Shown: piece after piece, positions 1-64,000 of the stretch
How positions within the stretch are numbered: the stretch's first letter is position 1
Layout of the letters: each line of letters starts with the position of its first letter
Assembly: GCF_004799665.1 (NCBI RefSeq)
Contig: NZ_CP031310.1
Location: 1,976,887 to 2,040,886 of the forward strand
Direction: 5' to 3'
Length of the DNA: 64,000 nucleotides
From: Halapricum salinum
Lineage (GTDB): Archaea; Halobacteriota; Halobacteria; Halobacteriales; Haloarculaceae
Position numbers and translations under genes: made by a program
The notes under the pieces: generated by a model
The model's database searches: none
What the model saw: the letters and a program-made list of their open reading frames with translations, nothing else
Told to the model about the DNA's origin: nothing

Positions 1-159
1 CTCTGGGGCTCGTTCGTCCGGAACGCCCTCAGACTGATCGACGGCCTGGGCTACTGGACGGTCGCGACAGTGATCCTCTTCTATCGCGGTGACGGCAAGC
101 GTCTCGGGGACGTGCTCGGGCGGACGCTGGTCGTTCGAGCGACTACCGACGCTCGATGA
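1..159 (+). CDS. RDD family membrane protein, C-terminal fragment
   Basis: The reading frame is open from base 1 and stops with TGA at 157-159, leaving 52 residues of a gene that begins before the window. The fragment shows RNALRLIDGL, a hydrophobic stretch, then GKRLGDVLGRTLVVR. This matches the end of RDD domains, where a last membrane helix is followed by a conserved R-LGD-hydrophobic-TxVVR tail. RDD proteins are small integral membrane proteins of mostly unknown or transporter-like function. Its last 17 bases overlap the convergent kptA gene. The family call rests only on this tail. Confidence 0.65.
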   Translation, partial: LWGSFVRNALRLIDGLGYWTVATVILFYRGDGKRLGDVLGRTLVVRATTDAR

Positions 160-835
160 ATCTCGGGGGGACGCGATCGGTCGTGAACACCTCGCGGCCA
201 CGCTTCGTAATCTCGTGACCCGTTTCCTGCATCGCGGCCGCGTCCACTTCCAGAATCACGGGCTCGTCGGCGTGTCTCGACCCCACTTCTCGGGCCGCTT
301 CGACCGTCCCAGAGAGGTGGACCTGCTGGCGATTCATCGGCTTGAGTCCCTCGGCGAAGATCGCATCGAGGTTCCGCGGTGCGGTCCCGTGATAGAGCGT
401 TTCGGGAACGGGCATCTCGCCGGCTTCGAGATCGACCGCGACGGAGTGGCCGTAGGCGGCGCGGATTCGATCGTCGCTGCTCACGGGCCGGCGCGCTCCC
501 CGTTCGCGATCGCGGTTTCTCGCGCCGCTCGAAACCGTGCCTCGTTCGAATCGCCCTTTCGGATCGGTGGTGACGACCGCCCGGACTGCCGCTCTGTCGG
601 CCCAGTCGTACTTGCGCTCGACGGCCGCCACCAGCGAGTCCGAGTCGGTCCAGCCGCCCTCGTCGAGTTCGATTCCGACATCGTCGGGGAAATGTCGGAG
701 TGCGCCGCTGAGGAACTTCGAGAGCTGTCGTCTGCGAGCGCCCGAGAGTACGGGCTCGAGCGATCGCTCACAGACGGGACACGTTTCGCCCTCGCAGGGG
801 CCATGCTCGGGACAGACGGCGACGGGACTCGTCAT
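143..835 (-). CDS. kptA: RNA 2'-phosphotransferase KptA/Tpt1
   Basis: KptA moves an internal RNA 2'-phosphate to NAD+, giving ADP-ribose 1'',2''-cyclic phosphate. The 230-residue protein has family blocks in order: LSKFLSGALRHFPDDVGIEL, then GHSVAVDLE, LYHGTAPRNLDAIFAEGLKP, and a C-terminal VFTTDRVPPRFI. An N-terminal Cys/His-rich piece (CPEHGPCEGETCPVC) is probably a metal site, as in other haloarchaeal homologues. The start is placed at 835 because the family-like sequence begins there, although the frame stays open to 940. An Arg/Ser-rich stretch of about 22 residues (GTVSSGARNRDRERGARRPV) sits between KGRFE and the GHS block and looks like an in-frame insertion. Confidence 0.9.
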   Translation of the reverse strand: MTSPVAVCPEHGPCEGETCPVCERSLEPVLSGARRRQLSKFLSGALRHFPDDVGIELDEGGWTDSDSLVAAVERKYDWADRAAVRAVVTTDPKGRFERGTVSSGARNRDRERGARRPVSSDDRIRAAYGHSVAVDLEAGEMPVPETLYHGTAPRNLDAIFAEGLKPMNRQQVHLSGTVEAAREVGSRHADEPVILEVDAAAMQETGHEITKRGREVFTTDRVPPRFIERR

Positions 836-921
836 TCGGGGGAGCGTTTCGGGTCGAACGGGAAAAGCCGTTCGTGACGACAGGGCTTTACTCCTCGCCC
901 GGCAGGGTTTGACCAACGCAG

Positions 922-2283
922 ATGCGCGAGGCTCATCCACTGGAGCAGGCCGTCGGGATCGACTACTACGTCAGCGACGCCGACGGGATCGGCGGGCGTC
1001 TCCGGCAGTCGCCCGAGGACTTCCGCGTCGAGGAGATCGAAGCCTTCGAGCCCGAACCACTCGACAGTGATCCCGGCGGGTATCCGCACGTCCTCCTGCG
1101 GGTGACCCTCCGGAGGTGGGACACCAACGACTTCGCGAGCGCGCTCTCGGATCGGCTGGGGATCAGTCGCGAGCGCGTCGACTGGGCCGGCACCAAGGAC
1201 AAGCACGCCGTCACGACCCAACTGTTCACAGTTCGAAAAGCCGATCCCGACGCCATCGCCGCCGTCGATCTCGACGGTGCGGACGTCGAGATTCTGGGGC
1301 GCACAGGTCGCAATATCCAGTTCGGCGATCTGGCGGGCAACCGATTCGAGATCACCGTCACAGGGCCCGACCAGACCGAGACGATCGAATCTATCACCGC
1401 CGATCTCCGGGCGTTCGGTGGCGACGAGGATTCGGGTGGTGAGGACGAGCGAGTGGGCGTGCCCAACTTCTTCGGCCAGCAGCGCTTCGGCAGCCGGCGT
1501 GCGGTGACTCACGAGGTCGGACTGGGGATCGTCCGCGAGGAGTGGGAGGACGCAGTACGAACGTACGTCGGCAATCCGAGCGAGCGCGAACGTGAGAATA
1601 CTCGCGAGGCCAGAGCGACCGTCGAGGAGTTGTGGGACGACCGGGAGTGGCAGGACGCTCTGGAGACGATGCCGAGCTATTTGGGCTACGAGAACGCGAT
1701 GCTCCAGCGACTCGTCGAGAACGACAGCGACGACCCCGAGGACTTCCGGGACGCCCTGGAGACGCTGCCCTCGAATCTCCAGCGGCTGTTCGTCAACGCC
1801 GCTCAGTCGTACGTGTTCAACCGGATCTGTTCCGAACGACTTCAGCGGGGGCTGCCGTTCGACGAACCCGTCGCGGGCGACGTGATCTGTTTCGCCGAGT
1901 CGGACGCGCCGGAGGGAGTCGAACTGCCAGATACCGACCGGACGCAGGTCGTGACTGAGCGACGGGTCGACACGGCGCGTCGGCACGTCGAACGCGGGCG
2001 GGCGTTCGTCACCGCGCCGCTGGTCGGCACCGAGACGGGGTTCGGCGAGGGTGAGCCCGCTGACATCGCCCACGAGGTGCTTGCCGACCTGAATCTCGAA
2101 CGCTCGGACTTTGACCTCCCCGGGGAGTTCGATTCTTCGGGGACGCGACGGGCGGTCCTGGTTCGGACGGATCTCGATGTCTCGGGTGAGGATCCGACCT
2201 TCGCCTTTGCGTTGCCGAAGGGGTCGTACGCGACGGTGTTGCTCCGGGAGTTCATGAAGGCGGACCCGGACGACCTGGCGTAG
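922..2283 (+). CDS. truD: tRNA pseudouridine(13) synthase TruD
   Basis: This enzyme isomerises a uridine to pseudouridine in tRNA (position 13 in bacteria; archaeal and eukaryotic Pus7-like members have related targets). The 453-residue protein has the TruD signature [10 protein letters not shown] around residues 90-99, whose Asp93 is the expected catalytic aspartate, and [13 protein letters not shown] at 181-193. The N-terminal FRVEEI motif (residues 34-39) is also typical. The length matches archaeal TruD. It is divergent from kptA with 86 bp between the start codons. The identification is secure; the exact target uridine is not visible. Confidence 0.96.
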
Positions 2284-2366
2284 CGCCCGGACGACCTCGC
2301 GTAGCGCCAGGGCATACTGGCCCCGAATCGTCCGGCTTATTCGCGCCGAGGCCCGATACACTGCCA

Positions 2367-3089
2367 ATGGAGTGCCGGCAGTGTGCCTCGCCGCTCGATC
2401 GCCCGGGCGACTACTGTCTGGTCTGTCGGACACAGAATGCGGAGGCCGTCCTGCTGGATCTGAGCCGCGATCGCGCCCGGATCGTCGCCCTCCAAGACGA
2501 TTCGGTGGTCGGCGAGCGAACGATCACGACGACGCCCGAAGACGGCGACGAGACGGCCGTCATCGAGTTACGAAACTTCGCGGGGCTGATCGCCGACGAG
2601 GTCCGGCGCAAGCGCCCCGAGGAAGTGTACGTCACTGGCGATCGCGAAGTCGTCGACGAGGTGCGGGGGCAGTTGCACTATCCGTTCTACCGGGTGCGAG
2701 CCGAGGACCCCGTCGCGCACGTCATCGAGCGCCGTGGCGAGCCCGCCCTGGACGTGGTCGAGACCGCGCCCGCCGACAAACTCGGCGGCAGCCATTCGAC
2801 GCTGATCGGCGGTCGCGACGGCCAGCGCGCCATCTACACGGTGGCTGGCCATCCCCACGTCAAGAAAGTTATCCCCGGGCCGATCGATGCCGGCGGTGGC
2901 GGGTCCCGAACTGGCGTGCGGGCGAAGGCGACCCGTGCTGGCGACGACGGGAACGTCCGACTCCTCATTCGAGATGGGTCGAGTGTGCAGGAGAACCGCG
3001 TGGTGACGACGGCGGGCGAGCGGGAACTCGGCGAGCACGTTCGGGCCGACCTGAACGAGGCCCTCGAAGACGAAGATCTGCAAGACTGA
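2367..3089 (+). CDS. DUF2103 family predicted metal-binding protein
   Basis: This 240-residue protein begins with a zinc-ribbon-like set of cysteines (C3, C6, C17, C20: CRQC...CLVC). A middle domain of unknown fold follows, and then the DUF2103 hallmark DKLGGSHSTLIGG (about residues 136-148) with HPHVKKVIPGPI (about 161-172). The C-terminal part continues with RLLIRDGSSVQENRVVT. DUF2103 proteins are found across archaea and are annotated only as metal-binding, so no reaction can be assigned. It follows truD by 83 bp on the same strand and could be co-transcribed. Confidence 0.75.
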   Translation: MECRQCASPLDRPGDYCLVCRTQNAEAVLLDLSRDRARIVALQDDSVVGERTITTTPEDGDETAVIELRNFAGLIADEVRRKRPEEVYVTGDREVVDEVRGQLHYPFYRVRAEDPVAHVIERRGEPALDVVETAPADKLGGSHSTLIGGRDGQRAIYTVAGHPHVKKVIPGPIDAGGGGSRTGVRAKATRAGDDGNVRLLIRDGSSVQENRVVTTAGERELGEHVRADLNEALEDEDLQD

Positions 3090-3216
3090 TTCTCTGATGG
3101 ACGTGCTTCTCGCAGGCTAGGACACAGGGATTCTACTGCGAACAAGCAGGGAAATCCCTCCAATCGCTGGCTAGGAGACAGAGACAGCAACGTGAACTCC
3201 GCGGGAAAGCCCTCGC

Positions 3217-3297
3217 CTCGCTGGCGGTCGCTGAGCAGGATATTCTCGCTTCGCTCGAATAGAGCCTGCTCAGCGACTCCCTTTCAGCGCCAGCGAG
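3217..3297. repeat. Long interrupted hairpin, copy 1 of a shared-loop pair
   Basis: The outer arms CTCGCTGGCG (3217-3226) and CGCCAGCGAG (3288-3297) pair perfectly. The next arms, GTCGCTGAGCAGG (3227-3239) and CCTGCTCAGCGAC (3265-3277), pair for 13 bp. Ten unpaired bases lie on the right side between the two stems. The loop contains ATATTCTCGCTTCGCTCGAA, which recurs at 3655-3674. Confidence 0.85.
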
Positions 3298-3643
3298 TCT
3301 CTCCCTTTCAATCCACCAGGAACAACAACAACAGCACCGCCACCGCACAGCAGGCCTGCCCTTCCCCGGGTCGCTCAGGCGCGACTCTTGTCGCGCCACT
3401 CGCTCTCGGCCACCGCGGGGCGGTCAGGAAGCGTGTCGCGGCGTCCTGCGGAGCGAAGCGACGCAGGGCTCGCGAGAGCTTGCTCTCGCGGCGCGTCCGC
3501 GCCGCGACCGGGGAGGTGCGGGAGACGTGACCGAAGGGAACGTCTCCGAATGAACGAGCGGGGAGAGCGAGGCGCGAACGAAGTGAGGGCCTCGAATGCG
3601 AACGGCGCAGCCGTGAGCGAAGCGACCCGTGAGCGAGTGGAGT

Positions 3644-3690
3644 CGCTCTGTCGGATATTCTCGCTTCGCTCGAATAGGGCCGACAGAGCG
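3644..3690. repeat. Hairpin, copy 2 of the shared-loop pair
   Basis: The arms CGCTCTGTCGG (3644-3654) and CCGACAGAGCG (3680-3690) form a perfect 11-bp stem around the same loop sequence as the hairpin at 3217-3297. The stem sequence differs from copy 1 but stays fully complementary. Confidence 0.85.
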
Positions 3691-3865
3691 GCCGCGAGTG
3701 TGGTGAGGGCTTTCGAGACGTAATCATCCGCGTGATTGCTAGCGTGGTGAGGGCTTTCGAGACGGTGTTGATAGTTGTGTCGTTATTTCCTAGCGAGCCT
3801 AATGGGGATGTTCCCGAGCCATCCCGTGTGTCCCAATCACAGATTCCTAGCCGTGACTCGTAGGG

Positions 3866-3873
3866 TTTATGAA
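3866..3873 (+). promoter_or_regulatory. TATA box of the rpl37ae operon
   Basis: TTTATGAA lies 26-33 bases before the rpl37ae ATG at 3899. This is the spacing expected for an archaeal TATA box driving a leaderless mRNA. Confidence 0.6.
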
Positions 3874-3898
3874 TATCGTCGGCCGAGAGTACGGTACT

Positions 3899-4177
3899 AT
3901 GGCCGAGAAAACGGGACGCACCGGGAGCGCAGGGCGCTTCGGTGCGCGCTACGGGCGTGTCGCCCGGCGTCGCGTCGCCGAGATCGAAGCAGAAATGAAC
4001 GAGGACCACACCTGCCCCGAGTGCGGCGAGGACCGCGTCGACCGCCAGGGGACGGGCATCTGGCAGTGCCAGGCCTGTAACTACGAGTTCACCGGCGGGA
4101 CCTACCGCCCCGTCACGCCCGCGGGCAAGACCGTCCGGCGCTCCATCCGCGCGGCGCTGGCAGAGGACGAAGAATAA
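3899..4177 (+). CDS. rpl37ae: Large ribosomal subunit protein L37Ae (eL43)
   Basis: This is a small zinc-ribbon ribosomal protein of the archaeal/eukaryotic 50S/60S subunit, 92 residues long. The N-terminus [20 protein letters not shown] is typical of the family. The zinc site is CPEC ... CQAC, followed by the conserved [18 protein letters not shown] 3899 is chosen because the family start is MAEKTGR and a TATA box sits about 30 bp upstream; a longer frame from 3869 would overlap that TATA box. It leads an operon with rpoP and pcc1. Confidence 0.96.
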
Positions 4178-4203
4178 ACCGTCTCCAGACCTCAATCACA
4201 GAT

Positions 4204-4338
4204 ATGAGCTACAAGTGTTCTCGCTGCAAGCGCGACGTCGAACTCGACGCCTACGGCGGCGTTCGCTGTCCTTACTGCGGGCACCGCGTCCTGCTGAAAG
4301 AGCGCGCCCCTGACGTCAAAGAAGTCGACGTCCAGTAA
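4204..4338 (+). CDS. rpoP: RNA polymerase subunit Rpo12 (RpoP)
   Basis: This 44-residue protein begins [19 protein letters not shown] and carries two cysteine pairs (CSRC and CPYC) that bind one zinc. It ends [18 protein letters not shown]. It is the archaeal counterpart of eukaryotic Rpb12, a small subunit of the single RNA polymerase. It starts 26 bp after rpl37ae and stops 7 bp before pcc1, a gene order widely conserved in archaea. Confidence 0.96.
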
Positions 4339-4345
4339 CGCGGCG

Positions 4346-4591
4346 ATGGCCCACGAGGCTGTTTTCACCGCCGACTATCCGACTCCCGAGGCTGCACGCC
4401 GCGTCCAGCGAAGCGTCCACCTGGAAGCCGGCGACATCGAGGGCGATCGCACCCAGGCGACGGTCGAGCGCGACGAGGCGACCCTCACCGTCACCATCGA
4501 GGCGGCGGATCTGATCGCCCTGCGAGCGGGGATCAACACCTGGGCGTCGCTGGTCGAGGTTGCTGAACGCTGTAGCGGCGCAGACGCATAG
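4346..4591 (+). CDS. pcc1: KEOPS complex subunit Pcc1
   Basis: Pcc1 is the dimerising subunit of the KEOPS complex, which with Kae1, Bud32 and Cgi121 makes N6-threonylcarbamoyladenosine at tRNA position 37. The 81-residue sequence has the family pattern: an N-terminal beta strand, an AARRVQRSV helix, TVERDEATLTVTIEA, then DLIALRAGINTWASLVEVAE. It is the third gene after rpl37ae and rpoP. The later modification of the same tRNA position by methylthiolation is represented by the gene at 51073-52356. Confidence 0.9.
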   Translation: MAHEAVFTADYPTPEAARRVQRSVHLEAGDIEGDRTQATVERDEATLTVTIEAADLIALRAGINTWASLVEVAERCSGADA

Positions 4592-4610
4592 CGTCGAAAA
4601 GCGGCGTTTC

Positions 4611-6446
4611 TCAGGGCGGCCCGGCGACCCGGACCGTGACGTTCGTGGGTCGCGGTAGCGGCTCCGCACAGGAGCCGGTGTGCTCCAGCAGGATCACGAA
4701 CTGGTTGGCCTGCAGTTCCTGCTCGTCGCCGTACTGGTCGCTGTGAGGGTAGATCCCGAGTTCGAGCAGGTCGACCAGCGAGCCAGCGGCGGGCCGGTCG
4801 GGGACGTAGTTCGGCGGCTGCTCGCCGAATTCGGCGGCGATCTCGTAGCCGTAGGACTCGTTCAGCAGGCTCCGGACGTAGGCGGCGTGGACGCTGGTGT
4901 TGTCGCGCGTGTAGGTGCTGCGCTCGTCTTCGGGGATGTCACGGAGGTACAGCAGATCACGGTGCGTCAGTTGAATATAGTCGGGGCAGGGTTCGAGCGT
5001 CTGGTTCGTGTTGGCGACGTAGGGGTACTGGACGTCCATCCAGTGGGGGACGGCGGCCTCGTCGAACCCGCGAACGTACAGTTCCATGGTGGCCTCGCGG
5101 TCGACGTTGTCGTCCATCCAGGCGACGGCCTCGTCGCGGGGCATCGACCCATATTGAACCACACCGACCCCGGCGTAGAGCCCGCTGCTCACCAGCAGGA
5201 GGGCGACGACCGCACGCGTAATTGTCGGCCGTTCCTCCCAGAGGGGGGCGAGCCAGCGGGCCAGGAACACGAGGATCAGCGGCAGCGTCACGAGCAGGTG
5301 GTGGGGTCGAAAGTCCCGCCAGTTGGCCATCACGAGCACGTGCAACAGCACGTAAGTCAGCAGGACGACCGAGGCGTCCAGCTCGGGCCAGCGCTCGCGC
5401 ACCCGGAGGATAGCCACGCCGACGCCCGCGATCCCGGCGAAAAACAGCGGGAGGCCCAAGGCCTGGAAGTACCCGCGGAGCAGCCACCACCAGGCGCCGG
5501 CGTCGGGACCGTTGCCGTCGATGACCCGGTAGGCCGGGCTGCCGAACAGCCGCGTAATGAACTCGACGACCCCACCCACGAGCAGCGTCGGGAACGAGAG
5601 CACGATCACCAGCGCGCCCAGCCCCATCCCCTTCAACAGCAACTCCCGATCCGCCAGGGCAGTCTGGATCGTCCCGCCCTCTCGATAGGTCCGGTAGAGG
5701 TGGGCCAGCCCGATGGTCGGGACGATCAGCGCGGTCGTGAGTTTCAGCCCCATCGCGAGCGCGCCGACCGCACAGGCGACGTAGAACCGCTGGCGATCGC
5801 CGGTGTCGACGTACTGGACCAGCATGTACAGCGCCACCAGCAGGAGAAAGAGGCTGGGGATGTCCTCGCCCACTTCGTGCGTGAGCGTCACCAGTCCCCA
5901 CGTCACCGACATGAAGGCAGCGGCCAGTCGCCCTGCTCGCCGGTCGTGGAGGTAGGTTCCGATCCGGTAGACCAGATAGACGACCCCGAGCGCGAAGGCG
6001 ACGCTCGTCAGGCGGCCCAGGATGATCGACCAGTTCCAGATCCACGCTGGCGTGGCGTGCCACAGCGGCCAGAACCCGAACTCCTCGATCGGGATACCCC
6101 AGCCGGTCAGCGCCGAGGCCTCTCCCGTGAGGACGGCCGCGACGACGACCGGCAGCAGGACGAACCCGTAGAGATACAGCGTCGCGCCGAAGGGTTCCCG
6201 ACCCCAGATCACTGCCTCCTGAAGCGTTCCCACTCCGGGATCGGCCAGCATCGCGCCGTAGACGACCAGCGGGTCGAGCAGCCGGTCGCGGCCGTCCCAG
6301 GTCGCGAAGTTGGGTATGCCGTGCCAGATGTAGGTGACGCCGAGCACCAGCGCGACACCGAAGATAGCCAGCAGATACGGGTCCTCGCGAACGTCGGCGA
6401 CCAGTCGTCGCTTCGCCTGCCCGGCCAGCGTCCGAACGTGTCCCAT
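4611..6446 (-). CDS. GT-C fold membrane glycosyltransferase (family 39/PMT-like)
   Basis: This 611-residue integral membrane protein has about ten hydrophobic helices between residues 25 and 410 and a soluble C-terminal domain of about 190 residues. The first extracytoplasmic loop contains FATWDGRDRLLDPLV and a WGREPFG segment, like the acidic first loop that binds lipid-linked sugar in GT-C enzymes. Such proteins transfer sugars from polyisoprenyl phosphates to proteins or lipids outside the membrane. Donor and acceptor are not visible. With the aldo/keto reductase it sits between pcc1 and pfdB on the opposite strand, where related genomes often have these genes close together. Confidence 0.7.
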   Translation of the reverse strand: MGHVRTLAGQAKRRLVADVREDPYLLAIFGVALVLGVTYIWHGIPNFATWDGRDRLLDPLVVYGAMLADPGVGTLQEAVIWGREPFGATLYLYGFVLLPVVVAAVLTGEASALTGWGIPIEEFGFWPLWHATPAWIWNWSIILGRLTSVAFALGVVYLVYRIGTYLHDRRAGRLAAAFMSVTWGLVTLTHEVGEDIPSLFLLLVALYMLVQYVDTGDRQRFYVACAVGALAMGLKLTTALIVPTIGLAHLYRTYREGGTIQTALADRELLLKGMGLGALVIVLSFPTLLVGGVVEFITRLFGSPAYRVIDGNGPDAGAWWWLLRGYFQALGLPLFFAGIAGVGVAILRVRERWPELDASVVLLTYVLLHVLVMANWRDFRPHHLLVTLPLILVFLARWLAPLWEERPTITRAVVALLLVSSGLYAGVGVVQYGSMPRDEAVAWMDDNVDREATMELYVRGFDEAAVPHWMDVQYPYVANTNQTLEPCPDYIQLTHRDLLYLRDIPEDERSTYTRDNTSVHAAYVRSLLNESYGYEIAAEFGEQPPNYVPDRPAAGSLVDLLELGIYPHSDQYGDEQELQANQFVILLEHTGSCAEPLPRPTNVTVRVAGPP

Positions 6447-6553
6447 CTAGCCCTACAGTGCCCAACTGCAGCCTAAAGGGTTGCTCTTCGCACTCGGCTC
6501 CGAGTAGAGCGGCGTCGACAGTGGGAAGGCAGACGGCACCGAACCTCGCGGAC

Positions 6554-7318
6554 ATGGACCTGCCACCAGTCGGCCTCGGCACGATGGGCGTCGACGACCC
6601 CCACGTCGTCGAGACGGCGCTCGACGTCGGCTATCGCCACCTGGACACCGCACAGATCTACGAGAACGAACGCGTCGTCGGCGAGGGCCTCGCTTCGAGC
6701 GACGTCGCCCGCGATGAGGTGACTCTCGCCACCAAACTCTGGATCGATAATCTGGCTCCCGAAGCTGTCGAATCCGGGACCCAGGCGAGTCTCGACCGAC
6801 TTGGCGTCGAGGCGGTCGAGCTGCTGTACGTCCACCGTCCCCGTGGCGGCTACGATCCAGCGGGAACCATGCGGGCGCTCGACACCGTCCGCGAGCAGGA
6901 CTTGACCACGCACCTCGCGGTGAGTAACTTCACGCCCGCGCAGTACGAGACCGCCCAGGCCCACTGCGAGACTCCGATCGTGGCCAACCAGGTCGAGTTC
7001 CACCCCCTGTTTCAACAGCAGGACCTCCTCGACCACGCTCGCGAACACGACTACACGATCGTCGCGTACTCGCCGCTGGCCGGCGGAGAGGTCTTCGACA
7101 TCCCGGAGGTGCAGTCGGTCGCCGAGAAACACGACACCTCGCCGGCGGCGGTGGCGATTGCCTGGGCACTGAGCTACGACAACGTGGTGACGATTCCGAA
7201 AGCGAGCAGTCGCGCGCACCTGGCGGCGAATCTCGCTGCCGCCGATCTCTCGCTCGATCCCGAAGACGTGCGGCTGATCGAGGGTATCGACCGGGAGGTC
7301 GAGTTGTTCCCGGAGTGA
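6554..7318 (+). CDS. Aldo/keto reductase
   Basis: This is an NAD(P)H-dependent oxidoreductase of the AKR superfamily with a TIM-barrel fold, 254 residues. All four catalytic positions are visible: Asp31 and Tyr36 in [11 protein letters not shown], Lys61 in LATKLW and His94 in LLYVHRP. Later motifs are [28 protein letters not shown] and the cofactor-binding [16 protein letters not shown]. The start at 6554 fits the [12 protein letters not shown] family start, although the frame is open to 6458. The length is near the usual AKR range. The substrate is unknown. Confidence 0.9.
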
Positions 7319-7352
7319 GCGGCCAGCCTCGTTTCGAACACAAAAACGTGGG

Positions 7353-7358
7353 TTTAAC
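7353..7358 (+). promoter_or_regulatory. TATA box of pfdB
   Basis: TTTAAC lies 25-30 bases before the pfdB ATG at 7383. This fits a leaderless transcript and shows that the pfdB operon has its own promoter. Confidence 0.55.
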
Positions 7359-7382
7359 ACGGCGGGTCTCCACGGTGGGGAT

Positions 7383-7772
7383 ATGCAGGGTAATCTGCCG
7401 CCGGAAGCACAGGAGAAGCTCGAAGAGCTACAGGATCTGCAGGAGACAGCCCAGAACGTCGCCACGCAGAAACAGCAGGCCGAGACCCAGCTCGCGGAAG
7501 CCGAGAGCGCCCTCGACGCGCTCGAGGATATCGACGAGGACACGGGCATGTACCGCCAGGTCGGCGAACTGCTCGTCGAGAGCGACTACGACGACGCCTA
7601 CGACGACCTCGAAGAGAAGGTCGACAACCTGAGCGTCCGCGTCGAAACTCTCGAGAAGCAGGAAGAGCGCGTCCAGGAGCAGTTCGAGGACCTCCAGCAG
7701 GAGCTCCAGCAGATGCTCGGCGGCGGCGGTGGCGGCGGTCCGATGGGCGGCCCCGGCGCTGGCGGCGACTGA
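7383..7772 (+). CDS. pfdB: Prefoldin subunit beta
   Basis: Prefoldin is a hexameric chaperone that hands unfolded proteins to the thermosome; beta forms four of its six subunits. The 129-residue sequence starts with the family N-terminus [20 protein letters not shown], then a long coiled coil, the central hairpin [18 protein letters not shown] and a second coiled coil. The tail is a Gly-rich run followed by [10 protein letters not shown], as in other haloarchaea. DUF3194 starts 3 bp after the stop, so the two are almost certainly one operon. Confidence 0.95.
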
Positions 7773-7775
7773 GCC

Positions 7776-8012
7776 ATGCCCGAGGACGCCGAGGTCGTAG
7801 AGACGGCCGCCGAGGCGGCCGAGAACGTGATCTTTTCGCGGTGTGATAACTCGGCAGTCACCGACTTCGACGTCACCGTCACCTTCGAAGACGGGATTCT
7901 CGAAGTCGACGTCTACCTCAACGTCGACGATCCGACGGTCGACGAAGGTCGAGTCGCCGACGACGCCGCACTGGCCGCTCGGAGCGCCGTCGACGACCTG
8001 TTCGACGACTAG
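7776..8012 (+). CDS. DUF3194 family protein
   Basis: This acidic 78-residue protein is probably the KEOPS/prefoldin-neighbour family DUF3194. It shows AAENVIFSR, DFDVTVTFEDGILEVDVYLN and a C-terminal alpha helix ending DDLFDD. The alternating beta strands and single helix resemble Pcc1-like or small alpha/beta proteins, but no activity is known. It follows pfdB by 3 bp, the usual neighbour in haloarchaea. Its last 4 bases overlap the convergent gene at 8009-8257. Confidence 0.75.
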   Translation: MPEDAEVVETAAEAAENVIFSRCDNSAVTDFDVTVTFEDGILEVDVYLNVDDPTVDEGRVADDAALAARSAVDDLFDD

Positions 8013-8257
8013 GCGAGTTCGTCACCGGGTTCGGGTGACTCTTCGCCCTGGTTGCGGATGAACCCGGTCCGGAAGGCGATCCAGCCGAGCACGCTGATGA
8101 AGAGGATCGGGGGGAAGATCATGAAGCCCCACAGCGGATCCAGGCCCCAGAAGAGCAACAGCACGAGGTTCGCGAGGCCGAGCGCCAGGAACGGCGCGAC
8201 CGCCAGCGCCGCCTGCTTGCGGTTCAGCGTGACCTCGGTCTCGGTGGGGGCGCTCAT
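8009..8257 (-). CDS. Small two-helix membrane protein
   Basis: This is an 82-residue protein of unknown function. A polar N-terminus (MSAPTETEVTLNRKQA) precedes two predicted membrane helices, about residues 17-36 (APFLALGLANLVLLLFWGL) and 42-63 (GFMIFPPILFISVLGWIAF). The tail is charged (NQGEESPEPGDELA). The two closely spaced helices suggest a hairpin with both ends in the cytoplasm. It converges on the DUF3194 gene. Confidence 0.65.
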   Translation of the reverse strand: MSAPTETEVTLNRKQAALAVAPFLALGLANLVLLLFWGLDPLWGFMIFPPILFISVLGWIAFRTGFIRNQGEESPEPGDELA

Positions 8258-8414
8258 GACTTCCAGTTAGGGTCGCCGATAGAAAAGCGCGACGTTACGT
8301 GGGGAGGGCCGAAGTGTCGGGAGCACGGAGTGCGTTCAGGGGTTCGGCGGAGGGCCGATAGATCCGGGGAACCCGGTAGAGGGCCGAAGCGTGGGGAGCG
8401 TCAGATCGTGGGGA

Positions 8415-9050
8415 TCAGGCCGCAGTCGCGGTCGTCGTGGTTTCGGTGCTGTCGTCGTCCTGTTCGTCGTCACTGTCGTCGTCAGTCGTGGTCTCCTCGT
8501 CGCTGTCGTCGGACTGCTCGCTGTCCTCGGCGTCGTCGCTGTCTTCAGTGTCGTCTTGCTCGTCGGTGTCGCTGTCTTCAGTGTCGTCTTGCTCGTCGGC
8601 GTCACCGTCTTCACTGCTTTCACTCTCTTCGTCGCTGTCCTCGGGCGTGATGTCGGCGATGGCGTCGCCGAGGCTGCCGTCGAGTTCACCGTCGAGGAAC
8701 TGGTTGATTGTCTGGTGGATCTCGGTCACGAAGTCCGGGACCTGTTCGGGCATGTCCGTGGGCGGGCCACGGCGGTCGCTGTCAGGGCCTTTCTCGGCAG
8801 GCGGGCCAGCGTGAGCGGGCGGTCCCTGAGTTTCGTTGTCGTCAGTTTCGTTTTCCATCACGGCATCCGGAGTCTCGCCGGGCTCGTCGGCATCGCTCTC
8901 GTTGTAGCGATCGTCGGCTGCCGTCTCGTTCGCGTGATCGTTCGCCTGTGTCGGTGCGTCCGTGGGTGCGTTGCCTGGCAGGGCTGCCGCCGTTCCGCCG
9001 GCGACGAGCGTCACTGCGAGCAACACGCCTATGATCTTGGTGAGTTTCAT
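8415..9050 (-). CDS. Secreted, very acidic repeat-tailed protein
   Basis: This 211-residue protein has a Sec-type signal peptide (KLTKIIGVLLAVTLVAGGTAAA). The mature part is rich in Asp, Glu, Asn and Pro, with a short foldable segment DFVTEIHQTINQFLDGELDG (about residues 110-129). The C-terminal 80 residues are almost only D, E, S, T and Q, with a tandem DEQDDTEDSD repeat. There is no lipobox, C-terminal membrane helix or PGF motif, so it is probably released or loosely wall-associated. I do not recognise the function. A role as a hydration or ion-binding layer would be a guess. Confidence 0.7.
   Translation of the reverse strand: MKLTKIIGVLLAVTLVAGGTAAALPGNAPTDAPTQANDHANETAADDRYNESDADEPGETPDAVMENETDDNETQGPPAHAGPPAEKGPDSDRRGPPTDMPEQVPDFVTEIHQTINQFLDGELDGSLGDAIADITPEDSDEESESSEDGDADEQDDTEDSDTDEQDDTEDSDDAEDSEQSDDSDEETTTDDDSDDEQDDDSTETTTTATAA
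8542..8607 (-). repeat. Two 33-bp tandem units inside the acidic protein gene
   Basis: The units at 8542-8574 and 8575-8607 are identical over the first 26 bases and differ mainly near the end. On the coding strand they encode the repeated DEQDDTEDSD of the secreted acidic protein. The near-identity at third codon positions points to a recent slippage or duplication. Confidence 0.8.
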
Positions 9051-9277
9051 TGGGTCGCTGCCTCCAGGCCAGGCTATGCAGAGACACCCACATTAACCGG
9101 GAACTCGCCGAAGCCGGTTCGACCTCGATTGGCTCCGATTGGCTCGATTTCCACGCTGAAACCGGGTTAAGCGACGATGGATATATGTAGGGGGAACGAA
9201 TCCCAGGCCACGTCGCGATCGAACTGGCTCCGCTGCGCGCCCGAGTACTTTTGAGCGTTCCCGTTCAATCAGGCGGT

Positions 9278-9748
9278 ATGGAACACGAGGCCACAGTCGA
9301 AGGTGTGGGTGTCGGCGTCGGCGACGGCGGTACGGGTGCGCCAGTCGTCCTCCTGCGGGTGCGAGAGGAGCTCGTGCCGATCTTCGTCAGCGCCGACCAG
9401 GCCCAGTCGATGCAACTGGCGATCGACGAGGCCCCGTTCGAGCGTCCGCTGACCCACGATCTCCTCATCGAGATGGTCTCGGAGTTCGGCGCGGCGATCG
9501 ACCGGGTTCGGATCGACGATCTGGCCGACGGGACCTTCTACGCCAAGATCGACGCCGAACAGTACAACGGCGGCGAGCGCAAAGACGCCGTCTTCGACGC
9601 CCGCCCCTCCGACGGGATCGCGATCGCGCTCCGGGTCGACTGTCCGATCATCGTCACCGATACGGTCGTCGACGAGGCCGGCCAGCCGCCCGAGGCCTTC
9701 GAGGTCGACGCCGACGACCCGGAGGATCTCGGCGACTTCGATTTCTGA
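9278..9748 (+). CDS. Bifunctional nuclease (BFN/DUF151) family protein
   Basis: DUF151 proteins include plant and bacterial bifunctional nucleases. The 156-residue protein has the family core: VLLRVREELVPIFVS with QAQSMQLAIDE, then RPLTHDLLIEMVSEFGA, VRIDDLADGTFYAKI, and the hallmark FDARPSDGIAIALRVDCPI. The C-terminal tail is acidic (DADDPEDLGDFDF). ATG 9278 matches the family MEHEATVEG start; an upstream TTG at 9251 is less likely. The segment TACTTTTGA about 27-33 bp upstream may be its TATA box. Nuclease activity in archaea is not established by sequence alone. Confidence 0.85.
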   Translation: MEHEATVEGVGVGVGDGGTGAPVVLLRVREELVPIFVSADQAQSMQLAIDEAPFERPLTHDLLIEMVSEFGAAIDRVRIDDLADGTFYAKIDAEQYNGGERKDAVFDARPSDGIAIALRVDCPIIVTDTVVDEAGQPPEAFEVDADDPEDLGDFDF

Positions 9749-9787
9749 CCGCAATCGTCACGGCGCTGGGGCGCCTTCTCTCACGTG

Positions 9788-10462
9788 ATGTACGACGCGG
9801 TCGTCTTCGACAACGACGGGGTCTTGCTGGAACTCACCGAGCTGGAACCACACTACGACGGTGCTCGGGAAGCTTTCGCCGCCGTCGGGATCGAGGAGCC
9901 TGCCGACAGCGACGTCGAGGCGATGAGCATCGGCGTGACGCCGGCGAAACTCGATGACGTCTGCCAGCGCTACGATCTCGATCCAGCCACCTTCTGGCGC
10001 GAGCGCGACCGGGCAATCGCACAGCGCCAGCACGAGGAGATGCGCGCCGGGCGAAAGCGTCCCTACGACGATATCAACCACCTCGACGCTCTGGAGTGTC
10101 CGCTCGGGGTCGTCAGTTCCAACCAGGACGCGACCGTCGACTTCGCCTTCGAGCACTTCGGCCTCGACCACCACTTCGAGACGGTCTACGGCCGCCCACC
10201 GACGGTCGAGAGTCTCCACCGGAAGAAACCTGAACCCTACTATCTCGAACGGGCGCTCTCGGATCTGGGGACTCGCGAGGCGCTGTACGTCGGCGACAGC
10301 GAGACCGACGTCGAGGCCGCCCACGCCGCCGGGATCGATTCGGCGTTCGTCCGGCGACCGCACCGTGACGACACCGAGCTGTCGGTGAGTCCCGACTACG
10401 AGATCACGGGCCTGGACGAGGTTGTCGATCTGACGACTGCGGGGCGGGCGAGCGACGATTGA
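9788..10462 (+). CDS. HAD-superfamily hydrolase (phosphatase-like)
   Basis: This 224-residue protein has all four HAD motifs: DNDGV with nucleophile Asp8 and Asp10, a VVSSNQ motif II, Lys in HRKKPEPYYL (motif III) and GDSETDVEAAHAAG (motif IV). The helical cap between motifs I and II resembles phosphoglycolate phosphatases of the Gph type. It probably removes phosphate from a small metabolite. ATG 9788 is preferred over the overlapping GTG 9785. The stop is 27 bp from the convergent carB. Confidence 0.85.
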   Translation: MYDAVVFDNDGVLLELTELEPHYDGAREAFAAVGIEEPADSDVEAMSIGVTPAKLDDVCQRYDLDPATFWRERDRAIAQRQHEEMRAGRKRPYDDINHLDALECPLGVVSSNQDATVDFAFEHFGLDHHFETVYGRPPTVESLHRKKPEPYYLERALSDLGTREALYVGDSETDVEAAHAAGIDSAFVRRPHRDDTELSVSPDYEITGLDEVVDLTTAGRASDD

Positions 10463-10489
10463 AGTTGGCGAAAAAACAGCGGTCGGTGG

Positions 10490-13400
10490 CTACTTGCCCC
10501 ACTGACGCTGGTCTTTGGGTCGGTCACCGATAGCCTGGACGTTCAGCGGCTGGTCGGCGCTGTTGATTGCTTCCAGAGCCGCTTCGGCACTTTCCAGCGT
10601 CGAGAAGTAGGTAATCGTCTCCTCGACACAGGCTTCGAGGATGTCGCGTTCCCGGGAGACCACGAGGTCGATCTCGCCGTTCTGAATCGCATCGACGATC
10701 TCCTCGGTGTCCTCGAAGTCCTCCAGGTCGACGGTCTCGAAGTGCTCCTCGAAGCCGATCACGGGCAGGTCGACTAAGGCTGTGCCTTCCAGGGGAATCG
10801 CCTTGCCGACGGCCATCTGGGCCTTCTGGTAGGCCTTGCCGAAGCTCCCGGCGGTGCCCATGACCTCACCAGTCGACTTCATCTCGGGGCCGAGACGCGG
10901 ATCACTCCCCGGCAGGCGGTCGAACGGCAGGACGACCTCCTTGATCGAGACCTGATCCGGGATCTGTTCCTGGACGTCGAGTTCCTCCAGGGACACGCCG
11001 GCCATGACCTGGGCGGCGAGTTTCGCGATCGGGACACCCGTCGTCTTCGAGATGAACGGCACGGTGCGCGAGGAGCGCGGATTGGCTTCGAGCACGTAGA
11101 CCTCGCCATCGCGAACTGCCAACTGGACGTTCAGCAGGCCGACCGTGTCTAGCGCCTGCGCGATGTCCTCGGTCACCTCGCGGATGCGGGGCATGACGTC
11201 TTTGATCTCCTGAGAGCGCGGCGGGATCATACACGCCGAGTCGCCGGAGTGCACACCGGCAGTTTCGACGTGTTCCATGACGCCGCCGATCAGTACGTCC
11301 TCGCCGTCGGCGACGGCGTCGACGTCGAGCTCGACGGCGTCGGCGAGGAAGTCGTCGATGAGGATCGGCTTGTCCGGGCTCACTCGTACTGCTTCCTCGA
11401 TGTAGGTCTTGAGGTCCTCGTCGTTGTAGACGATGTCCATCGCGCGGCCACCCAGGACGTAGCTCGGGCGGACCAGCACGGGATAGCCGATCTCCTGGGC
11501 CAGTTCGAGGGCCTCTTCCTCGCTGGTGGCGGAGCCACCCTCGGCCTGGGCGATGCCCAGGTCGTCCATCAGGCGGTTGAAGCGGTCTCGGTCCTCGGCG
11601 AGATCCATCGCGTCCACGGACGTACCCATGATTTCACAATCGAGATCCCGGCGCTGTAGCTCCTGTTCGAGCGGGTGGCCGATGTCGACGGAGGTCTGGC
11701 CACCGAACTGGACCATCACGCCGTCGGCGTCGGTCGCTTCGATCACGTCGGCGACTTCCTCGGCCGTGACGGGCTCGAAGAACAGCCCGTCGGAGGTGTC
11801 GTAGTCCGTCGAGACGGTTTCGGGATTGTTGTTGACGACGTGGGCTTCGATACCCATCTCGCGCAGCGCGCGGACGGCGTGGACCGAACAGTAGTCGAAC
11901 TCGACGCCCTGGCCGATGCGGATCGGACCGCCGCCGACTACGACGACGCTCTCGACGTCGCGATCGACGAGTAGTTCGTCTCGATCCATCACCGAGTGGG
12001 GGTCGCGCGAGGAGTAGTAGTACGGCGTCGTCGCCTTGAACTCGCCCGCACAGGTGTCGACCAGCTTGAAGTCCCGATCGGTCGTCTCGGCGGCGACGGT
12101 CTCGACCGTCACGGTGTCCGGAATCGTGGCTCCTCCATCCGCAGCCGCTTCGACTTCCTCGTCGTCGCCGTCTTCGACGTCGGCGGGCAGCCAGGAGTGG
12201 TGCGTGTCGTTGAACTCGCCGCCGGCGATGGCGGTGATCTCCTGGTCGGTGAACCCGGCCTGGCCGGCGATCTCGAAGTCGCCATTTTGTGCGGCCTCGG
12301 CGGCGTCGGCGACCTGCTCGAAGCGTTCGAGGTACCACTCACGAATTTCGGTCAGGTCGTTGATCTCCGAGACCGTGTAGCCGCGAGAGAACGCCTCGAA
12401 GATGGCGTAGGGACGGTCGGGACGTGGCGTCTCCAGATACTCGGCTTCGAGTTCCTCGTCGCCGATGTCTTCCCAGTCGACCGCCGGGTTGTACTCGCTG
12501 GAGCGCAGGGCCTTCAGTAGGCTCTCGGGAAAGGTCCGGCCGATGGACATCGCTTCACCAGTCGATTTCATCGCGGGGCCGAGTTCGAAGTCGACGTCGC
12601 GGAACTTGTCGACGGGCCAGCGCGGCACCTTCGTGACGATGTAGTCGATCGCGGGCTCGAAGGCGGCGGTGGTCTGGCCGGTGATTTCGTTTTCGATCTC
12701 GTGGAGGCGCTTGCCCATCGCGACCTTGGCGGTCACGCGGGCGATCGGGTAGCCAGTCGCTTTCGAGGCCAGCGCGGAAGAGCGCGACACCCGAGGATTG
12801 ACCTCGACCACCCTGTATTCGCCGCCGGGCGTGCCGTCGTCGCGCCAGGCGTGCTGGATGTTACAGCCGCCCTCGATCCCCAACTCTCGGATGACCTTCA
12901 GCGCGGAGTCGCGCATCTCCTGGTGGCCCTCGTCGGGGATGACTTGGGAGGGCGTGACGACGGTGGATTCGCCGGTGTGGATGCCCATCGGGTCGAGGTT
13001 CTCCATGTTGCAGATGATGATACAGGAGTCGTCGGCGTCGCGCATGACCTCGTATTCGAGTTCGACCCACCCGTCGATGGACTCGGTGATCATCACTTCG
13101 TTGTTCCGCGAGAGGCGCAGCCCCTTGCGGACGGCCTCTTTGAGTTCGTCCATGTCGTCGATGACGCCCGACCCCGCGCCACCCAGCGTGTAGGTCGTGC
13201 GCATGATGACCGGCAGCCCCCCCACCTGTTCGACGGCGTCCTCGACCTCGTCCATGGCCTCGATGGTGATCGACTCGGGGACCGGCTCGTCGATCTTCTC
13301 CATGCGGTCGCGGAACTGCTCGCGGTCCTCGGTCGCGTAGATCGTGTCGAGGGGCGTGCCCATGACCTCGACGTCGTGCTCTTCGAGGACGCCTTCCTCG

Positions 13401-13705
13401 GCGAGTTCGGCGGTGACGTTCAGGCCAGTCTGCCCACCCAGCCCGGCGATAACGCCGTCGGGCTGCTCTTTCCTGATGATCTCGGAGATCGCTTCCGTGT
13501 TGATGGGTTCGAGGTAGACCTTGTCGGCCATCTCCGGATCGGTCATGATGGTCGCCGGGTTCGAGTTCACGAGGACGACCCGCGCACCCTCCTCCTGGAG
13601 CGCGCGACACGCCTGTGCGCCGGAATAGTCGAACTCCGCGGCCTGTCCGATCTGGATCGGCCCACTCCCGATGAGCAGGATTGTGCGGTCTTCGTCGTCT
13701 GTCAT
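10490..13705 (-). CDS. carB: Carbamoyl-phosphate synthase large subunit
   Basis: CarB uses two ATP, bicarbonate and the ammonia made by CarA to produce carbamoyl phosphate for arginine and pyrimidine synthesis. The 1071-residue protein has the full duplicated architecture: carboxyphosphate domain (start ILLIGSGPIQIGQAAEFDYS), oligomerisation region, second ATP-grasp domain starting VVVVGGGPIRIGQGVEFDYC, and the C-terminal MGS-like regulatory domain. An acidic haloarchaeal insert (DVEDGDDEEVEAAAD) lies in the middle. carA is about 21 kb away at 34458. The upstream region holds the same hexamers as the carA promoter. Confidence 0.97.
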   Translation of the reverse strand: MTDDEDRTILLIGSGPIQIGQAAEFDYSGAQACRALQEEGARVVLVNSNPATIMTDPEMADKVYLEPINTEAISEIIRKEQPDGVIAGLGGQTGLNVTAELAEEGVLEEHDVEVMGTPLDTIYATEDREQFRDRMEKIDEPVPESITIEAMDEVEDAVEQVGGLPVIMRTTYTLGGAGSGVIDDMDELKEAVRKGLRLSRNNEVMITESIDGWVELEYEVMRDADDSCIIICNMENLDPMGIHTGESTVVTPSQVIPDEGHQEMRDSALKVIRELGIEGGCNIQHAWRDDGTPGGEYRVVEVNPRVSRSSALASKATGYPIARVTAKVAMGKRLHEIENEITGQTTAAFEPAIDYIVTKVPRWPVDKFRDVDFELGPAMKSTGEAMSIGRTFPESLLKALRSSEYNPAVDWEDIGDEELEAEYLETPRPDRPYAIFEAFSRGYTVSEINDLTEIREWYLERFEQVADAAEAAQNGDFEIAGQAGFTDQEITAIAGGEFNDTHHSWLPADVEDGDDEEVEAAADGGATIPDTVTVETVAAETTDRDFKLVDTCAGEFKATTPYYYSSRDPHSVMDRDELLVDRDVESVVVVGGGPIRIGQGVEFDYCSVHAVRALREMGIEAHVVNNNPETVSTDYDTSDGLFFEPVTAEEVADVIEATDADGVMVQFGGQTSVDIGHPLEQELQRRDLDCEIMGTSVDAMDLAEDRDRFNRLMDDLGIAQAEGGSATSEEEALELAQEIGYPVLVRPSYVLGGRAMDIVYNDEDLKTYIEEAVRVSPDKPILIDDFLADAVELDVDAVADGEDVLIGGVMEHVETAGVHSGDSACMIPPRSQEIKDVMPRIREVTEDIAQALDTVGLLNVQLAVRDGEVYVLEANPRSSRTVPFISKTTGVPIAKLAAQVMAGVSLEELDVQEQIPDQVSIKEVVLPFDRLPGSDPRLGPEMKSTGEVMGTAGSFGKAYQKAQMAVGKAIPLEGTALVDLPVIGFEEHFETVDLEDFEDTEEIVDAIQNGEIDLVVSRERDILEACVEETITYFSTLESAEAALEAINSADQPLNVQAIGDRPKDQRQWGK

Positions 13706-13726
13706 TGTGCTTCCCGAGTCCGCACA

Positions 13727-13783
13727 TCGTAATAAGCCCGGCGAAGTGTTACGATACTCGTAACCGAATTTCGGAAATCGTAA
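13727..13783 (-). promoter_or_regulatory. carB promoter with four TTACGA/TCGTAA half-sites
   Basis: Reading toward carB, TTATTA at 13735-13730 lies 25-30 bases before the ATG and fits a TATA box. The hexamer TCGTAA or its complement occurs at 13727-13732, 13749-13754, 13758-13763 and 13778-13783. The middle pair forms the 17-bp palindrome GTTACGATACTCGTAAC (13748-13764). A second small palindrome, ATTTCGGAAAT, is at 13768-13778. The same hexamer arrangement stands before carA, next to an Lrp/AsnC gene. Confidence 0.7.
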
Positions 13784-13866
13784 TGTGAACGGGTGGCACG
13801 GCCGTGGTCGTCCGTACTGTGAAAGGTTACCACAACCGCGACAACCTACCGTACGTGTGATCTCAC

Positions 13867-14136
13867 GTGAGATTTATCGACGATCCAGTCAATCGTGCGA
13901 TCACGACGACCAGAGAGTCGACGGTCACGGATTACGGGAAAACGACGATCCCCGCGGAGATCCGTGACGCTCTCGATATCGATCCCTGAGACAAGATCAG
14001 ATGGACGATCACCGATAATGGGGGCCTGTCGGTCGCGGTCATCAAACAGGAGACCGGAGTTTTCGAGGACTTCGAGCCGGTGTCGCTCGGCGGCGACGGC
14101 ACTGAGGCCCACAATACGACCGGGGCCGAGCGGTAA
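13867..14136 (+). pseudogene. AbrB/SpoVT-type antitoxin-like gene with an in-frame TGA
   Basis: Starting from GTG 13867, the frame reads an AbrB swapped-hairpin domain: ESTVTDYGKTTIPAEIRDAL, then DIDP, a TGA stop at 13987-13989, then DKIRWTI and GGLSVAVIKQETGVFEDFEP. The frame closes at TAA 14134-14136 after 89 codons. Haloarchaeal AbrB relatives have DPGDK at this spot, so one G-to-T change of GGA would create the stop. Upstream and downstream parts are otherwise intact, so the loss looks recent. No PIN or other toxin gene lies beside it. The start codon is uncertain. Confidence 0.75.
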
Positions 14137-14241
14137 CCGTTCTTGAGGTATTCGGCGATTGAACGCTGCTGTCGATCCGTTCGATTCGGACTGATGGTGT
14201 TTTTCGACGCAATTGCGCCACTTCTGTTGTCGATCGACTGA

Positions 14242-15732
<1,491 letters not shown>

Positions 15733-15733
15733 C

Positions 15734-15903
15734 GTGTCGACGGCCGGTTCGCGAGCGCTCTCGTGCGCGAGTAGTCCAGCCGGGAGAAGCAGTGTCGACG
15801 GCCGGTTCGTGAGCGCTCTCGTGCGCGAGTAGTCCAGCCGGGAGAAGCAGTGTCGACGGCCGGCACGGCCGCGCGTTGATGCGCGGCCAGCTCAGCCGGG
15901 AGA
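15734..15903. repeat. Three 58-bp tandem units downstream of thiC
   Basis: Units begin at 15734, 15792 and 15850, each with GTGTCGACGGCCGG. The first two are nearly identical. The third keeps both ends (GTCGACGGCCGG ... CAGCCGGGAGA) but its middle is replaced by GGCCGCGC-GTTGAT-GCGCGGCC, a perfect 8-bp hairpin. The first two have TCGCGAGCGCTCTCGTGCGCGA-like imperfect hairpins there (TTCGTGA variant in unit 2). The array lies between thiC and the convergent LiaF-like gene, so it may act as a terminator array or a structured RNA. Confidence 0.85.
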
Positions 15904-15918
15904 CGTGAATTGTCTTCG

Positions 15919-16593
15919 TCAGTCTTCGATCGCGACGCCACCGAAGGCGGCGAAGCCTGTGACCACGAGATCGACGTGCTCGTGTTCGTCCTCGCTACGG
16001 GCCCGGTCGTCGCTGGCCCCGCCGAAGATCGGGAGCACGTCCAGTTGGACATTCCATTCCCGTGGAGCGACGATTTCGACGCCGCCGAACAGTGCCGTCG
16101 TGGAGACGTGGACTGGATGATCTTCGGGGTCAGCGTCGCGGAGATCGAGCGACGCGCCGCCGAACAGCGCGGTCAGATCAGCGCCGGTGAACGCGCCCGA
16201 CGCGCGTTTTTCGGAGCCGCCGAAGATCCCCAGTGCACTGACGTAGGTTCCTTCGACGCTCTTGGCGCGCGAACGGTACTGACCCAGGATGATCGAGAGC
16301 CCGAGCAGGACGATCAACAGCGGCCAGAACTGGACGACCTCCTCGGCAGTGAGGTATTCCAGGGCCACGAGTTGCCAGGCACCGGCGACGCCGACGATGA
16401 TCAACGGGCCGATCACGTTCCGGAACCCGCTCGCGACGAAGGCGTACACCCCCAGCAGAATGAACAGCGACGGCACGTACGTCCAGAAGACGTCCACGTC
16501 CGCGTATCCCGTCGTCTCTGTCAGGAGGACGATCCCGACGACGACGACCAGCGCTCCGAGGACGACCTGTGATGGGAGTCGGCGAGTTTGCAT
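15919..16593 (-). CDS. LiaF-like transmembrane protein
   Basis: This 224-residue protein has an N-terminal set of about four membrane helices (residues 8-100) and a cytoplasmic C-terminal domain. That domain contains repeated FGG turns (ALGIFGGSEKR, ALFGGASLDLRDA, ALFGGVEIVAPREW, PIFGGASDD). This matches the beta-helical LiaF/VraT C-terminal domain of bacteria, where LiaF restrains a cell-envelope-stress kinase. No kinase or response regulator is adjacent, so the archaeal role is open. A TATA-like ATATATTTATC (reverse strand, about 16628-16618) lies upstream. Confidence 0.8.
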   Translation of the reverse strand: MQTRRLPSQVVLGALVVVVGIVLLTETTGYADVDVFWTYVPSLFILLGVYAFVASGFRNVIGPLIIVGVAGAWQLVALEYLTAEEVVQFWPLLIVLLGLSIILGQYRSRAKSVEGTYVSALGIFGGSEKRASGAFTGADLTALFGGASLDLRDADPEDHPVHVSTTALFGGVEIVAPREWNVQLDVLPIFGGASDDRARSEDEHEHVDLVVTGFAAFGGVAIED

Positions 16594-16842
16594 ACTTACA
16601 CCGACGCGCGCTGTTATGATAAATATATGTTAGCGAGTGAGACAGTATCTCGCCAGGTGGGTTCTTCGCCGCCACAGGCCACTGTGGCGGCGTGGAGATG
16701 GGCCATATGTCGCCGCGGCGAAGGCCGAACTCGTCTGCCGGATCGCCCGCCGGGCATTCCTCGAAGTCGTGCCACTGGGAACGCAGTTCAGAGCGATCAG
16801 CAACCTCGTGAACGTGGTCACCGGCTCGGCCCCGGCGTCGTG

Positions 16843-17433
16843 TTAATCCTCGATCGTCCACTCTCGATCCCGGCGACACAGAATCCCGTCGAACAGCGAT
16901 TCGAGCGTCGTGACGGTCTCCTCGTCGACGGCGTCGGGATCGAGGTGGGCGTGGACGTGCCCCTCGGTCGATTCGAGCCGGCTGATGGTCACCTGCAAGA
17001 ACTTGAACGCCGTCTCGGGATCGACGTACTGGACGAGCGTGGTGAGCGATCCCAGGCAGACGTGTAGTGGTTCCTCGTCGACGCGATCGATCGCGTTGGC
17101 AACGTCGATCCCGATCCCCGTCAAGTTCGACGCCGATTCGCGCTCGACGACGACATCCGATCCGAGGGACGCCGGCCGGCTCTGTCTGTGGTCGTCCTCA
17201 CAGAGATCGAGGATCGTTAGCGACTCACAATCGCTGTCGGCGTGCTCGCGGACGTGTTCGGTGACGACGCGCGGCCGGCGGTTGTACGCGAACACGAGCA
17301 GGGAGGGTGGCGCATCGCTTGTTCCGTCGAGCAGCGTGCTACAGGCGGCTTCGCGGTCGGCGTCGAGCGGATCGGCGAACACCAGCAGCGGGGAACACTT
17401 GCTGGCGCGTCGTCCGGGACGTTGTGCTAACAT
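16843..17433 (-). CDS. DUF7504 family protein (RecA/KaiC-like fold)
   Basis: This 196-residue haloarchaeal protein resembles the DUF7504 group, thought to derive from RecA/KaiC-like ATPases. Visible blocks are SLLVFAYNRRPRVVTEHV, ESASNLTGIGIDVANAID, VCLGSLTTLVQYVDPETAFKF and HVHAHLDPDAVDEETVTTL, the last two being the family's best-conserved part. A clear Walker A GKT is missing, so ATP binding is doubtful. Many relatives sit near signalling or HTH genes; here the neighbours give no such hint. The 249 bp between it and the LiaF-like gene hold no further gene. Confidence 0.7.
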   Translation of the reverse strand: MLAQRPGRRASKCSPLLVFADPLDADREAACSTLLDGTSDAPPSLLVFAYNRRPRVVTEHVREHADSDCESLTILDLCEDDHRQSRPASLGSDVVVERESASNLTGIGIDVANAIDRVDEEPLHVCLGSLTTLVQYVDPETAFKFLQVTISRLESTEGHVHAHLDPDAVDEETVTTLESLFDGILCRRDREWTIED

Positions 17434-17504
17434 GCCACTCGATATGTGTTACCTCTTCCAGGATCCAGATTAATCCTTCGGAATCGGACGTGAAAGAACC
17501 ACTC

Positions 17505-18065
17505 CTAGAACACGGTCGCGGCCCCGAAGACGCCGACGAGCGTGACCACTAGCCGGCCAACGCTGCCGACGAACGTCGCTGCGGCGAAGCGATAGTAGTC
17601 CTCTTCGAGGACCGAGAACGCGTAGATCGAGATCGTGTCGGGGAAGAAGGGGACACAGAGCGCGAGCGCGAGCCCCACGTAGCCGAATCGCTGGGCGAGC
17701 TGGACGGTCTTCTTCTCGGACCACGCGATGATGTCGAATCGTGACTGTCTGACGAAGCGAATGACCGGGCCGGACTGTTTGGCCTCCTGGCCGATGTGGA
17801 ACGCGAAGACGCTGCCCGCGGCTTTGCCGATGCCGCTGACGAGGATAATGAGCACCAGCGTCACCTCCGTCGAGAAGCCGAGCCGCATCTGGCTCGCTGG
17901 CGCGAGGACGACCTCGCTCGGGAGGGGGAGGACGAACGCGATCAGAAACGAGTAGATCCCGATGATACCGAGGCCGAGCGGTCCCGTCGCCGTCTCGACG
18001 GCGTCTTTGAGCGTGGCGAACAGACCTTCGAGGAAGCCACCCGAGAGGACCAGTTCGATGGGCAC
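17505..18065 (-). CDS. DedA/VTT-domain (YqaA-like) membrane protein
   Basis: This 186-residue membrane protein has a VTT/SNARE-associated fold. It shows PLPSEVVLAPA (the family's re-entrant ExxxP-type segment), GIGKAAGSVFAFHIGQ (G-xxx-G segment), and a later RFGYVGLALALCVPFFPDTI followed by AAATFVGSVGRLVVT. DedA/VTT proteins scramble or transport lipids such as undecaprenyl phosphate and phosphatidylethanolamine. The length is short for DedA and typical of the YqaA subgroup. The substrate is unknown. Confidence 0.8.
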   Translation of the reverse strand: MPIELVLSGGFLEGLFATLKDAVETATGPLGLGIIGIYSFLIAFVLPLPSEVVLAPASQMRLGFSTEVTLVLIILVSGIGKAAGSVFAFHIGQEAKQSGPVIRFVRQSRFDIIAWSEKKTVQLAQRFGYVGLALALCVPFFPDTISIYAFSVLEEDYYRFAAATFVGSVGRLVVTLVGVFGAATVF

Positions 18066-18116
18066 TACCTATCTCTGGGTCAGACGGGGTCCTAAAGCTT
18101 CATATTTCGGTTGCGA

Positions 18117-19172
18117 TCAGTACCAGTCCAGATCGGCGACGAACGAACGCAACATCGACCGGGTGACGTGGGGCATACAGACCACGCGCAATTCCCCGGC
18201 CTCGGTCTTGGCGACGCGCCAGCCCCGCTCTCGCAACTCCTCGACCAGCGCCACGGAGACGTCGGCCGCGACCAGCGGTAATTCGGGTTCGACGACGTCG
18301 TAGCCGCGTTCGCGGAGTTCGGCCGCCAGCCACTCGGCGTTGTCCATCGATCGGTGGTACTGCTCGCGATAGCCCTCGGGCCACAGCGCCTCCATCGCGG
18401 CGACGGCGCTGGCGACGCCGGCACCCGAGCGCGTCCCGGTCAGGGTCACCTGTTTCGTCGATTCGAGATACGGCGTGTCGATCGCGAGTTCGTCCAGCAA
18501 CTCGGGCGAGCGAGCCAGGAGGCCGCCCGCCGGGACCGCGGCCTGGCCGACCTTGTGCGGGTCGATCGTCATGGTGTCGACCGCGGCGTGGCCGAAGTGC
18601 CACCGGTGGTCGCTAAAGGGCAGGTAAAAACCGCCCCAGGCGGCGTCGACGTGGAAGAGTGCATCGACGCTGTGGGCCACCTCGGCGAGTTCGGGAATTG
18701 GGTCGACGTAGCCGTACTCGGTCGTCCCGGCCACGCCGGCCACGAGGACGGTATCGGCATCGACCAGCTCCGCCATGACGTCGGGGTCGGCCCGGTAGTC
18801 GCTGGGCGGTGCGGTCCGGAGTTCGACGCCCAGGACGTCTGCGGCTTTCCAGAAGCTGAAGTGGCCGTGAGTCGGGACGACGACGTTCGGGTCGTCGGTG
18901 TCGGCGCGATTGCGGGCGATCCGGACCGCCTGGATGTTGGCCTCCGTGCCGCCGCTGGTGACGTAGCCTGCCGGGTCCGGCAGGCCCGTGACCGTCCCGA
19001 GCATCTCGACGGCCTCGCGTTCGAGGTCGGCGACCTCCTGGTAGGTCGCGGGGTCGCCGGGATTGGTCGCGAGGAAGCGCTCGGCTGCCTGGCGGGCCAT
19101 CGGATGTGGTTCGGTGCACATCGAAGAGAGAACCCGATCGAAGTCCTGTGGCGCCGGCTCGACCCGCTGCAT
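18117..19172 (-). CDS. mfnA: L-tyrosine/L-aspartate decarboxylase MfnA
   Basis: MfnA is a PLP enzyme that decarboxylates tyrosine (methanofuran synthesis in methanogens) or aspartate to beta-alanine for coenzyme A. Haloarchaea do not make methanofuran, so the aspartate reaction is the likelier role. The 351-residue protein has [20 protein letters not shown] at the start, [32 protein letters not shown] and the PLP lysine in [10 protein letters not shown] (about Lys207). The length matches archaeal members. The upstream gene is a PhzF-like isomerase on the same strand, 95 bp away. Confidence 0.9.
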
Positions 19173-19267
19173 GCTGAAGAAGTATTGGGCGTTCTCCCGT
19201 TTAGGGATTGCGCTATCAACTGTTTTCCATCGAACGACCGTTGCAAACCGTCCGTGGCTCGCGCCGT

Positions 19268-20158
19268 TCAGGCTTCGAGAATCTCGTCGTCGTCGCTCTC
19301 GGGCACGACGATCGACCCCGAAAGCGTCGTGACTGCACGCCCGCCGACCTTGACCTCGGCTCCGACGCTCACCGACACCGTCCCCGGCCGGTCGAGAAAG
19401 TGCCCCTGTTCGAACGTCATCGCCGCGGTATCCTCGAGCGCGCCCTGGTGGTCGAGATACGCGCCGACTGCACCGCTGGCCGTTCCGGTCACGGGGTCCT
19501 CGTCGACCCCCGCGCCGGGCGCGAACATCCGGCCGTGCAGCGTCGAGTCGCCCGCGAGCGTGTCGAACGTGAACGCGTAGATCCCGGTCGCGCCGTGCTC
19601 GTCACAGAGGGCTTCGATCGCCCGGAAGTCAGGATCCAGTGAGGAGAGATCCGAGAAGTACTCGATGGGGACTGCGAGGAAGGGTAGGCCGGTCGAGGTC
19701 CAGGCGATCGGCAGGCCGACGGCGCTGATCGAGTCGGGATCGACGCCCAGGGCCTCGGCGACGCGCCCGAGGTCGACGTCGAGTTCGCGCACTCGGGGCG
19801 CGTTCTGGGTCATCCAGACCATCCCGTCCTCGGAGATCGAGATGTCGAGCACGCCGGCCTCGGTCTCCATGGTGTGCTGGCCCGATTCGATCACTCCCTG
19901 CTCGAAAAGCAGCGCGTGGCTGGCGATGGTCGCGTGGCCACAGAGGTCGACTTCTGTCTCGGGTGTGAAATACCTGATCTGGCGGTCGGCTTCGTCGCTC
20001 GACCGGACGAACGCGGTCTCGCTCGCGCCGAGTTCGTTCGCCAGCGCTTGCATCTGTTCGGCGTCCAGCCCGTCGGCGTCGGGGACGACACCGGCGGGAT
20101 TGCCACAGGTCGGCTCGTCGGTGAACGCGTCGACGAGATAGGCGTCTCGGGTGTCCAT
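19268..20158 (-). CDS. PhzF family isomerase/epimerase-like protein
   Basis: This is a 296-residue member of the PhzF/YddE/YHI9 family, which has a duplicated diaminopimelate-epimerase-like fold. Seen are [17 protein letters not shown] with the conserved [12 protein letters not shown] with the catalytic-type Glu, [20 protein letters not shown], and [20 protein letters not shown]. Phenazine synthesis genes are absent, so this is probably one of the common stand-alone members with unknown substrate. It precedes mfnA on the same strand. Confidence 0.88.
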
Positions 20159-20197
20159 ACCGCCTGCTGGGTGGGCCTGGTGGTTAACGGTTTGGCG

Positions 20198-21316
20198 TCA
20201 CGCCGCTTCGACGACGCCTTCGATCCAGTCCGCGAGGTCTGCGATCAGGCTCTCTGCCACGAATCCGTCTTCCGGCTGTCCGCCGGTTTCCAGCGCCCCG
20301 GCACCGTCCACGAAGTAGTGGTTCAACCCCGGGTAGGTGTGGATCCTCACGTCCGTCCGGTCACCGAGGGTGTCGCGCCAGCGCGACAGGTCGTCTGCCA
20401 CCGTGACCTGTCTGTCGCGTTCGCCCTGGGCGAGCAGTATCGGTGTCTCGATCGCCGTCGCCGTCTCGACCTGGTCGTACTCGGCGAGGCTGCGCCAGAA
20501 CGGCTCCCCGCCGCCTGCCAGGACTTCCTCGTCGCCGATATCGGCAGTTCGGAGTCGCTCGGCCAGCGCTCGTGTCTGTTCGAGTCGTCGTCGCTCGGCG
20601 TCGGTGAGTTCCCCGTCGCGTTCGAGTGCGTAGCGGGTCTGGTCGACGATCAGGTCCGGGAGCGGCCGGGCGTTGGCCGCGAGCAGAGCGATCCCGGCCA
20701 GGCCGCCGTCCCGACTGGCGACCCGTGGTGCGAGCGCACCGCCGAGACTGTGGCCGACCACGACGATGTCCTCGCGATCGACGCGGGGCTGCTCGCGCAG
20801 GCGCGAGACAGCTGTCAGGACGTCCTCGGTCACGACGTCGTCGATGGTGAACGCCGTCGGGTCGATCGACTGCTGGCAGGCGAACGTCCGCTTGTCGTAC
20901 CGCAGGACGGCGATACCCCGACTCGCGAGTCCGACTGCGAGGTCGCGATACGGTTGTAGCGGTCCCACCGTCCCGTCACGGTCGTTCGGCCCGGACCCGT
21001 GGACGATGACGACGCCGGGAACCGCTCCGTCCCCCTCCGGGAGCGTCAGCGTCGCTCCCAGCGAACACTCCTCGGTCGCCTCCAGAGATAGCGACTCCTC
21101 GGTGTAGGCCGCGCGGTCGGCGTAGCTCGGCAGGTCACCGCCCCGGGTGTCTGTCTCCGGCCGGTCCGTCGTCCCGTCGGTCGTCGGTTCGGAGACTCCG
21201 GGCGTGGTCGTGACAGCGGGGGTTTCGGTCGGCGATTCGCTACTGCTACAGCCCGCCACTGTCAGTACCGTCGTGGTGGCGAGGGCCGTGAGGTAAGTGC
21301 GTCGTGTCGGGGACAT
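20198..21316 (-). CDS. Alpha/beta hydrolase, twin-arginine lipoprotein
   Basis: This 372-residue secreted hydrolase starts with a Tat signal (SPTRRTYLTALATTTVLTVA) ending at a lipobox AGC, so it is probably lipid-anchored outside the cell. After a Thr-rich linker comes the alpha/beta hydrolase domain: VIVHGSGPNDRDG near the oxyanion hole, LRYDKRTF, nucleophile motif VVGHSLGGALAP, an acid in LLAQGERDRQV and the histidine in PGLNHYFVDG. The start is at 21316, where the Tat signal begins; the frame stays open further upstream. Such proteins are esterases or peptidase-like; the substrate is unknown. Confidence 0.85.
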   Translation of the reverse strand: MSPTRRTYLTALATTTVLTVAGCSSSESPTETPAVTTTPGVSEPTTDGTTDRPETDTRGGDLPSYADRAAYTEESLSLEATEECSLGATLTLPEGDGAVPGVVIVHGSGPNDRDGTVGPLQPYRDLAVGLASRGIAVLRYDKRTFACQQSIDPTAFTIDDVVTEDVLTAVSRLREQPRVDREDIVVVGHSLGGALAPRVASRDGGLAGIALLAANARPLPDLIVDQTRYALERDGELTDAERRRLEQTRALAERLRTADIGDEEVLAGGGEPFWRSLAEYDQVETATAIETPILLAQGERDRQVTVADDLSRWRDTLGDRTDVRIHTYPGLNHYFVDGAGALETGGQPEDGFVAESLIADLADWIEGVVEAA

Positions 21317-21440
21317 CACGGTTTCGAGTACGGGCGCCCGATTTAAACAGGGGCGGCCCGACTTTCCGGGCCTGAAACTCGGTCGAATCCGCCCCCTTCT
21401 TGGCCGCGCGGCTCGAATCGCCGGGTGGTGACCACCGCGA

Positions 21441-22166
21441 ATGAGTGACTTGCCCGAGGAGTTCCCCTGTACGATCACGAACTGGGAGTACATCTACGGC
21501 CTCACCCGGAACGTCAGCGACCAGGTGAAAGCCGCCGAGTTCGAGCCGGACGTCGTCGTCGCGCTGGCCCGGGGCGGCTGGTTCGCCGGCCGCTGTCTCT
21601 GTGACTTTCTCGGCCTGAACGATCTGACGAGCCTGAAGATCGAACACTACGTCGGCGCCGCCCAGGCCACCGGCACGCCCGAGATTCGCTACCCCATGCC
21701 GGAGGGTTCCGTCGAGGACAAAGACGTCCTGATCGTCGACGACATCGCCGACACGGGCAAGTCGATGGCTCACGCCAAGGAGTACGTCGAGGAGCGCGAC
21801 CCCAACGAAGTGCGGACGGCGACGATCCAGTTGATGGGCGAGAAGAGCGAGTTCGAACCCGACTTCGTCGGCGAGCGCCTCGAAGAGTGGACCTGGGTCG
21901 TCTACCCCTGGAACTTCGTCGAGGACATGGTCGAGTTGATCGCTGGCGTCATGGAGAAATCCGAGCGCGAGATCTTCGATCGAACCGCCATCCGTGCAGC
22001 TATGCGGTCGTTCCACAACGTCGAACGCATCGAGATGGAGATCGCCCAGCCCAACCGGCTGGACGAGGTCCTCGCGGAGATGGAACGCCGGGACGTGATC
22101 GTGCCGGTCGGTGTTCCCGCCACCGAGGCCAGTCCCGGTGACGGCGAGTGGCAGCTGGTCGAGTAA
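21441..22166 (+). CDS. Phosphoribosyltransferase-domain protein
   Basis: This 241-residue protein has a type I phosphoribosyltransferase domain. VVALARGGWFAGRCLCDFL precedes the PRPP-binding loop VLIVDDIADTGKSMAHAKEY at about residues 96-115. The first part (TNWEYIYGLTRNVSDQVK) and the last third (AIRAAMRSFHNVERIEMEIA) are typical of haloarchaeal homologues annotated as purine/xanthine phosphoribosyltransferases. The acceptor base cannot be read from the sequence. It is divergent from the lipoprotein hydrolase. Confidence 0.85.
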   Translation: MSDLPEEFPCTITNWEYIYGLTRNVSDQVKAAEFEPDVVVALARGGWFAGRCLCDFLGLNDLTSLKIEHYVGAAQATGTPEIRYPMPEGSVEDKDVLIVDDIADTGKSMAHAKEYVEERDPNEVRTATIQLMGEKSEFEPDFVGERLEEWTWVVYPWNFVEDMVELIAGVMEKSEREIFDRTAIRAAMRSFHNVERIEMEIAQPNRLDEVLAEMERRDVIVPVGVPATEASPGDGEWQLVE

Positions 22167-22216
22167 CTGCTGTCACGAACGTCTCGGACCGACTGGTCGT
22201 TCTGTTCGACGTCTCC

Positions 22217-22783
22217 CTACTCTTCGAAGTCCCGTCGCATCGCAATCTCGAACCAGGGACAGAGCCGCAGTTGCCGGTAGTATTCGGGGTTGTCGTGCAG
22301 TCGCCGGTAGGGAACCCACATCAGTCCGTCGACTTCCTCGGGGTTGGGGTCCAGCGACGTATCCGTCAGCGTGGCCTGCAGGACCGCACAGACCTCGTAT
22401 TCGACGCCCGCGTTCTCGAAGTAGCGCTTGTACTCGAAGCGATCCGTGACGCGGAGGTTCTCGTACTGGTCGGGCGTCACTCCCAGCTCTTCTTCGAGGC
22501 GCTCGCGCGTGGCCTCGACCTGCGTCTGGCCGGCCCGGGGGTGAGAGGCGACGGTGCCGTCCCAGAAGGTGTCCCACAGACGCTTGGTGGCAGCCCGCTG
22601 AGCCAGCAGGATGTTGCCCTCACCGTCGAACAGCAGCGCGGTGAACGCGCGATGGCGGACCCCGTCGCCCGTGTGGGCGTCGAGTCGATTCACGAGTCCT
22701 TGCTCGTTGTCGTCGGCGTCGACTGCGATGACGTCCTGCTCGGCGTTCTTGTGATTCGTGTCCGCGTCGGCGTCAGCACTCAT
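22217..22783 (-). CDS. idi: Isopentenyl-diphosphate delta-isomerase, type I
   Basis: Idi interconverts isopentenyl and dimethylallyl diphosphate for archaeal lipids, carotenoids and quinones. The 188-residue protein is a Nudix-fold enzyme. It shows LLQRA-like AQRAATKRLWDTFWDGTVAS, the HPRAGQ segment, the Nudix-type REEL equivalent in EATRERLEEELGVTPDQY, and the EVCAVLQA and WVPYRRLHD strands. The conserved catalytic Cys of many type I enzymes (NTCCSHP) is replaced here by GTVASHP, as in other haloarchaeal Nudix-type sequences, so some doubt remains about the exact reaction. Confidence 0.75.
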   Translation of the reverse strand: MSADADADTNHKNAEQDVIAVDADDNEQGLVNRLDAHTGDGVRHRAFTALLFDGEGNILLAQRAATKRLWDTFWDGTVASHPRAGQTQVEATRERLEEELGVTPDQYENLRVTDRFEYKRYFENAGVEYEVCAVLQATLTDTSLDPNPEEVDGLMWVPYRRLHDNPEYYRQLRLCPWFEIAMRRDFEE

Positions 22784-22830
22784 TAGCTATCACGTCGGAA
22801 GGGTGGTTCAAAAGAATACCGAGGTGGATT

Positions 22831-22902
22831 CCCCGCCCTTCCGAAAACCGTCGGTTTTCGGCTTTCGCAAACCTTCGATTTGCGTCAACACCGTGGGCGG
22901 GG
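22831..22902 (+). repeat. Left-end hairpins of the outer tnpB element
   Basis: The outer stem CCCCGCCC (22831-22838) and GGGCGGGG (22895-22902) encloses CCGAAAACC-GTC-GGTTTTCGG (22841-22861) and CGCAAACC-TTC-GATTTGCG with one mismatch (22866-22884). Trinucleotide loops recur in every tnpB-linked hairpin in this window. Confidence 0.8.
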
Positions 22903-22967
22903 TTGAAGCCGACGCGCTGTGACACAAATCACTTGCTATTAAGTACTTCTCTTGTTTATTGAAGGGT

Positions 22968-23392
22968 GTGGAAGACGATGAGTATCTGAGACGTACAGCG
23001 ATTACCCGCCCTACCCTCACTGACAAGCAACAGGAGTTGCTTGACGCGACAATCGGCGAGTGGAAGACTGCCTGCAACATCAGTAGCCGAATCGGATGGG
23101 ACCACGAGGAAACGCGGAAAACCTATCTCCAGGACCTCGCATACGATGACGTGCGCGAGGAGACATATCTCGGGAGTCAGCACGTCATTCTCGCCACCCA
23201 CCAAGCCGCAGCCGCGCTTTCGGGTGTCGATGAAATCGAAGATCTAGACGAACACTACAAAACATCCCGACCAACGTTCACCAGCAACACGGTAAAATAC
23301 GACACGCGGACGATGACGGCTCAGTATCACTGTCCACTGTCGATGGCCGGATTCGATGTGGCCTGAACCTCCCGGACGAAGAAGATGGCTAT
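22968..23392 (+). pseudogene. tnpB: TnpB N-terminal fragment of the outer element
   Basis: This is the first third of an RNA-guided nuclease TnpB, from GTG 22968. It begins with RRTAITRPTLTDKQQELLDA, a typical OrfB N-terminus, followed by SQHVILATHQAAAAL. The frame hits TGA at 23364-23366, but one base back in frame the sequence continues LNLPDEEDGY until 23392, so there is a one-base frameshift besides the insertion. The next codons of the protein (QHAYLEDDDWEMTE) appear only at 25007, beyond the inner element. The fragment cannot make an active enzyme. Confidence 0.85.
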
Positions 23393-23395
23393 CTT

Positions 23396-23538
23396 GATTC
23401 AGCGAGAGAATCCCGCCCTTCCCGTGAGTGACGAGCGTTCCGACGCTTAGTCGGAACCGAGGACCGAACAGGGGCATGGCAAGACCGGAGGTCTTGCTGC
23501 ACCCGAAAATCTTCGATTTTCGAGGACGGGAGTGAATC
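23396..23538 (+). repeat. Left-end hairpin cluster of the inner tnpB element
   Basis: GATTC (23396-23400) with GAATC (23534-23538), and TCCCG (23411-23415) with CGGGA (23527-23531), can pair across the region. Inside are TTCCGAC-GCTTA-GTCGGAA (23438-23456), GCAAGACC-GGA-GGTCTTGC (23479-23497) and CGAAAATC-TTC-GATTTTCG (23504-23522), all perfect. The last two form a tandem pair like those at 33513-33560 and 50789-50837. Confidence 0.85.
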
Positions 23539-23635
23539 GCGTACGCTCCGACACCCAACCGACAGTGTTTCTCCCGGCAGGATATTTCAGCCGACCCGAA
23601 AGAGTAAGTCATTGTGCTGTCATAGGCTATGTATA

Positions 23636-24889
23636 GTGAATCTGGTCACGACACGTACCATTACAGCGGCACTCACCAACGACCGTGAGGGTGTCGTGTG
23701 CGACCTTGATTCGCTCGCTCGTTCCGGCAGTAAAATCTGGAACGTTGCGCGGTGGACTGCTGGCCACATCTGGGACGAAACCGGGGAAATACCCGATGAA
23801 GGACCGCTCAAGTCCTACATGAAGAACCAACCGTGCTGGAAAGATTTGAACGCCCAATCAAGTCAGGCAATCATAGAAGAATTGGCTGGCGCTTTCCAGT
23901 CCTGGTTCGAACAAGACAACTCGGACGCCAACCCACCGGGCTACCGCAAACACGGTGACGAACGGCCACGCTCGACAATCACGTTCAAAGAAGACGGCTT
24001 CAAACTCGATACAAACCACCAGCAGGTCCGACTGTCGAAAGGCAAGAACCTGAAAGACGGGTGGAGCGACTTCGTTCTTTGCGAATACGATACCGGTCCA
24101 GACGCAGACCTGACTGCTGTCGAAGACGTCCAACAGGTCCGCATCGTCTGGAACGGTGAGCAGTGGGAACTGCACTTCGTCTGCAAAGTCGCCATCGACG
24201 CCGCTGACGCGTCTGGCGAGAAGACGGCTGGTGTTGACCTCGGCATCTGTAACACGGCGGCTGTCTCTGTCGGTAACGAGACGCTGTTGTATCCGGGCAA
24301 CGCCCTGAAAGAAGACGCGCACTACTTCCGACAGGAAGAATACGACACGGAAGGTGAAAACGGTCCCAGTACCCACGCTGAGTGGGCACGCCAGAAGAAA
24401 TCACGGCGGCAGACCCACTTCCTGCACGCACTCTCGAAAGACATCGTAGAGCAATGTGCAGACCGTGGCGTGGAGACGATAGCAGTTGGACATCCGAAGG
24501 ACATCCGTGCGAATGCAGACTGGGGGCGGCACGGGAACAAGCGTCTGCACGACTGGGCGTTTGACACCGTACTGAGTCACATCGAGTACAAGGCCGAGGA
24601 ACGTGGTATCGAGGTACAGCGAGTCGATGAGTACGAGTTGGCCACGTCAATAACCTGCTGTGCGTGCGGGATGAAAGCCGAGTCGAGCCGTGTCGAGCGT
24701 GGCTTGTACGTGTGTGAGAGCTGCGAACTGGTCGCTAATAGCGACCTGAATGCGGCGGAGAATATGCGTGCGACGGTAACTCCGAATCCCTCACGGGATA
24801 GGAGTAACGGCTGTCTGGCCCAGCCATCGGTGCGCCTGTTCGACAAATCCACGGGGCGAGTCGCCCCACAAGAACAGGTCTGCCCGTAG
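23636..24889 (+). CDS. tnpB: RNA-guided endonuclease TnpB (complete)
   Basis: TnpB is the nuclease of IS200/IS605-type elements and the ancestor group of Cas12. It cuts DNA matching the guide of an omega RNA made from the element's right end. The sequence has a RuvC-I aspartate in GVDLGICNTAAV, a RuvC-II glutamate in VETIAVGHPKDI, a zinc ribbon (CCAC ... CESC) and a RuvC-III aspartate in ANSDLNAAENM, so all catalytic parts are present. GTG 23636 gives the usual VTTRTITAALTND start; TTG 23612 would add eight residues. It has 417 residues, normal for the family. There is no tnpA beside it. Confidence 0.92.
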   Translation: MNLVTTRTITAALTNDREGVVCDLDSLARSGSKIWNVARWTAGHIWDETGEIPDEGPLKSYMKNQPCWKDLNAQSSQAIIEELAGAFQSWFEQDNSDANPPGYRKHGDERPRSTITFKEDGFKLDTNHQQVRLSKGKNLKDGWSDFVLCEYDTGPDADLTAVEDVQQVRIVWNGEQWELHFVCKVAIDAADASGEKTAGVDLGICNTAAVSVGNETLLYPGNALKEDAHYFRQEEYDTEGENGPSTHAEWARQKKSRRQTHFLHALSKDIVEQCADRGVETIAVGHPKDIRANADWGRHGNKRLHDWAFDTVLSHIEYKAEERGIEVQRVDEYELATSITCCACGMKAESSRVERGLYVCESCELVANSDLNAAENMRATVTPNPSRDRSNGCLAQPSVRLFDKSTGRVAPQEQVCP

Positions 24890-24930
24890 ACCAGCAAATA
24901 TCCCAACGCTTGCGGTGCGGTTCGGGAAGC

Positions 24931-24995
24931 CTCGCCGTCGTCGGGCTACGCCCGACTGCCTGAGGGATCTTCGATCCCTCTCCGTTCACGGCGAG
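24931..24995 (+). repeat. Right-end cruciform, candidate omega RNA part
   Basis: CTCGCCGT (24931-24938) pairs with ACGGCGAG (24988-24995) and encloses two perfect hairpins: GTCGGGC-TAC-GCCCGAC (24940-24956) and GAGGGATC-TTC-GATCCCTC (24962-24980). It lies 42 bp after the tnpB stop, where omega RNA scaffolds of related elements are found. An RNA function here is inferred from position only. The same hairpin pair, with different stems, occurs at 33348-33390. Confidence 0.75.
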
Positions 24996-25006
24996 GAGGA
25001 GGTCAC

Positions 25007-25783
25007 CAGCACGCCTACCTCGAAGACGACGACTGGGAGATGACAGAATCCACGCTCTCGAAGCGTGACGGGGAGTACTATTTGCATCTCGGTTTCAGAA
25101 AGGACAAACCGCCGAAGCAGGTTGCGGTGCAAGATGACGACGAGGACAGGACAGTTCTCGGCGTTGATCTCGGCATCGTCAACATCGCCACCACCAGTAC
25201 AGCGTACTTCGCCTCCGGTAGAGAACTCCGGCACCAGCATCGAGAGTTCGAGCGGATTCGCGGCGAACTTCAGCAGACGGGGACACAGTCGGCCCATCGA
25301 ACTATGCAGCAGATGGGTGGCCGAGAGTCACGGTACGTCCGCGATCAACTGCATCAGGTTGCGAACCAGATTCTCGAAGAAGCACTCGACCATGACTGTG
25401 AGTACATCGCGTTCGAGAATCTGAAACATATCCGAGAGCGCGCGCCGCCCGTCAAAGAGTTCCACCAGTGGGCACACCGTCAACTCGTTGACCTCGTCGA
25501 GTATAAGGCCGAGGCCGAAGGCATCTGTGTGGAGTTTGTGTCACCTCGAAATACGTCGCGGCGGTGCCCTGAGTGCGGGCATACGAGTGAGGGGAACCGT
25601 GTACGGCAGGCCGAGTTCGAGTGTGAATCGTGCGGTGCGACGCAGAACGCGGATTACGTGGGTGCGAAGAATGTCGGATGGCGGTTTGTCCGCCGGGGCC
25701 TACAGTCGTCTCGGCGGACGGGTGACAGTCAACTCGCCCTGAAGTCAGGAACAGTGACGTCCTCAGGTTTCGTAGAAACCTGA
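25007..25783 (+). pseudogene. tnpB: TnpB C-terminal fragment of the outer element
   Basis: This segment continues the protein cut at 23392. It starts QHAYLEDDDWEMTE and contains RuvC-I (VLGVDLGIVNIATTS), RuvC-II (YIAFENLKHIRERA), the zinc ribbon (CPECGHTSE ... CESCG) and RuvC-III (QNADYVGAKNVG). A start at ATG 25040 could still make a 247-residue protein holding all RuvC motifs but no N-terminal RNA- and DNA-binding part. The stop codon is inside the arm of a hairpin at 25763-25783. Confidence 0.85.
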
Positions 25784-25898
25784 TGTGCGAACGAGACGCG
25801 ACGCGTCTCGTCAACGCCGAATCGGGGATTTGTCCCGTCCGACTGAGTGTTGGCAGAGGCCGAGTTCACTGACAAGTCCCGCGCACCCGTGCGCGGGA
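25763..25898 (+). repeat. Right-end hairpins of the outer tnpB element
   Basis: TCAGGTTTC-GTA-GAAACCTGA (25763-25783) overlaps the tnpB stop codon. ACGAGACGCG-A-CGCGTCTCGT (25791-25811) is a near-continuous palindrome. TCCCGCGCAC-CC-GTGCGCGGGA (25877-25898) closes the region. All stems are perfect. Confidence 0.8.
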
Positions 25899-25968
25899 TA
25901 GTTGACACAGTCTTCGACTTTGTGTGTCCTTCCGTCGCCTGTCCCGTGCCAGAATGTGTCAGTACTAC

Positions 25969-25974
25969 TTTATC
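25969..25974 (+). promoter_or_regulatory. TATA box of the DUF5518 gene
   Basis: TTTATC lies 28-33 bases before ATG 26002 and supports that start over longer frames opening at 25924. Confidence 0.55.
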
Positions 25975-26001
25975 TATTCGCTCTGCGTATATCTAAGTGA
26001 G

Positions 26002-26736
26002 ATGACACTGACATCGAACGATGGAGCGGCTGTACAGCCGGAGCGAACGCCCGAACCACTCGGTCGGATCGTCGACTGGCTGGTGACGGCAGTGCTCGTC
26101 CTCGGCGGTCTTGCCGTCACGGCTATCGGGATCGCCGTCTACAGCGCCGCCGACCGCGCGTGGATCGCCGAACTCGTCGCAGACGGGACGATACAGTCGG
26201 CCGACCTGACCAACGCCGAACTGATAGACGTCACTTACGGGCTGGCCTGGTGGGGGGGACTCGGTCTGCTCGTCACTGGCGGCTTGCTGGTCGTCGCTGG
26301 TATCGCGTTCCTGGCGTACCGGCGTCGCTCGCGCGCACGCCGCGAAGCACAGGGAATCACCGGCCCGGACACCACGGCAAACGCCATCATCGGCGCTGTC
26401 GTGACTGGCGTCACGTCGTTCGTGCCGTTCTCGCCGGTCCTAGGCGGCGTGGTCTCGGGCTACCTCCAGGGTGGCGACCGCGCCGAGGGCGCACGCGTCG
26501 GGGCCTACGCCGGCATCGTCGCCGCCGCGCCACTGGCCGTGCTGTTCGGCTTCCTCGCGGTCGCGTTTGCGGTCGTCGCGACCGAACTGAGTCTCGCCGG
26601 CCCGATGGCCATCGGCGTCGCCGGCCTGTTCGTCGGCTTCCTCGTCGCCGTCGGCTATCTGGTCGCGCTCAGCGCTCTCGGTGGCTACCTCGGCATCGTC
26701 ATCGGCGAACGTCGCGACGCCGACTCGACGGCCTGA
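26002..26736 (+). CDS. DUF5518 family membrane protein
   Basis: This 244-residue membrane protein has two N-terminal helices (about 28-50 and 85-108), an Arg-rich cytoplasmic loop ([13 protein letters not shown]) and a C-terminal DUF5518 region. That region shows the hallmark FVPFSPVLGGVVSGYLQGGDRAEGARVGAYAG, seen here in pieces, followed by three Gly/Ala-rich helices. DUF5518 is common in haloarchaea with no known role; the SPVLGG-GYLQGG pattern suggests pore- or oligomer-forming helices. It is the first gene after the tnpB elements. Confidence 0.8.
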   Translation: MTLTSNDGAAVQPERTPEPLGRIVDWLVTAVLVLGGLAVTAIGIAVYSAADRAWIAELVADGTIQSADLTNAELIDVTYGLAWWGGLGLLVTGGLLVVAGIAFLAYRRRSRARREAQGITGPDTTANAIIGAVVTGVTSFVPFSPVLGGVVSGYLQGGDRAEGARVGAYAGIVAAAPLAVLFGFLAVAFAVVATELSLAGPMAIGVAGLFVGFLVAVGYLVALSALGGYLGIVIGERRDADSTA

Positions 26737-26823
26737 TCGGCGTTTCGATCGATCACGACACTCCCTATTCCCCCGTCTGAGGATTTCTCGACGGTGATCT
26801 GTGCTATGATTCCTCAGTACGCG

Positions 26824-26829
26824 TTTATA
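26824..26829 (+). promoter_or_regulatory. TATA box of the ABC transporter operon
   Basis: TTTATA lies 24-29 bases before ATG 26853 and supports that start for a leaderless mRNA. Confidence 0.6.
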
Positions 26830-26852
26830 TTCTAACACGTCGTAGTTTGCGT

Positions 26853-27833
26853 ATGGCTTCAGCTATCGAACTCACAGGCCTGACCAAACACTTCGGCGAG
26901 GTGGTCGCACTGGAGGATGTCGATCTCACCGTCGAAGAAGGGGAAATCTTCGGCTTTCTCGGGCCCAACGGGGCGGGGAAATCGACGACGATCGACACCT
27001 TGCTGGACTTTATCCGTCCGACCAGTGGCTCTGCCCGGGTTCTCGGACTGGACGCGCAGCGAGACAGTCTAGAGATCCGGCGCCGAACTGGTGTCCTCCC
27101 GGACGCCTACCAGGTGTACGACCGGCTGACCGGCCGCCAGCACGTCCAGTTCGCCATCGACTCCAAAGGGACCGACGACGATCCGCTGGCCCTGTTGGAG
27201 CGGGTCGGTATCGCCGACGCCGCCGACCGGAGAGCGGGCGGCTACTCCAAGGGGATGCGCCAGCGACTCGTCCTCGCGATGGCGCTGGTCGGCGCCCCCG
27301 AGATCCTGATCCTCGACGAGCCTTCGACCGGCCTCGACCCCAACGGGGCTCGTGAGATGCGCCAACTCATCCGTGCGGAGAACGAACGCGGTGCGACCGT
27401 GTTCTTCTCGTCGCACATCCTCGAACAGGTCGAAGCGATCTGTGATCGCGTCGCGATCCTCAACAAGGGCCGGATCGTCACCGTCGACACCATCGAGGGG
27501 CTGCGCGACACCGCCGGCACGGCGACGCAACTCTCGATCAGAGTCGACGCAGTGCCCGAGGGAGCGATCGAAGCGATCGAGGTCCTCGACGGTGTCCAGA
27601 GCGTGAACGCTTCCGGGACGACCGTCATCGTCCGCATCGAAGACGGATCGAAGACCGCGATCCTCGACGTCCTCGAATCCGCGGGCGCAGAAGTACTCGA
27701 CTTCTCGACCGCCGAGACCTCCCTCGAAGAGCTGTTCGCGCAGTTCACGACCGACTCACAGCGCAACCGGCCCTCGGAGGCTGACGCACTGGCGTCGGAG
27801 ACCGAGGCCGAACCCGCGGAGGTGGCCCGATGA
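26853..27833 (+). CDS. ABC transporter ATP-binding protein
   Basis: This 326-residue ATPase subunit belongs to an ABC-2 type exporter. Walker A is GPNGAGKST (about residues 39-47), the signature is GGYSKGMRQRL, Walker B is LILDEPSTGLDP and the switch histidine is in FSSHILEQVEA. An extra C-terminal domain of about 100 residues (EVLDGVQSVNASGTTVIVRI) is typical of CcmA/NodI-like ATPases. The upstream TTG at 26847 is less likely than ATG 26853. Its stop overlaps the permease start by 4 bases (ATGA), a sign of translational coupling. Confidence 0.92.
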   Translation: MASAIELTGLTKHFGEVVALEDVDLTVEEGEIFGFLGPNGAGKSTTIDTLLDFIRPTSGSARVLGLDAQRDSLEIRRRTGVLPDAYQVYDRLTGRQHVQFAIDSKGTDDDPLALLERVGIADAADRRAGGYSKGMRQRLVLAMALVGAPEILILDEPSTGLDPNGAREMRQLIRAENERGATVFFSSHILEQVEAICDRVAILNKGRIVTVDTIEGLRDTAGTATQLSIRVDAVPEGAIEAIEVLDGVQSVNASGTTVIVRIEDGSKTAILDVLESAGAEVLDFSTAETSLEELFAQFTTDSQRNRPSEADALASETEAEPAEVAR

Positions 27834-28663
27834 CCTGGGCCGTCGTCGCGCGCAAGGACTTCAACGACGCCCGCCGCTCGCGCTCGCTGTGGGGACTGTC
27901 GGCGGCGTTCCTCGTGCTGGCGTTGCTGTTCGCCGGGCTCTACGCGTTCGTCCCCGAGGTCACTGCCGACGAGGAGATGTCTACGGTCGGACTGATGACG
28001 TTCCTCGCGGCCCCGATCGCGTTGTTCGTCGCCGTCGCGTCGCTGGTCGTCGCGTACAAGTCGGTCGCCGGTGAAGCCGAGTCCGGCTCGGGCAAGCTCC
28101 TGTTGGGTCTGCCCCACACCCGCCGCGACGTCGTCCTCGGGAAGGTCGTCGGCCGCTCGCTCGTCCTCGCGGTCCCAGTCCTCGTCGGGCTGGTCGCGAT
28201 GCTCGCGATCGTCTTCGTGGGCGAAGTGACCTTCTCGGCCGCCGACTACGTCCTGTTCGGGCTGGTGACGATGCTGTTCGTTCTGGTCTACATGGCGTTC
28301 TTCGTCGGCATTTCCGCGAGCACGACCTCGACCGCCAGAGCGGCCACGCTCAGCGTGCTCGCGCTGGTGATCCTGGAGTTCGCCTGGGACGTCGTCCCGA
28401 TCGGTGCCTGGTTCGTCGCCAACGGCTTCGTGGTTCCGCCGGGGCTGTTCAGCGGTGCCGCGATGCCCGACTGGGTCGCGTTCCTCGCGAATATGCCGCC
28501 CAGTTCGGCCTATCTCAACAGCGTCGGTGGCGTCCTCACCGGCTCGATGAGCGGGGCCGGCCCGTGGTATCTCTCGCAGTGGTTCAGCCTGGTCGTCCTC
28601 GCCGTCTGGGGGATCGTCCCACTCGTCGTCGGCTACCTGCGCTACAACCGCGCGGATCTCTGA
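27830..28663 (+). CDS. ABC-2 type transporter permease
   Basis: This 277-residue permease has six predicted membrane helices: about residues 23-43, 56-78, 104-124, 138-158, 166-190 and 246-268. The N-terminus VVARKDFNDARRSRSLWGL is the usual cytoplasmic elbow, and VAYKSVAGEAESGSGKLLL is a typical loop after helix 2, common in ABC-2 permeases related to NosY. It pairs with the ATPase that overlaps its start. The exported substrate is unknown; copper, drugs and lipids are all known for the family. Confidence 0.88.
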   Translation: MTWAVVARKDFNDARRSRSLWGLSAAFLVLALLFAGLYAFVPEVTADEEMSTVGLMTFLAAPIALFVAVASLVVAYKSVAGEAESGSGKLLLGLPHTRRDVVLGKVVGRSLVLAVPVLVGLVAMLAIVFVGEVTFSAADYVLFGLVTMLFVLVYMAFFVGISASTTSTARAATLSVLALVILEFAWDVVPIGAWFVANGFVVPPGLFSGAAMPDWVAFLANMPPSSAYLNSVGGVLTGSMSGAGPWYLSQWFSLVVLAVWGIVPLVVGYLRYNRADL

Positions 28664-28716
28664 TCGCTCGTTTTCGCCAGCGAACCCTTTCCTGACTGGC
28701 ATCTGTAGCACTCGAC

Positions 28717-29736
28717 ATGCGCACCATCGACGGCTCGGACGGTGGCGGCCAACTCCTTCGGACGGCGCTGACGCTCTCGGTGCTCACCGAGGCCCCGGTC
28801 CGGATCGAGTCAATCCGCGGCTCCAGACCCGACCCCGGGCTTCGCCCACAGCACTTGGCGGCGGTCGAACTCGCCGCCGACTACTGTGACGCGACCGTCG
28901 AGGGCGACGTGATCGACTCGGAGACCGTCACGTTTCGGCCGGGGGAGGCGCGCGAACCGACGCTCGACGCGTCGATCCCGACTGCCGGAAGCGTGACGCT
29001 GTTGCTCGATACGGTGTTGCCGTTCGCACTCGACAGCGAGGAGCCGATCACAGTCGCGGTGACTGGCGGGACCGACGTGAAGTGGTCGCCGCCGGCCGCG
29101 TCCCTTCAGCGGGTCAAACTCCCGCTGCTCGCTCGGTTCGGTCTCGACGCCGAAGTGGAACTCGAACGGACGGGCTTCTACCCTGCCGGTGGCGGCAAGG
29201 TAACACTTCGCTGTCGCTCCTCCTCGTTGTCGCCGATCGAACTTGACGATCGGGGGGCGTTCGAAGACGTCTGGATTCACTCGAAGGCCTCAGAGGATCT
29301 TGCCGACCGAGACGTGGCCGATCGCCAAGCTGAACAGGCCCGACAGCGGCTCCACGCTGCCGGAATCACGATGCGAGAGCCGACCGTCGAGTACGTCGAG
29401 ACCCGCTCGACCGGCTCCGTGATCCTTCTTCGAGCCGAGTACGAGCGATCGCTGGCGGGGTTCGACGAACTGGGCGAACCCGGCCGAACCGCAGAAGCCG
29501 TCGCCGATCGCGCTGTCGACGCTTTCAGGGCGTTTCACTATACCGACGCAGCAGTCGACGAACACGTGGCCGACCAGTTGCTAGTCTTTCTCGCGCTCGT
29601 GGGTGGCCGGGTCCGGATACCGGGCGTGACCGACCACGTCGAGACGACGCTCGCGCTCCTCGATCGCTTCGACTGTGACGTTCGGATCGACGATCGAGAC
29701 GACACGTCGGCTTCGATCGTCGCTTCCCCACTGTAG
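28717..29736 (+). CDS. rtcA: RNA 3'-terminal phosphate cyclase RtcA
   Basis: RtcA converts an RNA 3'-phosphate to a 2',3'-cyclic phosphate using ATP and a covalent enzyme-His-AMP. The 339-residue protein opens with the family signature IDGSDGGGQLLRTALTLS, then RPDPGLRPQHLAAVELA, GGTDVKWSPPAASLQ and FYPAGGGKVTL. The nucleophilic histidine is His283 in VDEHVADQLLVFLAL. The length matches archaeal RtcA. It has its own position 54 bp after the ABC permease, and the window also holds KptA and an RNA ligase. Confidence 0.95.
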   Translation: MRTIDGSDGGGQLLRTALTLSVLTEAPVRIESIRGSRPDPGLRPQHLAAVELAADYCDATVEGDVIDSETVTFRPGEAREPTLDASIPTAGSVTLLLDTVLPFALDSEEPITVAVTGGTDVKWSPPAASLQRVKLPLLARFGLDAEVELERTGFYPAGGGKVTLRCRSSSLSPIELDDRGAFEDVWIHSKASEDLADRDVADRQAEQARQRLHAAGITMREPTVEYVETRSTGSVILLRAEYERSLAGFDELGEPGRTAEAVADRAVDAFRAFHYTDAAVDEHVADQLLVFLALVGGRVRIPGVTDHVETTLALLDRFDCDVRIDDRDDTSASIVASPL

Positions 29737-29763
29737 CCCCTTCGAGCAGGCTCGACAGTCGGC

Positions 29764-30339
29764 TCAGTCCTCACTCGCGGGTGCGGTCGCTCCCACCCGA
29801 CCCTCGACGAACGCCGCGAAGTCGTCGGTGAACGCTTCGACTTCTTCCCAGTCGGTGTACTCGTAGTCCCGAGAGGTGTCGGTGTCGCCGGTCGCATCCT
29901 TCGCAATTCGCTTGAGCATGAGCCGCTTCAGGAAACCGTACTTCGAGTAGCGCAACGCACCGCCGAACAGCCCGATCCGGTCGGGGTGAAAGTCCGTTTC
30001 GGCGATCAGGTCCTCGACGTACTTCGCGGCTTCGGCCTGCCCTTCGGGATCCTCGACTGCCGAGGAGAGCGACACCTGGAAGAAGCCGCTCGGCACCGCC
30101 GCGAGCGCGTCGTGGTGGCCCGTTACGAACTCAGTAATAGCGGATTGGTGTTTCCCGACGTGGATCGACGACCCGACGAGGACGGCGTCGAAGTCCTCGA
30201 CTGTGTGTCCTCCGAGACCGTCGCCGACGTCGATTGTCGTCGTTGCGTGGCCACGCTCGGCCAGGGTCTCGGCGATCTGGCCGGCTACTTTCTCGGTCTG
30301 TCCCTCGCTGGTGCCATAGACGATCAGGAACGACGCCAT
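29764..30339 (-). CDS. Flavodoxin-domain protein, HemG-like
   Basis: This 191-residue protein has an N-terminal flavodoxin fold. The FMN phosphate loop is LIVYGTSEGQTEKVAGQIAE, followed by DAVLVGSSIHVGKHQSAITEFV and LFGGALRYSKYGFLKRLMLK. The GSSIHVGKH and FGGALRY motifs resemble protoporphyrinogen dehydrogenase HemG, and haloarchaeal members are often annotated that way. A heme role is possible but not shown by neighbours. ATG 30339 matches the flavodoxin start; the frame is open much further upstream through unrelated sequence. Confidence 0.82.
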   Translation of the reverse strand: MASFLIVYGTSEGQTEKVAGQIAETLAERGHATTTIDVGDGLGGHTVEDFDAVLVGSSIHVGKHQSAITEFVTGHHDALAAVPSGFFQVSLSSAVEDPEGQAEAAKYVEDLIAETDFHPDRIGLFGGALRYSKYGFLKRLMLKRIAKDATGDTDTSRDYEYTDWEEVEAFTDDFAAFVEGRVGATAPASED

Positions 30340-30485
30340 AGCCCTAGTACGTTCAGTGACGTGATAAATCTGGGAGCGACGCGTGTCAGCAGGAGTCCCA
30401 GCGCGAGTTTTGGCGGCCGGATTTTCGGCGTTGCCGAGAGATTTATAGTGCTCGAAAGCGGCGCTGTGGGTCAGTGACACAGGGC

Positions 30486-30491
30486 TTATAA
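30486..30491 (+). promoter_or_regulatory. TATA box of psmB
   Basis: TTATAA lies 23-28 bases before ATG 30514. GGAGGT at 30508-30513 touches that ATG, too close for a normal ribosome site, so translation is probably leaderless. Confidence 0.6.
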
Positions 30492-30513
30492 CGAGTGACT
30501 GGCTAAGGGAGGT

Positions 30514-31239
30514 ATGATGCAAAACAACGGTTTCAGTAGTGGACCTTCGATCCACGGCGACGGCCGGGCCGACGTGACTGGTTCCGAGCTGGTCGATCTC
30601 CCGGACGCACAGGACAGCACGCTCGACGTCGATCGCGAGACGCTCAAGACCGGAACGACCACGGTCGGCCTCAAAGCCGAGGACGGCGTCGTCCTCGTGA
30701 CCGACATGCGCGCCAGCCTGGGCAACATGGTCTCCAGCAAGGCGACCCAGAAAGTCGAACAGGTCCACCCGACCGCCGCGATGACTATCGCTGGCTCGGT
30801 CTCTGCTGCTCAGAGCCTCCTGTCGACCATCGAGGCCGAGGCGAAACTCTACGAGCTTCGCCGGGACAAGGAGCTGTCGATCAACGGGCTCAGCACCCTC
30901 CTCGGGAATCTGCTCCGCAGCGGTGCGTTCCTGGTCGTCGTGCCCGTGCTTGGCGGCGTCGACGACGACGGCCCGCACATCTACAGCTTCGACGCGCTCG
31001 GTGGCAAGTCCGAAGAGGACTACGCCGTCAGCGGCTCGGGGACGCAGTTCGCGCTGGGTGTTCTCGAAAACCGCTACGAAGAGGGTATCTCGATGGACGA
31101 CGCCGAGGACGCCGCGATCGACGCCGTCTTGACGGCCATCGAGCGTGACACCGCCAGTGGTAACGGGCTCACCGTCGCCCGGATCACGGCCGACGGCGTC
31201 GACATCGAGAAGCACGAGGATCTGGCCGAACTCCAGTAA
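30514..31239 (+). CDS. psmB: Proteasome beta subunit
   Basis: This is the proteolytic subunit of the archaeal 20S proteasome. The 241-residue precursor has a long propeptide ending LKTG, cleaved before Thr48 of TTTVGLKAEDGVVLVTDMRA to free the catalytic threonine. Lys in VSSKATQKVEQV and the SGSGTQFALGVLE segment are typical. The first two codons are both ATG (30514 and 30517), so the N-terminus could be one residue shorter. Haloarchaea use this subunit with alpha1/alpha2 and PAN ATPases, none of which is in this window. Confidence 0.95.
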   Translation: MMQNNGFSSGPSIHGDGRADVTGSELVDLPDAQDSTLDVDRETLKTGTTTVGLKAEDGVVLVTDMRASLGNMVSSKATQKVEQVHPTAAMTIAGSVSAAQSLLSTIEAEAKLYELRRDKELSINGLSTLLGNLLRSGAFLVVVPVLGGVDDDGPHIYSFDALGGKSEEDYAVSGSGTQFALGVLENRYEEGISMDDAEDAAIDAVLTAIERDTASGNGLTVARITADGVDIEKHEDLAELQ

Positions 31240-31323
31240 GCCGACCCGTTCGTTTCTCGTCTGTCGAGAATCAACGTCGTCAGTTATCGTCTCGGCGAGC
31301 GTTGTTGTTCTCGGTGCGTATCT

Positions 31324-31956
31324 ATGCCTGAGACACTGTCACAGCCAGTTTCGATCGGTGAGACGACGATCCGTCCGCGCCGACTCGCCGGCGTCCTCCT
31401 GTTCGCGCTGTCGGCGCAGTTCATGACCGTCATCATGCTCGCTGCGGCGATGGCTCCCGACTACGACTTCGGTGCGTCGGCGATCAGCGACCTCGGGACG
31501 ATCCCCGAGACGGCGCTACTGTTCAACGGGTCGCTGGTCCTCGTGGGTGTGCTCAACATCGCTGGCGGCTATCTGCTCTACCGGAGTGAGGGTGCCCGCT
31601 GGCTGTTGGGAATCTACGTCGCCGCCGGGATCGGCGCGATCGGCGCGGGTCTCGTCCCGCTGGACGTCGCGGACGTTCACGGCCTCTTCGCACTCGTTGC
31701 CTTCCTGGGGTTCAACCTCGAAGCCCTCGGGACTGCCACCAGGCTGACTGGCGTGATGCGCGTCCTCTCGATCCTCGCGGGCGTGCTCGGTCTGCTGTTC
31801 GTCGTCGTGATGATCGTCGGCGACGCCGGCAACACGTCGGTGTTCGGTCCGATCGGCCACGGCGGAGCCGAGCGCATGATCGTCTACCCGGTCATGCTCT
31901 GGCTGGTCGCCTTCGGCGGATATCTGCTCGGGCGCGATGTCGGTGCTGGACTGTGA
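31324..31956 (+). CDS. DUF998 family membrane protein
   Basis: This 210-residue protein has six predicted membrane helices. Family features are LLFALSAQFMTVIMLAAAM, then YDFGASAISDLGTIPETALLFN (the conserved SDLG segment), IGAGLVPLDVADVHGLFAL with VHG, and a last part with GPIGHGGAERMIVYPVMLW. DUF998 proteins are polytopic membrane proteins of unknown function found in bacteria and archaea. It follows psmB on the same strand with 84 bp between them. Confidence 0.85.
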   Translation: MPETLSQPVSIGETTIRPRRLAGVLLFALSAQFMTVIMLAAAMAPDYDFGASAISDLGTIPETALLFNGSLVLVGVLNIAGGYLLYRSEGARWLLGIYVAAGIGAIGAGLVPLDVADVHGLFALVAFLGFNLEALGTATRLTGVMRVLSILAGVLGLLFVVVMIVGDAGNTSVFGPIGHGGAERMIVYPVMLWLVAFGGYLLGRDVGAGL

Positions 31957-32010
31957 TCCGGCTGTCGAACGAACCCGAAATATACCTGTTTTCCCGTCGA
32001 ATCGATTCGT

Positions 32011-32391
32011 ATGCTCGGCCGTGACATGGTCTCCGGGTTCGGAGCCGGGATCGCTGTCGCGCTCGTCGTGTCCGTCATCCTCATCGAGGCGCTTCCGTTC
32101 GAGTTCTCGGCGATCGTCGCCCTCCCGGTCGGCCTGCTCGCGGGAATCGGGACTGGCGTGCTGGTGGCCCGGCGCTACGAGCAGGTCGACCGCTCGACAC
32201 GCGCGCTGTTCGACGGGAGCGCCGGCTTCGGCTACACCGTCGTCCTGTTGGTCGCAGCGCGATACGTCGGCCGGCTCGGTCTCCGATCGATCGTCACGTT
32301 CCAGCGACTGCTCGTCGCCGCTGTCGTCGTCGCGCTCCTGACAGCGATGGCGTCCTGGCTGTTCGCTCGCTCGGCTGTTGCCGGCCGTTGA
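32011..32391 (+). CDS. Small membrane protein of unknown function
   Basis: This 126-residue protein has four hydrophobic segments, about residues 9-25, 33-51, 70-83 and 100-120. Between helices 2 and 3 lies VARRYEQVDRSTRALFDGSA, probably cytoplasmic. It resembles short haloarchaeal membrane proteins of the DUF-only kind; I do not recognise a specific family. It follows the DUF998 gene by 54 bp, so the two may be co-expressed. Confidence 0.65.
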   Translation: MLGRDMVSGFGAGIAVALVVSVILIEALPFEFSAIVALPVGLLAGIGTGVLVARRYEQVDRSTRALFDGSAGFGYTVVLLVAARYVGRLGLRSIVTFQRLLVAAVVVALLTAMASWLFARSAVAGR

Positions 32392-32407
32392 TCGCTCCTG
32401 GTCGGCG

Positions 32408-33067
32408 TCACTCGACTGCTCGAATCAGATCCAGCAGTTCGTCGCGGTAGGTGTTCGGGTCGGTCGGTGGGCGCTCGTCTTCGTCGAGACCGGCGAGCAG
32501 GCCGTCGAGGCCACCTGTCGGGTACACGCCGCCGGCGATCCGGAAGCTACCGCCTGTCGACCAGACGGCCAGCCAGCCTTCCACGTCGAGGGCGTCGGTC
32601 GGCGCGTTCTCGAAGGGGTAGCTCGCGGTGTACTTGACCAGGCTCGCCCGGTCGCCCGACTCGGTGCGGGCGCGCTGGCTGGAGCCGCGCTCGACGTTCT
32701 CGAAGCCGCGGGATTCGAGGTCTCCCTGGAAGGATCGCCGTGCCTCGGCGACGACGGTCGGGCGCAGTGACGCCGGGCCGATCCCGGGGGTGAGCGGCGG
32801 GCTGAAGGTGAGTGCCGTCGCGAAGACGAAGCGCCAGTAGTCGCCTCGGCCGTTCGTCTCGACGATCCGATCGTCGCTCGTCTCCTCGGCGAGCAGGTCG
32901 GCGACTCCCGCCCGTTCGAGCGCCTCACAGAGGGCCGCGTCTTCGTAGAGCACAGTGTGGCCGACCACCGAGACCGTGGACAGTCTGAACACCGTCGACT
33001 CCTCGCGCACGCGCTCGTCCCACCCGTCGAGTAGCGCCTCCGGGACCACCGGATACCCGTCTGTCAT
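32408..33067 (-). CDS. Conserved haloarchaeal protein of unknown function
   Basis: This 219-residue soluble protein has no signal or membrane segment. Visible features are VSVVGHTVLYEDAALCEAL at about 32-50, WRFVFATALTFSPPLTPGIG, TVVAEARRSFQGDLESRGF, ASLVKYTASYPF and DVEGWLAVWSTGGSFRIAGG. The blocks read like one compact alpha/beta domain. I do not recognise an enzyme motif. It converges on the small membrane protein gene; the hairpin-rich repeat begins 134 bp upstream of its start. Confidence 0.7.
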   Translation of the reverse strand: MTDGYPVVPEALLDGWDERVREESTVFRLSTVSVVGHTVLYEDAALCEALERAGVADLLAEETSDDRIVETNGRGDYWRFVFATALTFSPPLTPGIGPASLRPTVVAEARRSFQGDLESRGFENVERGSSQRARTESGDRASLVKYTASYPFENAPTDALDVEGWLAVWSTGGSFRIAGGVYPTGGLDGLLAGLDEDERPPTDPNTYRDELLDLIRAVE

Positions 33068-33200
33068 CGTCCTCGCTTCGGGTTCTGTCTCCTTGCTCTT
33101 TCTGCCGTCTCTAACCTCTTTGGAATTTGTTCGTAATGGTTGGGTCGAAATTTTGGAGACTGGCGTGTGCAGTCACGACGTCGTGTCGTGACGACTTCAC

Positions 33201-33797
33201 GCGAGGGATGAGTGAGCCGGAGGCGAGCGAATCGGCTGGGGAGGGTGTGGTGCGGTTGGAATGCTGTTGCAGTGTGGTTGCGGGTGGGGCTTTCTGGATC
33301 TGCTGAACTGTACAGGAGGCCCAGAAAGCCCCGACAGACTCGGAGTCGTCGGCGCTACGCGCCGACTGCTTGAGGGACCTCCGGTCCCTCTCTGGCTGCG
33401 ACTCGCTGCGCTCCTCGCCTCGCTACGCTCGGCGGCGGTGTCGTGCGGGCGACCCGTGAGTCGCCCGCACGGCCAGAGGGACCTTCGGTCCCTCCCTGCT
33501 TACGTCGTGGTTCGAGAGAGCGGAGCTCTCTCGTCATCACGAAAGACCTCCGGTCTTTCGGACGATCTCGCTCTCCGAGCAGGGAGGCCGGTTTCACCGG
33601 CCTCCTATAATGTGGCGGCTTCGCCGCCACGCTTGTCACCCCTTTCAGTCCCACCCACAGCAACGGCAGCCACACCCTCCTCACGGGTCGCGATGCTCCC
33701 CGTTCGTCCAGTCGGCGGCGCTCCCATCGGTCGCGCCGCCCGCTCCCCAACCGACTGCGTTGCTCGTCGCTTCGCTCCTGCGCTACTCATCCCTCGC
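33201..33797. repeat. Hairpin-rich dispersed element, copy B
   Basis: The ends are inverted: GCGAGGGATGAGT (33201-33213) and ACTCATCCCTCGC (33785-33797). Inside are GGGGCTTTCTGG/CCAGAAAGCCCC with a 23-nt loop (33286-33332) and seven perfect hairpins with 3-nt loops or one 6-nt loop: 33348-33366, 33372-33390, 33442-33471, 33476-33494, 33513-33533, 33540-33560 and 33583-33605, plus 33612-33630. The tract CCCTTTCAGTCCCACCCACA begins at 33640. No protein-coding gene is convincing. A related copy lies at 50497-50945. Confidence 0.85.
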
Positions 33798-33941
33798 GCA
33801 ATTCCGGCTCGCGACGGCACGCGAGCCAGCGCGCGCCGGGTTGACTGGTACTGAGCACAAGTACAATACAGAGTGCCCGGGCGGGCACTAGAGACCTCTC
33901 GGAAAGAGCGGCGACAACGGAACAAAGGGGATAGACAACTC

Positions 33942-34355
33942 CTAGCCTACTCGCTCGTCCAAAATCAGCCTCGTCTTCGTGTTCACGACCTCATCGAGTT
34001 CCCGGGCCTGCGTGATCAGGTCGTTCACGCCGGCCGTGTCTGCGGCGTCGACCACCAGCACGATGTCCTCCTCGCCGCCGACCTGCCAGACGAAGTCGAC
34101 CTCCGGCCACTCGGCGAGACGCTCGCTGACTTCGCTGGTGTCGACGTTGACGTCGACGCTGAGCTCGATCATCGACTTGATGTTGCCCGTCCGTGTCGCC
34201 ACGGTGAAGCGCTCGATCACCCCGTCGTCGACCAGCTGCTCGACGCGGTTGCGGACGGTCCCCTCCGAGGTCCCCACGGCGTCGGCAATCTCCGTGTAGG
34301 GCGTTCGGGCGTCCTCCCGGAGGATGCCGAGGATCTGCTGGTCCAGCTCGTCCAT
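33942..34355 (-). CDS. Lrp/AsnC family transcriptional regulator
   Basis: This 137-residue regulator has an N-terminal winged HTH (LDQQILGILREDARTPYTEI, then VGTSEGTVRNRVEQLVDDGV) and a C-terminal RAM domain (MIELSVDVNVDTSEVSERLA, FVWQVGGEEDIVLVVDA). Lrp proteins bind amino acids or related ligands and act at paired sites. The gene is divergent from carA with a 102-bp spacer holding a 19-bp palindrome. Control of carA and of itself is therefore likely, with glutamine, arginine or another pathway metabolite as possible ligands. Confidence 0.92.
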   Translation of the reverse strand: MDELDQQILGILREDARTPYTEIADAVGTSEGTVRNRVEQLVDDGVIERFTVATRTGNIKSMIELSVDVNVDTSEVSERLAEWPEVDFVWQVGGEEDIVLVVDAADTAGVNDLITQARELDEVVNTKTRLILDERVG

Positions 34356-34389
34356 TGAGATGTGACCCTACTCCGGGTCCGTACTTGAG

Positions 34390-34458
34390 GATTACGAAAT
34401 TCGTAATCGAGCTTCGAAAGCAACGCTTATCAGCCGGTCTTTCATACGCATCTCGTAA
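34390..34458 (+). promoter_or_regulatory. carA/lrp intergenic operator and carA TATA box
   Basis: GATTACGAAATTCGTAATC (34390-34408) is a perfect palindrome apart from its central base. GCTTATCA (34425-34432) is the likely carA TATA box, about 28 bp before the ATG. A third half-site, TCGTAA, lies at 34453-34458, its last base being the A of the carA start codon. The arms match the sites before carB. Confidence 0.75.
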
Positions 34459-35504
34459 TGACCGACGCCTACGTGGCAGTCGAAGGTGACCGCATCATCG
34501 AGGCCCGCGCTCGTGCACCCGGCGAGACACGCGGCGAACTGGTATTCACGACAGCGTACACCGGCTACGAGGAGAGTCTGACCGACCCCTCCTACGAGGA
34601 GCAGATTCTCACGTTCTCCTACCCGCTGATCGGCAACTACGGCGTCCGAGAGGAGCGTTTCGAGTCCGATCGCGTCCAACCCAACGGCGTCGTCGCCCGC
34701 GAGCTGACCGACGACGTCGCCGAGTGGCTCGAGTCGGAGGGCGTGCCCGCGGTCGACCACCTCGACACCCGGGACATCGTCACCGAGATCCGTGACGAAG
34801 GGGCGATGAAGTGCGGAATCGCGGCCGGCCCGGACGCGACCGAGGAAGCCGCGCTCGAACAGCTCCACCAGTGCAAGCACATGTCCGAGCATCGCGACAT
34901 CGGCGCGCAGGTCAGCGTGGCCGAACACACCGTCTACAACGAGGACGGCGACGGCGTGTCGGTGGCCCTGGTCGACTGCGGTGCCAAGGGCTCGATCATC
35001 GACTCGCTCGTCGAGCGCGACGCCGTCGTCCACGTCCTGCCCTACGACGCCTCCGAGGCGGACGTCGCGGCGGTCGATCCGGATCTCCTCTTTATCTCGA
35101 ACGGCCCCGGCGACCCCGAGAACTTCGAGGCCGCGGGCGAGGTCGTCGACACCTACGTCGGCGAGCTCCCCATCGCAGGCATCTGCCTGGGCCAGCAGGT
35201 CGTCGCCAGCGCGCTCGGCGGCGAGACCGAGAAGATGGAGTTCGGCCACCGCGGGGTCAACCAGCCCGTCCGTGACCTCCGCACCGACCAGGTCGTCATG
35301 ACGACCCAGAACCACGGTTACACCGTCGCCGAACCCGGCGAGAACCTCGAAGTCACGCAGGTCAACGTCAACGACGACACGCCCGAAGGCCTGGAAAACG
35401 ACGATCTGGAGATCATCACGCGCCAGTACCACCCCGAGGCCAATCCGGGCCCGCACGACTCGCTGGGCTTCTTTGACGACGTGCTCGATCTGGCCGAGAA
35501 CTAG
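34458..35504 (+). CDS. carA: Carbamoyl-phosphate synthase small subunit
   Basis: CarA is the glutaminase that supplies ammonia to CarB. The 348-residue protein has the N-terminal CPSase domain (GELVFTTAYTGYEESLTDPSYEEQ, YPLIGNYGV) and a class I glutamine amidotransferase domain. The catalytic Cys is in PIAGICLGQQVV; the oxyanion glycines are in LFISNGPGDPENF; the His and Glu of the triad are in RQYHPEANPGP. All three triad residues are present. It is divergent from the Lrp gene and followed directly by a hairpin. Confidence 0.97.
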   Translation: MTDAYVAVEGDRIIEARARAPGETRGELVFTTAYTGYEESLTDPSYEEQILTFSYPLIGNYGVREERFESDRVQPNGVVARELTDDVAEWLESEGVPAVDHLDTRDIVTEIRDEGAMKCGIAAGPDATEEAALEQLHQCKHMSEHRDIGAQVSVAEHTVYNEDGDGVSVALVDCGAKGSIIDSLVERDAVVHVLPYDASEADVAAVDPDLLFISNGPGDPENFEAAGEVVDTYVGELPIAGICLGQQVVASALGGETEKMEFGHRGVNQPVRDLRTDQVVMTTQNHGYTVAEPGENLEVTQVNVNDDTPEGLENDDLEIITRQYHPEANPGPHDSLGFFDDVLDLAEN

Positions 35505-35533
35505 GGAGACGTTGAGCGAAGCGAAACGTCTCC
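35505..35533 (+). terminator. Hairpin directly after carA
   Basis: GGAGACGTT (35505-35513) and AACGTCTCC (35525-35533) form a perfect 9-bp stem starting at the base after the carA stop. There is no long T-run, so termination is an inference. A close relative (GGAGACGT/ACGTCTCC) lies at 3521-3547. The rest of the gap to 35700 has more GCGAAGCG-containing small inverted repeats and no gene. Confidence 0.55.
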
Positions 35534-35705
35534 GAAAAGAGCGAACGGTGAGCGAAGCGAGCCGTGAGGACTAGGGTGGGGCGCGCGAAGCGCGGCCCAC
35601 CGAGAAATTGAACGGGGAGGGCGAGGCGCGAGCGAAGCGAGCCGTGAGATAGGGAGACGACCAGACACGCTGTATATTCGGCGCTCAGATGGTTGAACCG
35701 ACCGA

Positions 35706-35711
35706 TTTATA
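35706..35711 (+). promoter_or_regulatory. TATA box of the pilin operon
   Basis: TTTATA lies 45-50 bases before ATG 35756. It rules out the longer frame from 35693 and implies a short leader of about 20 nt. Confidence 0.5.
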
Positions 35712-35755
35712 CTACTGAATTCGAGAGTAGTACGTACTCGAACCGAGTGGGGCAC

Positions 35756-36247
35756 ATGCGAGGGTTGATCACTGACAGTACAGCGGGTAGTATCGCGTCC
35801 GGCCGTGGGGGGCTGGACGACCGAGCGGCCAGTCCGATCATCGGCGTCATCTTGATGCTTGCGATCACCGTCATCGTCGCGTCCGTAGTGGCGGTATTCG
35901 TCTTCGGATTCGGCGTCGACGAGCCGGGGCCGTCGGTCACGTTCGAGTACGGCTACGACGAGGACGGCGAGCGCCTGCTCGTCCATCACGTCGGCGGCGA
36001 CACCTTTCAGTCCGATCGGGTGACGTTCAGCTGGGACGACAACGAGGCGACCTGGACGGACATGATCGTCTATCTCAACGTCGAGGTGACAGTCGGCGAC
36101 GGGGGCTGGCTCGGCGATTCGGATCCAGCCGATGGCGAACCGGACAGCTGGGCGATCGAGCCGGACGACACCGTCACGGTCAGCTGGGAGAGCGAAGACG
36201 GCGAGCAGAGTACCGTGCTCGACACCTGGGAGGGACCCGATGCGTAG
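35756..36247 (+). CDS. Type IV pilin-like protein
   Basis: This 163-residue protein has an archaeal class III signal: a charged leader ending GLDDRAA, then SPIIGVILMLAITVIVASVV, the hydrophobic helix that packs in the pilus core. Prepilin peptidase PibD would cut just before the SPIIG part. The rest is acidic beta-rich sequence (VTFEYGYDEDGERLLVHHVG), the usual surface head. Its stop overlaps the start of the next pilin by 8 bp. The partner ATPase and membrane protein genes are not in the window. Confidence 0.88.
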   Translation: MRGLITDSTAGSIASGRGGLDDRAASPIIGVILMLAITVIVASVVAVFVFGFGVDEPGPSVTFEYGYDEDGERLLVHHVGGDTFQSDRVTFSWDDNEATWTDMIVYLNVEVTVGDGGWLGDSDPADGEPDSWAIEPDDTVTVSWESEDGEQSTVLDTWEGPDA

Positions 36248-36722
36248 TCACCACCCCCGGAGCGAGGGCAGCGAGGACCGGGCGATCAGCCCTGTCGTCG
36301 GCACAGTCCTGTTGGTCGGGATCACGGTCGTTCTGGTCGGTGTCGTCGCCGTGACGGTGCTGGGTTTCGGTGATGGTCTCGATCGCTCGACGGCCCAGGT
36401 CAGCTTCGAGTACGAATACGACGATGGTGCCGATACGCTCACCATCACACACCGTGGCGGGGAGACGCTGCCAGCCGACGAAGTCTCCCTCAAGTGGGGC
36501 GGCAAGACGGTCGTCTGGGGGGACGTGACCGGGGCGAGCGATCTCTCCTCCGGGTCGAGTATCGTGCTCGGGCAGGACGGACTCGACGCCGACGGCAACG
36601 GCGTCGCTCCGCCGGCCGACACCGACGATCTGGTCGGGTCGGAGGAGAAGGTGTTCGTCGTCCACCAGCCCCAACCCGAAGAGGCGATGATCCTCGGCCG
36701 CTGGCAGCTGGTCGACGACTGA
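36240..36722 (+). CDS. Type IV pilin-like protein
   Basis: This 160-residue second pilin has leader SEGSEDRAI followed by SPVVGTVLLVGITVVLVGVV and an acidic head beginning AQVSFEYEYDDGADTLTITH. The head resembles that of the first pilin (SFEYEYDDG against TFEYGYDED; THRGGETLPADEVSLKW against VHHVGGDTFQSDRVTFSW), so the two probably arose by duplication. The 8-bp overlap implies coupled translation and roughly equal amounts. It is 41 bp from the amidohydrolase. Confidence 0.88.
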   Translation: MRSHHPRSEGSEDRAISPVVGTVLLVGITVVLVGVVAVTVLGFGDGLDRSTAQVSFEYEYDDGADTLTITHRGGETLPADEVSLKWGGKTVVWGDVTGASDLSSGSSIVLGQDGLDADGNGVAPPADTDDLVGSEEKVFVVHQPQPEEAMILGRWQLVDD

Positions 36723-36763
36723 TCGGCCACAGCTATACAGTCCCGCCACCCCACTGCGCAGGT

Positions 36764-37627
36764 ATGCGACTGGTCGATACCCACGCCCACACCTGGGGAC
36801 CGGACACCCGGGACCTCCCGTGGTACAGCGCCGATCTCCCGCCCGAGTGGTCGGGCCCGTACACGCATACCGATCTGATCGCCGATATGGACGCTGCCGA
36901 CGTCGACGAGGCAGTCCTCCAGCCGACGACGATCTACGGGCGGGGTGAGCGGGCCAACGAGTGCACGATTCGAGCGATCGAGGCCCACCCAGAACGGCTG
37001 TGGGGTGTCGGTGTCGCCGAGTACTTTCAGGCCGAATCTGACCTCCGTCAGGCGGTCCGGCGCGTCACGGGCCACGAGCGAATGCTCGGGATTCGGTTTC
37101 ACGCCGCCTTCGAGTACGGAGAGACGCCAGGCGAGATGGATCGACAGGCCGACTGGATTGCCGACGAGACGCTCGCGCCGCTGTACGACGAACTCGCGAC
37201 CCAGGGCGCGACGGTGTTCGTCCTCGCGAAACCGGAGCAGTACTCGACGCTGGCCACACTCGCGTCCGCGCATCCGGACGTCTCGTTCGTCCTCGAGCAT
37301 ATGGGGTGGCCGGACCAGGGCACGACCGCGACCGACGAGCTGTGGACTGACGTCGAGGCGCTGGCCGAGTACGACAACGTCTACGTCAAGGTGAGTTCGA
37401 TTCCACGGACGTCGGACGACGCCTGGCCATACGAGACTGCTGGCGAGTTCGTCAGAAATCTTCTGTCGTGGTTCGGCCCCGAGCGACTGCTCCTCGGTTC
37501 GGACTATCCCTGGCTGGACGACTGGGCGTCCTACCGGGAGTGCCTCTCGTGGATCGAAGCCGCCGAGTACCTCTCGGCACGGGATCTATCCTGGCTCTCG
37601 TACCGGACGTTCGAGACGCTGCGGTGA
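36764..37627 (+). CDS. Amidohydrolase family protein (TIM-barrel)
   Basis: This 287-residue protein is an amidohydrolase-2 type (ACMSD-like) enzyme. The metal site VDTHAHTWGP is at residues 4-13, with later ligands in GIRFHAAFEYG, FVLEHMGWPDQ and the conserved LLLGSDYPWL aspartate near residue 247. Relatives decarboxylate or hydrolyse small organic acids or lactones. The substrate is unknown. ATG 36764 is chosen because the metal motif follows at once. It is on the same strand as the pilins but has no clear functional link with them. Confidence 0.82.
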   Translation: MRLVDTHAHTWGPDTRDLPWYSADLPPEWSGPYTHTDLIADMDAADVDEAVLQPTTIYGRGERANECTIRAIEAHPERLWGVGVAEYFQAESDLRQAVRRVTGHERMLGIRFHAAFEYGETPGEMDRQADWIADETLAPLYDELATQGATVFVLAKPEQYSTLATLASAHPDVSFVLEHMGWPDQGTTATDELWTDVEALAEYDNVYVKVSSIPRTSDDAWPYETAGEFVRNLLSWFGPERLLLGSDYPWLDDWASYRECLSWIEAAEYLSARDLSWLSYRTFETLR

Positions 37628-38076
37628 TCGGCTTCTGTTCGCGTGCCCGTGAAATATTATATGCGAGGAGTGCGTACTTCGCTGTGTCGCCTGCCGGAGG
37701 CGCGTACGAAGTATTCGGCCACGGAGATTGCGTCCCTGTTCCCGCCCACTGGTGGCGGCAATGACCAGTACCAGCCTCGAATCGCGATCCCGTTTTTTCG
37801 ACTTGGCCTCCCGAAACAGCCGTACTGATTGCGTTTGATTTTCGTGTGTGACACACTACCAATCTGGCGGCGATCTCGGTAATTCAGCCCTACCGTTGCT
37901 CCCCGGTGCGACTAGCTACCACACAGCGTTTCTATCCACTAATTCTGTCATAAACTCTGGTCCGACGGAGAATTCAGATCGAAAATACAGCTCTCTGGTT
38001 GCGGTTTTCCGAAACGCACTGCTGCCGATAGCATTGGTATGGAATCTGTAAATAGACACTATCCGAGGACACAAAG
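37628..38076. other. Intergenic region without a recognised gene
   Basis: These 449 bases become clearly AT-richer than the surroundings after about 37850. Short open frames are present, but none has haloarchaeal amino-acid composition or a family match that I can see. The right part probably serves as upstream region of the S-layer gene. Confidence 0.5.
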
Positions 38077-38083
38077 TATTTAA
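38077..38083 (+). promoter_or_regulatory. TATA box of the S-layer gene
   Basis: TATTTAA lies about 125 bases before the S-layer ATG. Transcription from about 38105 would leave a leader near 100 nt, unlike the leaderless genes elsewhere in the window. Confidence 0.55.
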
Positions 38084-38135
38084 CGACACCGTTAGATTGT
38101 ATCCTCTGTAGCCAGAACTGAGGCTGGTAAACTCA

Positions 38136-38210
38136 ATGACATACATAACGGCAAACGCATCGGCTCCCCGCACTTGCGTGCGCGGTAACGACTCCTATGA
38201 CAATTCATGA
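38136..38210 (+). CDS. Possible leader ORF coupled to the S-layer gene
   Basis: An ATG at 38136 opens a 24-codon frame (MTYITANASAPRTCVRGNDS and four more residues) whose TGA overlaps the S-layer ATG as ATGA. The peptide is not acidic and matches nothing I know. The exact 4-base overlap is the arrangement used for translational coupling. It may also be chance. Confidence 0.35.
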   Translation: MTYITANASAPRTCVRGNDSYDNS

Positions 38211-41200
38211 CAGGAAACAATACGTCTCCTGGTGAGAAACTGCGTGCGGTGTTCCTCGCGGCACTGATGGTAATGTCAGTGTTCGCGGTGAGCGTCGCCT
38301 TTACGGGTTCAGCGGCTGCTGGCAACTCGAGTACTGCCAGCAACCTCGCGGTGAGCCCGAACAGTGGAGCACCAGGTTCTACGGTTACGGTTACAGTTGA
38401 TACAGCTACGACAGGCAAAGACGTCGTCTTCGCGCTCGATTCTGACCAGAACGGCACGATCGAGGCCGACGAGGTCCTCGGTACCATCCAAGACGGTGGC
38501 ACCGACGACCTCGACGACTCCGACAATCAGGTCGAGGGCGAACTGACGATCCCGAGCGGCCTCACCGACGGCACGACGTACGGCATCGTCGCCATCGAAG
38601 AGGACGGGACCTACGGCAGTGGCAGCACTGAAAACGGCCAGGACGACACGAACAAGCCGTTCTCGGTCTCCGGTGCTGACACAGTCGCGACCTTCACCGC
38701 CGACGACGGTGACGGTCCCGAGCTCGACTCGGCCTACACCAAGGACTACGACGACGACGGTCAGGTCGACAACATCGAAGTCTACTTCGACGAGGCTGTC
38801 GACGCCTCGTCCGCGACGGCTGGTGACTTCATGATCACCCTCAACGGTGAGCAGATCGACGTGAACACCGTCAACAACAACGGTGGCGCAAACAACGGCG
38901 TCATCGTCGAGCTCGACACGACCGACAACAGCCTGCCGGACATCGACACGGCCATCACGCCGAACGTCGAGGTCGATCAGGGTTCGATCGACGACCCGGC
39001 CGGCAACTCCGGTCCGGACAGCGACTCTGTCGTGACCGCGGGCGACGGTGCTGCGCCGGTCTACCTGAACGCGTACTCCGAGACGGACGGCAACTTCACC
39101 GGCGCTATCCTCCGGTTCAGTGAGCCGCTCCAGACCGGCGACGGTGACGGCCTGCAGCTCAGCGAAGTCGGCATGAACGCCGATAGCCTCGGTGGTGACG
39201 GTAGCGAATCGATTTCCTCCGTCACTCACTCCTCGACCAACACGGTCGCTGTCGTCGAGTTTGCAGCCGGTAGTGAGCCCGAGGTCGACTCAAACGACAT
39301 CGGTAACGACGAGATCTGGGTCGACACGAACGCGAACCCCCAGGACGCCAACGGCAACAGCATGGCGTACCCGAACTCCGTGTACGTCACTGACGGTCTG
39401 GCTGGCCTCGACGCCGGTCCGAACCCCGGCTTCAACCCGGCCACCTACGACAACCAGTCCGAGCAGGTTGGCGACAACATCCACGTGATCTCGCCGATCG
39501 CGGACGTCGACGGTGCGAACGTCGTCGCCGAGCACCTCTACAACGGTGACACGACCGAGCTCACCGACCTCAACGGTGACGGGACGACCATCGAGGCACC
39601 GATCCCGGCCGCGAAAGACGACGGTGTTGGCGCTGACGAATCCCAGATCGGTTACTGGGTCAACAACGTCAACATCGGTACGTTCGACTACGAGACCGAC
39701 AACTACGTCGTGAAGCTGGACGAGGACTCCCGAGAGGTTCTCCACGGCCAGACCACGACCATCTACGGTAGCATCTACGAGTACTGGACGGGCGACAGCG
39801 GCAACCTCGAAGACGACGTGACTGTCGACTACTCGCTCCAGTACGACGGCGACCTCTCGAGCTTCGACGGCGTCGGTGCGGCCGAGACGCAGATCCTGGC
39901 CGACTCCGACACCGGTAACGGCGAGTTCCAGGTCCGTCGCACGTTCAACGTCGTCGACGACGGTGCGGGCAACTTCTCGCACGACTACCCGACCGACGAC
40001 GCCGAGTACGGTGTCGACTCCCAGCCGAGTTACATCGTCTACGTCCGCGAGGAGTCTGCGAACACGCCGGCCGACAACAACAACAACGGCTGGGCCCAGA
40101 TCGACACGCGACTCAGCGTCGAGGGCGAAACCGAAGTGAACGGCACCATCGTCGATCAGCCATCCTACCGTGACACGGTCGACGTCGTCAACGGGATGGT
40201 CGAAAACTTCGACGGCGGTCTCAGCAACTACGGTCTTCGCGTCATCGACCCCGGTGGCCAGACCCGAAAGACCACCGAGTCCGCACAGGACGGGTCCTTC
40301 GGCTTCACGCTCCAGATGAACGACGCCGGTGACTGGAACCTCGGTACTGACGAGGGCGGCTTCATCGGCTACCAGAACATCACGGTCGGTCCGCAGACCG
40401 CTGACTTCGAGTTCACCACGGACTCCGGTCAGCAGGTCGCGAACTTCCCGACCACTTACAACGTCCAGCTGAACGACTCCCAGAACGGCGACGCGCTCAA
40501 CCTGGGTCAGGCTGGCGACACCGACTACGACGGCTACATCAACGTCACTGGTGAGTTCGACGCGTCCTCCGTCTCCGTTGGGAGCCCCATCATCGCGGTG
40601 GGCCCGACCAACGACGACGGTAACGTGGAGTACTTCCACGTGGAGACCGACGCTAACGGCCAGGCCAGCTTCACGGTCACGCCGATCAGCACCGAGGTCA
40701 ACGCGCACCTCGAGAACGCTGAGGACGAGGGTGCCGACGGTGTCGAGAACAACAACGACGCCGCCGACACGCCCAACTCGCCGGACTACGAGGCCTCGGA
40801 GACGATCACCTCCGCCGGCACCGACCCGGTCAACTTCGTCAAGAAGAACATCTACGACGACAACTCCGGTCTCGACATCCTGCAGGATGATGGACCGTCC
40901 GTCATCGAGGTCCTGCCCCAGCCCGAAACTCGGGGCGACGCCGGACAGTCTATCGAGAGCGGCTACCGCGTCGGCTGGGACGGTAACCAGCAGCTCGACG
41001 AACTGCGTAACTACTACATCCAGTTCAACCTCGTCGACGACGAGAACAACGCTATCGTCCCGCAGTCCGGTCAGGGCAACCTGACTAACTTCACGGTCTC
41101 GGGTCTCGAAGCTAGCGCAACTGTCTCGTCCGACAACGACGGTACCGTCTCGCTGTCCAGCGACAACGGTATCGCTACTGGCGCGACCTACCTCGGTAAC

Positions 41201-44200
41201 GGTCGCTACCAGGTCACGCTGCGACCGCAGGAAGCGGTCAGTGAGGACCCGACGGTCGACATCACGGCCAACGTCGAGGGCGAGTCGCCCGCGACGTGGT
41301 CGATCGACGCGACGGGTCTCAACATCTCCGAGTTCCAGATCGACGGCGAAGTCGTGACGGAAGTCATGGGTCGGACGACCCCGAACCTCACCTCCGTCCT
41401 CACCGCACCGTACGAGGACGGCGTCCCGATCAACAACGGCCGTATCCGACTCGCTCGGACCTACGGCACTACGAGCAACGCGCTCAACGAGACGGACGCT
41501 CGAACGTCGAACGTCAACGACGGCGAGTACGAGTTCTCCAACGTTCAGGTTGGCCCGCGCGGGGTCGACCAGAACAACGACGGTATCGGCGAGACGCTCG
41601 CCGACCTGACGTTCACGGGTTACCAGTACATCGACGCTGACGGCGACCAGGCGCTCGAACGCGACGAGGTCGACCGCGGCGCACTGGAGACCCTGAACAT
41701 CGCTCCGGGTCCGATGAACATCATCTTCGATCCGGAGAACACGAGCGAATACTCCGGCCGCCGAACGAACGACTTCGGTCAGCCGGCGTTCACGATGACC
41801 AAAGGGATGGAATACGAGCAGATCGCGTTCCATCTCGAATACGACAACGGCACCCCGGTCGACCTGACTGAGGGTATGGGTAACACCACCGTTGGCCTCA
41901 ACGAACTCTCCCAGGAAGGGCTGGTCACGCTGACCGGTCCGGACCAGGAGGGTATCCCGGCTGAAGCAGCTGTGCTGTTCGACGAGGACGCCAGCAACGC
42001 CAGCCAGGGCTACTACGTCATCGACGACATCGAGAGCACCTACTGGACGGACTCCGACGCGAGCACCCAGGTCGGCTGGGGCACTGACCTCAACGAGGGC
42101 GGTGTCTTCGCGTTCGACGATCCGAACGAGGCCGACAACCCAGAGCGTGCGATGGACACCTACCGACTGAGCATCGAGACGGCCGACCGTAGCCACGCCT
42201 CGTGGCAGAACGAGTCCACTGGCTACATCGACGTCGCCGAGCCGAAGGTCGAGACGGAGATCCTCGCAGCGTCCGACGCTGACGACTCCGACATCGATCA
42301 CGTGCCCGGTGAAGACGCCTTCCAGACCGTCACCGACGTCGACAACGTCACGGCCGAGATCGACCGCTGGTACCGCGTCAACGCGACGCTCACCGACTAC
42401 TTCGGTACGCCGATCAACGGCTCCGAGTTCTCGGAGACGACCGTTGACGAGGCCTTCAGCTGGTCCGGTGTCGACGGTGACGGCAACGTCTACAACTTCG
42501 ACGCCGACGACGCTGAAGTCGTCTTCCACGACACGCTCGGCAACGACCTCGGTGAGGGTGACGCCGACAGTGGCGCACTCGCGCTGAACAACGAGGACGG
42601 GATGTTCCAGTTCGACGTCAAGCCGACCGACGCTGACGTCGACGCTGCGGACTTCCAGTTCGACATGCAGTACAACGTGTCCATCCAGGACGCGGCTGAC
42701 AACCTCTGGGCCGACGGTACTGGCACGGGTGCACCGAACGCTGTCTTCGAGGACAGCCCGGTCGGTACGCGCCCGCTGGTCGAAGTCTACGACCAGTCCG
42801 GTGCGAAGCTCCCGATCAGCGAGGAGACTGGCAACAAGATCCTCGCCAACGACGTGACCCAGACGATCCGGATCGAGGCGTTCCCGGCCGACGAGAACGA
42901 CCTCGTGCTGCCCGAGCAGACGTTCCGGGTCAACACCACCTCCGATCCGGTCAACGAGAACACCATCAACACGCTCACCGAACTGCAGAACGCGAGCGTG
43001 CTGGTGACGGACAACGAGGACTACCTGAACATCCCGTACGAAGCCGGCCAGGTCGGCTACCTCACGCTGACCCCGACCGGTACGGGTCAGGAAGTCATCA
43101 CGCTCACTGACACGGACTTCAACGCAGTCCAGAACATCTCGGGCGAGACGATCCACTTCGACGTCCTGCGTTCGAACAAGCAGGCCAACCTCGCCCTCAA
43201 CACCGAGTCGGTCACGCCCGGTAGCTCCGTGACGGTCACGGTGACCGAAGCGGCAACCGGCGACGCGATCGGTCGCGCTGGCGTCACGCTGTCGGACACT
43301 AACGGCAACGCGATCTCCGACGTGACGACCAACGCCAGCGGTATGGCGACCATCAGCGTGCCCGAGAGCGCACAGCTCGGTGAGTACAGCCTGGAGACCC
43401 GACCGGCTGGCTACCAGCCGATCGTCCAGAGCTTCCAGGTCCGCTCGCCGGCCCAGCTCGACACGGACCTCGAACTGTTCGCCCAGAGCGGACAGGTCGT
43501 CTCCGGCACGAGCTCGGCTGACGAAGGCACGACCTACACCATCGAAGTCAGCGGCCCCGGCTACCTCGAAGACGCCGAGGCCGAGGTGCAGGCCGACGGC
43601 ACCTTCTCGGCTGAGTTCGACCTGAGCTCGCTGAGCGCTGGCGACGAAGTCACGGCGCGAATCGCTGGCGTCGACTCCGTCAGCTTCACGCTGCAGTCGC
43701 CGCCGACGGCGACGGTCACCATGAACCCGCAGGTTAGCCAGAACGGTGAGATCGTCACCGTGGACGAGGTCTTCCTGCCAGAGGGTGGCTACGTCGTCAT
43801 CCACAACGTGAGTTCCGGCGACGTCATCGGCCACACGGCCTACTTCGAACCCGGAACCTACGAGGACGTTGACGTCCTGCTCGACCAGCGCCTCGCTGGC
43901 GGACAGAACAACGTCCAGGCGATGCCGCACATGGACACCAACGGCGACGAAGTCTACGACTTCCCGGACGCTGACGGCCCGTACACGGCCGACGGTGCCC
44001 CGGTGACCGACAACGCCATCGTGTCCGTGCAGCGACAGCCGACGACGACGACGCCGCCGACGACGACGACGCCGCCGACGACGACGTCGACGGACACGCC
44101 GACGGACACCACGACTGACGACGGCGACACCGGTGACGGGGACGGCCCCGGCTTCGGTATCGCTGTCGCACTGGTCGCGCTCCTCGGCGCTGCCCTGCTG

Positions 44201-44221
44201 GCGGTTCGCCGCAACAACTAA
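38207..44221 (+). CDS. S-layer-type major cell surface glycoprotein
   Basis: The product is a secreted wall glycoprotein of 2004 residues, more than twice the 800-1100 residues usual for haloarchaeal S-layer proteins. The signal peptide KLRAVFLAALMVMSVFAVSV with AAAG cleavage around residue 38 is the halobacterial surface-glycoprotein type. Many N-x-S/T sequons occur. The ectodomain is acidic and beta-rich with Ig-like stretches (for example GSSVTVTVTEAATGDAIGRA). The C-terminus has a TTTTPPTTTT spacer, GPGFG and a last helix ending RRNN, a PGF-CTERM that archaeosortase ArtA would process to a lipid anchor. Confidence 0.9.
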   Translation: MTGNNTSPGEKLRAVFLAALMVMSVFAVSVAFTGSAAAGNSSTASNLAVSPNSGAPGSTVTVTVDTATTGKDVVFALDSDQNGTIEADEVLGTIQDGGTDDLDDSDNQVEGELTIPSGLTDGTTYGIVAIEEDGTYGSGSTENGQDDTNKPFSVSGADTVATFTADDGDGPELDSAYTKDYDDDGQVDNIEVYFDEAVDASSATAGDFMITLNGEQIDVNTVNNNGGANNGVIVELDTTDNSLPDIDTAITPNVEVDQGSIDDPAGNSGPDSDSVVTAGDGAAPVYLNAYSETDGNFTGAILRFSEPLQTGDGDGLQLSEVGMNADSLGGDGSESISSVTHSSTNTVAVVEFAAGSEPEVDSNDIGNDEIWVDTNANPQDANGNSMAYPNSVYVTDGLAGLDAGPNPGFNPATYDNQSEQVGDNIHVISPIADVDGANVVAEHLYNGDTTELTDLNGDGTTIEAPIPAAKDDGVGADESQIGYWVNNVNIGTFDYETDNYVVKLDEDSREVLHGQTTTIYGSIYEYWTGDSGNLEDDVTVDYSLQYDGDLSSFDGVGAAETQILADSDTGNGEFQVRRTFNVVDDGAGNFSHDYPTDDAEYGVDSQPSYIVYVREESANTPADNNNNGWAQIDTRLSVEGETEVNGTIVDQPSYRDTVDVVNGMVENFDGGLSNYGLRVIDPGGQTRKTTESAQDGSFGFTLQMNDAGDWNLGTDEGGFIGYQNITVGPQTADFEFTTDSGQQVANFPTTYNVQLNDSQNGDALNLGQAGDTDYDGYINVTGEFDASSVSVGSPIIAVGPTNDDGNVEYFHVETDANGQASFTVTPISTEVNAHLENAEDEGADGVENNNDAADTPNSPDYEASETITSAGTDPVNFVKKNIYDDNSGLDILQDDGPSVIEVLPQPETRGDAGQSIESGYRVGWDGNQQLDELRNYYIQFNLVDDENNAIVPQSGQGNLTNFTVSGLEASATVSSDNDGTVSLSSDNGIATGATYLGNGRYQVTLRPQEAVSEDPTVDITANVEGESPATWSIDATGLNISEFQIDGEVVTEVMGRTTPNLTSVLTAPYEDGVPINNGRIRLARTYGTTSNALNETDARTSNVNDGEYEFSNVQVGPRGVDQNNDGIGETLADLTFTGYQYIDADGDQALERDEVDRGALETLNIAPGPMNIIFDPENTSEYSGRRTNDFGQPAFTMTKGMEYEQIAFHLEYDNGTPVDLTEGMGNTTVGLNELSQEGLVTLTGPDQEGIPAEAAVLFDEDASNASQGYYVIDDIESTYWTDSDASTQVGWGTDLNEGGVFAFDDPNEADNPERAMDTYRLSIETADRSHASWQNESTGYIDVAEPKVETEILAASDADDSDIDHVPGEDAFQTVTDVDNVTAEIDRWYRVNATLTDYFGTPINGSEFSETTVDEAFSWSGVDGDGNVYNFDADDAEVVFHDTLGNDLGEGDADSGALALNNEDGMFQFDVKPTDADVDAADFQFDMQYNVSIQDAADNLWADGTGTGAPNAVFEDSPVGTRPLVEVYDQSGAKLPISEETGNKILANDVTQTIRIEAFPADENDLVLPEQTFRVNTTSDPVNENTINTLTELQNASVLVTDNEDYLNIPYEAGQVGYLTLTPTGTGQEVITLTDTDFNAVQNISGETIHFDVLRSNKQANLALNTESVTPGSSVTVTVTEAATGDAIGRAGVTLSDTNGNAISDVTTNASGMATISVPESAQLGEYSLETRPAGYQPIVQSFQVRSPAQLDTDLELFAQSGQVVSGTSSADEGTTYTIEVSGPGYLEDAEAEVQADGTFSAEFDLSSLSAGDEVTARIAGVDSVSFTLQSPPTATVTMNPQVSQNGEIVTVDEVFLPEGGYVVIHNVSSGDVIGHTAYFEPGTYEDVDVLLDQRLAGGQNNVQAMPHMDTNGDEVYDFPDADGPYTADGAPVTDNAIVSVQRQPTTTTPPTTTTPPTTTSTDTPTDTTTDDGDTGDGDGPGFGIAVALVALLGAALLAVRRNN

Positions 44222-44259
44222 GTCGGCCTAGCCGACTCCTGACGTTCTTTATTTTTTCA
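44221..44259 (+). terminator. Terminator of the S-layer gene
   Basis: AGTCGGC-CTA-GCCGACT (44221-44237) is a perfect 7-bp hairpin that begins in the stop codon. It is followed by a T-rich tract (TTCTTTATTTTTTC, 44246-44259), the strongest terminator signal in the window. Confidence 0.8.
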
Positions 44260-44783
44260 CGCCCCACAGCAGCAGCACTCTCCTGTCGAGTACCGCAGCG
44301 ACGTGATGGCACGGTTGGGCGAGTGCCGATGGGAGCAGTTGGACGCGTGTCGTCTACTCCGTGAGTGTCACGGGGACAGATCCGTTGGCGATCACCCAAC
44401 GATTGCAGAGGGAAGTCACGTAACTCTCAAGGTCGGTGTACGGTCGACTCTCGATGCAGCCTCAGCTACTCGAAGACGCCGCCGACGGATACCCCAGTCG
44501 CGCCTCACTGGCGGTTCGTTGCACTCCGCGCTTCGTTTTTCGAGACGCTCTTGTGGCTCACTCTTCCATTGACATGTCGGCCACCATCGTCCACGTTAGA
44601 GACACCTTTCAGTCGCGTCTCGTACTTCCCCAGCACGAACGCCTCTCGTCTCGCGGCGGCAGTGGCCAGCCGACCTCCTATCGAGCGTATCGGTGGTACT
44701 GGAGGGAGGACGACGGCGGGGATCGTCGAATCGGCCACGTGAACTGTCGTGGGTGATCAGCGCGGTGTGATAGAGACCCGAAA
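44260..44783. other. Intergenic region without a recognised gene
   Basis: No convincing gene is visible in these 524 bases. Open frames on either strand, such as 44505-44738 on the minus strand, lack the acidic composition of the neighbouring proteins and any motif I recognise. Confidence 0.5.
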
Positions 44784-45653
44784 TCAGGAGGCGACAGTCG
44801 CGAGGGCGGCGCTGTCTCGGAGCGCGAACAGCAGGAGGTTGTTGACGGCGGGTCCGAGTCCCAGCGCGATGATGGCGGCGAACGCGAGGTTGCCGCGGAC
44901 GGGGTCGGATTCGAGATAGTCGGCGAAGGCGACGACGACGATGACGGCGATCGCGAGCTTGACGAGGACGAACAGCCAGCCGACGCCGATCGTCTCGGCG
45001 ACGGGGAGCTGGCCGGCCAGATCCATGATCGTCCGCGGGAGCGGTGAGCGCTCGCTGGTTTCGAGGATGTCGATACCGACGGCGGTCGTGATCCCGTCGA
45101 GGGCGTGCGCGAAGATGACGAGGCCGCCGAGCAGCTTCGCCCGGGCGACGACGCCCGTGGCAGTGTAGGCGATCGTGAAGTAGACGCCGATCGTGACGGG
45201 GACGGTGATCACCAGCGCGGCGGCCGACCAGAACGGCTCGACGCCGACGAACGCCTCGCGCCAGGCGGCAACGCCGAGCAGTCCGAGCAGGACGGCAGTG
45301 CCGGCCAGTCCCAGAAAGAGCGCGACGTTGTCGTTTTCGTCGGGGTTGACCGAACTCCCGAACGCCAGGAACGTCCAGACGGCCCCGAGCGCGACGAACG
45401 TGGTCAGGTAGACCATCGGTGCGCCAAACAACGGTTCGGCCCAGGCAGGGTAGACGTCGACGGCGGGTTCGAGCTGGTAGAAGACGTGCGCGCTCGCGCC
45501 GACGGCCATCCACGGCGTGAACGCGAAGACGTGTTGTTGTTCGACGCGCGGCGCGAGCGAGACCAGAAAGGAGGCCACGGTCGCGGCCGCGACGACGACG
45601 GCGATTACGTAGGGAAGCGGGGGTACGACGAGCCCACTCGGGAGCAGCGGCAT
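44784..45653 (-). CDS. DUF63 family membrane protein
   Basis: This 289-residue polytopic membrane protein has about eight helices. It shows [19 protein letters not shown] near residue 45, [36 protein letters not shown] with the conserved H-A-x-D, and [18 protein letters not shown]. These match archaeal DUF63 proteins, which have no known function. ATG 45653 is chosen because the frame upstream of it is a non-acidic Arg/Ser-rich extension. It is divergent from deoC with 125 bp between starts. Confidence 0.85.
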
Positions 45654-45778
45654 GTACACTGACGCGCACGCGACGGTGGAAAGGATGTCGGTTGGACGTG
45701 AGACGGGTGTGGTTGGCCGCCCAAACAGGGCGACTGACCGGGCGAGCGTTTTTGCTGGCGGCGGTCGTCGGTTGCAGC

Positions 45779-46417
45779 ATGAACGAGTCCGAGGTAGCGG
45801 CACGGATCGAACACACCGTCCTGGGGCCGACGACGACTGACGAGGACGTGCTCACCGTCCTCGACGCGGCCATCGACGAGGGGATGCGAGCCTGTGTTCC
45901 CCCGTGTTTCGTCTCGATGGCGAGCGACTACGCTCCCGGCGTTTCGCTCTCGACAGTCGTCGGGTTTCCTCACGGCCAGCACACCTCCGAGACCAAGGCT
46001 GCGGAGGCCGAGCATCTCTCCGAGGCCGGCGCGGACGAACTCGATGTCGTCTGTAACGTCGGCTATTTGAAGGTCGGCGACGACGAGGCGTTTCGTCGCG
46101 ATCTGGAGGCGGTCGTCGCTGCTACCGCACGCCCAGTGAAGGTGATCATCGAGACGCCGTTGCTCGAGGAGAGTGAGAAACACCGTGCGTGTCAGGCGGC
46201 AGTCGACGTGGGCGCGGACTACCTCAAGACCGCGACTGGATTTTCCGATGGCGGCGCGACCGTCGACGACGTCGAGTTGATGGCGTCGTATCTGCCCGTG
46301 AAGGCCTCGGGCGGGATCGATACGTGGGAGAAAGCGAGAGCGATGTTCGACGCGGGGGCCGAACGGATCGGCGCGTCTTCGGGTGTGGCGATCCTCGAAG
46401 CGTTCCGGCGCGTCTAG
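45779..46417 (+). CDS. deoC: Deoxyribose-phosphate aldolase
   Basis: DeoC splits 2-deoxyribose 5-phosphate into glyceraldehyde 3-phosphate and acetaldehyde in nucleoside degradation. The 212-residue protein has VCVPPCFVS-like [46 protein letters not shown] and the Schiff-base lysine in [16 protein letters not shown]. The later [13 protein letters not shown] completes the fold. ATG 45779 gives the usual start [14 protein letters not shown]. Its stop overlaps the convergent surface-protein gene by 4 bases. Confidence 0.94.
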
Positions 46418-48408
46418 AGTCGACGGAACAGGACGACCCCACCGCCAGCCGCGGCGGTGACTGCAAGCCCGCCACCGGCCAGCACGACGACTGGGAGGTC
46501 GTCGCTCCCGTCGTCGCTCGATCGCAGTCCGAGGTAGCTCTCGACGTAGTCGACGTCGAGCGAGTCGAACGACCAGTCACCCTCACCGCCGAGGGTGATC
46601 ACGGTCTCCTCGTCGACGAGTGCGAGTTCCTCGACGTCGCTGACGTCGGCGTCACTCGGGACGGCGTTTTCCATGCGAACGATCGTCTGACTCCCGTCGA
46701 GGCTGGTGTAACTCCCGTCGATCGACGCGAACGGTTCGGGGAGCCGAGCGGAGAGTGCTGACGCGTTCTCGACAGCAACTGCGCCCTCGTAGGTCACGCG
46801 ATCGTCGACCGAGAGGTCCATCCGGGCGCGCGTGAAGTTGGCCGCTTCGACCGCGTCAATCGTTTCGGTGAGTCGAGCCGTCTCGGCACCGTACTCGCTG
46901 AGCGTCTCGTTGTACGATTCGAGCGCGCTCTGCAGGAGATCGTCGTCGGCGACGGTCATCGAGCCGTCGATCTCGACGCGATCACCGGTCGTCCCGATGT
47001 CGAGTGAGGCTGCCGTCGAAGCCGGCACGGGACCGTCGCGGGCCTCCAGTTCGTCGACGTAGCTCGCCCAGTTGGTCGTCTCGCTGTCGACTGTCCCGTT
47101 CAGCTGGGCGGTCGACCCGCTGGTGGTGAACGCGAGATCCCACTGGGTCGACTGCTGGAGGTTTGCGGCGCGACTCGCTTCGACCTGGGTCTGTAACTGT
47201 TCGGCCAGTTCCTCGGGCGAGGAGCCGAACGGACCACCGACGGCCATCTCGGGACCGCCCGGCATGCCGCCGCGCTCGTTCGAGACCTGCCCGAGCAGTT
47301 CGAGGAAGCCGGCGTACGCCAGCGTGAGGTCGTCCCTGCCCTCGAGGCTGACGTTCCACGTGGCGCTCGTCTCGCCACCCGCCGAGACCAGCTGGGCCTC
47401 GACTCGCGAGAGAGTCACGTTCTCGACGTGTGCGGCGAGGTCGCTGGCCTGCGCCTCGCTGACGTTCGCGCTGGACATCGTTAGTCCCCGGACGATCGCC
47501 TCGGATATCGCCGCGTCAACGCCGTCGTAGGTGACCGTGTAGGAGAGATCGAGACGGTTCTCGTCGCTCAGAGCGTAGTTCTCGACCGTGACCGAACAAG
47601 AGGTATCATTTGCGGTGCAGAACTCACGTTCGAGCGTCTCACGGGCGGTGTCGCGGCTGTCCCATCCCTCGGTCGGGTCCTCGCCGTAGCGATCCTGGAG
47701 GACGTACGATTCCTCGACGGCGAGTGTGTAGCTGCCGTCGGATTCGGTGAGGACGACGTGGTGGTTCCGATCGGCTCCCAACCCGATTGCCGTCTCGATG
47801 CCGGCCGAGCCGTTCGACTCCAGGGTGGTGGGCGTCGTCTCGACGAACCCGCTCGTGCCGGCGTACTGGACCATCGAGAGTGCCCTGGCCTCGCCGTCGA
47901 GAGCCATCGTCGCGTCGACGGTCAGCGATCCTCGGTTTTCGGTTTCGTTGCTGACGCTCTCTATGTCGGCGTCGAGACTGGTGAGCCAGTCCGGCTGTGG
48001 CGTCGAGAGCGTGCCGTTGGCGGCGATCTCGTCCGGGCTGGCCCACAGGGTCACCTCGCCGGTCGTGTTGGCGTCGACTTCCTCGCCGTCGATCCGGACG
48101 TGTGCGAGGCCTTCGGAGACGTCGACGCCAGCGTGGCCGCTCGGGATCGAGTGGTCTCCGGTCGGCTCTTCGTAATTGTAGACGAGCACGACGTCACCGT
48201 CGTCGGTGACATAGGCCTCGTCGGCTGCTGTCGCGTTGGTCGTTTCCGTCTCGTTGGTTGCGTTCGTCTCGTTTGCCGCCTGCGCGGCGGTGGACGGTGC
48301 GCCGCCACCGTCGCTGGGGCCGGCGGCGGCGACGCTCGCGATTCCGCCGACCGCCGACGCCAGCAGGACGGCGACTAACAGGAGGGCTGTCACTCTCTTG
48401 GACGTCAT
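46414..48408 (-). CDS. Predicted membrane-anchored surface protein
   Basis: This 664-residue protein has a signal peptide ([24 protein letters not shown] cleavage). A Thr/Asn-rich linker ([19 protein letters not shown]) full of glycosylation sequons follows, then a large acidic ectodomain. One hydrophobic C-terminal helix ([20 protein letters not shown]) ends with FRRL. That layout means an outside protein held by its C-terminus. The ectodomain has repeated beta-sheet-like strands but no catalytic motif that I recognise. I cannot assign a function. Confidence 0.75.
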
Positions 48409-48465
48409 ACATTCCGACAACTTCGCTCCGACAAAATAATGGTTCCGTTCTGTCAACCGCGTCAC

Positions 48466-50010
48466 TCATCCGGTGGCGGTCGTCCCGTTCCAGCCGGTGA
48501 TGACGTATGGTTTGTCGACCTGCTCGTCCAGCAGCGAGTCGACGGGCGCGTAGTCGTCGGTCAGGATCGGAACGTCACCGGTCGGGACCGTCTCGGCCCG
48601 CCGGTAGCGTTCGATCTCCTCGCTGAGATCGAGACCGATATCGCGGCGGTCGTTCAGCCGCTGGAGGTCAGCCTGGGTGAAATCGGCGTGCTTGGTGGCG
48701 ACCAGTTCGATGTTCTGGAGGTTCGGGGTATCGGCGGTCGGGAACGTGTAGAGGTGGGGGTAGGTGGTGTCGACGGTCTTGATCATCGCGCGGTAGAACG
48801 CCGAGCCCTCGCCCGAGCGCGCGGAGATGATGTTCGCCATGAGGACGCCGTCCTCGTCGAGTTTCGAGCGTGTGAGTTCCACGAACTCTCTGGTAGTGAG
48901 GTGGAACGGGACCTTGTCGGCCTGGAAGGCGTCCAGAATGATCACGTCGTAGGTCCGGTCGGTCGACTGGAGGAACTCACGGCCGTCGGCGACGTGGACC
49001 TGCAGGCGGTCGCTCTCCTGCAAGCCGAAGTATCGCTCGGCGGTGTCGACGACCTGTGGGTCGATCTCGACGGCGTCGATGGTGACGTTGGGATACTCTT
49101 CGACGTAGCGCTGTGGACCGGTGAACCCGCCGCCGCCGATGAACAGCACGCGGTCGACGTCGTCGGTCAGCAACATCGGGAGGTGCATGTACGGCGCGTA
49201 GTCGAAGACGTAGCCCTCGCGGCCGTCGACGTAGGTCGCGCTCTGGGGGACGCCCCCGATGTACATCGTTCGAACGCCCTCGTCCTGGCGGACTTCGAGG
49301 TCGGAGTAGGCGGTCTGGGTCTCGTAGATCGTGTCGCCAGTCATCGGGGGACCGGCGACGACGAGAAATCCCGCGAGACCGACGGCGACGACCGCGAGAC
49401 CGACGGCGGCGACGGTCGGCGGTTCGGTATCGCCGACCAGCACGGCGACGACGATCAGCGGCAGCGCGAGCAGTAGCGCGACTTCGCCGACCGGGAACGC
49501 CGGGATGAGCAGAAAGGTCGCACCGAACGCGCCGACGATCGAGCCGATCGTCCCCACGGCGTAGACACGACCCGATGCGCTGCCGTGACTCTCGGCGGCC
49601 GACTGCTCGGCCGCGAAGGGGCTGATCACACCCAGGAGGAACGTCATCGGGCCGAACAGCAGCGTCACGGGGAGGATCGCAGCGTAGCGCGGCTCGACGA
49701 GATTCAGCGTATCGAACCACGTGATGACGACGTCCCCGCCGACTGCGACCGCCGCCACCGAGACCGCTGCGACTGCCGAGAGGATTGCCAGTGCCTGATT
49801 ACTCGCGTGAGTCGCGGCGTAGCGCCCGCCGAGTGCGTAGCCCAGGCTCAACGCTGCGAGGAAGACGCCGATGATCGATCCCCAGGTGTAGACCGACGAG
49901 CCGAACGCGGGCGCGACCATCCGGCCCGCCAGGATCTCCAGGCCCATGCTGGCGACCCCGGAGGCAAAGACCGCGGATTCGGGTCGAATCTGTGGATACC
50001 GGCGGGACAC
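48466..50010 (-). CDS. Spermidine synthase-like fused membrane protein
   Basis: This 514-residue protein has about seven N-terminal membrane helices (residues 10-215) joined to a C-terminal Rossmann methyltransferase-like domain resembling spermidine synthase. The second part shows RVLFIGGGGFTGPQRYVEEY, DAVEIDPQVVDTAERYFG, VHVADGREFLQST and YDVIILDAFQADKVPFHLTT. True spermidine synthases have two acidic residues (DSSD) where this has DAFQ, so polyamine synthesis is doubtful. Such fused proteins are widespread and poorly understood. Confidence 0.8.
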   Translation of the reverse strand: MSRRYPQIRPESAVFASGVASMGLEILAGRMVAPAFGSSVYTWGSIIGVFLAALSLGYALGGRYAATHASNQALAILSAVAAVSVAAVAVGGDVVITWFDTLNLVEPRYAAILPVTLLFGPMTFLLGVISPFAAEQSAAESHGSASGRVYAVGTIGSIVGAFGATFLLIPAFPVGEVALLLALPLIVVAVLVGDTEPPTVAAVGLAVVAVGLAGFLVVAGPPMTGDTIYETQTAYSDLEVRQDEGVRTMYIGGVPQSATYVDGREGYVFDYAPYMHLPMLLTDDVDRVLFIGGGGFTGPQRYVEEYPNVTIDAVEIDPQVVDTAERYFGLQESDRLQVHVADGREFLQSTDRTYDVIILDAFQADKVPFHLTTREFVELTRSKLDEDGVLMANIISARSGEGSAFYRAMIKTVDTTYPHLYTFPTADTPNLQNIELVATKHADFTQADLQRLNDRRDIGLDLSEEIERYRRAETVPTGDVPILTDDYAPVDSLLDEQVDKPYVITGWNGTTATG

Positions 50011-50072
50011 GTCGGTGTGTAACGGCCGGGACTGTTTATACTCAGTGTGCTAGTGGTCGCTCTCCCCTCGAT

Positions 50073-50396
50073 TCAGTGCGTCGGCGACACCAGATGGAGA
50101 CCGACGATGCCGACGACGATCAGCGAGACGAACAGGAGGCGGGCAACCGTCGCCGGTTCGTCGAACAGGGCGATCCCCAGGAGTGCCGTGCCGACCGCGC
50201 CGATTCCAGTCCAGACCGCGTAGGCCGTCCCGATCGGGATGGTCTGGGTCGCCTTCGCCAGCAGGACCATGCTGATCGCCAGGGCGACGACGGTCGCCAC
50301 GGTTGGGGCGGGCTTCGTGAGGCCGTCGGAGTAGGCCAGTCCGATCGCCCACGCGACCTCGAAGAGGCCGGCGACGACGAGGAGGAGCCAGGACAT
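50073..50396 (-). CDS. SMR transporter, Gdx/SugE-like
   Basis: This 107-residue protein has four membrane helices of the small multidrug resistance family. The essential glutamate is Glu13 in AGLFEVAWAIGLAYSDG. The segment PIGTAYAVWTGIGAVGTALL and the last helix LLFVSLIVVGIVGLHL match the SugE/Gdx subgroup, which exports guanidinium ions, better than the EmrE subgroup. It probably works as a dual-topology dimer. No guanidine riboswitch is visible nearby. Confidence 0.88.
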   Translation of the reverse strand: MSWLLLVVAGLFEVAWAIGLAYSDGLTKPAPTVATVVALAISMVLLAKATQTIPIGTAYAVWTGIGAVGTALLGIALFDEPATVARLLFVSLIVVGIVGLHLVSPTH

Positions 50397-50496
50397 CTAC
50401 GTTTCGTGTTGTGGGTCTGGGCGGCTATGGGTTGTGATTTCGTATGGAGGGATTGTGGCGTGTGCGGTCGCGAGTCTCGTCTCGCGGCGACTTCAC

Positions 50497-50945
50497 GCGA
50501 GGGACGAACGAGGGAGCATCGCGACCGAGTGAGTCGGCTGGGGAGGGCGTGGCGCGGTTGCGGTCCAGTGGGGTGGACTGAAAGGGACCGGACTCTCGAC
50601 GAACCCCGGCGACGTAAGCACTGGAGCGAGCGAAGCGAGTGAAGCGCGCAGCGAGTCGCGGGAGGCGAGAGTCCGGGGGCTTTCTGGACCTGCTGGACTG
50701 CGGAGCACAGCCAGAAAGCCCCGGCCGGCTCGAAGGCTGCGGCTCGCTGCGGTCCTCGCCTTGGGGCTGCGGTCCTTACGTCGTGGTCCGAGAGAGCAAG
50801 GCTCTCTCGTCATCACGAAAGGCGCTTGCGCCTTTCGAACGACCTCGCTCTACGAGCCGGCCGCCCCTTTCAGTCCCACCCACAGCAGGCCACGTCCTCC
50901 CCAGCCGATTCCTTCGCTCGCAGCGCTCGCTCAGTCATCCCTCGC
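50497..50945. repeat. Hairpin-rich dispersed element, copy C
   Basis: The ends GCGAGGGACGA (50497) and TCATCCCTCGC (50935-50945) are inverted with one mismatch. The next blocks, TCGGCTGGGGAGG (50534-50546) and CCTCCCCAGCCGA (50896-50908), are perfectly inverted. Inside are CCGGACTCTCG/CGAGAGTCCGG (50588-50676), GGGGCTTTCTGG/CCAGAAAGCCCC with a 23-nt loop (50676-50722), CGAGAGAGC-AAG-GCTCTCTCG (50789-50809) and CGAAAGGCGC-TT-GCGCCTTTCG (50816-50837). Order and sequence match copy B at 33201-33797. No gene is seen from 50397 to 51072. Confidence 0.85.
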
Positions 50946-51072
50946 GCGCTGCTGGCTCACCACGACCGGTTCGCCAGCACGCGCCGGATGATTAGTCTGT
51001 TCGTATTGCAGGCCAATCCGTCGCGCTTTTGGCCGCGCACACGTTGAGAAGAAACAACAGAGACGTTCCAGC

Positions 51073-52356
51073 ATGGCCCGTTATCACATCGAGACGTACG
51101 GGTGCACCTCCAATCGAGGTGAAACCCAGCAGATCGAGCGCGCACTCCGCGAGGGTGGCCACCACCCCGCCGAGGGACCCGAACAGGCCGACGTCGCCAT
51201 CCTCAACACCTGCACGGTCGTCGAGAAGACCGAGCGCAACATGCTCGCGCGGGCCGAAGAGCTAGACGAGCAGACCCCGGCGGACCTGGTCATCACGGGC
51301 TGTATGGCCCTGGCCCAGGGCGAGGAGTTCGAGGATGCGGGCGTCGACGCCGAGATCCTGCACTGGGACGAGGTGCCCGACCACGTCCTCAACGGCGAGT
51401 GTCCGACCGTCACCCCGGACACCGACCCCGTGCTCACAGGGGTGACGGGCATCCTCCCCATCGCCCGCGGGTGTATGAGCGATTGCTCCTATTGCATCAC
51501 CAAGCAAGCGACGGGCAAGATCGACTCGCCCACAGTGGACGAAAACGTCCGGAAGGGCCGCGCGCTGGTCCACGGCGGCGCGAAAGAAATTCGAATCACA
51601 GGCCAGGACACGGGCGTCTACGGCTGGGATATCAATCAAGGCGAGAGCCTGCTGCCCGAACTCCTCGATCGCATCTGCACCGAGATCGAGGGCGACTTCA
51701 GGGTCCGATTAGGAATGGCCAACCCTGGCGGCGTCCACGGGATTCGCGAGGAACTCGCCGCGGTCTTCGCCGCACACGAGGAGATCTACAACTTCCTGCA
51801 CGCGCCCGTCCAGAGCGGGTCGGACGACGTGCTGGCGGACATGCGCCGCCAGCACCAGGTCGCCCAATACCGCGAAATCGTCGAGGCCTTCGACGCCCAT
51901 CTCGACTACTGGACCCTCTCGACGGACTTCATCGTCGGCTTCCCCACGGAGGGCCCCGAGGACCACGAGGCCAGCATGGACCTCATCCGGGAGACGCGAC
52001 CCGAGAAGCTCAACGTCACGCGCTTCTCGAAGCGGCCTGGCACCGACGCCGCGAAGATGAAAGGCCTGGGCGGCACGCTCAAGAAGGAGCGTTCGAAGGC
52101 CATGAGCGAGCTAAAGATGGACGTCGTCGGCGAGGCCTACGAGGCGATGGTCGGGACCGAGCACACGGTCTTGCTCACCGAGGACGGGACCGACGAGTCG
52201 CTGGTCGGTTACGACGAGGCCCACCGCCAGGTCGCGCTCCCGAACGCACAGTTACAGGGCTTGGAGATCGGCGATTTCGTCGACGTCGAGATCACGGGCC
52301 ACAACACCGTCTACGCGATGGGTGCGCCGAAGCAGCCCGACCTGATCGAACAGTAG
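51073..52356 (+). CDS. tRNA t6A37 methylthiotransferase (archaeal MtaB/CDKAL1 type)
   Basis: This radical-SAM enzyme adds a methylthio group to threonylcarbamoyladenosine-37, giving ms2t6A. The 427-residue protein has an N-terminal UPF0004 domain with cysteines in ETYGCTSNRGE, LNTCTVVEKTE and ITGCMALA for one iron-sulfur cluster. The radical-SAM CxxxCxxC is in ARGCMSDCSYCITKQ, and the C-terminal TRAM-like domain is VGTEHTVLLTEDGTDESLVG. The substrate base is made by the KEOPS complex whose Pcc1 subunit is at 4346-4591. It lies 127 bp beyond the copy C repeat. Confidence 0.93.
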   Translation: MARYHIETYGCTSNRGETQQIERALREGGHHPAEGPEQADVAILNTCTVVEKTERNMLARAEELDEQTPADLVITGCMALAQGEEFEDAGVDAEILHWDEVPDHVLNGECPTVTPDTDPVLTGVTGILPIARGCMSDCSYCITKQATGKIDSPTVDENVRKGRALVHGGAKEIRITGQDTGVYGWDINQGESLLPELLDRICTEIEGDFRVRLGMANPGGVHGIREELAAVFAAHEEIYNFLHAPVQSGSDDVLADMRRQHQVAQYREIVEAFDAHLDYWTLSTDFIVGFPTEGPEDHEASMDLIRETRPEKLNVTRFSKRPGTDAAKMKGLGGTLKKERSKAMSELKMDVVGEAYEAMVGTEHTVLLTEDGTDESLVGYDEAHRQVALPNAQLQGLEIGDFVDVEITGHNTVYAMGAPKQPDLIEQ

Positions 52357-52439
52357 TCACAGATCCCGATACGGCCGTGTCTCGACGGTACGAGGAACGA
52401 AAAAATCGTGTCGATTGAATCGTCCACCCCAGCAGACAC

Positions 52440-52907
52440 TTACTCGGAGATCCACTCGATGTTGGCGTCGATACAGCCACTATCGAGAGCACTGGATGCC
52501 GCTGCGAGCTCCTTGACGCTCTCTTTGTCCGGGCCGAAGATCTGGTAGAGATGCGTGTCGGCGACGATCTCGCCATGGACCTCGTCCTCGGCCGCGGTAG
52601 ACGTCTCGCTCGTTGAGACCGCGTCCGGGTTCTCGAATTTGTTGATGTTGAATATGTAGACAGCCCCGTCTGCATCTTCGAACGACGCACTGACGCTCGA
52701 AAATCGCTCACTCTCGGACGTCGCCGCTTCACCGATCTGCTCGTAGTCGTCGCTGTCGGGCAGCGCGCCCTCCAGGTCGTCGGGCGTACCGCACCCGCCA
52801 CCGCCGTTTCCGTTGCCGTTTCCACTACCGCTACCCCCACCAATGCAGCCAGTCAACCCGACGACCGTCGCCGAGCCTACTGCTGCGATGAAGTTACGTC
52901 GCTGCAC
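52440..52907 (-). CDS. Small twin-arginine lipoprotein
   Basis: This 155-residue secreted protein has a Tat signal (QRRNFIAAVGSATVVGLTGC) ending at a lipobox, a Gly/Asn-rich linker (GSGSGNGNGNGGGGCG) and a small acidic domain of about 110 residues. I do not recognise a catalytic motif. TTAATAAC-like and TATATAAAT tracts lie upstream (52930-53016), in an AT-rich patch unlike the surrounding DNA. The family is common in haloarchaea and uncharacterised. Confidence 0.75.
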   Translation of the reverse strand: MQRRNFIAAVGSATVVGLTGCIGGGSGSGNGNGNGGGGCGTPDDLEGALPDSDDYEQIGEAATSESERFSSVSASFEDADGAVYIFNINKFENPDAVSTSETSTAAEDEVHGEIVADTHLYQIFGPDKESVKELAAASSALDSGCIDANIEWISE

Positions 52908-53075
52908 ATCTCACACTGATCGGATTTTGTTATTAACACTTTCGAACTACAAAAAAGATACGAAAAGATAATTTCCAATCCCGATAGGCGTGGTGTTCAC
53001 GAGATCGTATATAAATTTCTTCCGGTAAAACACTGCGAGAAATGGCCGGGGGCAGTGTCTACACAGCGATCTGGT

Positions 53076-54041
53076 CTACGTCTGGAGTTGCCAGACGCGC
53101 ACGTCGTCGATCGTCTCCTCGATGTCGAGATCGCGGACACTGGTCCCGCTGGTCGTGATGAGTTTGCGGGCGGCGGCGACGCCGGCTTTCAGTGCCGTCT
53201 CGTCGCTCCAGCCCTGCTGGTGGGCCCACAGGATCGCTCCGAACATGGCGTCACCGGCGGCGACGACGTCTACAACGTCGACGTCGGGCGCGGGCGCGAA
53301 CAGCGTCTGCTCGCCACTGACGATCATCGACCCTTCCTCGCCCATCGTCGCGATGACGCGTTCGAATCCGCGCTTCTGGAGTTCGATGGCGGCTTCCTCG
53401 CAGGCGTTGATCGAGTCGATCTCGATTCCGGTCGCCTCCTGCAGATGGGTCTCGTTCGGCCGGCAGTACTCGTAGCGCTCTTCGAGCTGGTCGAGAATGT
53501 CGCCGTGGACGTCGACCGCTGTCTCCCAGTCACCCGCGGCCGCGATCCGATCGACGTCGGCGGCGTCCATGCCCGGTGGCAGACTCCCGCCGATGTAGAC
53601 GGTCTCGGGGTCGTGTTCGACGACGGTCTCGACGAGGTCGTCGATCAACTCTTTGGAGGCGGCCGGACCGCTCTGGGTTAGCTGATAGCGGACGCGTTCG
53701 GTTTCGGCGGGGTCGTCGACGCGGTTGGTCTGGATCGCCTCCTCGCTGTAGGCGTGGATCGTCGTGTTCAGCCGCGTCGGTCCGTCGGTCGTCTCCTCGA
53801 AGTCCGTCGGGACGTCGAACTCGGCGAGGTTCTGCTCGATGAAGTAGCCCGTGAATCCACCCACGATGCCGGTCGCGAGTGTCTCCCCGTCGAGTGCGCG
53901 AACGAGCTGTGAGACGTTGACACCGTTGCCGCCCGAGTCGAAGCGTGTCTCCTCCCCCCGCTGGACGCTGTCGGGTTCGAGTGGCTCCTCGAGCGTGATG
54001 ACCTGGTCGACCGCCGGGTTCGGCGTGACTGTGAGAATCAT
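53076..54041 (-). CDS. PfkB-family sugar kinase (1-phosphofructokinase-like)
   Basis: This 321-residue kinase begins ILTVTPNPAVDQVITLEEPL, the exact start of 1-phosphofructokinases, and has FDSGGNGVNVSQLVRALDG with GGNGxNVS, GSLPPGMD, CRPNETHLQEATG and IATMGEEGSMIV. The catalytic base is Asp264 in DVVAAGDAMFGA, where most relatives have GAGD; one glycine of this anion-hole motif is alanine. It probably phosphorylates fructose 1-phosphate or a similar sugar phosphate. There is no adjacent PTS gene. Confidence 0.87.
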   Translation of the reverse strand: MILTVTPNPAVDQVITLEEPLEPDSVQRGEETRFDSGGNGVNVSQLVRALDGETLATGIVGGFTGYFIEQNLAEFDVPTDFEETTDGPTRLNTTIHAYSEEAIQTNRVDDPAETERVRYQLTQSGPAASKELIDDLVETVVEHDPETVYIGGSLPPGMDAADVDRIAAAGDWETAVDVHGDILDQLEERYEYCRPNETHLQEATGIEIDSINACEEAAIELQKRGFERVIATMGEEGSMIVSGEQTLFAPAPDVDVVDVVAAGDAMFGAILWAHQQGWSDETALKAGVAAARKLITTSGTSVRDLDIEETIDDVRVWQLQT

Positions 54042-54083
54042 TGGCAGTACTATCTTGTTGGGACGAACAACGATTAAACCTTC

Positions 54084-54464
54084 TCAGGCCGCGTCGTCGG
54101 TGACGTCCGTCGAGGAGACCATGCCGACGTAGTCGCCGTGGTCGTCGATGACGGGCAGGTGTTTGATCCCGTAGGTGGTCATCATCGCCGCCGCCTCGCC
54201 GAGTTCGAGGTTGGTCGCCACGCGCTCGACGGGCGAGGTCATCACGTCGGCCACGGTGACTTCGGTGGGGTCGCGGCCGTCGGCGACCACGGTCACGACG
54301 TCAGAGTTGGTGATGATCCCCGCCTGGGAGCCAGGGACGAACAGGGCGTTGATGTTCTGCTCGGAGAGGTGTTCGGCGGCGTCCTGGACCGTGGCCTTCT
54401 TCGAGATCGTCTCCAGCGGCGTCGACATGACGTCCTCGACGCGCGTTCGCGTTTCGGGTGACAT
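54084..54464 (-). CDS. CBS-domain pair protein
   Basis: This 126-residue protein is two CBS domains in tandem, VEDVMSTPLETISKKATVQD with NALFVPGSQAGIITNSDVV, then VADVMTSPVERVATNLELGE with HLPVIDDHGDYVGMVSSTDV. CBS pairs bind adenosine nucleotides and sense energy state. ATG 54464 is chosen because the CBS pattern starts soon after; an upstream in-frame start at 54485 is weaker. Neighbours (a PfkB kinase 42 bp away and an RNA ligase partner) do not reveal its target. Confidence 0.88.
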   Translation of the reverse strand: MSPETRTRVEDVMSTPLETISKKATVQDAAEHLSEQNINALFVPGSQAGIITNSDVVTVVADGRDPTEVTVADVMTSPVERVATNLELGEAAAMMTTYGIKHLPVIDDHGDYVGMVSSTDVTDDAA

Positions 54465-54524
54465 ACAACGTCCGTCGGTGGCCACCGTGTTCGGTGTTTC
54501 GCTCTCGCTCCCGGCCGGCGCACG

Positions 54525-55208
54525 TCAGGAGTCGGCGTCTTCGACGCCGGTCGCGCCGATGTACTCCTCCAGCAGTGTCGGGAACTGGCCGCCGCGGACG
54601 TATCGCAGGCCGAAGCGATCGGCCCACGAGATGATCCCGCGGTCTTCGGTGACGACGCCGGCGTTCAGTTCCTTGGCCAGCACCAGCAGGTCGAAGTCCT
54701 CCCGGGAGTCGAGCACGCCCTGTCTGAGCGCCCGGCGATACTTGTCCCGCATGTCCGAGAGCACCTTGTCGGCCTCGGTCATGTATGCCGCCGAGTCGTC
54801 CTCGTCGGTGTCCAGATCCTCGGGGTCGAGTTGCTCGACTTTCCGGAGGGCTTGCTCGGAGACGCGCAGGCCGCGGTCGACCCGGTCGCTCATCTCGTCG
54901 ACGAACTCGTAGACCAGGTCGGCCGGCAACGTGACGCCGTAGCGGTCGGGGCTCTTGCGGACGACCCAGGTGTCGAGTTTCGAGATCGTGTCCGCCGAAA
55001 CGTCACGATCGCGGAGCATCGTCACGAGTTCGTCGTGGATCGACGGCGGCATGTGACAGGAGATGTTCAACTCCAGGCGCGCCGTCGCGATCAGCTCCAG
55101 CAGCCGCACGATTGCGTCTTCGAGGTCTTCGCCATCTGCGCGAATCTCCTCGGTGAGAAACAGCGACGTGTCGAGCACGAACTGCTGGCGCGGCGGTCTC
55201 TCGCGCAT
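54525..55208 (-). CDS. RNA ligase partner protein (PIN-like)
   Basis: This 227-residue protein matches the archaeal 'RNA ligase partner' family, whose genes sit beside RNA ligases. It starts [20 protein letters not shown], a PIN-type first acidic motif, and later has [20 protein letters not shown] and [13 protein letters not shown], with aspartates where PIN nucleases bind metal. So it may be an RNase or an RNA-binding relative. It is divergent from the ligase gene with 125 bp between start codons and no other gene between. Confidence 0.85.
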
Positions 55209-55333
55209 GGCCGAGTATTGACGGCCGAGGGATATATGCCTACCACCCTGTTCGATCCGATTCTGAATCCTGGGGGCTGCGTGTCACCACCCGCGCCCCC
55301 TCTTTTTTCGTCGCAGCGCCCCTCAATTCAGGT

Positions 55334-56464
55334 ATGGACGACCAGGAGTGGTTCGACCGCCTGGAGACGGCCGCCGACGAACCCGGCGAGCTGTTCGAAC
55401 ACTTCGAGACGCGGTCGGCCCGCGGGCTGACCTTTCAGGTCCTGTCCGACGCGCGCCACGGGCTCGACCGCGGGACGGTACTCGTCGAGGAGACCGGCGA
55501 GGTCGTTCCCGGGTATCCCTCGATTCCCCGAATCCTCGTCCTCGATCCGGGCGTTCGATCGTTCTTTCCCGACGCCGAGCGGATCGCCGTCGAGGAGAAA
55601 CTCAACGGCTTCAACGTCCGCGTTGCCAGGGTCGACGGCGAGGCGCTGGCGTTCACCCGCGGCGGGTACGTCTGCCCGTACACGACCGCCCGCGCCCGCG
55701 ACCTGCTCTCCCCGGCAGCGTTCTTCGACGACAGCCCCGATCTGATCCTCTGTGCGGAACTGATCGGTCCCGAGACGCCCTACACCTCCCACGACTACCC
55801 TGACATCGAGTCCGACGCGATCCGGGTGTTCGACGTGCGTGAGCGCCACTCGGGCGACCCACTGCCCGTCGAGCGCCGTCGCGAACTCTGCCGGGAATAC
55901 GGCTTCGAACAGCCTCCGTTCTTCGGGTGGCACGACCCGGCCACGGCCGCCGCGGCCGTCGAAGATGTCCTCGCCGATCTCGACGCGGACGAGCGTGAGG
56001 GGATCGTGATGAAAGCACCCAGCGGAGCCCGGATGGTGAAGTACACGACGCGGGCTCAGCACCACAACGAACTCGCCTTTGCCTTCTCGCTACCCTACGA
56101 GCACGGGCGGGACTTCCTGTTCTCGCGACTCGTCCGGGAGGGATTCCAGGCGGCCGAGTTGGAGGACGACCCCGAGCGTCTGCGCCAGCGGGCCCGGGAG
56201 CTGGGCGAGTCGATCCTGTTGCCCATGGTCGAGACGATCGACGCGATCGCCGACGGCGAGACCGTCGGCGAGGACCACACTGTCCGGGGCGACCCCGAGC
56301 GGATCGACGCACTGCTCGACCACCTCCGGGAATTTTCCCTGACGCTGGAGATCCTCGAGGATCGCCGCGAGGACGGCGAGCGCGTCCTCACCTTTCGGAA
56401 GGTCTCGCCGTCGACGGTCGATCGGATCGACTACTACCTCGACGGCGGCGTCGTCGACGAGTGA
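55334..56464 (+). CDS. ATP-dependent RNA ligase (archaeal Rnl3/Pab1020 type)
   Basis: This 376-residue enzyme joins RNA ends through a covalent lysyl-AMP. Motif I is VEEKLNGFNVR with nucleophile Lys89; other nucleotidyltransferase motifs are FTRGGYVCP, ILCAELIGPE (motif III), EGIVMKAPSG (IV) and MVKYTTRA (V). A helical C-terminal domain follows, as in the Pyrococcus Pab1020 ligase, which circularises RNA. Together with the partner gene next door it forms the standard two-gene locus. The natural substrate in haloarchaea is unknown. Confidence 0.92.
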   Translation: MDDQEWFDRLETAADEPGELFEHFETRSARGLTFQVLSDARHGLDRGTVLVEETGEVVPGYPSIPRILVLDPGVRSFFPDAERIAVEEKLNGFNVRVARVDGEALAFTRGGYVCPYTTARARDLLSPAAFFDDSPDLILCAELIGPETPYTSHDYPDIESDAIRVFDVRERHSGDPLPVERRRELCREYGFEQPPFFGWHDPATAAAAVEDVLADLDADEREGIVMKAPSGARMVKYTTRAQHHNELAFAFSLPYEHGRDFLFSRLVREGFQAAELEDDPERLRQRARELGESILLPMVETIDAIADGETVGEDHTVRGDPERIDALLDHLREFSLTLEILEDRREDGERVLTFRKVSPSTVDRIDYYLDGGVVDE

Positions 56465-56494
56465 CCGCCCTCCGGTGCGCAAGGACACTCCGCT

Positions 56495-58222
56495 CTATCC
56501 GAGCGCGACAGGGACGAAGATCACCGCGAGCAACAGCACCACGAGGGAGGTCCCGACGCTGGCCGTGACCGCCCAGCCGACCGTTTCGGTCGACTCGACG
56601 CCCAGTCGGTCGGCCGTGTCGGTCGCGCCGAGGCGGAGGATTCGACCGCCGTCCAGCGGCCACAGCGGCAGGCAGTTGAACAGCGCGACCTGCACGTTCA
56701 GCCAGGTCAGCCAGTAGGCGACGTTCGCCAGCGTGAACGTCGCCCCGCCCAGCACTGCGAGCGGTCCCTCCAGCGTGAACGCGGCGGTCGTCGGGTCCAG
56801 AAAACCCGCGAAGTTGTACGGCGCGACCCCGACCAGCGCCGCCAGCGGAAGGGTCAGAAACGTCACCAGTCGCCCAAGGAGCGAGCGCTCGCCCGAGATT
56901 CCGCCGCCGCCGAGCACCGAGAGGTATCGATCCGCCGGGTAGGCCCCGACGCCGAAGTCCGTCACGAGGAGGCCGCTCGTCCCCGGATCGACCGCGATGC
57001 CGAGCAGGAGATCACCACCTGAGCCGCGCTGTGGCCGGACGTCGTAGCGCTGTCGAGCACCGCCGACGTAGGCCGTCACCTCCAGCGAGGCGTCCGCGCT
57101 GGCGTTTTCGAGCACTGCCTGTAGATCGTCCAGATCCAGGATCCGGCGTCCCTCGATGCTGGTGAGAACGACTTGCTCCTCGGCGGGTGCGCCTGCGGCA
57201 GCCAGCCCACCGTCGTCGAGCACCGTCCCCGAGAGGCCGATCGGCGACGTGACTGGCCCCGCGTCGGTCGAGAGTCGCGCGACGCTGTGGTTTCGCAGAG
57301 CTGCTCGGAATTCCCGCTCGGTCCGGACGGTGGTTCCGTTGACGGCCGTGATGATCGTCCCCCGAGAGCGGTCGAGCGGCCCGCTCGCGCGAACGACTGT
57401 CACGCGCCGCTCGATCGTAACGGAGGGTTCGTCGGCGCGTTCGACCTCGACCGTCGGGCCTGCGGTGTCGAGTGTGCGTTCGAGGTCGCTGTCGTTCGTG
57501 ATCGGCTGGCCGTCGATGCCGGTGATGACGTCGCCACGCTGGAGGTGGCCGTCGGCGGGTGCGTCGGCGAAGACGCCGCCGACAGCGACGCCAGCGACGG
57601 GTGTGATCGCGCCGAGCAGGACGACCAGCAGTCCGAAGGTGGCCGCGGTGACGACCAGATTCGAGGCCGGGCCGGCCGCGAACATCCGGATCCAGCTCGC
57701 GGGCTCGCCCTCCCGCTCTTCGTCGGGCTGGACGAACGCACCGATCGGGAGGACGGTCGCCAGCACCAAGCCGACGTCTCTGACGGCGATGTCCTCGACG
57801 CGACAGAGCACGCCGTGACACCCCTCGTGGACGACGAGTCCGACGAGCAACGCCAGCACGAGTTCGGGTGCGGCCGCCAATGGGAGAAACTCGTTCACCC
57901 CCGGGACGACCAGGATCGTGGTCGGCTGTCGGACCGGACTGCCTCCGGGATCGAGGATCGTGACGACCGCGGCAAGGACGACCCCGAGCGCCATCGCGGC
58001 TCCCAGCAGCGCGACGACGACGCTCGCGACAGTCCCGAAGATACGCCAGATCCGCCGCGGCCGTGCGAGAACGTCCAGCGCCGCTCGAAGGCGCGTCGAT
58101 CGGAGCGTCACGAACGGGCCCGATACCTCGATCCCGTCCGGCAGACGCCCGGTTCGGTCGAGTGCGACGGCGACGACGGTGAACGCGACGACACTGCCCA
58201 GGACCCACCACAGCAGTTCCAT
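56495..58222 (-). CDS. Site-2 protease-like M50 peptidase with PDZ domains
   Basis: This 575-residue membrane protease has zinc-binding HEGCH at residues 132-136 within VGLVVHEGCHGVLC and the second motif NCLPLWPLDGGRIL near residue 525 with the metal-binding aspartate. Between them are two PDZ-like regions (GDVITGIDGQPITNDSDLER and GTIITAVNGTTVRTEREFRA) and further extracytoplasmic sequence. It cuts substrates inside the membrane, usually transcription or stress factors. The substrate is unknown. It converges on the RNA ligase gene with 30 bp between. Confidence 0.88.
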   Translation of the reverse strand: MELLWWVLGSVVAFTVVAVALDRTGRLPDGIEVSGPFVTLRSTRLRAALDVLARPRRIWRIFGTVASVVVALLGAAMALGVVLAAVVTILDPGGSPVRQPTTILVVPGVNEFLPLAAAPELVLALLVGLVVHEGCHGVLCRVEDIAVRDVGLVLATVLPIGAFVQPDEEREGEPASWIRMFAAGPASNLVVTAATFGLLVVLLGAITPVAGVAVGGVFADAPADGHLQRGDVITGIDGQPITNDSDLERTLDTAGPTVEVERADEPSVTIERRVTVVRASGPLDRSRGTIITAVNGTTVRTEREFRAALRNHSVARLSTDAGPVTSPIGLSGTVLDDGGLAAAGAPAEEQVVLTSIEGRRILDLDDLQAVLENASADASLEVTAYVGGARQRYDVRPQRGSGGDLLLGIAVDPGTSGLLVTDFGVGAYPADRYLSVLGGGGISGERSLLGRLVTFLTLPLAALVGVAPYNFAGFLDPTTAAFTLEGPLAVLGGATFTLANVAYWLTWLNVQVALFNCLPLWPLDGGRILRLGATDTADRLGVESTETVGWAVTASVGTSLVVLLLAVIFVPVALG

Positions 58223-58378
58223 CGAGCGTGTGCTCTCGGTCCCGGGGCAAAAATCCGCGGTGTTCGAGGTCAGCTAGAATATCGTTCCACATCACTCTGG
58301 ATCGATATATAGCGATACAGCGATTCAGGCTCTCGAACCCGGAGAAAGTTTATCATCGATGGCCCGCTACGCTCGCCC

Positions 58379-59986
58379 ATGAGCCGGGACCGAGCCGTCC
58401 TCGAACGCGCGATCGAACGCGGCGAACGCGAGGGCGGCAGCGTCGAGTTCAAAGAGCGGCTCAGCAAAGACCTGCACGCCGCTGACGGTCGCTTCGAGAG
58501 CCTCGCAGCGCAACTGCGCCACCGCGTGCTCTCGGGTGACGGCGAGGCCACCTACGTCGTCGGCGTCACCGACGACGGCGGCATCGCCGGGATCGATCCC
58601 GACACCTTCTCCGAGTCGATGGACGTCCTCTCGCTGTTGGCCGAAGAGGCCGGCGCACACATCGAAGACGTCCAGACCTGGAGCGCCGACGAACGGGGCG
58701 GCATCGTCGGCGTCGCCGAGATACGAGAGGGAACAGTGTTGACTGACGACGAGCACATCGTCGTCGGGACAGCGGGCCACGTCGACCACGGCAAGTCCAC
58801 GCTCGTGGGCTCGCTCGTCACGGGCCAGGCCGACGACGGCCAGGGCGGCACTCGCTCGTACCTGGACGTCCAGCCCCACGAGGTCGAGCGCGGCCTCTCG
58901 GCGGACCTCTCGTACGGCGTCTACGGCTTCGACGACGACGGTCCGGTTCGGATGGACAACCCCGACCGCAAGACCGACCGCGCTCGTGTCGTCGAGGAGT
59001 CGGATCGACTCGTGAGTTTCGTCGACACCGTCGGCCACGAGCCGTGGCTGCGCACCACGATCCGGGGTATCGTCGGCCAGAAACTCGACTACGGCCTCTT
59101 GACTGTGGCCGCCGACGACGGCCCGACCAAGACGACACGCGAGCACCTGGGTATCCTGCTGGCGACCGACCTGCCGACGATGGTCGCGATCACGAAGACC
59201 GACCTGGTCGACGATGATCGACTCGCCGAGGTCGAACGCGAGGTAGAGCGACTCCTGCGCGATGCGGAGAAGACACCCCTCCCCGTGGAACGCCACGGCG
59301 TGGACGCCGCCGTCGAGGAGATCTCCGAGACTGTGGTCCCGATCCTCCGAACGTCGGCGGTCGAGGAGGTCGGGCTCGACCAGCTGGACGAACTGTTCGA
59401 GCGTCTGCCGAAGACCGAGACGGCCGCCGACGGGCAGTTCAAGATGTACGTCGACCGCTCCTACAAGGTGACCGGCGTCGGCGCGGTCGCCTCGGGGACG
59501 ATCAAGTCCGGACGCGTCGAAGCCGGCGACGAACTCTTGCTCGGGCCGATGGCCGACGGCAACTTCCGGGAGGTCGAGGTCCGCTCGATCGAGATGCATT
59601 ACCACCGCGTCGACGAGGCCCAGGCCGGCCGGATCGTCGGCATCGCGCTGAAAGGGGTCCGCGAAGCCGACGTCGAGCGCGGGATGGTCCTGCTCCCCCG
59701 GAAGGCCGACCCCGACCCTGTCCGGGAGTTCGAGGCCGAGGTGATGGTTCTCAATCACCCCACCCGGATCGGCGACGGCTACGAGCCCGTGGTCCACCTC
59801 GAAACCGTCAGCGAGGCCGCCGCCTTCTACCCCGAAGGTGGTCGACTCCTCCCCGGTGACAAGGGGACGGCGAGAGTGCGATTCAAGTTTCGGCCCTACT
59901 CAATCGAGGAGGGCCAGCGGTTCGTCTTCCGCGAGGGCCGGAGCAAGGGCGTCGGGACTGTGACAGATATCACGGGCGTGGAGTAA
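58379..59986 (+). CDS. GTPBP1-like translational GTPase
   Basis: This 535-residue protein has an N-terminal domain of about 120 residues (RGEREGGSVEFKERLSKDLH) before the G domain. G1 is GTAGHVDHGKST (about residues 130-141), G3 is VDTVGHEPWL, G4 is AITKTDLVD. EF-Tu-like beta-barrel domains II and III follow (FKMYVDRSYKVTGVGAVASG; KGTARVRFKFRPYS). These match the archaeal/eukaryotic GTPBP1/GTPBP2 family, linked to ribosome rescue and mRNA quality control. It is divergent from the site-2 protease gene. Confidence 0.92.
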   Translation: MSRDRAVLERAIERGEREGGSVEFKERLSKDLHAADGRFESLAAQLRHRVLSGDGEATYVVGVTDDGGIAGIDPDTFSESMDVLSLLAEEAGAHIEDVQTWSADERGGIVGVAEIREGTVLTDDEHIVVGTAGHVDHGKSTLVGSLVTGQADDGQGGTRSYLDVQPHEVERGLSADLSYGVYGFDDDGPVRMDNPDRKTDRARVVEESDRLVSFVDTVGHEPWLRTTIRGIVGQKLDYGLLTVAADDGPTKTTREHLGILLATDLPTMVAITKTDLVDDDRLAEVEREVERLLRDAEKTPLPVERHGVDAAVEEISETVVPILRTSAVEEVGLDQLDELFERLPKTETAADGQFKMYVDRSYKVTGVGAVASGTIKSGRVEAGDELLLGPMADGNFREVEVRSIEMHYHRVDEAQAGRIVGIALKGVREADVERGMVLLPRKADPDPVREFEAEVMVLNHPTRIGDGYEPVVHLETVSEAAAFYPEGGRLLPGDKGTARVRFKFRPYSIEEGQRFVFREGRSKGVGTVTDITGVE

Positions 59987-60001
59987 GTCAACCGTTGTCT
60001 C

Positions 60002-60661
60002 TTACTGACGGAATATCGTCGAGATGAGCGTCGACTCGGCCTTCCGGAGGTGCTCGGCGGCGGTACTGGGTGCACAATCGATGGCCTCGGCGACGTCCTC
60101 GTGACTGGCGTGGCGTGGAATCTCGTAGTATCCGATCTCGACTGCGGTCGTGACGGCTTCACGCTGACGCGTCGAGAGCGCGGCCGCGCCAGTCTGTGCC
60201 GTCGCCTGGAGGCCACCGACTGCCTCGATCGTCACGTCGACCACGTCGGGGACAGCCTCGACAGCCGCCTGAATCTCCGCGTCCGGGCCGAACAACGAGA
60301 ACGTTACCGTCCCGTCCTCGTGATAGCGAATCGGCGGGACGACGATCAGCCCGCCCTCGGTGATGGGTCCGAACAGTTCACCGAGTGCGTCTGTCGTCGC
60401 GTCCCGAACGTACACGTAGAAGGCGTCTTCACCGACCGGCAGCAACTCGTAGCCGATCACCTGCGGGATGTCTTCGACGGCGACTTCCAAAGCCTCGGCG
60501 TCACCGATAGCGTAATGGAGCATCCCCAGCGCGTCTCCGGTAAAGTTCCACTGGAGTGCGTCGGATCGCTCGACGAAGTCTGCGTTGGTCCAGAGGTCGT
60601 ACATCGGGTGGATGTCTCCCTCCCGACCATCCGCGGTGATCCGGGCTCGGACGTGCTTCAT
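60002..60661 (-). CDS. Bacterio-opsin-activator-type HTH regulator
   Basis: This 219-residue regulator has a C-terminal HTH_10 domain, as in Bat and many haloarchaeal regulators: LSTRQREAVTTAVEIGYYEI followed by HASHEDVAEAIDCAPSTAAE and HLRKAESTLISTIF. The first 155 residues form a sensory or ligand domain of the haloarchaeal type (LWTNADFVERSDALQWNFTG). ATG 60661 is the best start because the frame upstream overlaps the divergent SDR promoter region. It may control that gene; the starts are 85 bp apart. Confidence 0.87.
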   Translation of the reverse strand: MKHVRARITADGREGDIHPMYDLWTNADFVERSDALQWNFTGDALGMLHYAIGDAEALEVAVEDIPQVIGYELLPVGEDAFYVYVRDATTDALGELFGPITEGGLIVVPPIRYHEDGTVTFSLFGPDAEIQAAVEAVPDVVDVTIEAVGGLQATAQTGAAALSTRQREAVTTAVEIGYYEIPRHASHEDVAEAIDCAPSTAAEHLRKAESTLISTIFRQ

Positions 60662-60746
60662 GATCGGAGCCACCGGAGGAATCGGCTTAAACCCCCCGCG
60701 CGAATCCGGCAGCAAGTGTTCGATCGTCGCGGTCGAACGAGTCTGT

Positions 60747-61769
60747 ATGAAGGTCTTCATCGCTGGCGCAACAGGCGTTCTCGGACACCGACTCGTCGAC
60801 TCGCTCGCCGACCGCGGTCATGAGGTTCACGGCCTTGCACGTGACGCGGAGGGCGAACAGATCGTCGAAAGATACGGTGGGATCGCGAGACGGGGCGACG
60901 TCCTCGAACCCGGGTCGCTCGATCGGGTGATCGACGACGATGTCGACGTGCTGATCCACGCTGCGACGGCGATACCGGACTCGACCAAACCCAGCGACGA
61001 GGAGTGGGTGCGAAACGATCGCGTCCGTCTGGACGGGATGACAAATCTGCTTGCTGCCGCGCCCGAGACGCTCCAGCAAGTCCTGTTCCCGAGCGTCGTG
61101 TGGGTGGTCCGGCAGCCCGACGGCTCGGAATTCGACGAGACAGCCGCGTACAATCCAGACCGAGCGACCGAATCAGCTGCCGAAGTCGAGGATCTGCTTC
61201 GCGAGCGCGCCACGCAGGCAACGTTCGATGCTGCGATCCTCCGGTGTGGATTCTTCTATGCGTCCGATGCCCGGGACACTCGCGAGTGGGGCAAAGACTT
61301 ACTCGACGGCGACCTGCCGATCGTCGGCGGCGGACTTCTCGGTCGCCAGGACGGGACGATGTCGTTCGTTCATATCGACGACGCGGCCACAGCGTTCGTC
61401 GCGGCCGTCGAGCAGGGCGCGAGTGGGGTCTACCACGTCGTCGACGACCGGCCAGTGGCGCCGGCAGCGTTCTTCGAGACCTTCGCCGATCTGCTCGATG
61501 CACCTGAACCGGGACGTGTCCCGGGCTGGCTCGCCCGGTTTTTCGTCGGGAAGATCGCCGCCGACCTGCTCACGAGCGAGTGGCGAACGACCAACGAGAA
61601 GGCGCGCCAGGAACTCGACTGGGAACCCACCCACCCTACTGTCGCGGAGGGATTACAGCAGATCGTCGAGACGTGGCAGTCGGAGGGACAGCTCGTCGAG
61701 ACAGATACCGGCATCGAGTGGTCGGGCGATGACGTCAGGCAGGCCGACACTCCGGGGTCGACGGCCTGA
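60747..61769 (+). CDS. Extended SDR/NAD-dependent epimerase family protein
   Basis: This 340-residue Rossmann protein has the NAD(P) motif FIAGATGVLGHRLVDSLADR at the start and an HAATAIPD strand typical of extended SDRs. The usual YxxxK catalytic pair is not visible: SVVWVVRQPDGSEFDETAAY lies where it is expected and ESAAEVEDLL follows. So it may be an atypical SDR that binds NAD(P) without classic catalysis. Haloarchaeal relatives are annotated only as epimerase-like. It is divergent from the HTH regulator and ends 3 bp before the convergent GNAT gene. Confidence 0.82.
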   Translation: MKVFIAGATGVLGHRLVDSLADRGHEVHGLARDAEGEQIVERYGGIARRGDVLEPGSLDRVIDDDVDVLIHAATAIPDSTKPSDEEWVRNDRVRLDGMTNLLAAAPETLQQVLFPSVVWVVRQPDGSEFDETAAYNPDRATESAAEVEDLLRERATQATFDAAILRCGFFYASDARDTREWGKDLLDGDLPIVGGGLLGRQDGTMSFVHIDDAATAFVAAVEQGASGVYHVVDDRPVAPAAFFETFADLLDAPEPGRVPGWLARFFVGKIAADLLTSEWRTTNEKARQELDWEPTHPTVAEGLQQIVETWQSEGQLVETDTGIEWSGDDVRQADTPGSTA

Positions 61770-61772
61770 CTC

Positions 61773-62678
61773 TCAGACTGTCAGATCCGCTTCGAGCACG
61801 AAGATCGGTTCGTCGCTGGCGTCGGCTCGCGCGGCGGCCACGTCCGAGACGTGCCGGCAGGTCTCGGGGACGAGCACCCGGGTTCGATCGACACCCAGGT
61901 CGGCGGCGTCGGCGGCGACGGCGTCGAACAGCGCCCGTGCGCTCTCCAGATCGTCCCAGACGCTGAATCCGTAGACGGCGATGGACTCGACGCCGTCGTC
62001 GGTCTCGCGTTCGCGAACGCGGACCCGAGCAGTCGACGCGCGCGTGCCCGCCCCGTCCTGCACTGCGAGCACACGCTGGCTGTCGGCGAGGTCGCCCAGT
62101 CGCTGGCGGGTCACCTCCGAGAGCGACCACGACTCCCCGGGATCGATCCCCAGCCCCGAGAGCCGCCGGCAGGCCCGACTGCGCTGCCAGCAGGCCCAGG
62201 CCGCGTCTGGATTCTCGACCACGTCGAGGGCCGGATCCGCATTCGGATCGGGCGCGGGCTGGGCCCAGCGGGCTTCCGCGGCCGGCTCGAATCCCGCCGC
62301 CCGGGACTGGCCGAGGCCGGCGTCGTTCCAGGAGAAGACCATATTTCTGGCGAGTGACGCGCCCCGCTCGCGACACCACGCGAAGAGGTGCTCGACCATC
62401 GCGAGGCCGTAGCCTTCTCCGCGGTAGTCGGGGTTGACCCGCATGCCCTGGAGCCAGGCCTCGTGTTCGGAGAGGACGACCGCCTGGCAGATGCCGCCGA
62501 TGTCCTCATCGCAGTCCACGACGACGGTACGCTGGTCGGGACCGTCAGTTTCGATCCACTCGGGGAAGACGTCAGGGATGTAGTCGCCCACGTCGCGGTC
62601 GGCCCAGGTGTCGCTCGTGAAGGCCGCGACTGCGTCGTGGTCCTCGAGTCTGGCCTGGCGGATGTCGGCCTCGGTCAT
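61773..62678 (-). CDS. GNAT family N-acetyltransferase
   Basis: This 301-residue protein has a GNAT domain in the first half: RQARLEDHDAVAAF, AVVLSEHEAWLQGMRVNPDY with the acetyl-CoA binding RGEGYGLAMVEHLFAW, and ARNMVFSWNDAGLGQSRAAGF. The second half (ARVRVRERETDDGVESIAVY) is a further alpha/beta domain that may be a degenerate second GNAT unit. The acceptor is unknown. ATG 62678 gives the family start TEADIRQARLED; the frame is open well beyond it. Confidence 0.85.
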   Translation of the reverse strand: MTEADIRQARLEDHDAVAAFTSDTWADRDVGDYIPDVFPEWIETDGPDQRTVVVDCDEDIGGICQAVVLSEHEAWLQGMRVNPDYRGEGYGLAMVEHLFAWCRERGASLARNMVFSWNDAGLGQSRAAGFEPAAEARWAQPAPDPNADPALDVVENPDAAWACWQRSRACRRLSGLGIDPGESWSLSEVTRQRLGDLADSQRVLAVQDGAGTRASTARVRVRERETDDGVESIAVYGFSVWDDLESARALFDAVAADAADLGVDRTRVLVPETCRHVSDVAAARADASDEPIFVLEADLTV

Positions 62679-62772
62679 ACCTCGGGTGTCGCCCGCCGGC
62701 GACAAAAGACGAACGGCGGCTGCGATCGGCCGAACCGGGACACCTTTGATCAGTCCTCGAGAACGGCCAGCC

Positions 62773-63243
62773 ATGCCGAGCAGCCGTGCCTTCGCCGCCT
62801 CGACGACGGCGATCGGACTGATCGCGCTCGCACACGCCGTCCTCACGTGGCCCCTGGAAGCGACCCTCGCGTTCTTCGCGGGCGGCGCAGCGATCGCCTT
62901 CGTCGCCGAGGCAGCCGTCATCAATCTCGATTGGCTCGACCATCACGTCGGGCCCAAAGTGCTGGGCGTCCCGATATATGTCCTCTTCGGGTGGACCGGT
63001 GTCGTCTATCTCTCGTTTCGGGTGGCGTTGCTGGCCGTCGACGGCGTGCCCGCTGTCGCGCTCGGGGCGGCGATTGCGACGACGTACGATATACTCACCG
63101 ACCACCGAGGGGTCGCCGACGGCCACTGGACGTATACCGACGACCTGCCGGGGCCGCGTCTCCGGGAGGTTCCGTGGTGGAACTTCGCCGGCTGGGTCGT
63201 GATCAGCGCTGCCACTGCGGCGTTCACGTTGCCGTTCCTGTGA
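62773..63243 (+). CDS. Short DUF422/CruF-like membrane protein
   Basis: This 156-residue protein has four to five membrane helices. It resembles the DUF422 carotenoid-biosynthesis family (CruF, bisanhydrobacterioruberin hydratase): AEAAVINLDWLDHHVGPKVL, TTYDILTDHRGVADGHWTYT and the REVPWWNFAGWVVISAATA hallmark. Typical CruF has about 270-290 residues, so this is about half length and lacks the N-terminal helices. It may be a distinct small member. It is divergent from the GNAT gene with 94 bp between starts. Confidence 0.65.
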   Translation: MPSSRAFAASTTAIGLIALAHAVLTWPLEATLAFFAGGAAIAFVAEAAVINLDWLDHHVGPKVLGVPIYVLFGWTGVVYLSFRVALLAVDGVPAVALGAAIATTYDILTDHRGVADGHWTYTDDLPGPRLREVPWWNFAGWVVISAATAAFTLPFL

Positions 63244-63271
63244 GTCTCCGCCCGTCGCGGGTCCGTTCTCT

Positions 63272-63637
63272 CTATCCGCCGACGGCGTCCCCGATCAGAT
63301 CGATTGCCTGCTTGACTGCCGCGCCGCTCTCGACGCGCAACACGACGGCGTCGTCCTCGCGACGGGCGGGGATCCCCTTGCTGGCAGACGACTCGGCCAC
63401 GGCGCGGGCTCCGACGGTGAGTGTCACGCGAGCGTACTCCGGAAAGAGCGAGACGACGCCGATCTGTCTCCGAGCGCTGGCGATGGAATAGGCGGGCGTG
63501 CCGTCCTCGCTCGGGGTCGCGTCGCGGTCGGCGTCGACGACTGATAGCTCCGCCAGGGGACCGCTCTCGCGACCCGACAGCTCCGAGGCGAGCAACTGTC
63601 CGATCCGCTTGCCGTCGGTGATGCAGTCTTCGACCAT
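63272..63637 (-). CDS. Small conserved haloarchaeal protein
   Basis: This 121-residue protein has no known motif that I recognise. It begins with a helix-rich part (ITDGKRIGQLLASELSGRES) and ends with beta-rich sequence (YSIASARRQIGVVSLFPEYA; ARVTLTVGARAVAESSASKG; DDAVVLRVESGAAVKQAIDL). The pattern fits a compact alpha/beta fold. Its ATG overlaps the stop of the upstream partial gene (TGATG), so both are translated from one mRNA. Confidence 0.65.
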   Translation of the reverse strand: MVEDCITDGKRIGQLLASELSGRESGPLAELSVVDADRDATPSEDGTPAYSIASARRQIGVVSLFPEYARVTLTVGARAVAESSASKGIPARREDDAVVLRVESGAAVKQAIDLIGDAVGG

Positions 63638-64000
63638 CAGTACTCCCCCAGTGCGCGCGTGGCGTGGTCGGTCACGGCCAGTCCCTGCCGGCGGGCGTAG
63701 ACGACTGCCGCGGCTTCGAGCGTAACGCCGAGGTCGCTCTGGAGGCCGTTGATCGCGGCGACAGCGGCCTGTTTCTCGGTCCCGGCCTCGACGACCGCAT
63801 CGAGGACGCGCTCGAAGGTCGTCCGCTGGCGGAGGATCGACTCCTCGGGCACGAAGTCCTCGGGGATCGACACCGACCCGACGTCGAAGGTCGCCACGAC
63901 CTCGCCGTCCTCGGTGTCGAGTAGCCCCTCGCCTTCGGCGACGTCCAGCAGCCGCTTGGCCTGGTCGGGGGAGAACCAGTCACGGTCGAGCGACAGTGCG
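63637..64000 (-). CDS. DUF2240 family protein, partial
   Basis: The frame is open to the window end, so the N-terminus is missing and only about 120 residues are seen. It reads LSLDRDWFSPDQAKRLLDVA, EGEGLLDTEDGEVVATFDVG, IPEDFVPEESILRQRTTFER and YARRQGLAVTDHATRAL. This matches DUF2240, a haloarchaeal family with a winged-helix-like N-terminal part and a helical C-terminus, probably nucleic-acid related but uncharacterised. It is translationally coupled to the next gene. Confidence 0.7.
   Translation of the reverse strand, partial: ALSLDRDWFSPDQAKRLLDVAEGEGLLDTEDGEVVATFDVGSVSIPEDFVPEESILRQRTTFERVLDAVVEAGTEKQAAVAAINGLQSDLGVTLEAAAVVYARRQGLAVTDHATRALGEY

Follow-up and report, generated by a model that had tools for sequence, protein, structure and literature searches.

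Paired hairpins at a tnpB right end and in a foldback repeat of Halapricum salinum are probably copies of a transposase-less mobile DNA unit

Introduction

The stretch of Halapricum salinum DNA analyzed here (64,000 nt, referred to as the window) contains two similar pairs of short hairpins, one directly behind the inner of two nested tnpB genes and the other in a repeat that has no tnpB. The question raised by this locus is why the same structure should be found at both places. The initial annotation had described it as a right-end module of tnpB that also exists outside such elements, either as decayed tnpB elements or as stand-alone guide-like RNA. Comparison with other haloarchaeal genomes suggested a different answer. 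The two pairs are copies of one short mobile unit, designated DHE-A, and the preferred reading, to which a probability of roughly 0.78 is assigned on the basis of sequence comparison, is that DHE-A is a mobile DNA unit without a transposase, about 45-47 nt long and built from two short hairpins.

Results

The first pair consists of GTCGGGC-TAC-GCCCGAC at 24940-24956 and GAGGGATC-TTC-GATCCCTC at 24962-24980, and the second of GTCGGCGC-TAC-GCGCCGAC at 33348-33366 and GAGGGACC-TCC-GGTCCCTC at 33372-33390. The letters and coordinates in the initial annotation agree with the sequence, as do its statements that the hairpins are 5 nt apart in both pairs and that the stems are perfectly paired. DHE-A is laid out as CGTC, hairpin, TGCYT, hairpin, CYGT over 45-47 nt, mostly with 3-nt loops. 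On the forward strand, the copy in the right-end hairpin loop of the inner tnpB element spans 24939-24985 (model R1 match 24936-24985, E = 2e-25), a site that is empty in relatives, and the copy in the tnpB-free foldback repeat spans 33344-33395 (model R1, E = 2.5e-22); both copies belong to the training set of the model. In a BLAST comparison of the collected loci, the inner tnpB right end matched the 33.3-kb copy (57 nt, 84% identical, E = 5e-10).

The window contains 7 neighbouring pairs of perfect hairpins, defined by a stem of at least 7, a loop of 3-5 and a distance of no more than 10 nt from each other. In dinucleotide shuffles of the window (n = 20), no hairpin pair was present in 19 and one was present in the remaining shuffle; a chance origin of the paired hairpins is excluded. 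A second, weaker DHE-A-like unit (33439-33499, forward strand; model R1, E = 2e-12) lies in the same foldback repeat as the 33.3-kb copy. A different unit, DHE-B, was found on the forward strand at 33506-33567 (model R2, E = 4e-24) and, in a second copy of the foldback repeat identified also by its arms, at 50782-50844 (model R2, E = 7e-24). Both DHE-B copies are in the training set, and the same unit is found inside DHE-A in other genomes. The hairpin list also gave two forward-strand double hairpins, one at 23479-23522, within the inner element's left end, and one of other sequence at 25763-25811, close to the 3' end of the outer gene. The latter probably represents a third unit family; pairs that resemble it but have other stems are present in L002 and L024. 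The initial annotation had missed the DHE-A-like unit at 33439-33499, the DHE-B units and a longer stem at 24930-24996 that encloses the first pair.

The inner element is of the IS1341 type and occupies 23399-25006 on the forward strand, with tnpB at 23612-24889 (Pfam OrfB_IS605 and Cas12f1-like_TNB). It is inserted after TTGAT within an older tnpB, the outer gene at 22959-25783, whose reading frame is restored once the two flanks are joined. The outer tnpB is in different frames before the junction and at the junction and therefore looks like a pseudogene. The guide of the inner omega RNA, which starts from 25007, would match copies of the outer gene that are without the interruption.

A sot/omega-RNA-like 3' region on the forward strand extends from 24774 up to the right end at 25006, which was placed at GGAGGAGGTCAC by comparison. 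An Rfam search of the window at the gathering score gave no match. Below its gathering score of 88, sot0042 matched 24774-24947 (77.6 bits, E = 2e-20), covering the end of the coding sequence and the 3' region. The last feature of sot0042 is a terminal hairpin closed on a short loop. At the inner tnpB, the predicted fold gave a right-end hairpin at 24930-24996 on the forward strand, in which CCTCGCCGT (24930-24938) is paired with ACGGCGAGG (24988-24996) and the DHE-A pair is enclosed; loop lengths in relatives are bimodal. It is very probable that DHE-A is an insertion in the loop of this hairpin, which would be the 3' hairpin of the sot/omega RNA. A weak Rfam match to HgcC (24937-25010, E = 0.04) was also obtained over the inserted hairpins. 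HgcC RNAs have been annotated in haloarchaeal genomes, for example in Haloterrigena jeotgali (PMC4572444), and may be such hairpin units.

The tnpB regions of Natrialba sp. SSL1 (L279) and of G055 (L226) are 95.8% identical over 1300 nt, and their right ends are identical except for exactly 47 nt, the DHE-A unit. The loop of the right-end hairpin fell into three length classes among 59 right ends, 2-6, 44-53 (mostly 49 or 47) and 108 nt, the last indicating that the second unit, DHE-B, sits inside DHE-A. In an unbiased draw, for which only the sequence that precedes the insertion point was used as the query, 21 of 30 right ends were empty, DHE-A was present in 5 and DHE-A containing DHE-B in 4. 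On the TnpB tree, the filled and empty states require at least 4 changes, 3 of them forced by well-supported branches, and the combined A+B state arises twice; the tree has 34 rows, some of them partial, was built by a quick method, and gain and loss look alike on it. In G077, tnpB elements with the same unit are found at different sites, and in G026 empty tnpB elements are found at several sites, so both states can transpose.

All 65 of the right-end DHE-A copies are in the orientation of the tnpB strand, a count that does not amount to 65 independent events because the copies are partly related by descent. In tnpB right ends, the unit is flanked by CGT on one side and TYACG on the other; elsewhere it mostly follows GT. 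At tnpB right ends, DHE-A has CCGT or GT on both sides, whereas CTGT or CTGG forms the end of many copies. L267 and L299 appear to be fused left and right ends of tnpB elements, with DHE-A in the joined hairpin, and look like core-deleted elements of the PATE kind.

Copies were also found inside genes. In G063, DHE-A is in frame and antisense within leuS (leucyl-tRNA synthetase), and the leuS genes of two congeners align with it at 95% identity and are 45 nt shorter. In G098, the unit is in frame within an HNH-like gene whose relatives are without the insert. In these comparisons, as at tnpB right ends, the whole two-hairpin unit is present or absent together. A NurA-like ORF of G057 is a third candidate; the names leuS, HNH-like and NurA-like come from our reading of the protein sequences. 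In-frame copies with empty relatives make a strong case for mobility and against a tnpB-specific function. The leuS copy, the many empty right ends and the exact 47-nt difference speak against the view that the pair is a right-end module of tnpB.

In G002 and G028, a 59-nt DHE-B unit separates GTCGGG from CTACGCCCGAC within hairpin 1 of DHE-A. The same arrangement is present in G058, G069, G017 and G077, six genomes overall, and in G077 the DHE-A stem differs from that of the other nested copies. The right end in L235 (G002) has a third double hairpin in the DHE-B linker. Nesting at L235 is thus three deep, comprising the right-end hairpin, DHE-A, DHE-B and the third double hairpin. Tandem DHE-A units with a 45-nt period were found in G014 and G036. 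The DHE-B model matched 79 of 79 class genomes. Copies of DHE-B also lie at extreme contig ends in L260 (G017) and in G003; the hairpin repeats therefore seem to break assemblies.

The pairing of the stems was evaluated in the first 21 copies, nearly all of which were found through sequence similarity. Standard pairs were formed in 97.2% of the pair cells, compared with at most 53% in slid registers. Two-sided changes were seen in 27 cells and one-sided changes in 2, and shuffles gave 4.9 two-sided changes. A larger set of 77 distinct model-found copies had 116 two-sided Watson-Crick changes and 5 G-T pairs, a ratio that overstates the pairing because such copies lean towards paired stems, together with 22 mismatches, most of them at the loop-closing pair. 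A structured RNA is expected to have many wobble pairs. Their near absence suggests, therefore, that complementarity is kept in DNA. The loops occur in both orientations (TAC 40 and GTA 13; TTC 64 and GAA 4; other loops too), as hairpin inversion would produce, although this is only suggestive.

A DHE-A covariance model built from the 21 copies matched 136 of the 145 genomes of the class; no more than 41 candidates were scored in each genome, and the copy numbers are therefore minimum values. When the phylum was sampled more widely, the model matched 28 of 33 class members and, weakly, only 3 other genomes. An exact degenerate pattern run against 84,980 species gave 45 matches in 43 stretches, all haloarchaeal. 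Instances linked to tnpB elsewhere, which had been set beforehand as a test of the initial annotation, were found: the tnpB right-end flank is present at 36 of the 45 exact matches, a fraction that does not apply to all DHE-A because the exact pattern follows the tnpB-end subtype, and a TnpB was detectable upstream at 16 of the 45. The model and the comparisons thus bear out that the module is real, structured and covarying, and that it is often located at tnpB right ends and is found elsewhere as well. Plasmids of Natrialba, Natrinema, Haladaptatus and others carry DHE-A copies, with no annotated feature under the plasmid copies among the matches listed. The possibility of viral spread was considered and rejected; neither the viral contigs nor the phage collection contained an exact match, although plasmid copies exist.

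The 33.3-kb copy is hosted by a multi-copy foldback repeat with imperfect inverted arms (33160-33845, ends approximate; fold z-score -9.6), in which the arm and module map places both DHE-A and DHE-B. There are 57 partial matches to the repeat in the H. salinum genome, and 17 of 19 relatives and many other haloarchaeal families also have matches. The foldback repeats at 33160-33845 and at about 50456-50987 belong to a class-wide, multi-copy kind that is densely filled with small hairpins and has long inverted arms of imperfect complementarity. The 33.3-kb repeat (~700 nt) looks like a composite that has grown through insertions of such units. The genes that flank it are near each other only in G002, where they are about 2.2 kb apart. 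GGAGGAKGTCA, a terminal oligonucleotide of the IS605-like kind that a PATE would have, was not seen by eye in the 33.3-kb region, the ends of the repeat being approximate. A permissive Rfam search of the foldback gave a microRNA match alone, which was dismissed as chance. Covariation of the DNA type and the position of the 33.3-kb copy in a different repeat, a foldback in which no tnpB terminal sequence was seen, speak against a stand-alone guide-like RNA. The alternative of decayed tnpB elements may fit L267 and L299 with their fused ends but not the 33.3-kb locus. Overall, the evidence from DHE-A points to a DNA element rather than a guide RNA.

Discussion

At the level of aligned genomes, the comparisons show precise presence or absence of DHE-A at otherwise identical sites and repeated changes of state at tnpB right ends. 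They also show nested families, tandem units, in-frame gene copies, constant boundaries and a near-universal occurrence in haloarchaea. The evidence for mobility consists of these comparisons; the tnpB tree alone fits either insertion or precise loss.

How DHE-A moves can be proposed only tentatively, and the odds of single-strand insertion at hairpin tips are put at somewhat below even. DHE-A would move as single-stranded DNA folded into its own hairpins and would be joined into an exposed single strand, by preference at the tip of an existing element-end hairpin. Such a reaction would explain both why units are nested and why their orientation is fixed with respect to the tnpB strand. Between moves, the arms would stay complementary at the DNA level, for example through template-switch correction or hairpin conversion, which would account for two-sided changes without wobble steps. 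In the window, DHE-A would lengthen the 3' hairpin of the inner tnpB omega RNA; it does not abolish the mobility of the element, since relatives carrying it have transposed. IS605-type elements move via a single-strand intermediate (PMC3119063), and the single orientation of the right-end copies and the proposed single-strand movement would fit that mode. Outside element ends, the flanks pair in 8 of 45 copies compared with a permutation mean of 2.2 and a maximum of 7, some of the 8 being tnpB right ends that passed the filter, and this lends weak support to hairpin-tip insertion as a general rule. A wider and more doubtful extension is that several haloarchaeal families of hairpin units enter each other's hairpins and those of transposon ends by a single-strand hairpin-tip reaction without any known transposase, the nesting building foldbacks and repeatedly remodeling the 3' hairpin of the TnpB guide RNA.

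Chance hairpins or transcription terminators have a negligible probability. Many hairpins do occur in the GC-rich intergenic DNA of haloarchaea, but DHE-A has conserved ends, linker and length, its model matches reach E values around 1e-20 and are restricted to one class, and it shows single-site presence or absence and copies within genes; the shuffles, the covariation, the class restriction and the 47-nt difference refute this origin. It is very improbable that the pair is an ancestral right-end part of the tnpB omega RNA, absent from some lineages through loss, whose copies in other repeats are decayed elements or stand-alone guide-like RNAs. The location of 36 of the 45 exact matches at tnpB right ends, in a single orientation, and the sot0042 match of the region would be expected of such a part. 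However, the terminal hairpin of sot0042 closes on a short loop, 21 of 30 right ends in the unbiased draw are empty, the differences are a precise 47 nt and there are almost no wobble pairs; moreover, the in-frame gene copies and nested units would be left unexplained.

If DHE-A is a mobile DNA unit, a Y1 (HUH) transposase of the IS200/IS605 or RAYT type might move it in trans by recognizing CGTC and the hairpins, as proposed for REPs. Y1 transposases act on element-end hairpins, some of them on tagged REPs (PMC3733652), a Y1 gene is present in 99 of the 145 class genomes, and the insertion sites of DHE-A include the end hairpins of such elements. This explanation is nevertheless rather unlikely. 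Although tnpB elements are present in the H. salinum genome, a search of all of it found no Y1_Tnp (PF01797) gene; this genome, G014, G036, G040, G031 and G104 are all without a Y1 gene and yet have at least 12-29 DHE-A copies, and G039, G073 and G065 have 10, 5 and 5 Y1 genes and no DHE-A match. A resident Y1 was rejected as the mobilizer, the copy numbers of DHE-A not tracking the presence of Y1. It is unnecessary at present because the H. salinum genome has none and yet carries at least 12 copies and because no link was seen in the other genomes; an earlier or visiting Y1 and template switching are serious rivals. In the latter, the units would have no enzyme of their own and would be spread by replication template switching and microhomology-mediated copying of hairpins. 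It would agree with the failure to find a dedicated gene, junction microhomology of only the GT type, both loop orientations (TAC 40 and GTA 13; TTC 64 and GAA 4), stems that stay perfectly paired and tandem units with a 45-nt period. It is unlikely, however, since boundaries and length are constant across many haloarchaeal families and the same right-end position has been struck in several TnpB lineages, a higher precision than random template switching normally yields.

The movement of transposase-less mobile hairpins, including REPs, RPEs, SMRs and double-hairpin elements, is still unexplained. Because haloarchaea include genetically tractable strains, the question becomes testable with an archaeal family that is abundant and class-wide, has clean empty sites, is nested and lies in frame in genes. 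The results are also a warning that covarying hairpins at tnpB ends need not be guide-RNA scaffold and that such hairpin pairs elsewhere are not guide RNAs.

In the open-access literature, a search for an earlier description of DHE-A in haloarchaea gave only the Haloquadratum paper (PMC3119063). The SMR-A elements of Haloquadratum walsbyi are ~110 bp long with prominent inverted terminal repeats, insert into palindromes close to the termini of IS605-type elements and of PATEs, and have been suggested to inactivate their host elements (Dyall-Smith et al. 2011, PMC3119063). Like DHE-A, they are short, transposase-less and multi-copy in haloarchaea and lie inside near-terminal palindromes of IS605-type elements, which for DHE-A is the right-end loop, both filled and empty; SMR-A has no clear target duplication and its way of moving is unexplained (PMC3119063). 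Judged from its description, SMR-A differs in its ~110 bp and inverted ends from the 45-47 nt of DHE-A, whose CGTC and CYGT ends are unlike. Furthermore, SMR-A is known there from one species, whereas DHE-A is class-wide and also in frame in genes. Nested A+B units are about 106 nt long, and some SMR-A could therefore be such nests. Simple inactivation of the host is argued against because tnpB elements carrying DHE-A have spread. PATEs are tnpB-free, have IS605-like end palindromes and often host small repeats (PMC3119063); they are hosts, not the inserted unit. DHE-A is likewise hosted, at the inner tnpB, in the terminal hairpin of the sot/omega RNAs of haloarchaeal tnpB (Rfam RF02656; PMC12558985).

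The CGTC-REPs, including Rickettsia RPE-4 and RPE-6 (Di Nocera et al. 2013, PMC3733652), share with DHE-A the CGTC at one end, short palindromes, the lack of a dedicated transposase and copies in genes. The alignment and 74 flanked copies of DHE-A have the CGTC (or TGTC) tag, with a GGTC subset. However, CGTC-REPs are bacterial, with a single 8-9 bp hairpin, a 4-5 nt loop and a tail that is often CCA, whereas DHE-A has two hairpins, mostly 3-nt loops and the tail CYGT. Palindromic elements of the RPE kind also insert in frame into protein-coding genes, as DHE-A does in leuS and the HNH-like gene. Unlike the GTAG REPs that are moved by RAYT, DHE-A has no GTAG tag, and the H. salinum genome has no Y1. 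The mitochondrial double-hairpin or repetitive hairpin-forming elements (Erpenbeck et al. 2009, PMC2800124) have the same two-hairpin form and are scattered, some of them in genes, and no target duplications were reported for those of Allomyces (PMC2800124); they differ in being mitochondrial, and nesting in transposon-end hairpins is not described there. DHE-A is filed here as a transposase-less mobile hairpin that stands beside SMR-A, CGTC-REPs, RPEs and double-hairpin elements and is a member of none of them.

Follow-up and report, generated by a model that had tools for sequence, protein, structure and literature searches.

A two-hairpin repeat at the tips of existing hairpins in haloarchaeal DNA, probably a non-autonomous mobile element

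The 64,000-nucleotide stretch of the Halapricum salinum genome analysed here (the window) holds two copies of a short repeat, each made of two perfect hairpins joined by the linker TCATCA, at 33513-33560 and 50789-50837. The double hairpins and their identical linker had been pointed out in a first-pass annotation, and that description is correct to the base. In copy A, hairpin 1 (33513..33533) has a 9-bp stem and the loop GGA, CGAGAGAGC-GGA-GCTCTCTCG, and is followed by the invariant linker (33534..33539) and by hairpin 2 (33540..33560), CGAAAGACC-TCC-GGTCTTTCG, with a 9-bp stem and the loop TCC, all on the forward strand. The parts of copy B are hairpin 1 at 50789-50809, TCATCA at 50810-50815 and hairpin 2 at 50816-50837, and the two copies have 91% identity over 47 common nt. 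The repeat, here called unit I, is wider than first reported, since conservation extends to a 5-nt tip at each end, TGGTY and NACGA. Copy A, with its boundaries taken from a comparison of 95 copies, spans 33508..33565 (58 bp, TGGTT-hairpin-TCATCA-hairpin-GACGA) and copy B spans 50784..50842 (59 bp), both on the forward strand; the general form is G^[TGGTYCG-hairpin-TCATCA-hairpin-NACGA]^C, with a length of 53-66 bp. Single-strand folding of copies A and B against shuffles gave z = -4.3 and -4.8, and these values, together with hundreds of matches to a covariance model of unit I, rule out chance hairpins. In its own genome copy A matches the model with 66.4 bits. No curated Rfam family matched in the window or in the loci L060, L072 or L078.

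Both copies are situated inside large branched palindromic repeats, copy A in one at 33161..33837, with the terminal arms TGGCGTGTGC / GCGCGCGCC and nested inner arms, and copy B in one at 50456..50985 (neither assigned to a strand). These host repeats are intergenic, with about 25 related loci in the 3.45-Mb genome. Their structure is that of large nested palindromes; examples of the arms are GAGGGATGA, CGGCTGGGGAGGGTGTGG, GGGTGGGACTGAAAGGGGC and GGGGCTTTCTGG, and several of the repeats are bounded by the terminal arms GGCGCGCGCTGGC/GCCAGCGCGCGCC. Loci L039 and L042 contain the same repeat without interruption, reading CTTGCGTCG^CCTCGCTCT where A and B read CTTACGTCG[unit]YCTCGCTCT, which makes unit I an insertion into the palindrome. 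For copy B, L042 offers a homologous empty site (87% over 91 nt).

Many of the large palindromes (33161-33837, 50456-50985 and about 23 more loci) measure 300-800 bp; they have terminal arms, and a target duplication is not evident. They are mosaic in their inner hairpins, and their motifs flank 23 of 96 unit I copies, several of these in other genera. Palindrome A has at 33348-33390 a two-hairpin module, GTCGGCGC-TAC-GCGCCGAC TGCTT GAGGGACC-TCC-GGTCCCTC, which agrees in layout and linker with the right end of the tnpB element in the window (24940-24980) and differs from it in the stems. Another two-hairpin module, CGTGCGGGCGACCCGTGAGTCGCCCGCACG GCCA GAGGGACC-TTC-GGTCCCTC, lies at 33442-33494 and recurs in L036, L037, L041 and L042, its stems differing between copies. 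A third level of nesting was observed in L066 (1501-1600) and L062 (1501-1570), where a hairpin module, TGCTCACGGCGC-TTT-GCGCCGTTCGCAGGTTCG..., is placed inside the TCATC linker of unit I. Elsewhere in the window, a 49-nt repeat at 3227-3275 and 3642-3690 (82% identity), in which the outer stems differ and the inner CGGATATTCTCGCTTCGCTCGAATAG is kept, is perhaps another hairpin module, and a 58-bp repeat occurs as three tandem copies, 98% and 71% identical, at 15734-15907.

The window also contains a tnpB-only element of the IS200/IS605 type at 23389..25006 (forward strand). Its limits are approximate, and were taken from a left-end stretch that recurs in L062 and from a right end that aligns to L060. 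The tnpB gene of the element (23612..24889, forward strand) encodes 425 aa with OrfB_IS605 and Cas12f1-like_TNB domains. The element sits inside another tnpB gene (22959-25783), whose N-terminal remnant (22959-23366) and C-terminal part (25040-25783) are found one on each side of it. At the right end there is an empty target hairpin, GTCGTCGGG^CTACGCCCGAC (24937..24956, forward strand, junction 24945/24946). In L060, which holds a relative of this element with 93% protein identity, unit I fills the hairpin, giving GTCGTCGGG[unit]CTACGCCCGAC as compared to GTCGTCGGGCTACGCCCGAC in the window. A link of the repeat to tnpB had been proposed, and many tnpB elements, the one in L060 included, do carry unit I in their right-end palindrome. 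In genomes of the same genus it is found 3' of tnpB genes, within the right-end hairpin and antisense to tnpB. When the context of 96 copies was compared, 35 were at right-end-type sites, 21 of them with a tnpB at a distance of at most 700 nt and antisense to it in every case (21/21); 23 were near large-palindrome motifs, 9 near tnpB at sites that are not of the right-end type, and 29 elsewhere. As many as 52 of the 96 copies had neither a tnpB within 700 nt nor right-end flanks.

The left end of the window element (23479-23522) had been regarded as a third site of the same unit. Two hairpins are indeed present there, at 23479-23497 and 23504-23522 (fold z -5.1), but the linker is TGCACC, the ends are unlike those of unit I, and the unit I covariance model did not report the site in this genome at an E of 0.1. 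The hairpins of this tnpB end fall in a separate cluster from the repeat hairpins, and the GGACG that was thought to follow both is a superficial likeness. The site belongs to a different two-hairpin module, unit II (23474..23526, reverse strand), which is missing from L060. Unit II, surveyed across loci by sequence pattern only, receives unit I in its linker in L152, L174 and L177, and the window copy is the empty counterpart of L174 (98.9% over 87 nt). A second unit II-like two-hairpin module (25760..25816, forward strand) is located at the 3' end of the interrupted tnpB. Such a module was also observed directly at a tnpB 3' end in L052 (from 368), and the same site is empty in L078 and L082.

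The edges of unit I are constant in 95 copies, G^TGGTY...NACGA^C. The unit starts with T and ends with A, and it has imperfect terminal inverted repeats, TSGTTCGARAG as read off the aligned copies. Away from tnpB right ends, at 54 distinct sites, position -1 is G in 51 and position +1 is C in 52. No target duplication was seen in the comparisons of filled and empty sites. Clean empty counterparts with joined flanks were found for 61 of the 95 copies among the DNA compared, and the weaker of these may be paralogous hosts. The best pairs, L152/L209, L177/L218, L106/L107 and L174/window, are 97.8-100% identical over 87-90 nt. The pairs show a seamless gain or loss of unit I, and as they are comparisons between species, some of the empty sites may be losses. 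The commonest host site, the tnpB right-end hairpin CCTCGGGGTCAAG^CCCCGAGG, is empty in 48 of 76 genomes, and a control search of the 76 genomes with the reversed pattern of the empty hairpin found none.

The joined flanks fold into hairpins in which the junction coincides with the stem-loop boundary, for instance CGTCAGAG^CTTG-CTCTGACG (L129), TGCGGGAG^CTTTC-CTCCCGCA (L120), CCGCGG^CTTCG-CCGCGG (L118) and GGCTGTG-TGG^CACAGCC (L109). The junction is enclosed by a stem of 6 bp or more at 8 of the 54 sites outside right ends as compared to 2.9% of the background (p 1.5e-4), for which GC sites were drawn at random from the loci concerned, and CG^CNNCG was present at 24 of the 54 as compared to 5% (p 3e-17). 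A permutation in which flanks were shuffled among copies is weak, because the CG...CG frame is common to all sites. About 23 of the 54 sites have neither a strong hairpin nor CG^CNNCG. The target of unit I is the stem-loop boundary of existing hairpins, in tnpB right-end palindromes, in large intergenic palindromes and in the linkers of other two-hairpin modules. The flanks have no conserved 4-5 nt target; the studied members of IS200/IS605 have one.

The stems of unit I vary while the order of the hairpins is fixed, as was proposed from the window. There are 54 hairpin-1 and 65 hairpin-2 sequences among 88 distinct units, and the linker is exactly TCATCA in 71 of the 88. A test for covariation had been suggested as well, and at the most variable positions of the stems in the 88 units it is pronounced, these being 98-100% paired as compared to 45-74% with shuffled partners. 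A separate pair count gave 97.4% of cells paired and a covariation score of 0.201, against 0.088 when shuffled (0/500). The loops come as reverse-complement pairs, GAA/TTC and GGA/TCC, and both members are common. Template switching during replication creates and repairs hairpins, inverts loops and is described as giving rise to compensatory change (PMC8794818). The compensated stems and flipped loops of unit I probably arose at least partly by such copying between the arms, and not only by selection on an RNA. If template switching contributes in this way, the covariation of unit I alone is no proof of an RNA function.

The covariance model, built from 18 copies, matches 66 of the 76 genomes of the family. 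In the class it matches 109 of 116 genomes, which represent 43 of 45 genera. Copies with different stems do form one family. In a phylum-wide sample, 18 of the 19 genomes that belong to the class contain unit I, and none of the 101 from the rest of the phylum does. Twenty-one plasmid records match; the listed organisms are all haloarchaea, and none of the listed plasmid matches is annotated as unit I. Phage records gave no match, and when contigs were scanned with a pattern of 20 nt, the only matches were three bacterial loci, all unrelated.

Taken together, unit I is probably a non-autonomous mobile repeat that inserts at hairpin tips and moves by way of single-stranded or extruded DNA, likely through TnpA acting in trans. 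Hairpin DNA in single-stranded or extruded form would be either the moving unit or its target, and the enzyme acting on the hairpins of the unit is most likely the Y1 TnpA of IS200/IS605 elements. The insertion would turn the target hairpin into a three-way junction, and in this way it is likely to remodel the palindrome used by TnpA and by the TnpB guide RNA. The mechanism most favoured, though unproven, is single-strand transposition driven by TnpA, because the copy number tracks Y1 TnpA genes better than DDE transposases. Among the three enzyme families compared, the number of unit I matches per genome, a count in which some places are also represented by their reverse-strand match, was correlated with Y1 TnpA (rho 0.55, p 3e-7) and TnpB (rho 0.51), and not significantly with DDE_Tnp_1 (rho 0.20, p 0.085). 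The partial correlation with Y1 was 0.30 given TnpB (p 0.008) and 0.51 given DDE. The correlation with Y1 is weak evidence and only gives a lead, since the genomes are related and unit I also has host sites in the tnpB right ends. A Y1 gene was not detected in 19 of the 66 unit-bearing genomes, that of H. salinum included, and in genome G050, with 12 matches to the unit I model, neither Y1 nor TnpB was detected. For the Y1-free genomes with the unit, either past activity or another enzyme would have to be assumed.

The repeat may also be mobile by means of an enzyme other than Y1 TnpA, an unknown recombinase or an RNA-guided transposase of the IS110 type working on hairpin DNA, and to this we assign an appreciable chance, though one well short of even. 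It would explain the copies in Y1-free genomes and the lack of a conserved target tetranucleotide of the TnpA type, and the terminal inverted repeats and symmetric layout of unit I are unlike the ends of IS200/IS605. The mobilisation of comparable repeats was likewise found enigmatic in 2011 (PMC3119063). On the other hand, it is the number of Y1 genes, not that of DDE transposases, that the copy number follows, and both the missing target duplication and the use of hairpins fit Y1 chemistry. That no mobile element is involved at all, and that template switching during replication makes the hairpin pairs at palindrome tips, is extremely improbable. The stems and loops do carry the footprint of this process, which is able to create or repair hairpins and invert loops (PMC8794818), but identical 5-nt tips and the linker TCATCA recur in dozens of genera at sites unrelated to each other, and it cannot bring this about. 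The edges of the unit are fixed throughout 109 of 116 genomes, and template switching may act on the stems but does not place the unit.

The remaining two explanations derive unit I from tnpB elements. If unit I were a structured domain that selection on the TnpB guide RNA (omegaRNA) maintains, and the other copies were decayed tnpB right ends, this would account for the strong covariation, for the predicted three-way junction in the right end, and for the single orientation of the right-end copies (21/21 antisense to tnpB), downstream of the gene where the omegaRNA is encoded. We regard this as unlikely, because the unit is not constant in tnpB right ends (empty ones occur in 48 of 76 genomes), its exact edges are identical in palindromes without tnpB (52 of 96 copies), and it is present in G050, which has no TnpB match. 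Most flanks of copies outside tnpB elements show no further omegaRNA sequence beyond the edges, and loops that flip to their reverse complement would not be favoured in an RNA read from one strand. As the sole explanation an RNA domain is rejected by the empty right ends, the tnpB-free copies and the flipped loops. The first-pass annotation had suggested another reading, that the repeats are tnpB-free, PATE-like derivatives whose two hairpins represent the left and right end modules. PATEs and 52-bp derivatives with only the termini are known in haloarchaea (PMC3119063), and L062 seems to fuse a left end of the type of the window tnpB element directly to a unit-bearing right end. The site at 23479-23522 is a different module, however, and the reading as a derivative carrying both ends therefore fails; tnpB ends occur with and without the unit, and G050 has the unit with no tnpB or Y1 tnpA detected. 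Many otherwise intact right ends lack unit I, which lies inside the right end and not at both ends (at the left end it is found inside unit II), and its edges differ from the edges of the elements. Copies A and B are in unrelated large palindromes, and the filled and empty pairs contradict a derivation of this kind, so that we consider it very unlikely.

The nearest known kind to the mobile repeat proposed here is SMR-A of Haloquadratum walsbyi (HqIRS42, HqIRS43 and HqIRS55), compared here by its published description. These repeats are about 110 bp long, more than 95% alike within a type and described from one species; they are free of a transposase, present in many copies, have terminal inverted repeats and cause no target duplication, their mobilisation was called enigmatic, and they prefer the near-terminal palindromes of IS605-type elements and PATEs (PMC3119063). 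Unit I is similarly transposase-free and multi-copy, with terminal inverted repeats, although imperfect ones, and without target duplication, and it too enters near-terminal palindromes of IS605-type elements. In contrast to SMR-A, it is only half as long (53-66 bp instead of about 110 bp) and has two covarying hairpins around a fixed TCATCA centre, and its stems are far more variable, with 88 distinct units and an identity that does not reach the >95% seen within SMR-A types. It is also class-wide, and its sites include large intergenic palindromes and two-hairpin modules of other kinds. Because the behaviour is alike while the length is half, the stems are variable and the distribution covers the class, we judge unit I to be a variant of the SMR-A kind. 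A tentative idea, which we hold to be rather unlikely, is that unit I represents a dedicated way of transposition not described before. A two-hairpin DNA would be inserted without a scar at the stem-loop boundary of an extruded or single-stranded hairpin, reading the shape of the target (G^C at a hairpin tip) and not its sequence, and palindromes of haloarchaeal genomes would grow by nested insertion of hairpins into hairpins.

PATEs resemble unit I in being short, palindrome-bearing and tied to IS605-type elements, with no target duplication. They are, however, fused outer ends of IS605 elements and have no terminal inverted repeats, whereas the ends of unit I are imperfectly inverted, and unit I is located inside IS605-type right ends that persist without it, and also exists apart from them. 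The right end of IS200/IS605 elements, with the TnpB omegaRNA, is the most frequent host, and unit I joins its hairpin; unlike a constant part of the right end, the unit is facultative there and has its own edges elsewhere. With bacterial REPs, unit I has in common that it consists of small paired hairpins, in many copies and inside palindromes. Some REPs lie within palindromes and the CGTC-tagged ones are without a known transposase, according to a survey of REP and REPIN sequences that covers bacterial phyla only (PMC3733652). REPs have a GTAG or CGTC tag and are commonly inverted dimers, whereas the hairpins of unit I stand in tandem, joined by TCATCA; the bases after hairpin 1, CG-TC, are CGTC-like, and no GTAG tag was seen in the 88 distinct units. 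REP and REPIN sequences have an associated RAYT (Y1) gene, while the association of unit I with Y1 is only statistical and its own genome shows no Y1. The TnpA of archaea is found only in the IS200-type subclass 1.1 (PMC6006769).

The attack of SMR-A on IS605 palindromes, a curiosity of one species in 2011, now looks class-wide. The compensation of stems together with the inversion of loops in these DNA repeats calls for caution when covariation alone is taken as proof of a functional RNA. With a defined unit, its edges, a target rule and pairs of filled and empty sites, the mobilising activity is now testable. It also appears that such inserts remodel both transposon ends encoding guide RNAs and large intergenic palindromes, whose hairpins they would turn into three-way junctions.

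Follow-up and report, generated by a model that had tools for sequence, protein, structure and literature searches.

A dispersed family of folded palindromic elements in haloarchaea, probably mobile and lacking a transposase of its own

MITEs are defined by a target duplication and by ends shared with a transposon, and elements of the IS200/IS605 type are moved by a Y1 transposase, an enzyme that is also tied to REPINs. REPINs themselves are inverted doublets of REP sequences (PMC3116915). The SMRs of Haloquadratum walsbyi, 80-110 bp long, occur as near-identical copies, and the PATEs of Haloquadratum, of which terminal-only forms have been described, have no inverted ends, carry palindromes near both ends and are related to the ends of IS605 (PMC3119063). 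Palindromes inside palindromes are found in the organelle DNA of Volvox, where elaborate elements of up to 633 nt lie in non-coding DNA (PMC2670323). Here, we compare with these systems two hairpin-rich elements, B and C, found in a 64,000-nucleotide stretch of the Halapricum salinum genome (NZ_CP031310.1, positions 1,976,887-2,040,886; hereafter, the window).

An earlier, sequence-only reading of the window had described B and C as two copies of one element with inverted ends, a 12-bp stem with a 23-nt loop, a tandem hairpin pair and several other words in common. All of the named words are found in both copies in the claimed order, and the relationship goes well beyond simple GC-rich words: B and C match at 103 bits in blastn (E=1.7e-26, 64% identity over the long match), compared with 31.1 bits for the best of 200 dinucleotide shuffles of C. 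The inverted ends are present as well, but both copies had been drawn too short, and homology extends outward on both sides to the limits given in Table 1; the right ends of B and C have the consensus GCCAGC(G/A)CGCGCC, which can pair with the left GGCGTGTGC when G.T wobble is included. The 12-bp stem and its loop exist, not as a separate hairpin but as the junction of two inverted units, and the tandem hairpin pair, present in both copies, is a nested insert. When folded as single-stranded DNA and compared with shuffles, B scores z=-11.8 and C scores z=-7.9. Copy B lies downstream of an Lrp/AsnC regulator gene and upstream of a gene from an unassigned family; C separates two divergent genes, one encoding a small multidrug-resistance protein and the other a radical-SAM enzyme. 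In what follows, E denotes the end hairpin up to GTGTGG, U the segment from GGGACTGAAAGGGG to GGGGCTTTC, and E plus U one half of the element; C retains both of its U units, and the left U of B is almost wholly deleted.

Table 1. Extent and parts of copies B and C (positions in the window)
Feature	Position	Strand	Basis
Copy B, full extent: E-type ends, degenerate U, loop, heavily nested reverse U	33162-33837	+	End repeat GGCGTGTGC...GCCAGCGCGCGCC in the sequence, common to H. salinum copies
Left E unit of B: end hairpin, GAGGGATGA, TCGGCTGGGGAGG	33162-33250	+	Sequence, E-unit comparison
GGGGCTTTCTGG/CCAGAAAGCCCC stem with 23-nt loop: meeting point of inverted units	33286-33332	.	Same junction in L036, L037, L044, L045, L047, L049, L050
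Unit U of B, swollen by several nested palindromes (CCAGAAAGCCCC...CCCCTTTCAGTCCCACC)	33321-33655	-	Sequence; limits from H. salinum copies
Second nested double hairpin in B (GTGCGGGCGACCCGTGAGTCGCCCGCAC-GGCCAG-AGGGACCTTCGGTCCCT)	33443-33494	.	Similar double hairpins in L032, L037, L046, L049
Nested hairpin pair in B: IS605-type (TnpB) element end, terminal-only form	33508-33565	+	Same pair around TnpB at G000:1209473 (L415), after tnpB in L104 and L106
Right E unit of B	33672-33837	-	Sequence, H. salinum comparison
Copy C, full extent: E-U-loop-reverse U-reverse E, inverted dimer	50457-50985	+	Outer ends GGCGTGTGC...GCCAGCACGCGCC; sequence, H. salinum comparison, blastn, folding
Left E unit of C	50457-50551	+	Sequence, E-unit comparison
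Sense unit U of C	50574-50684	+	Covariance model R1, 120.1 bits, E=2.4e-22; the sequence is itself part of the model alignment
Second unit U of C, split by nested hairpin pair	50714-50877	-	R1, 52.3 bits, E=3.7e-8
Nested hairpin pair in C, same element as in B	50784-50842	+	Sequence; TnpB flanks; filled/unfilled U in L250/L244
Right E unit of C	50886-50985	-	Sequence, H. salinum comparison

B and C are not the only copies. A DNA search of the H. salinum genome gave 57 matches clustering into many loci, and the 23 loci read include at least 13 full or near-full copies, B and C among them, plus several partial ones, with inverted ends GGCGCGCGCTGGC. Their parts always come in the same sequence (end repeat, small end hairpin, GAGGGATGA, TCGGCTGGGGAGGGTGTGG, GGTGGGACTGAAAGGGG, variable stem-loop, GGGGCTTTCTGG, loop, then everything reversed); since the second half is the first half in reverse, the element is an inverted dimer. 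The E-U block measures ∼260 nt in the lineage of the window and U alone ∼111 nt. Single E-U units occur in other genera (L084, L085, L094 and L098), where a commoner form consists of two inverted U around a small hairpin, ∼260 bp in all, running from GAAAGCCCC to GGGGCTTTC and with inverted ends ACAGCCAGAAAGCCCC. The form seen in the window and this U doublet correspond to a single four-way junction, opened at one arm in the former and at another in the latter; element sizes across the forms range from 260 to 680 bp. A different member of the superfamily, of the GGATTGAAAGGG...GAGGGCTTTC type, stands at 3180-3600 in the window (weak match to the U model at 3205-3315, minus strand) and is followed by a CAGGCCTGCCCTTCCCCGGGTCG unit, which adjoins U in genome G016; this member is perhaps the copy A of the sequence-only reading.

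Smaller palindromes are nested in the copies. The hairpin pair nested in B and C also brackets a TnpB gene of H. salinum (L415, G000:1209473) and follows tnpB in two other genomes (L104 and L106), with Pfam confirming the OrfB_IS605 and TNB domains. At locus L250, a 60-nt hairpin pair sits inside a U, and L244 has the same U without the insert; double hairpins like the one at 33443-33494 recur in several H. salinum copies. The unusual density of hairpins that had been pointed out in B and C is thus real and amounts to layered palindromes, being accounted for by inverted dimers of folded units together with smaller palindromic elements nested in them.

Other small palindromes were seen in and near the elements. 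A ∼52-nt palindromic insert occupies the same spot, GGTGGGACTGA/GACTGAAAGGGG, between direct GACTGA repeats in L035, L044 and L050 (5' arm) and in L036 (3' arm). DNA mini-hairpins in which tandem G.A pairs flank a GNA triloop are stable, and GAGCGNAGCGAG-like words, which are very common throughout the elements (e.g., at 50620-50650 in C), might fold into mini-hairpins of this kind. At 15734-15907 in the window, just after a gene, there are three tandem copies of a 58-nt sequence, the third of which has a different, still self-complementary inner stem (GGCCGCGC..GCGCGGCC, where the other two have GCGAG/CTCG arms); these copies may thus follow the same pattern of pairing kept through sequence change that is described for U below.

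The family extends far beyond H. salinum. Relatives of the element are present in 35 of 39 nearby genomes, and, within the order Halobacteriales, a covariance model of U finds the unit in 60 of 77 genera (188 of 243 genomes; with 15 candidates scored per genome, copy numbers are lower bounds). When an exact 18-mer was scanned against public genomes of 84,980 species, the matches listed were all from haloarchaea, and there was no match among IMG/VR viral contigs. No description of the family was found by motif or topic in the literature searched, a search outside which most subscription papers fall; apparently, this is an uncatalogued family of non-coding mobile DNA present in most salt-loving archaea.

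The sequence-only reading had proposed a presence/absence comparison between strains; made between congeneric species, such a comparison shows the doublet family to be polymorphic. Three species of one genus have the doublet at the L131 site and four lack it; at the L140 site, six species of another genus have it and six lack it. Such clean empty sites are available for the doublet, not for the E-U dimer. At a third site (L124), a sister species carries a trimmed remnant and other congeners carry no copy. For B, C and L045, no copy lies beside the conserved neighbor gene where that gene is found in congeners (five congeners in the case of B and C); synteny is broken on the opposite flank, and a search of the genus for clean empty sites of these three copies gave none. 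Presence and absence at such sites are compatible with loss as well as with gain. The elements also turn over in place: the interior of L131 matches those of L194 and L195 at 213-226 bits on the minus strand compared with 95-105 bits on the plus strand, and at the L140 site the interiors of L244 and L250 are inverted relative to those of L245 and L251, L140 siding with the latter (L245/L250: 299 bits on the minus strand versus 45 on the plus strand), with the flanks unmoved at both sites. In-place inversion of this kind could come about through ordinary recombination between the short inverted ends.

These comparisons bear on the idea, raised in the sequence-only reading, that the element is a fixed structural feature serving chromosome packaging, insulation or, as one might add, bidirectional termination. 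The palindromes are very stable, and 8 of 16 H. salinum copies lie between convergent gene pairs. However, C separates divergent genes and B lies upstream of a gene, doublets in other genera are found chiefly in tandem or divergent spacers, and a role at fixed positions is unsupported, since species of one genus have their copies at different places; we consider a structural role highly improbable. The copies are intergenic (0 of 45 located copies, and 0 of 80 copies in the named genomes, lie inside a predicted gene).

Pairing within the units is kept while their sequences change. In 100 aligned U units, changes on both sides are seen at 31 of 34 pairs, amounting to 762 such cells compared with 216 in shuffles, and 96.7% of the cells are paired compared with 31-45% when the two sides are slid against each other; it should be kept in mind that fitting the alignment to the model biases these counts in favor of structure, and that the copies are related, making p-values only a guide. 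The 13-bp main stem of U has 89 distinct sequences in the 100 units, and its cells comprise 1215 Watson-Crick, 27 G.T (∼2%) and 10 A.C pairs. Over all pairs of U, 97 G.T stand against 22 A.C, with one single pair supplying 40 of the G.T; for the E end hairpin, the tally over 54 distinct copies is 272 Watson-Crick, 49 G.T and 3 A.C pairs. The bias of G.T over A.C singles out one strand as the folded form and may reflect an RNA, single-stranded DNA or C-to-T change on an exposed strand. Compensatory change over 89 stems, together with a favored strand, speaks for a folded single strand under selection across an entire order.

U and E-U might be read as multiply copied, sometimes inverted genes for a structured non-coding RNA, with selection acting on the RNA and not on the DNA. 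The strong covariation, the conserved internal loops, the conservation of the unit across the order and a G.T count far above A.C on the E-U strand (15% of the pairs in the E end hairpin, as expected of G.U in RNA) would all suit such genes. Against this, the ∼2% of G.T in the main U stem is low for an RNA, the G.T excess can also arise from C-to-T change on an often single-stranded strand, most copies are inverted doublets in which each transcript would be both sense and antisense, copies are missing or inverted at orthologous sites, and Rfam 15 gives no match above its gathering score (mir-like matches below that score were dismissed as chance stem-loops). On balance, RNA genes seem an unlikely explanation.

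The MITE-like mobility suggested by the layout is partly borne out. The family is dispersed, non-coding, bounded by inverted ends and polymorphic at two sites; neither a clear target duplication nor, in the loci and IS families covered, ends shared with a transposon were found, and the copies are less alike than those of a MITE, their stems differing in sequence while still pairing. If the elements were ordinary MITEs whose DDE transposon has escaped detection, the hairpins would be a by-product of the inverted ends, and the inverted ends, small size, intergenic location and polymorphism would be explained. Yet no clear target duplication can be made out at the L140 and L131 empty sites (at L140, both flanks have a weak match to YTGTTYA), the loci read include no autonomous copy sharing these ends, and the internal stems vary between copies while remaining paired, which ordinary MITEs do not need; we regard a DDE origin as rather unlikely. 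CTAG is a rare tetranucleotide in these genomes and is strongly overrepresented at a distance of 40-60 nt from U, where 16 of 71 flanks have it and <1 would be expected; it was rejected as a target duplication because it also stands in an empty site (L249) and hence belongs to the host flank. In the cases checked, CTAG lies ∼45 nt upstream of start codons, often within a palindrome (e.g., in the flanks of L129, L140, L099 and L090).

No enzyme travels visibly with the family. Beside 80 copies there is no recurrent gene family or transposase, and an adjacent transposase was rejected as the mover; no E-U structure surrounds the eight TnpB genes of the H. salinum genome, a comparison that covers part of the IS families. 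In the window itself, two TnpB (OrfB_IS605) genes at about 24173-25432 (G000:2001059 and 2002016) have no E or U nearby. The copies might still be non-autonomous IS200/IS605 derivatives, similar to PATEs or REPINs and moved by a Y1 transposase: hairpins lie near both ends, no target duplication is seen, the inverted doublets are REPIN-like and the nested part truly derives from IS605. However, unlike PATEs, the element is bounded by inverted ends, and the Y1 transposase (PF01797) has 0 matches in the H. salinum genome, which leads us to reject it as the mover; it is also absent from G160, G025 and G029 despite their many U, and present in G002 and G165, which have no U. Only a decayed Y1 gene or past activity would rescue an IS200/IS605 origin, which is thereby weakened and, in our judgment, very unlikely.

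The family is real, widespread and mobile on the species scale, a variant of non-autonomous palindromic mobile DNA; it is dispersed, differs in presence between species, inverts, takes up nested insertions and keeps its pairing through change. B and C are probably members of such a dispersed non-coding palindromic family, dependent on structure, without a transposase of its own and relying on a mover that acts in trans. Its building block would be the folded U, in which the motifs form an unchanging frame and the stem varies in sequence but is always complementary, arranged in inverted doublets able to fold into a four-way junction; in the lineage of the window, two E-U units would stand head to head, making the whole element one branched palindrome. 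The family would spread among intergenic sites and be lost or trimmed there, turn over in situ between the short inverted ends and serve as a landing place for smaller palindromes such as IS605-type TnpB ends and double hairpins. We infer that mobility requires a folded single-stranded form and that the enzyme acting in trans is something other than the Y1 transposase, which the genome lacks; for the host, there is likely no benefit, the element being tolerated outside genes and core promoters. A bolder version, which we put forward tentatively, is that these elements form a class defined by folded shape, in which cloverleaf stems are exchanged and yet re-paired and in which movement and inversion proceed via single-stranded DNA or RNA through an enzyme new to such elements. 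The family offers one explanation for much puzzling hairpin-rich intergenic DNA in haloarchaea, with a covariance model to annotate it, and its in-place inversion and its polymorphism between species open the mover to testing in laboratory haloarchaea.

Of the described systems, REPINs resemble the family in their extragenic location, the pairing of palindromic units into inverted doublets around a spacer, the hairpin or clover fold, the many copies and the lack of an enzyme of their own (PMC3116915), but U is far longer than REPs, its varying stems stay paired, the host is an archaeon and the REPIN-tied RAYT, a Y1 transposase, is missing from the H. salinum genome. With SMRs, the family shares a haloarchaeal host, inverted ends unrelated to known transposons, no visible target duplication, nesting among palindromes and an unexplained mode of movement (PMC3119063); it differs in being larger, modular and divergent, and in mainly receiving insertions rather than invading. 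The nested pair in B and C corresponds to PATEs in that it is the terminal-only remains of an IS605-type TnpB element (PMC3119063), whereas the whole element around it has inverted ends and only the pair is IS605-like. The Volvox repeats are also layered palindromes in non-coding DNA (PMC2670323) but are short, simple hairpins of algal organelles, for which no conserved multi-motif unit with covarying stems has been described (PMC2670323). MITEs are likewise short, non-coding, dispersed and polymorphic, with terminal inverted repeats, but copies of the present element share their fold more than their sequence and come with neither a clear target duplication nor a known parental transposon. The family works most like REPINs and SMRs/MITEs, without being a proven member of any of these classes.
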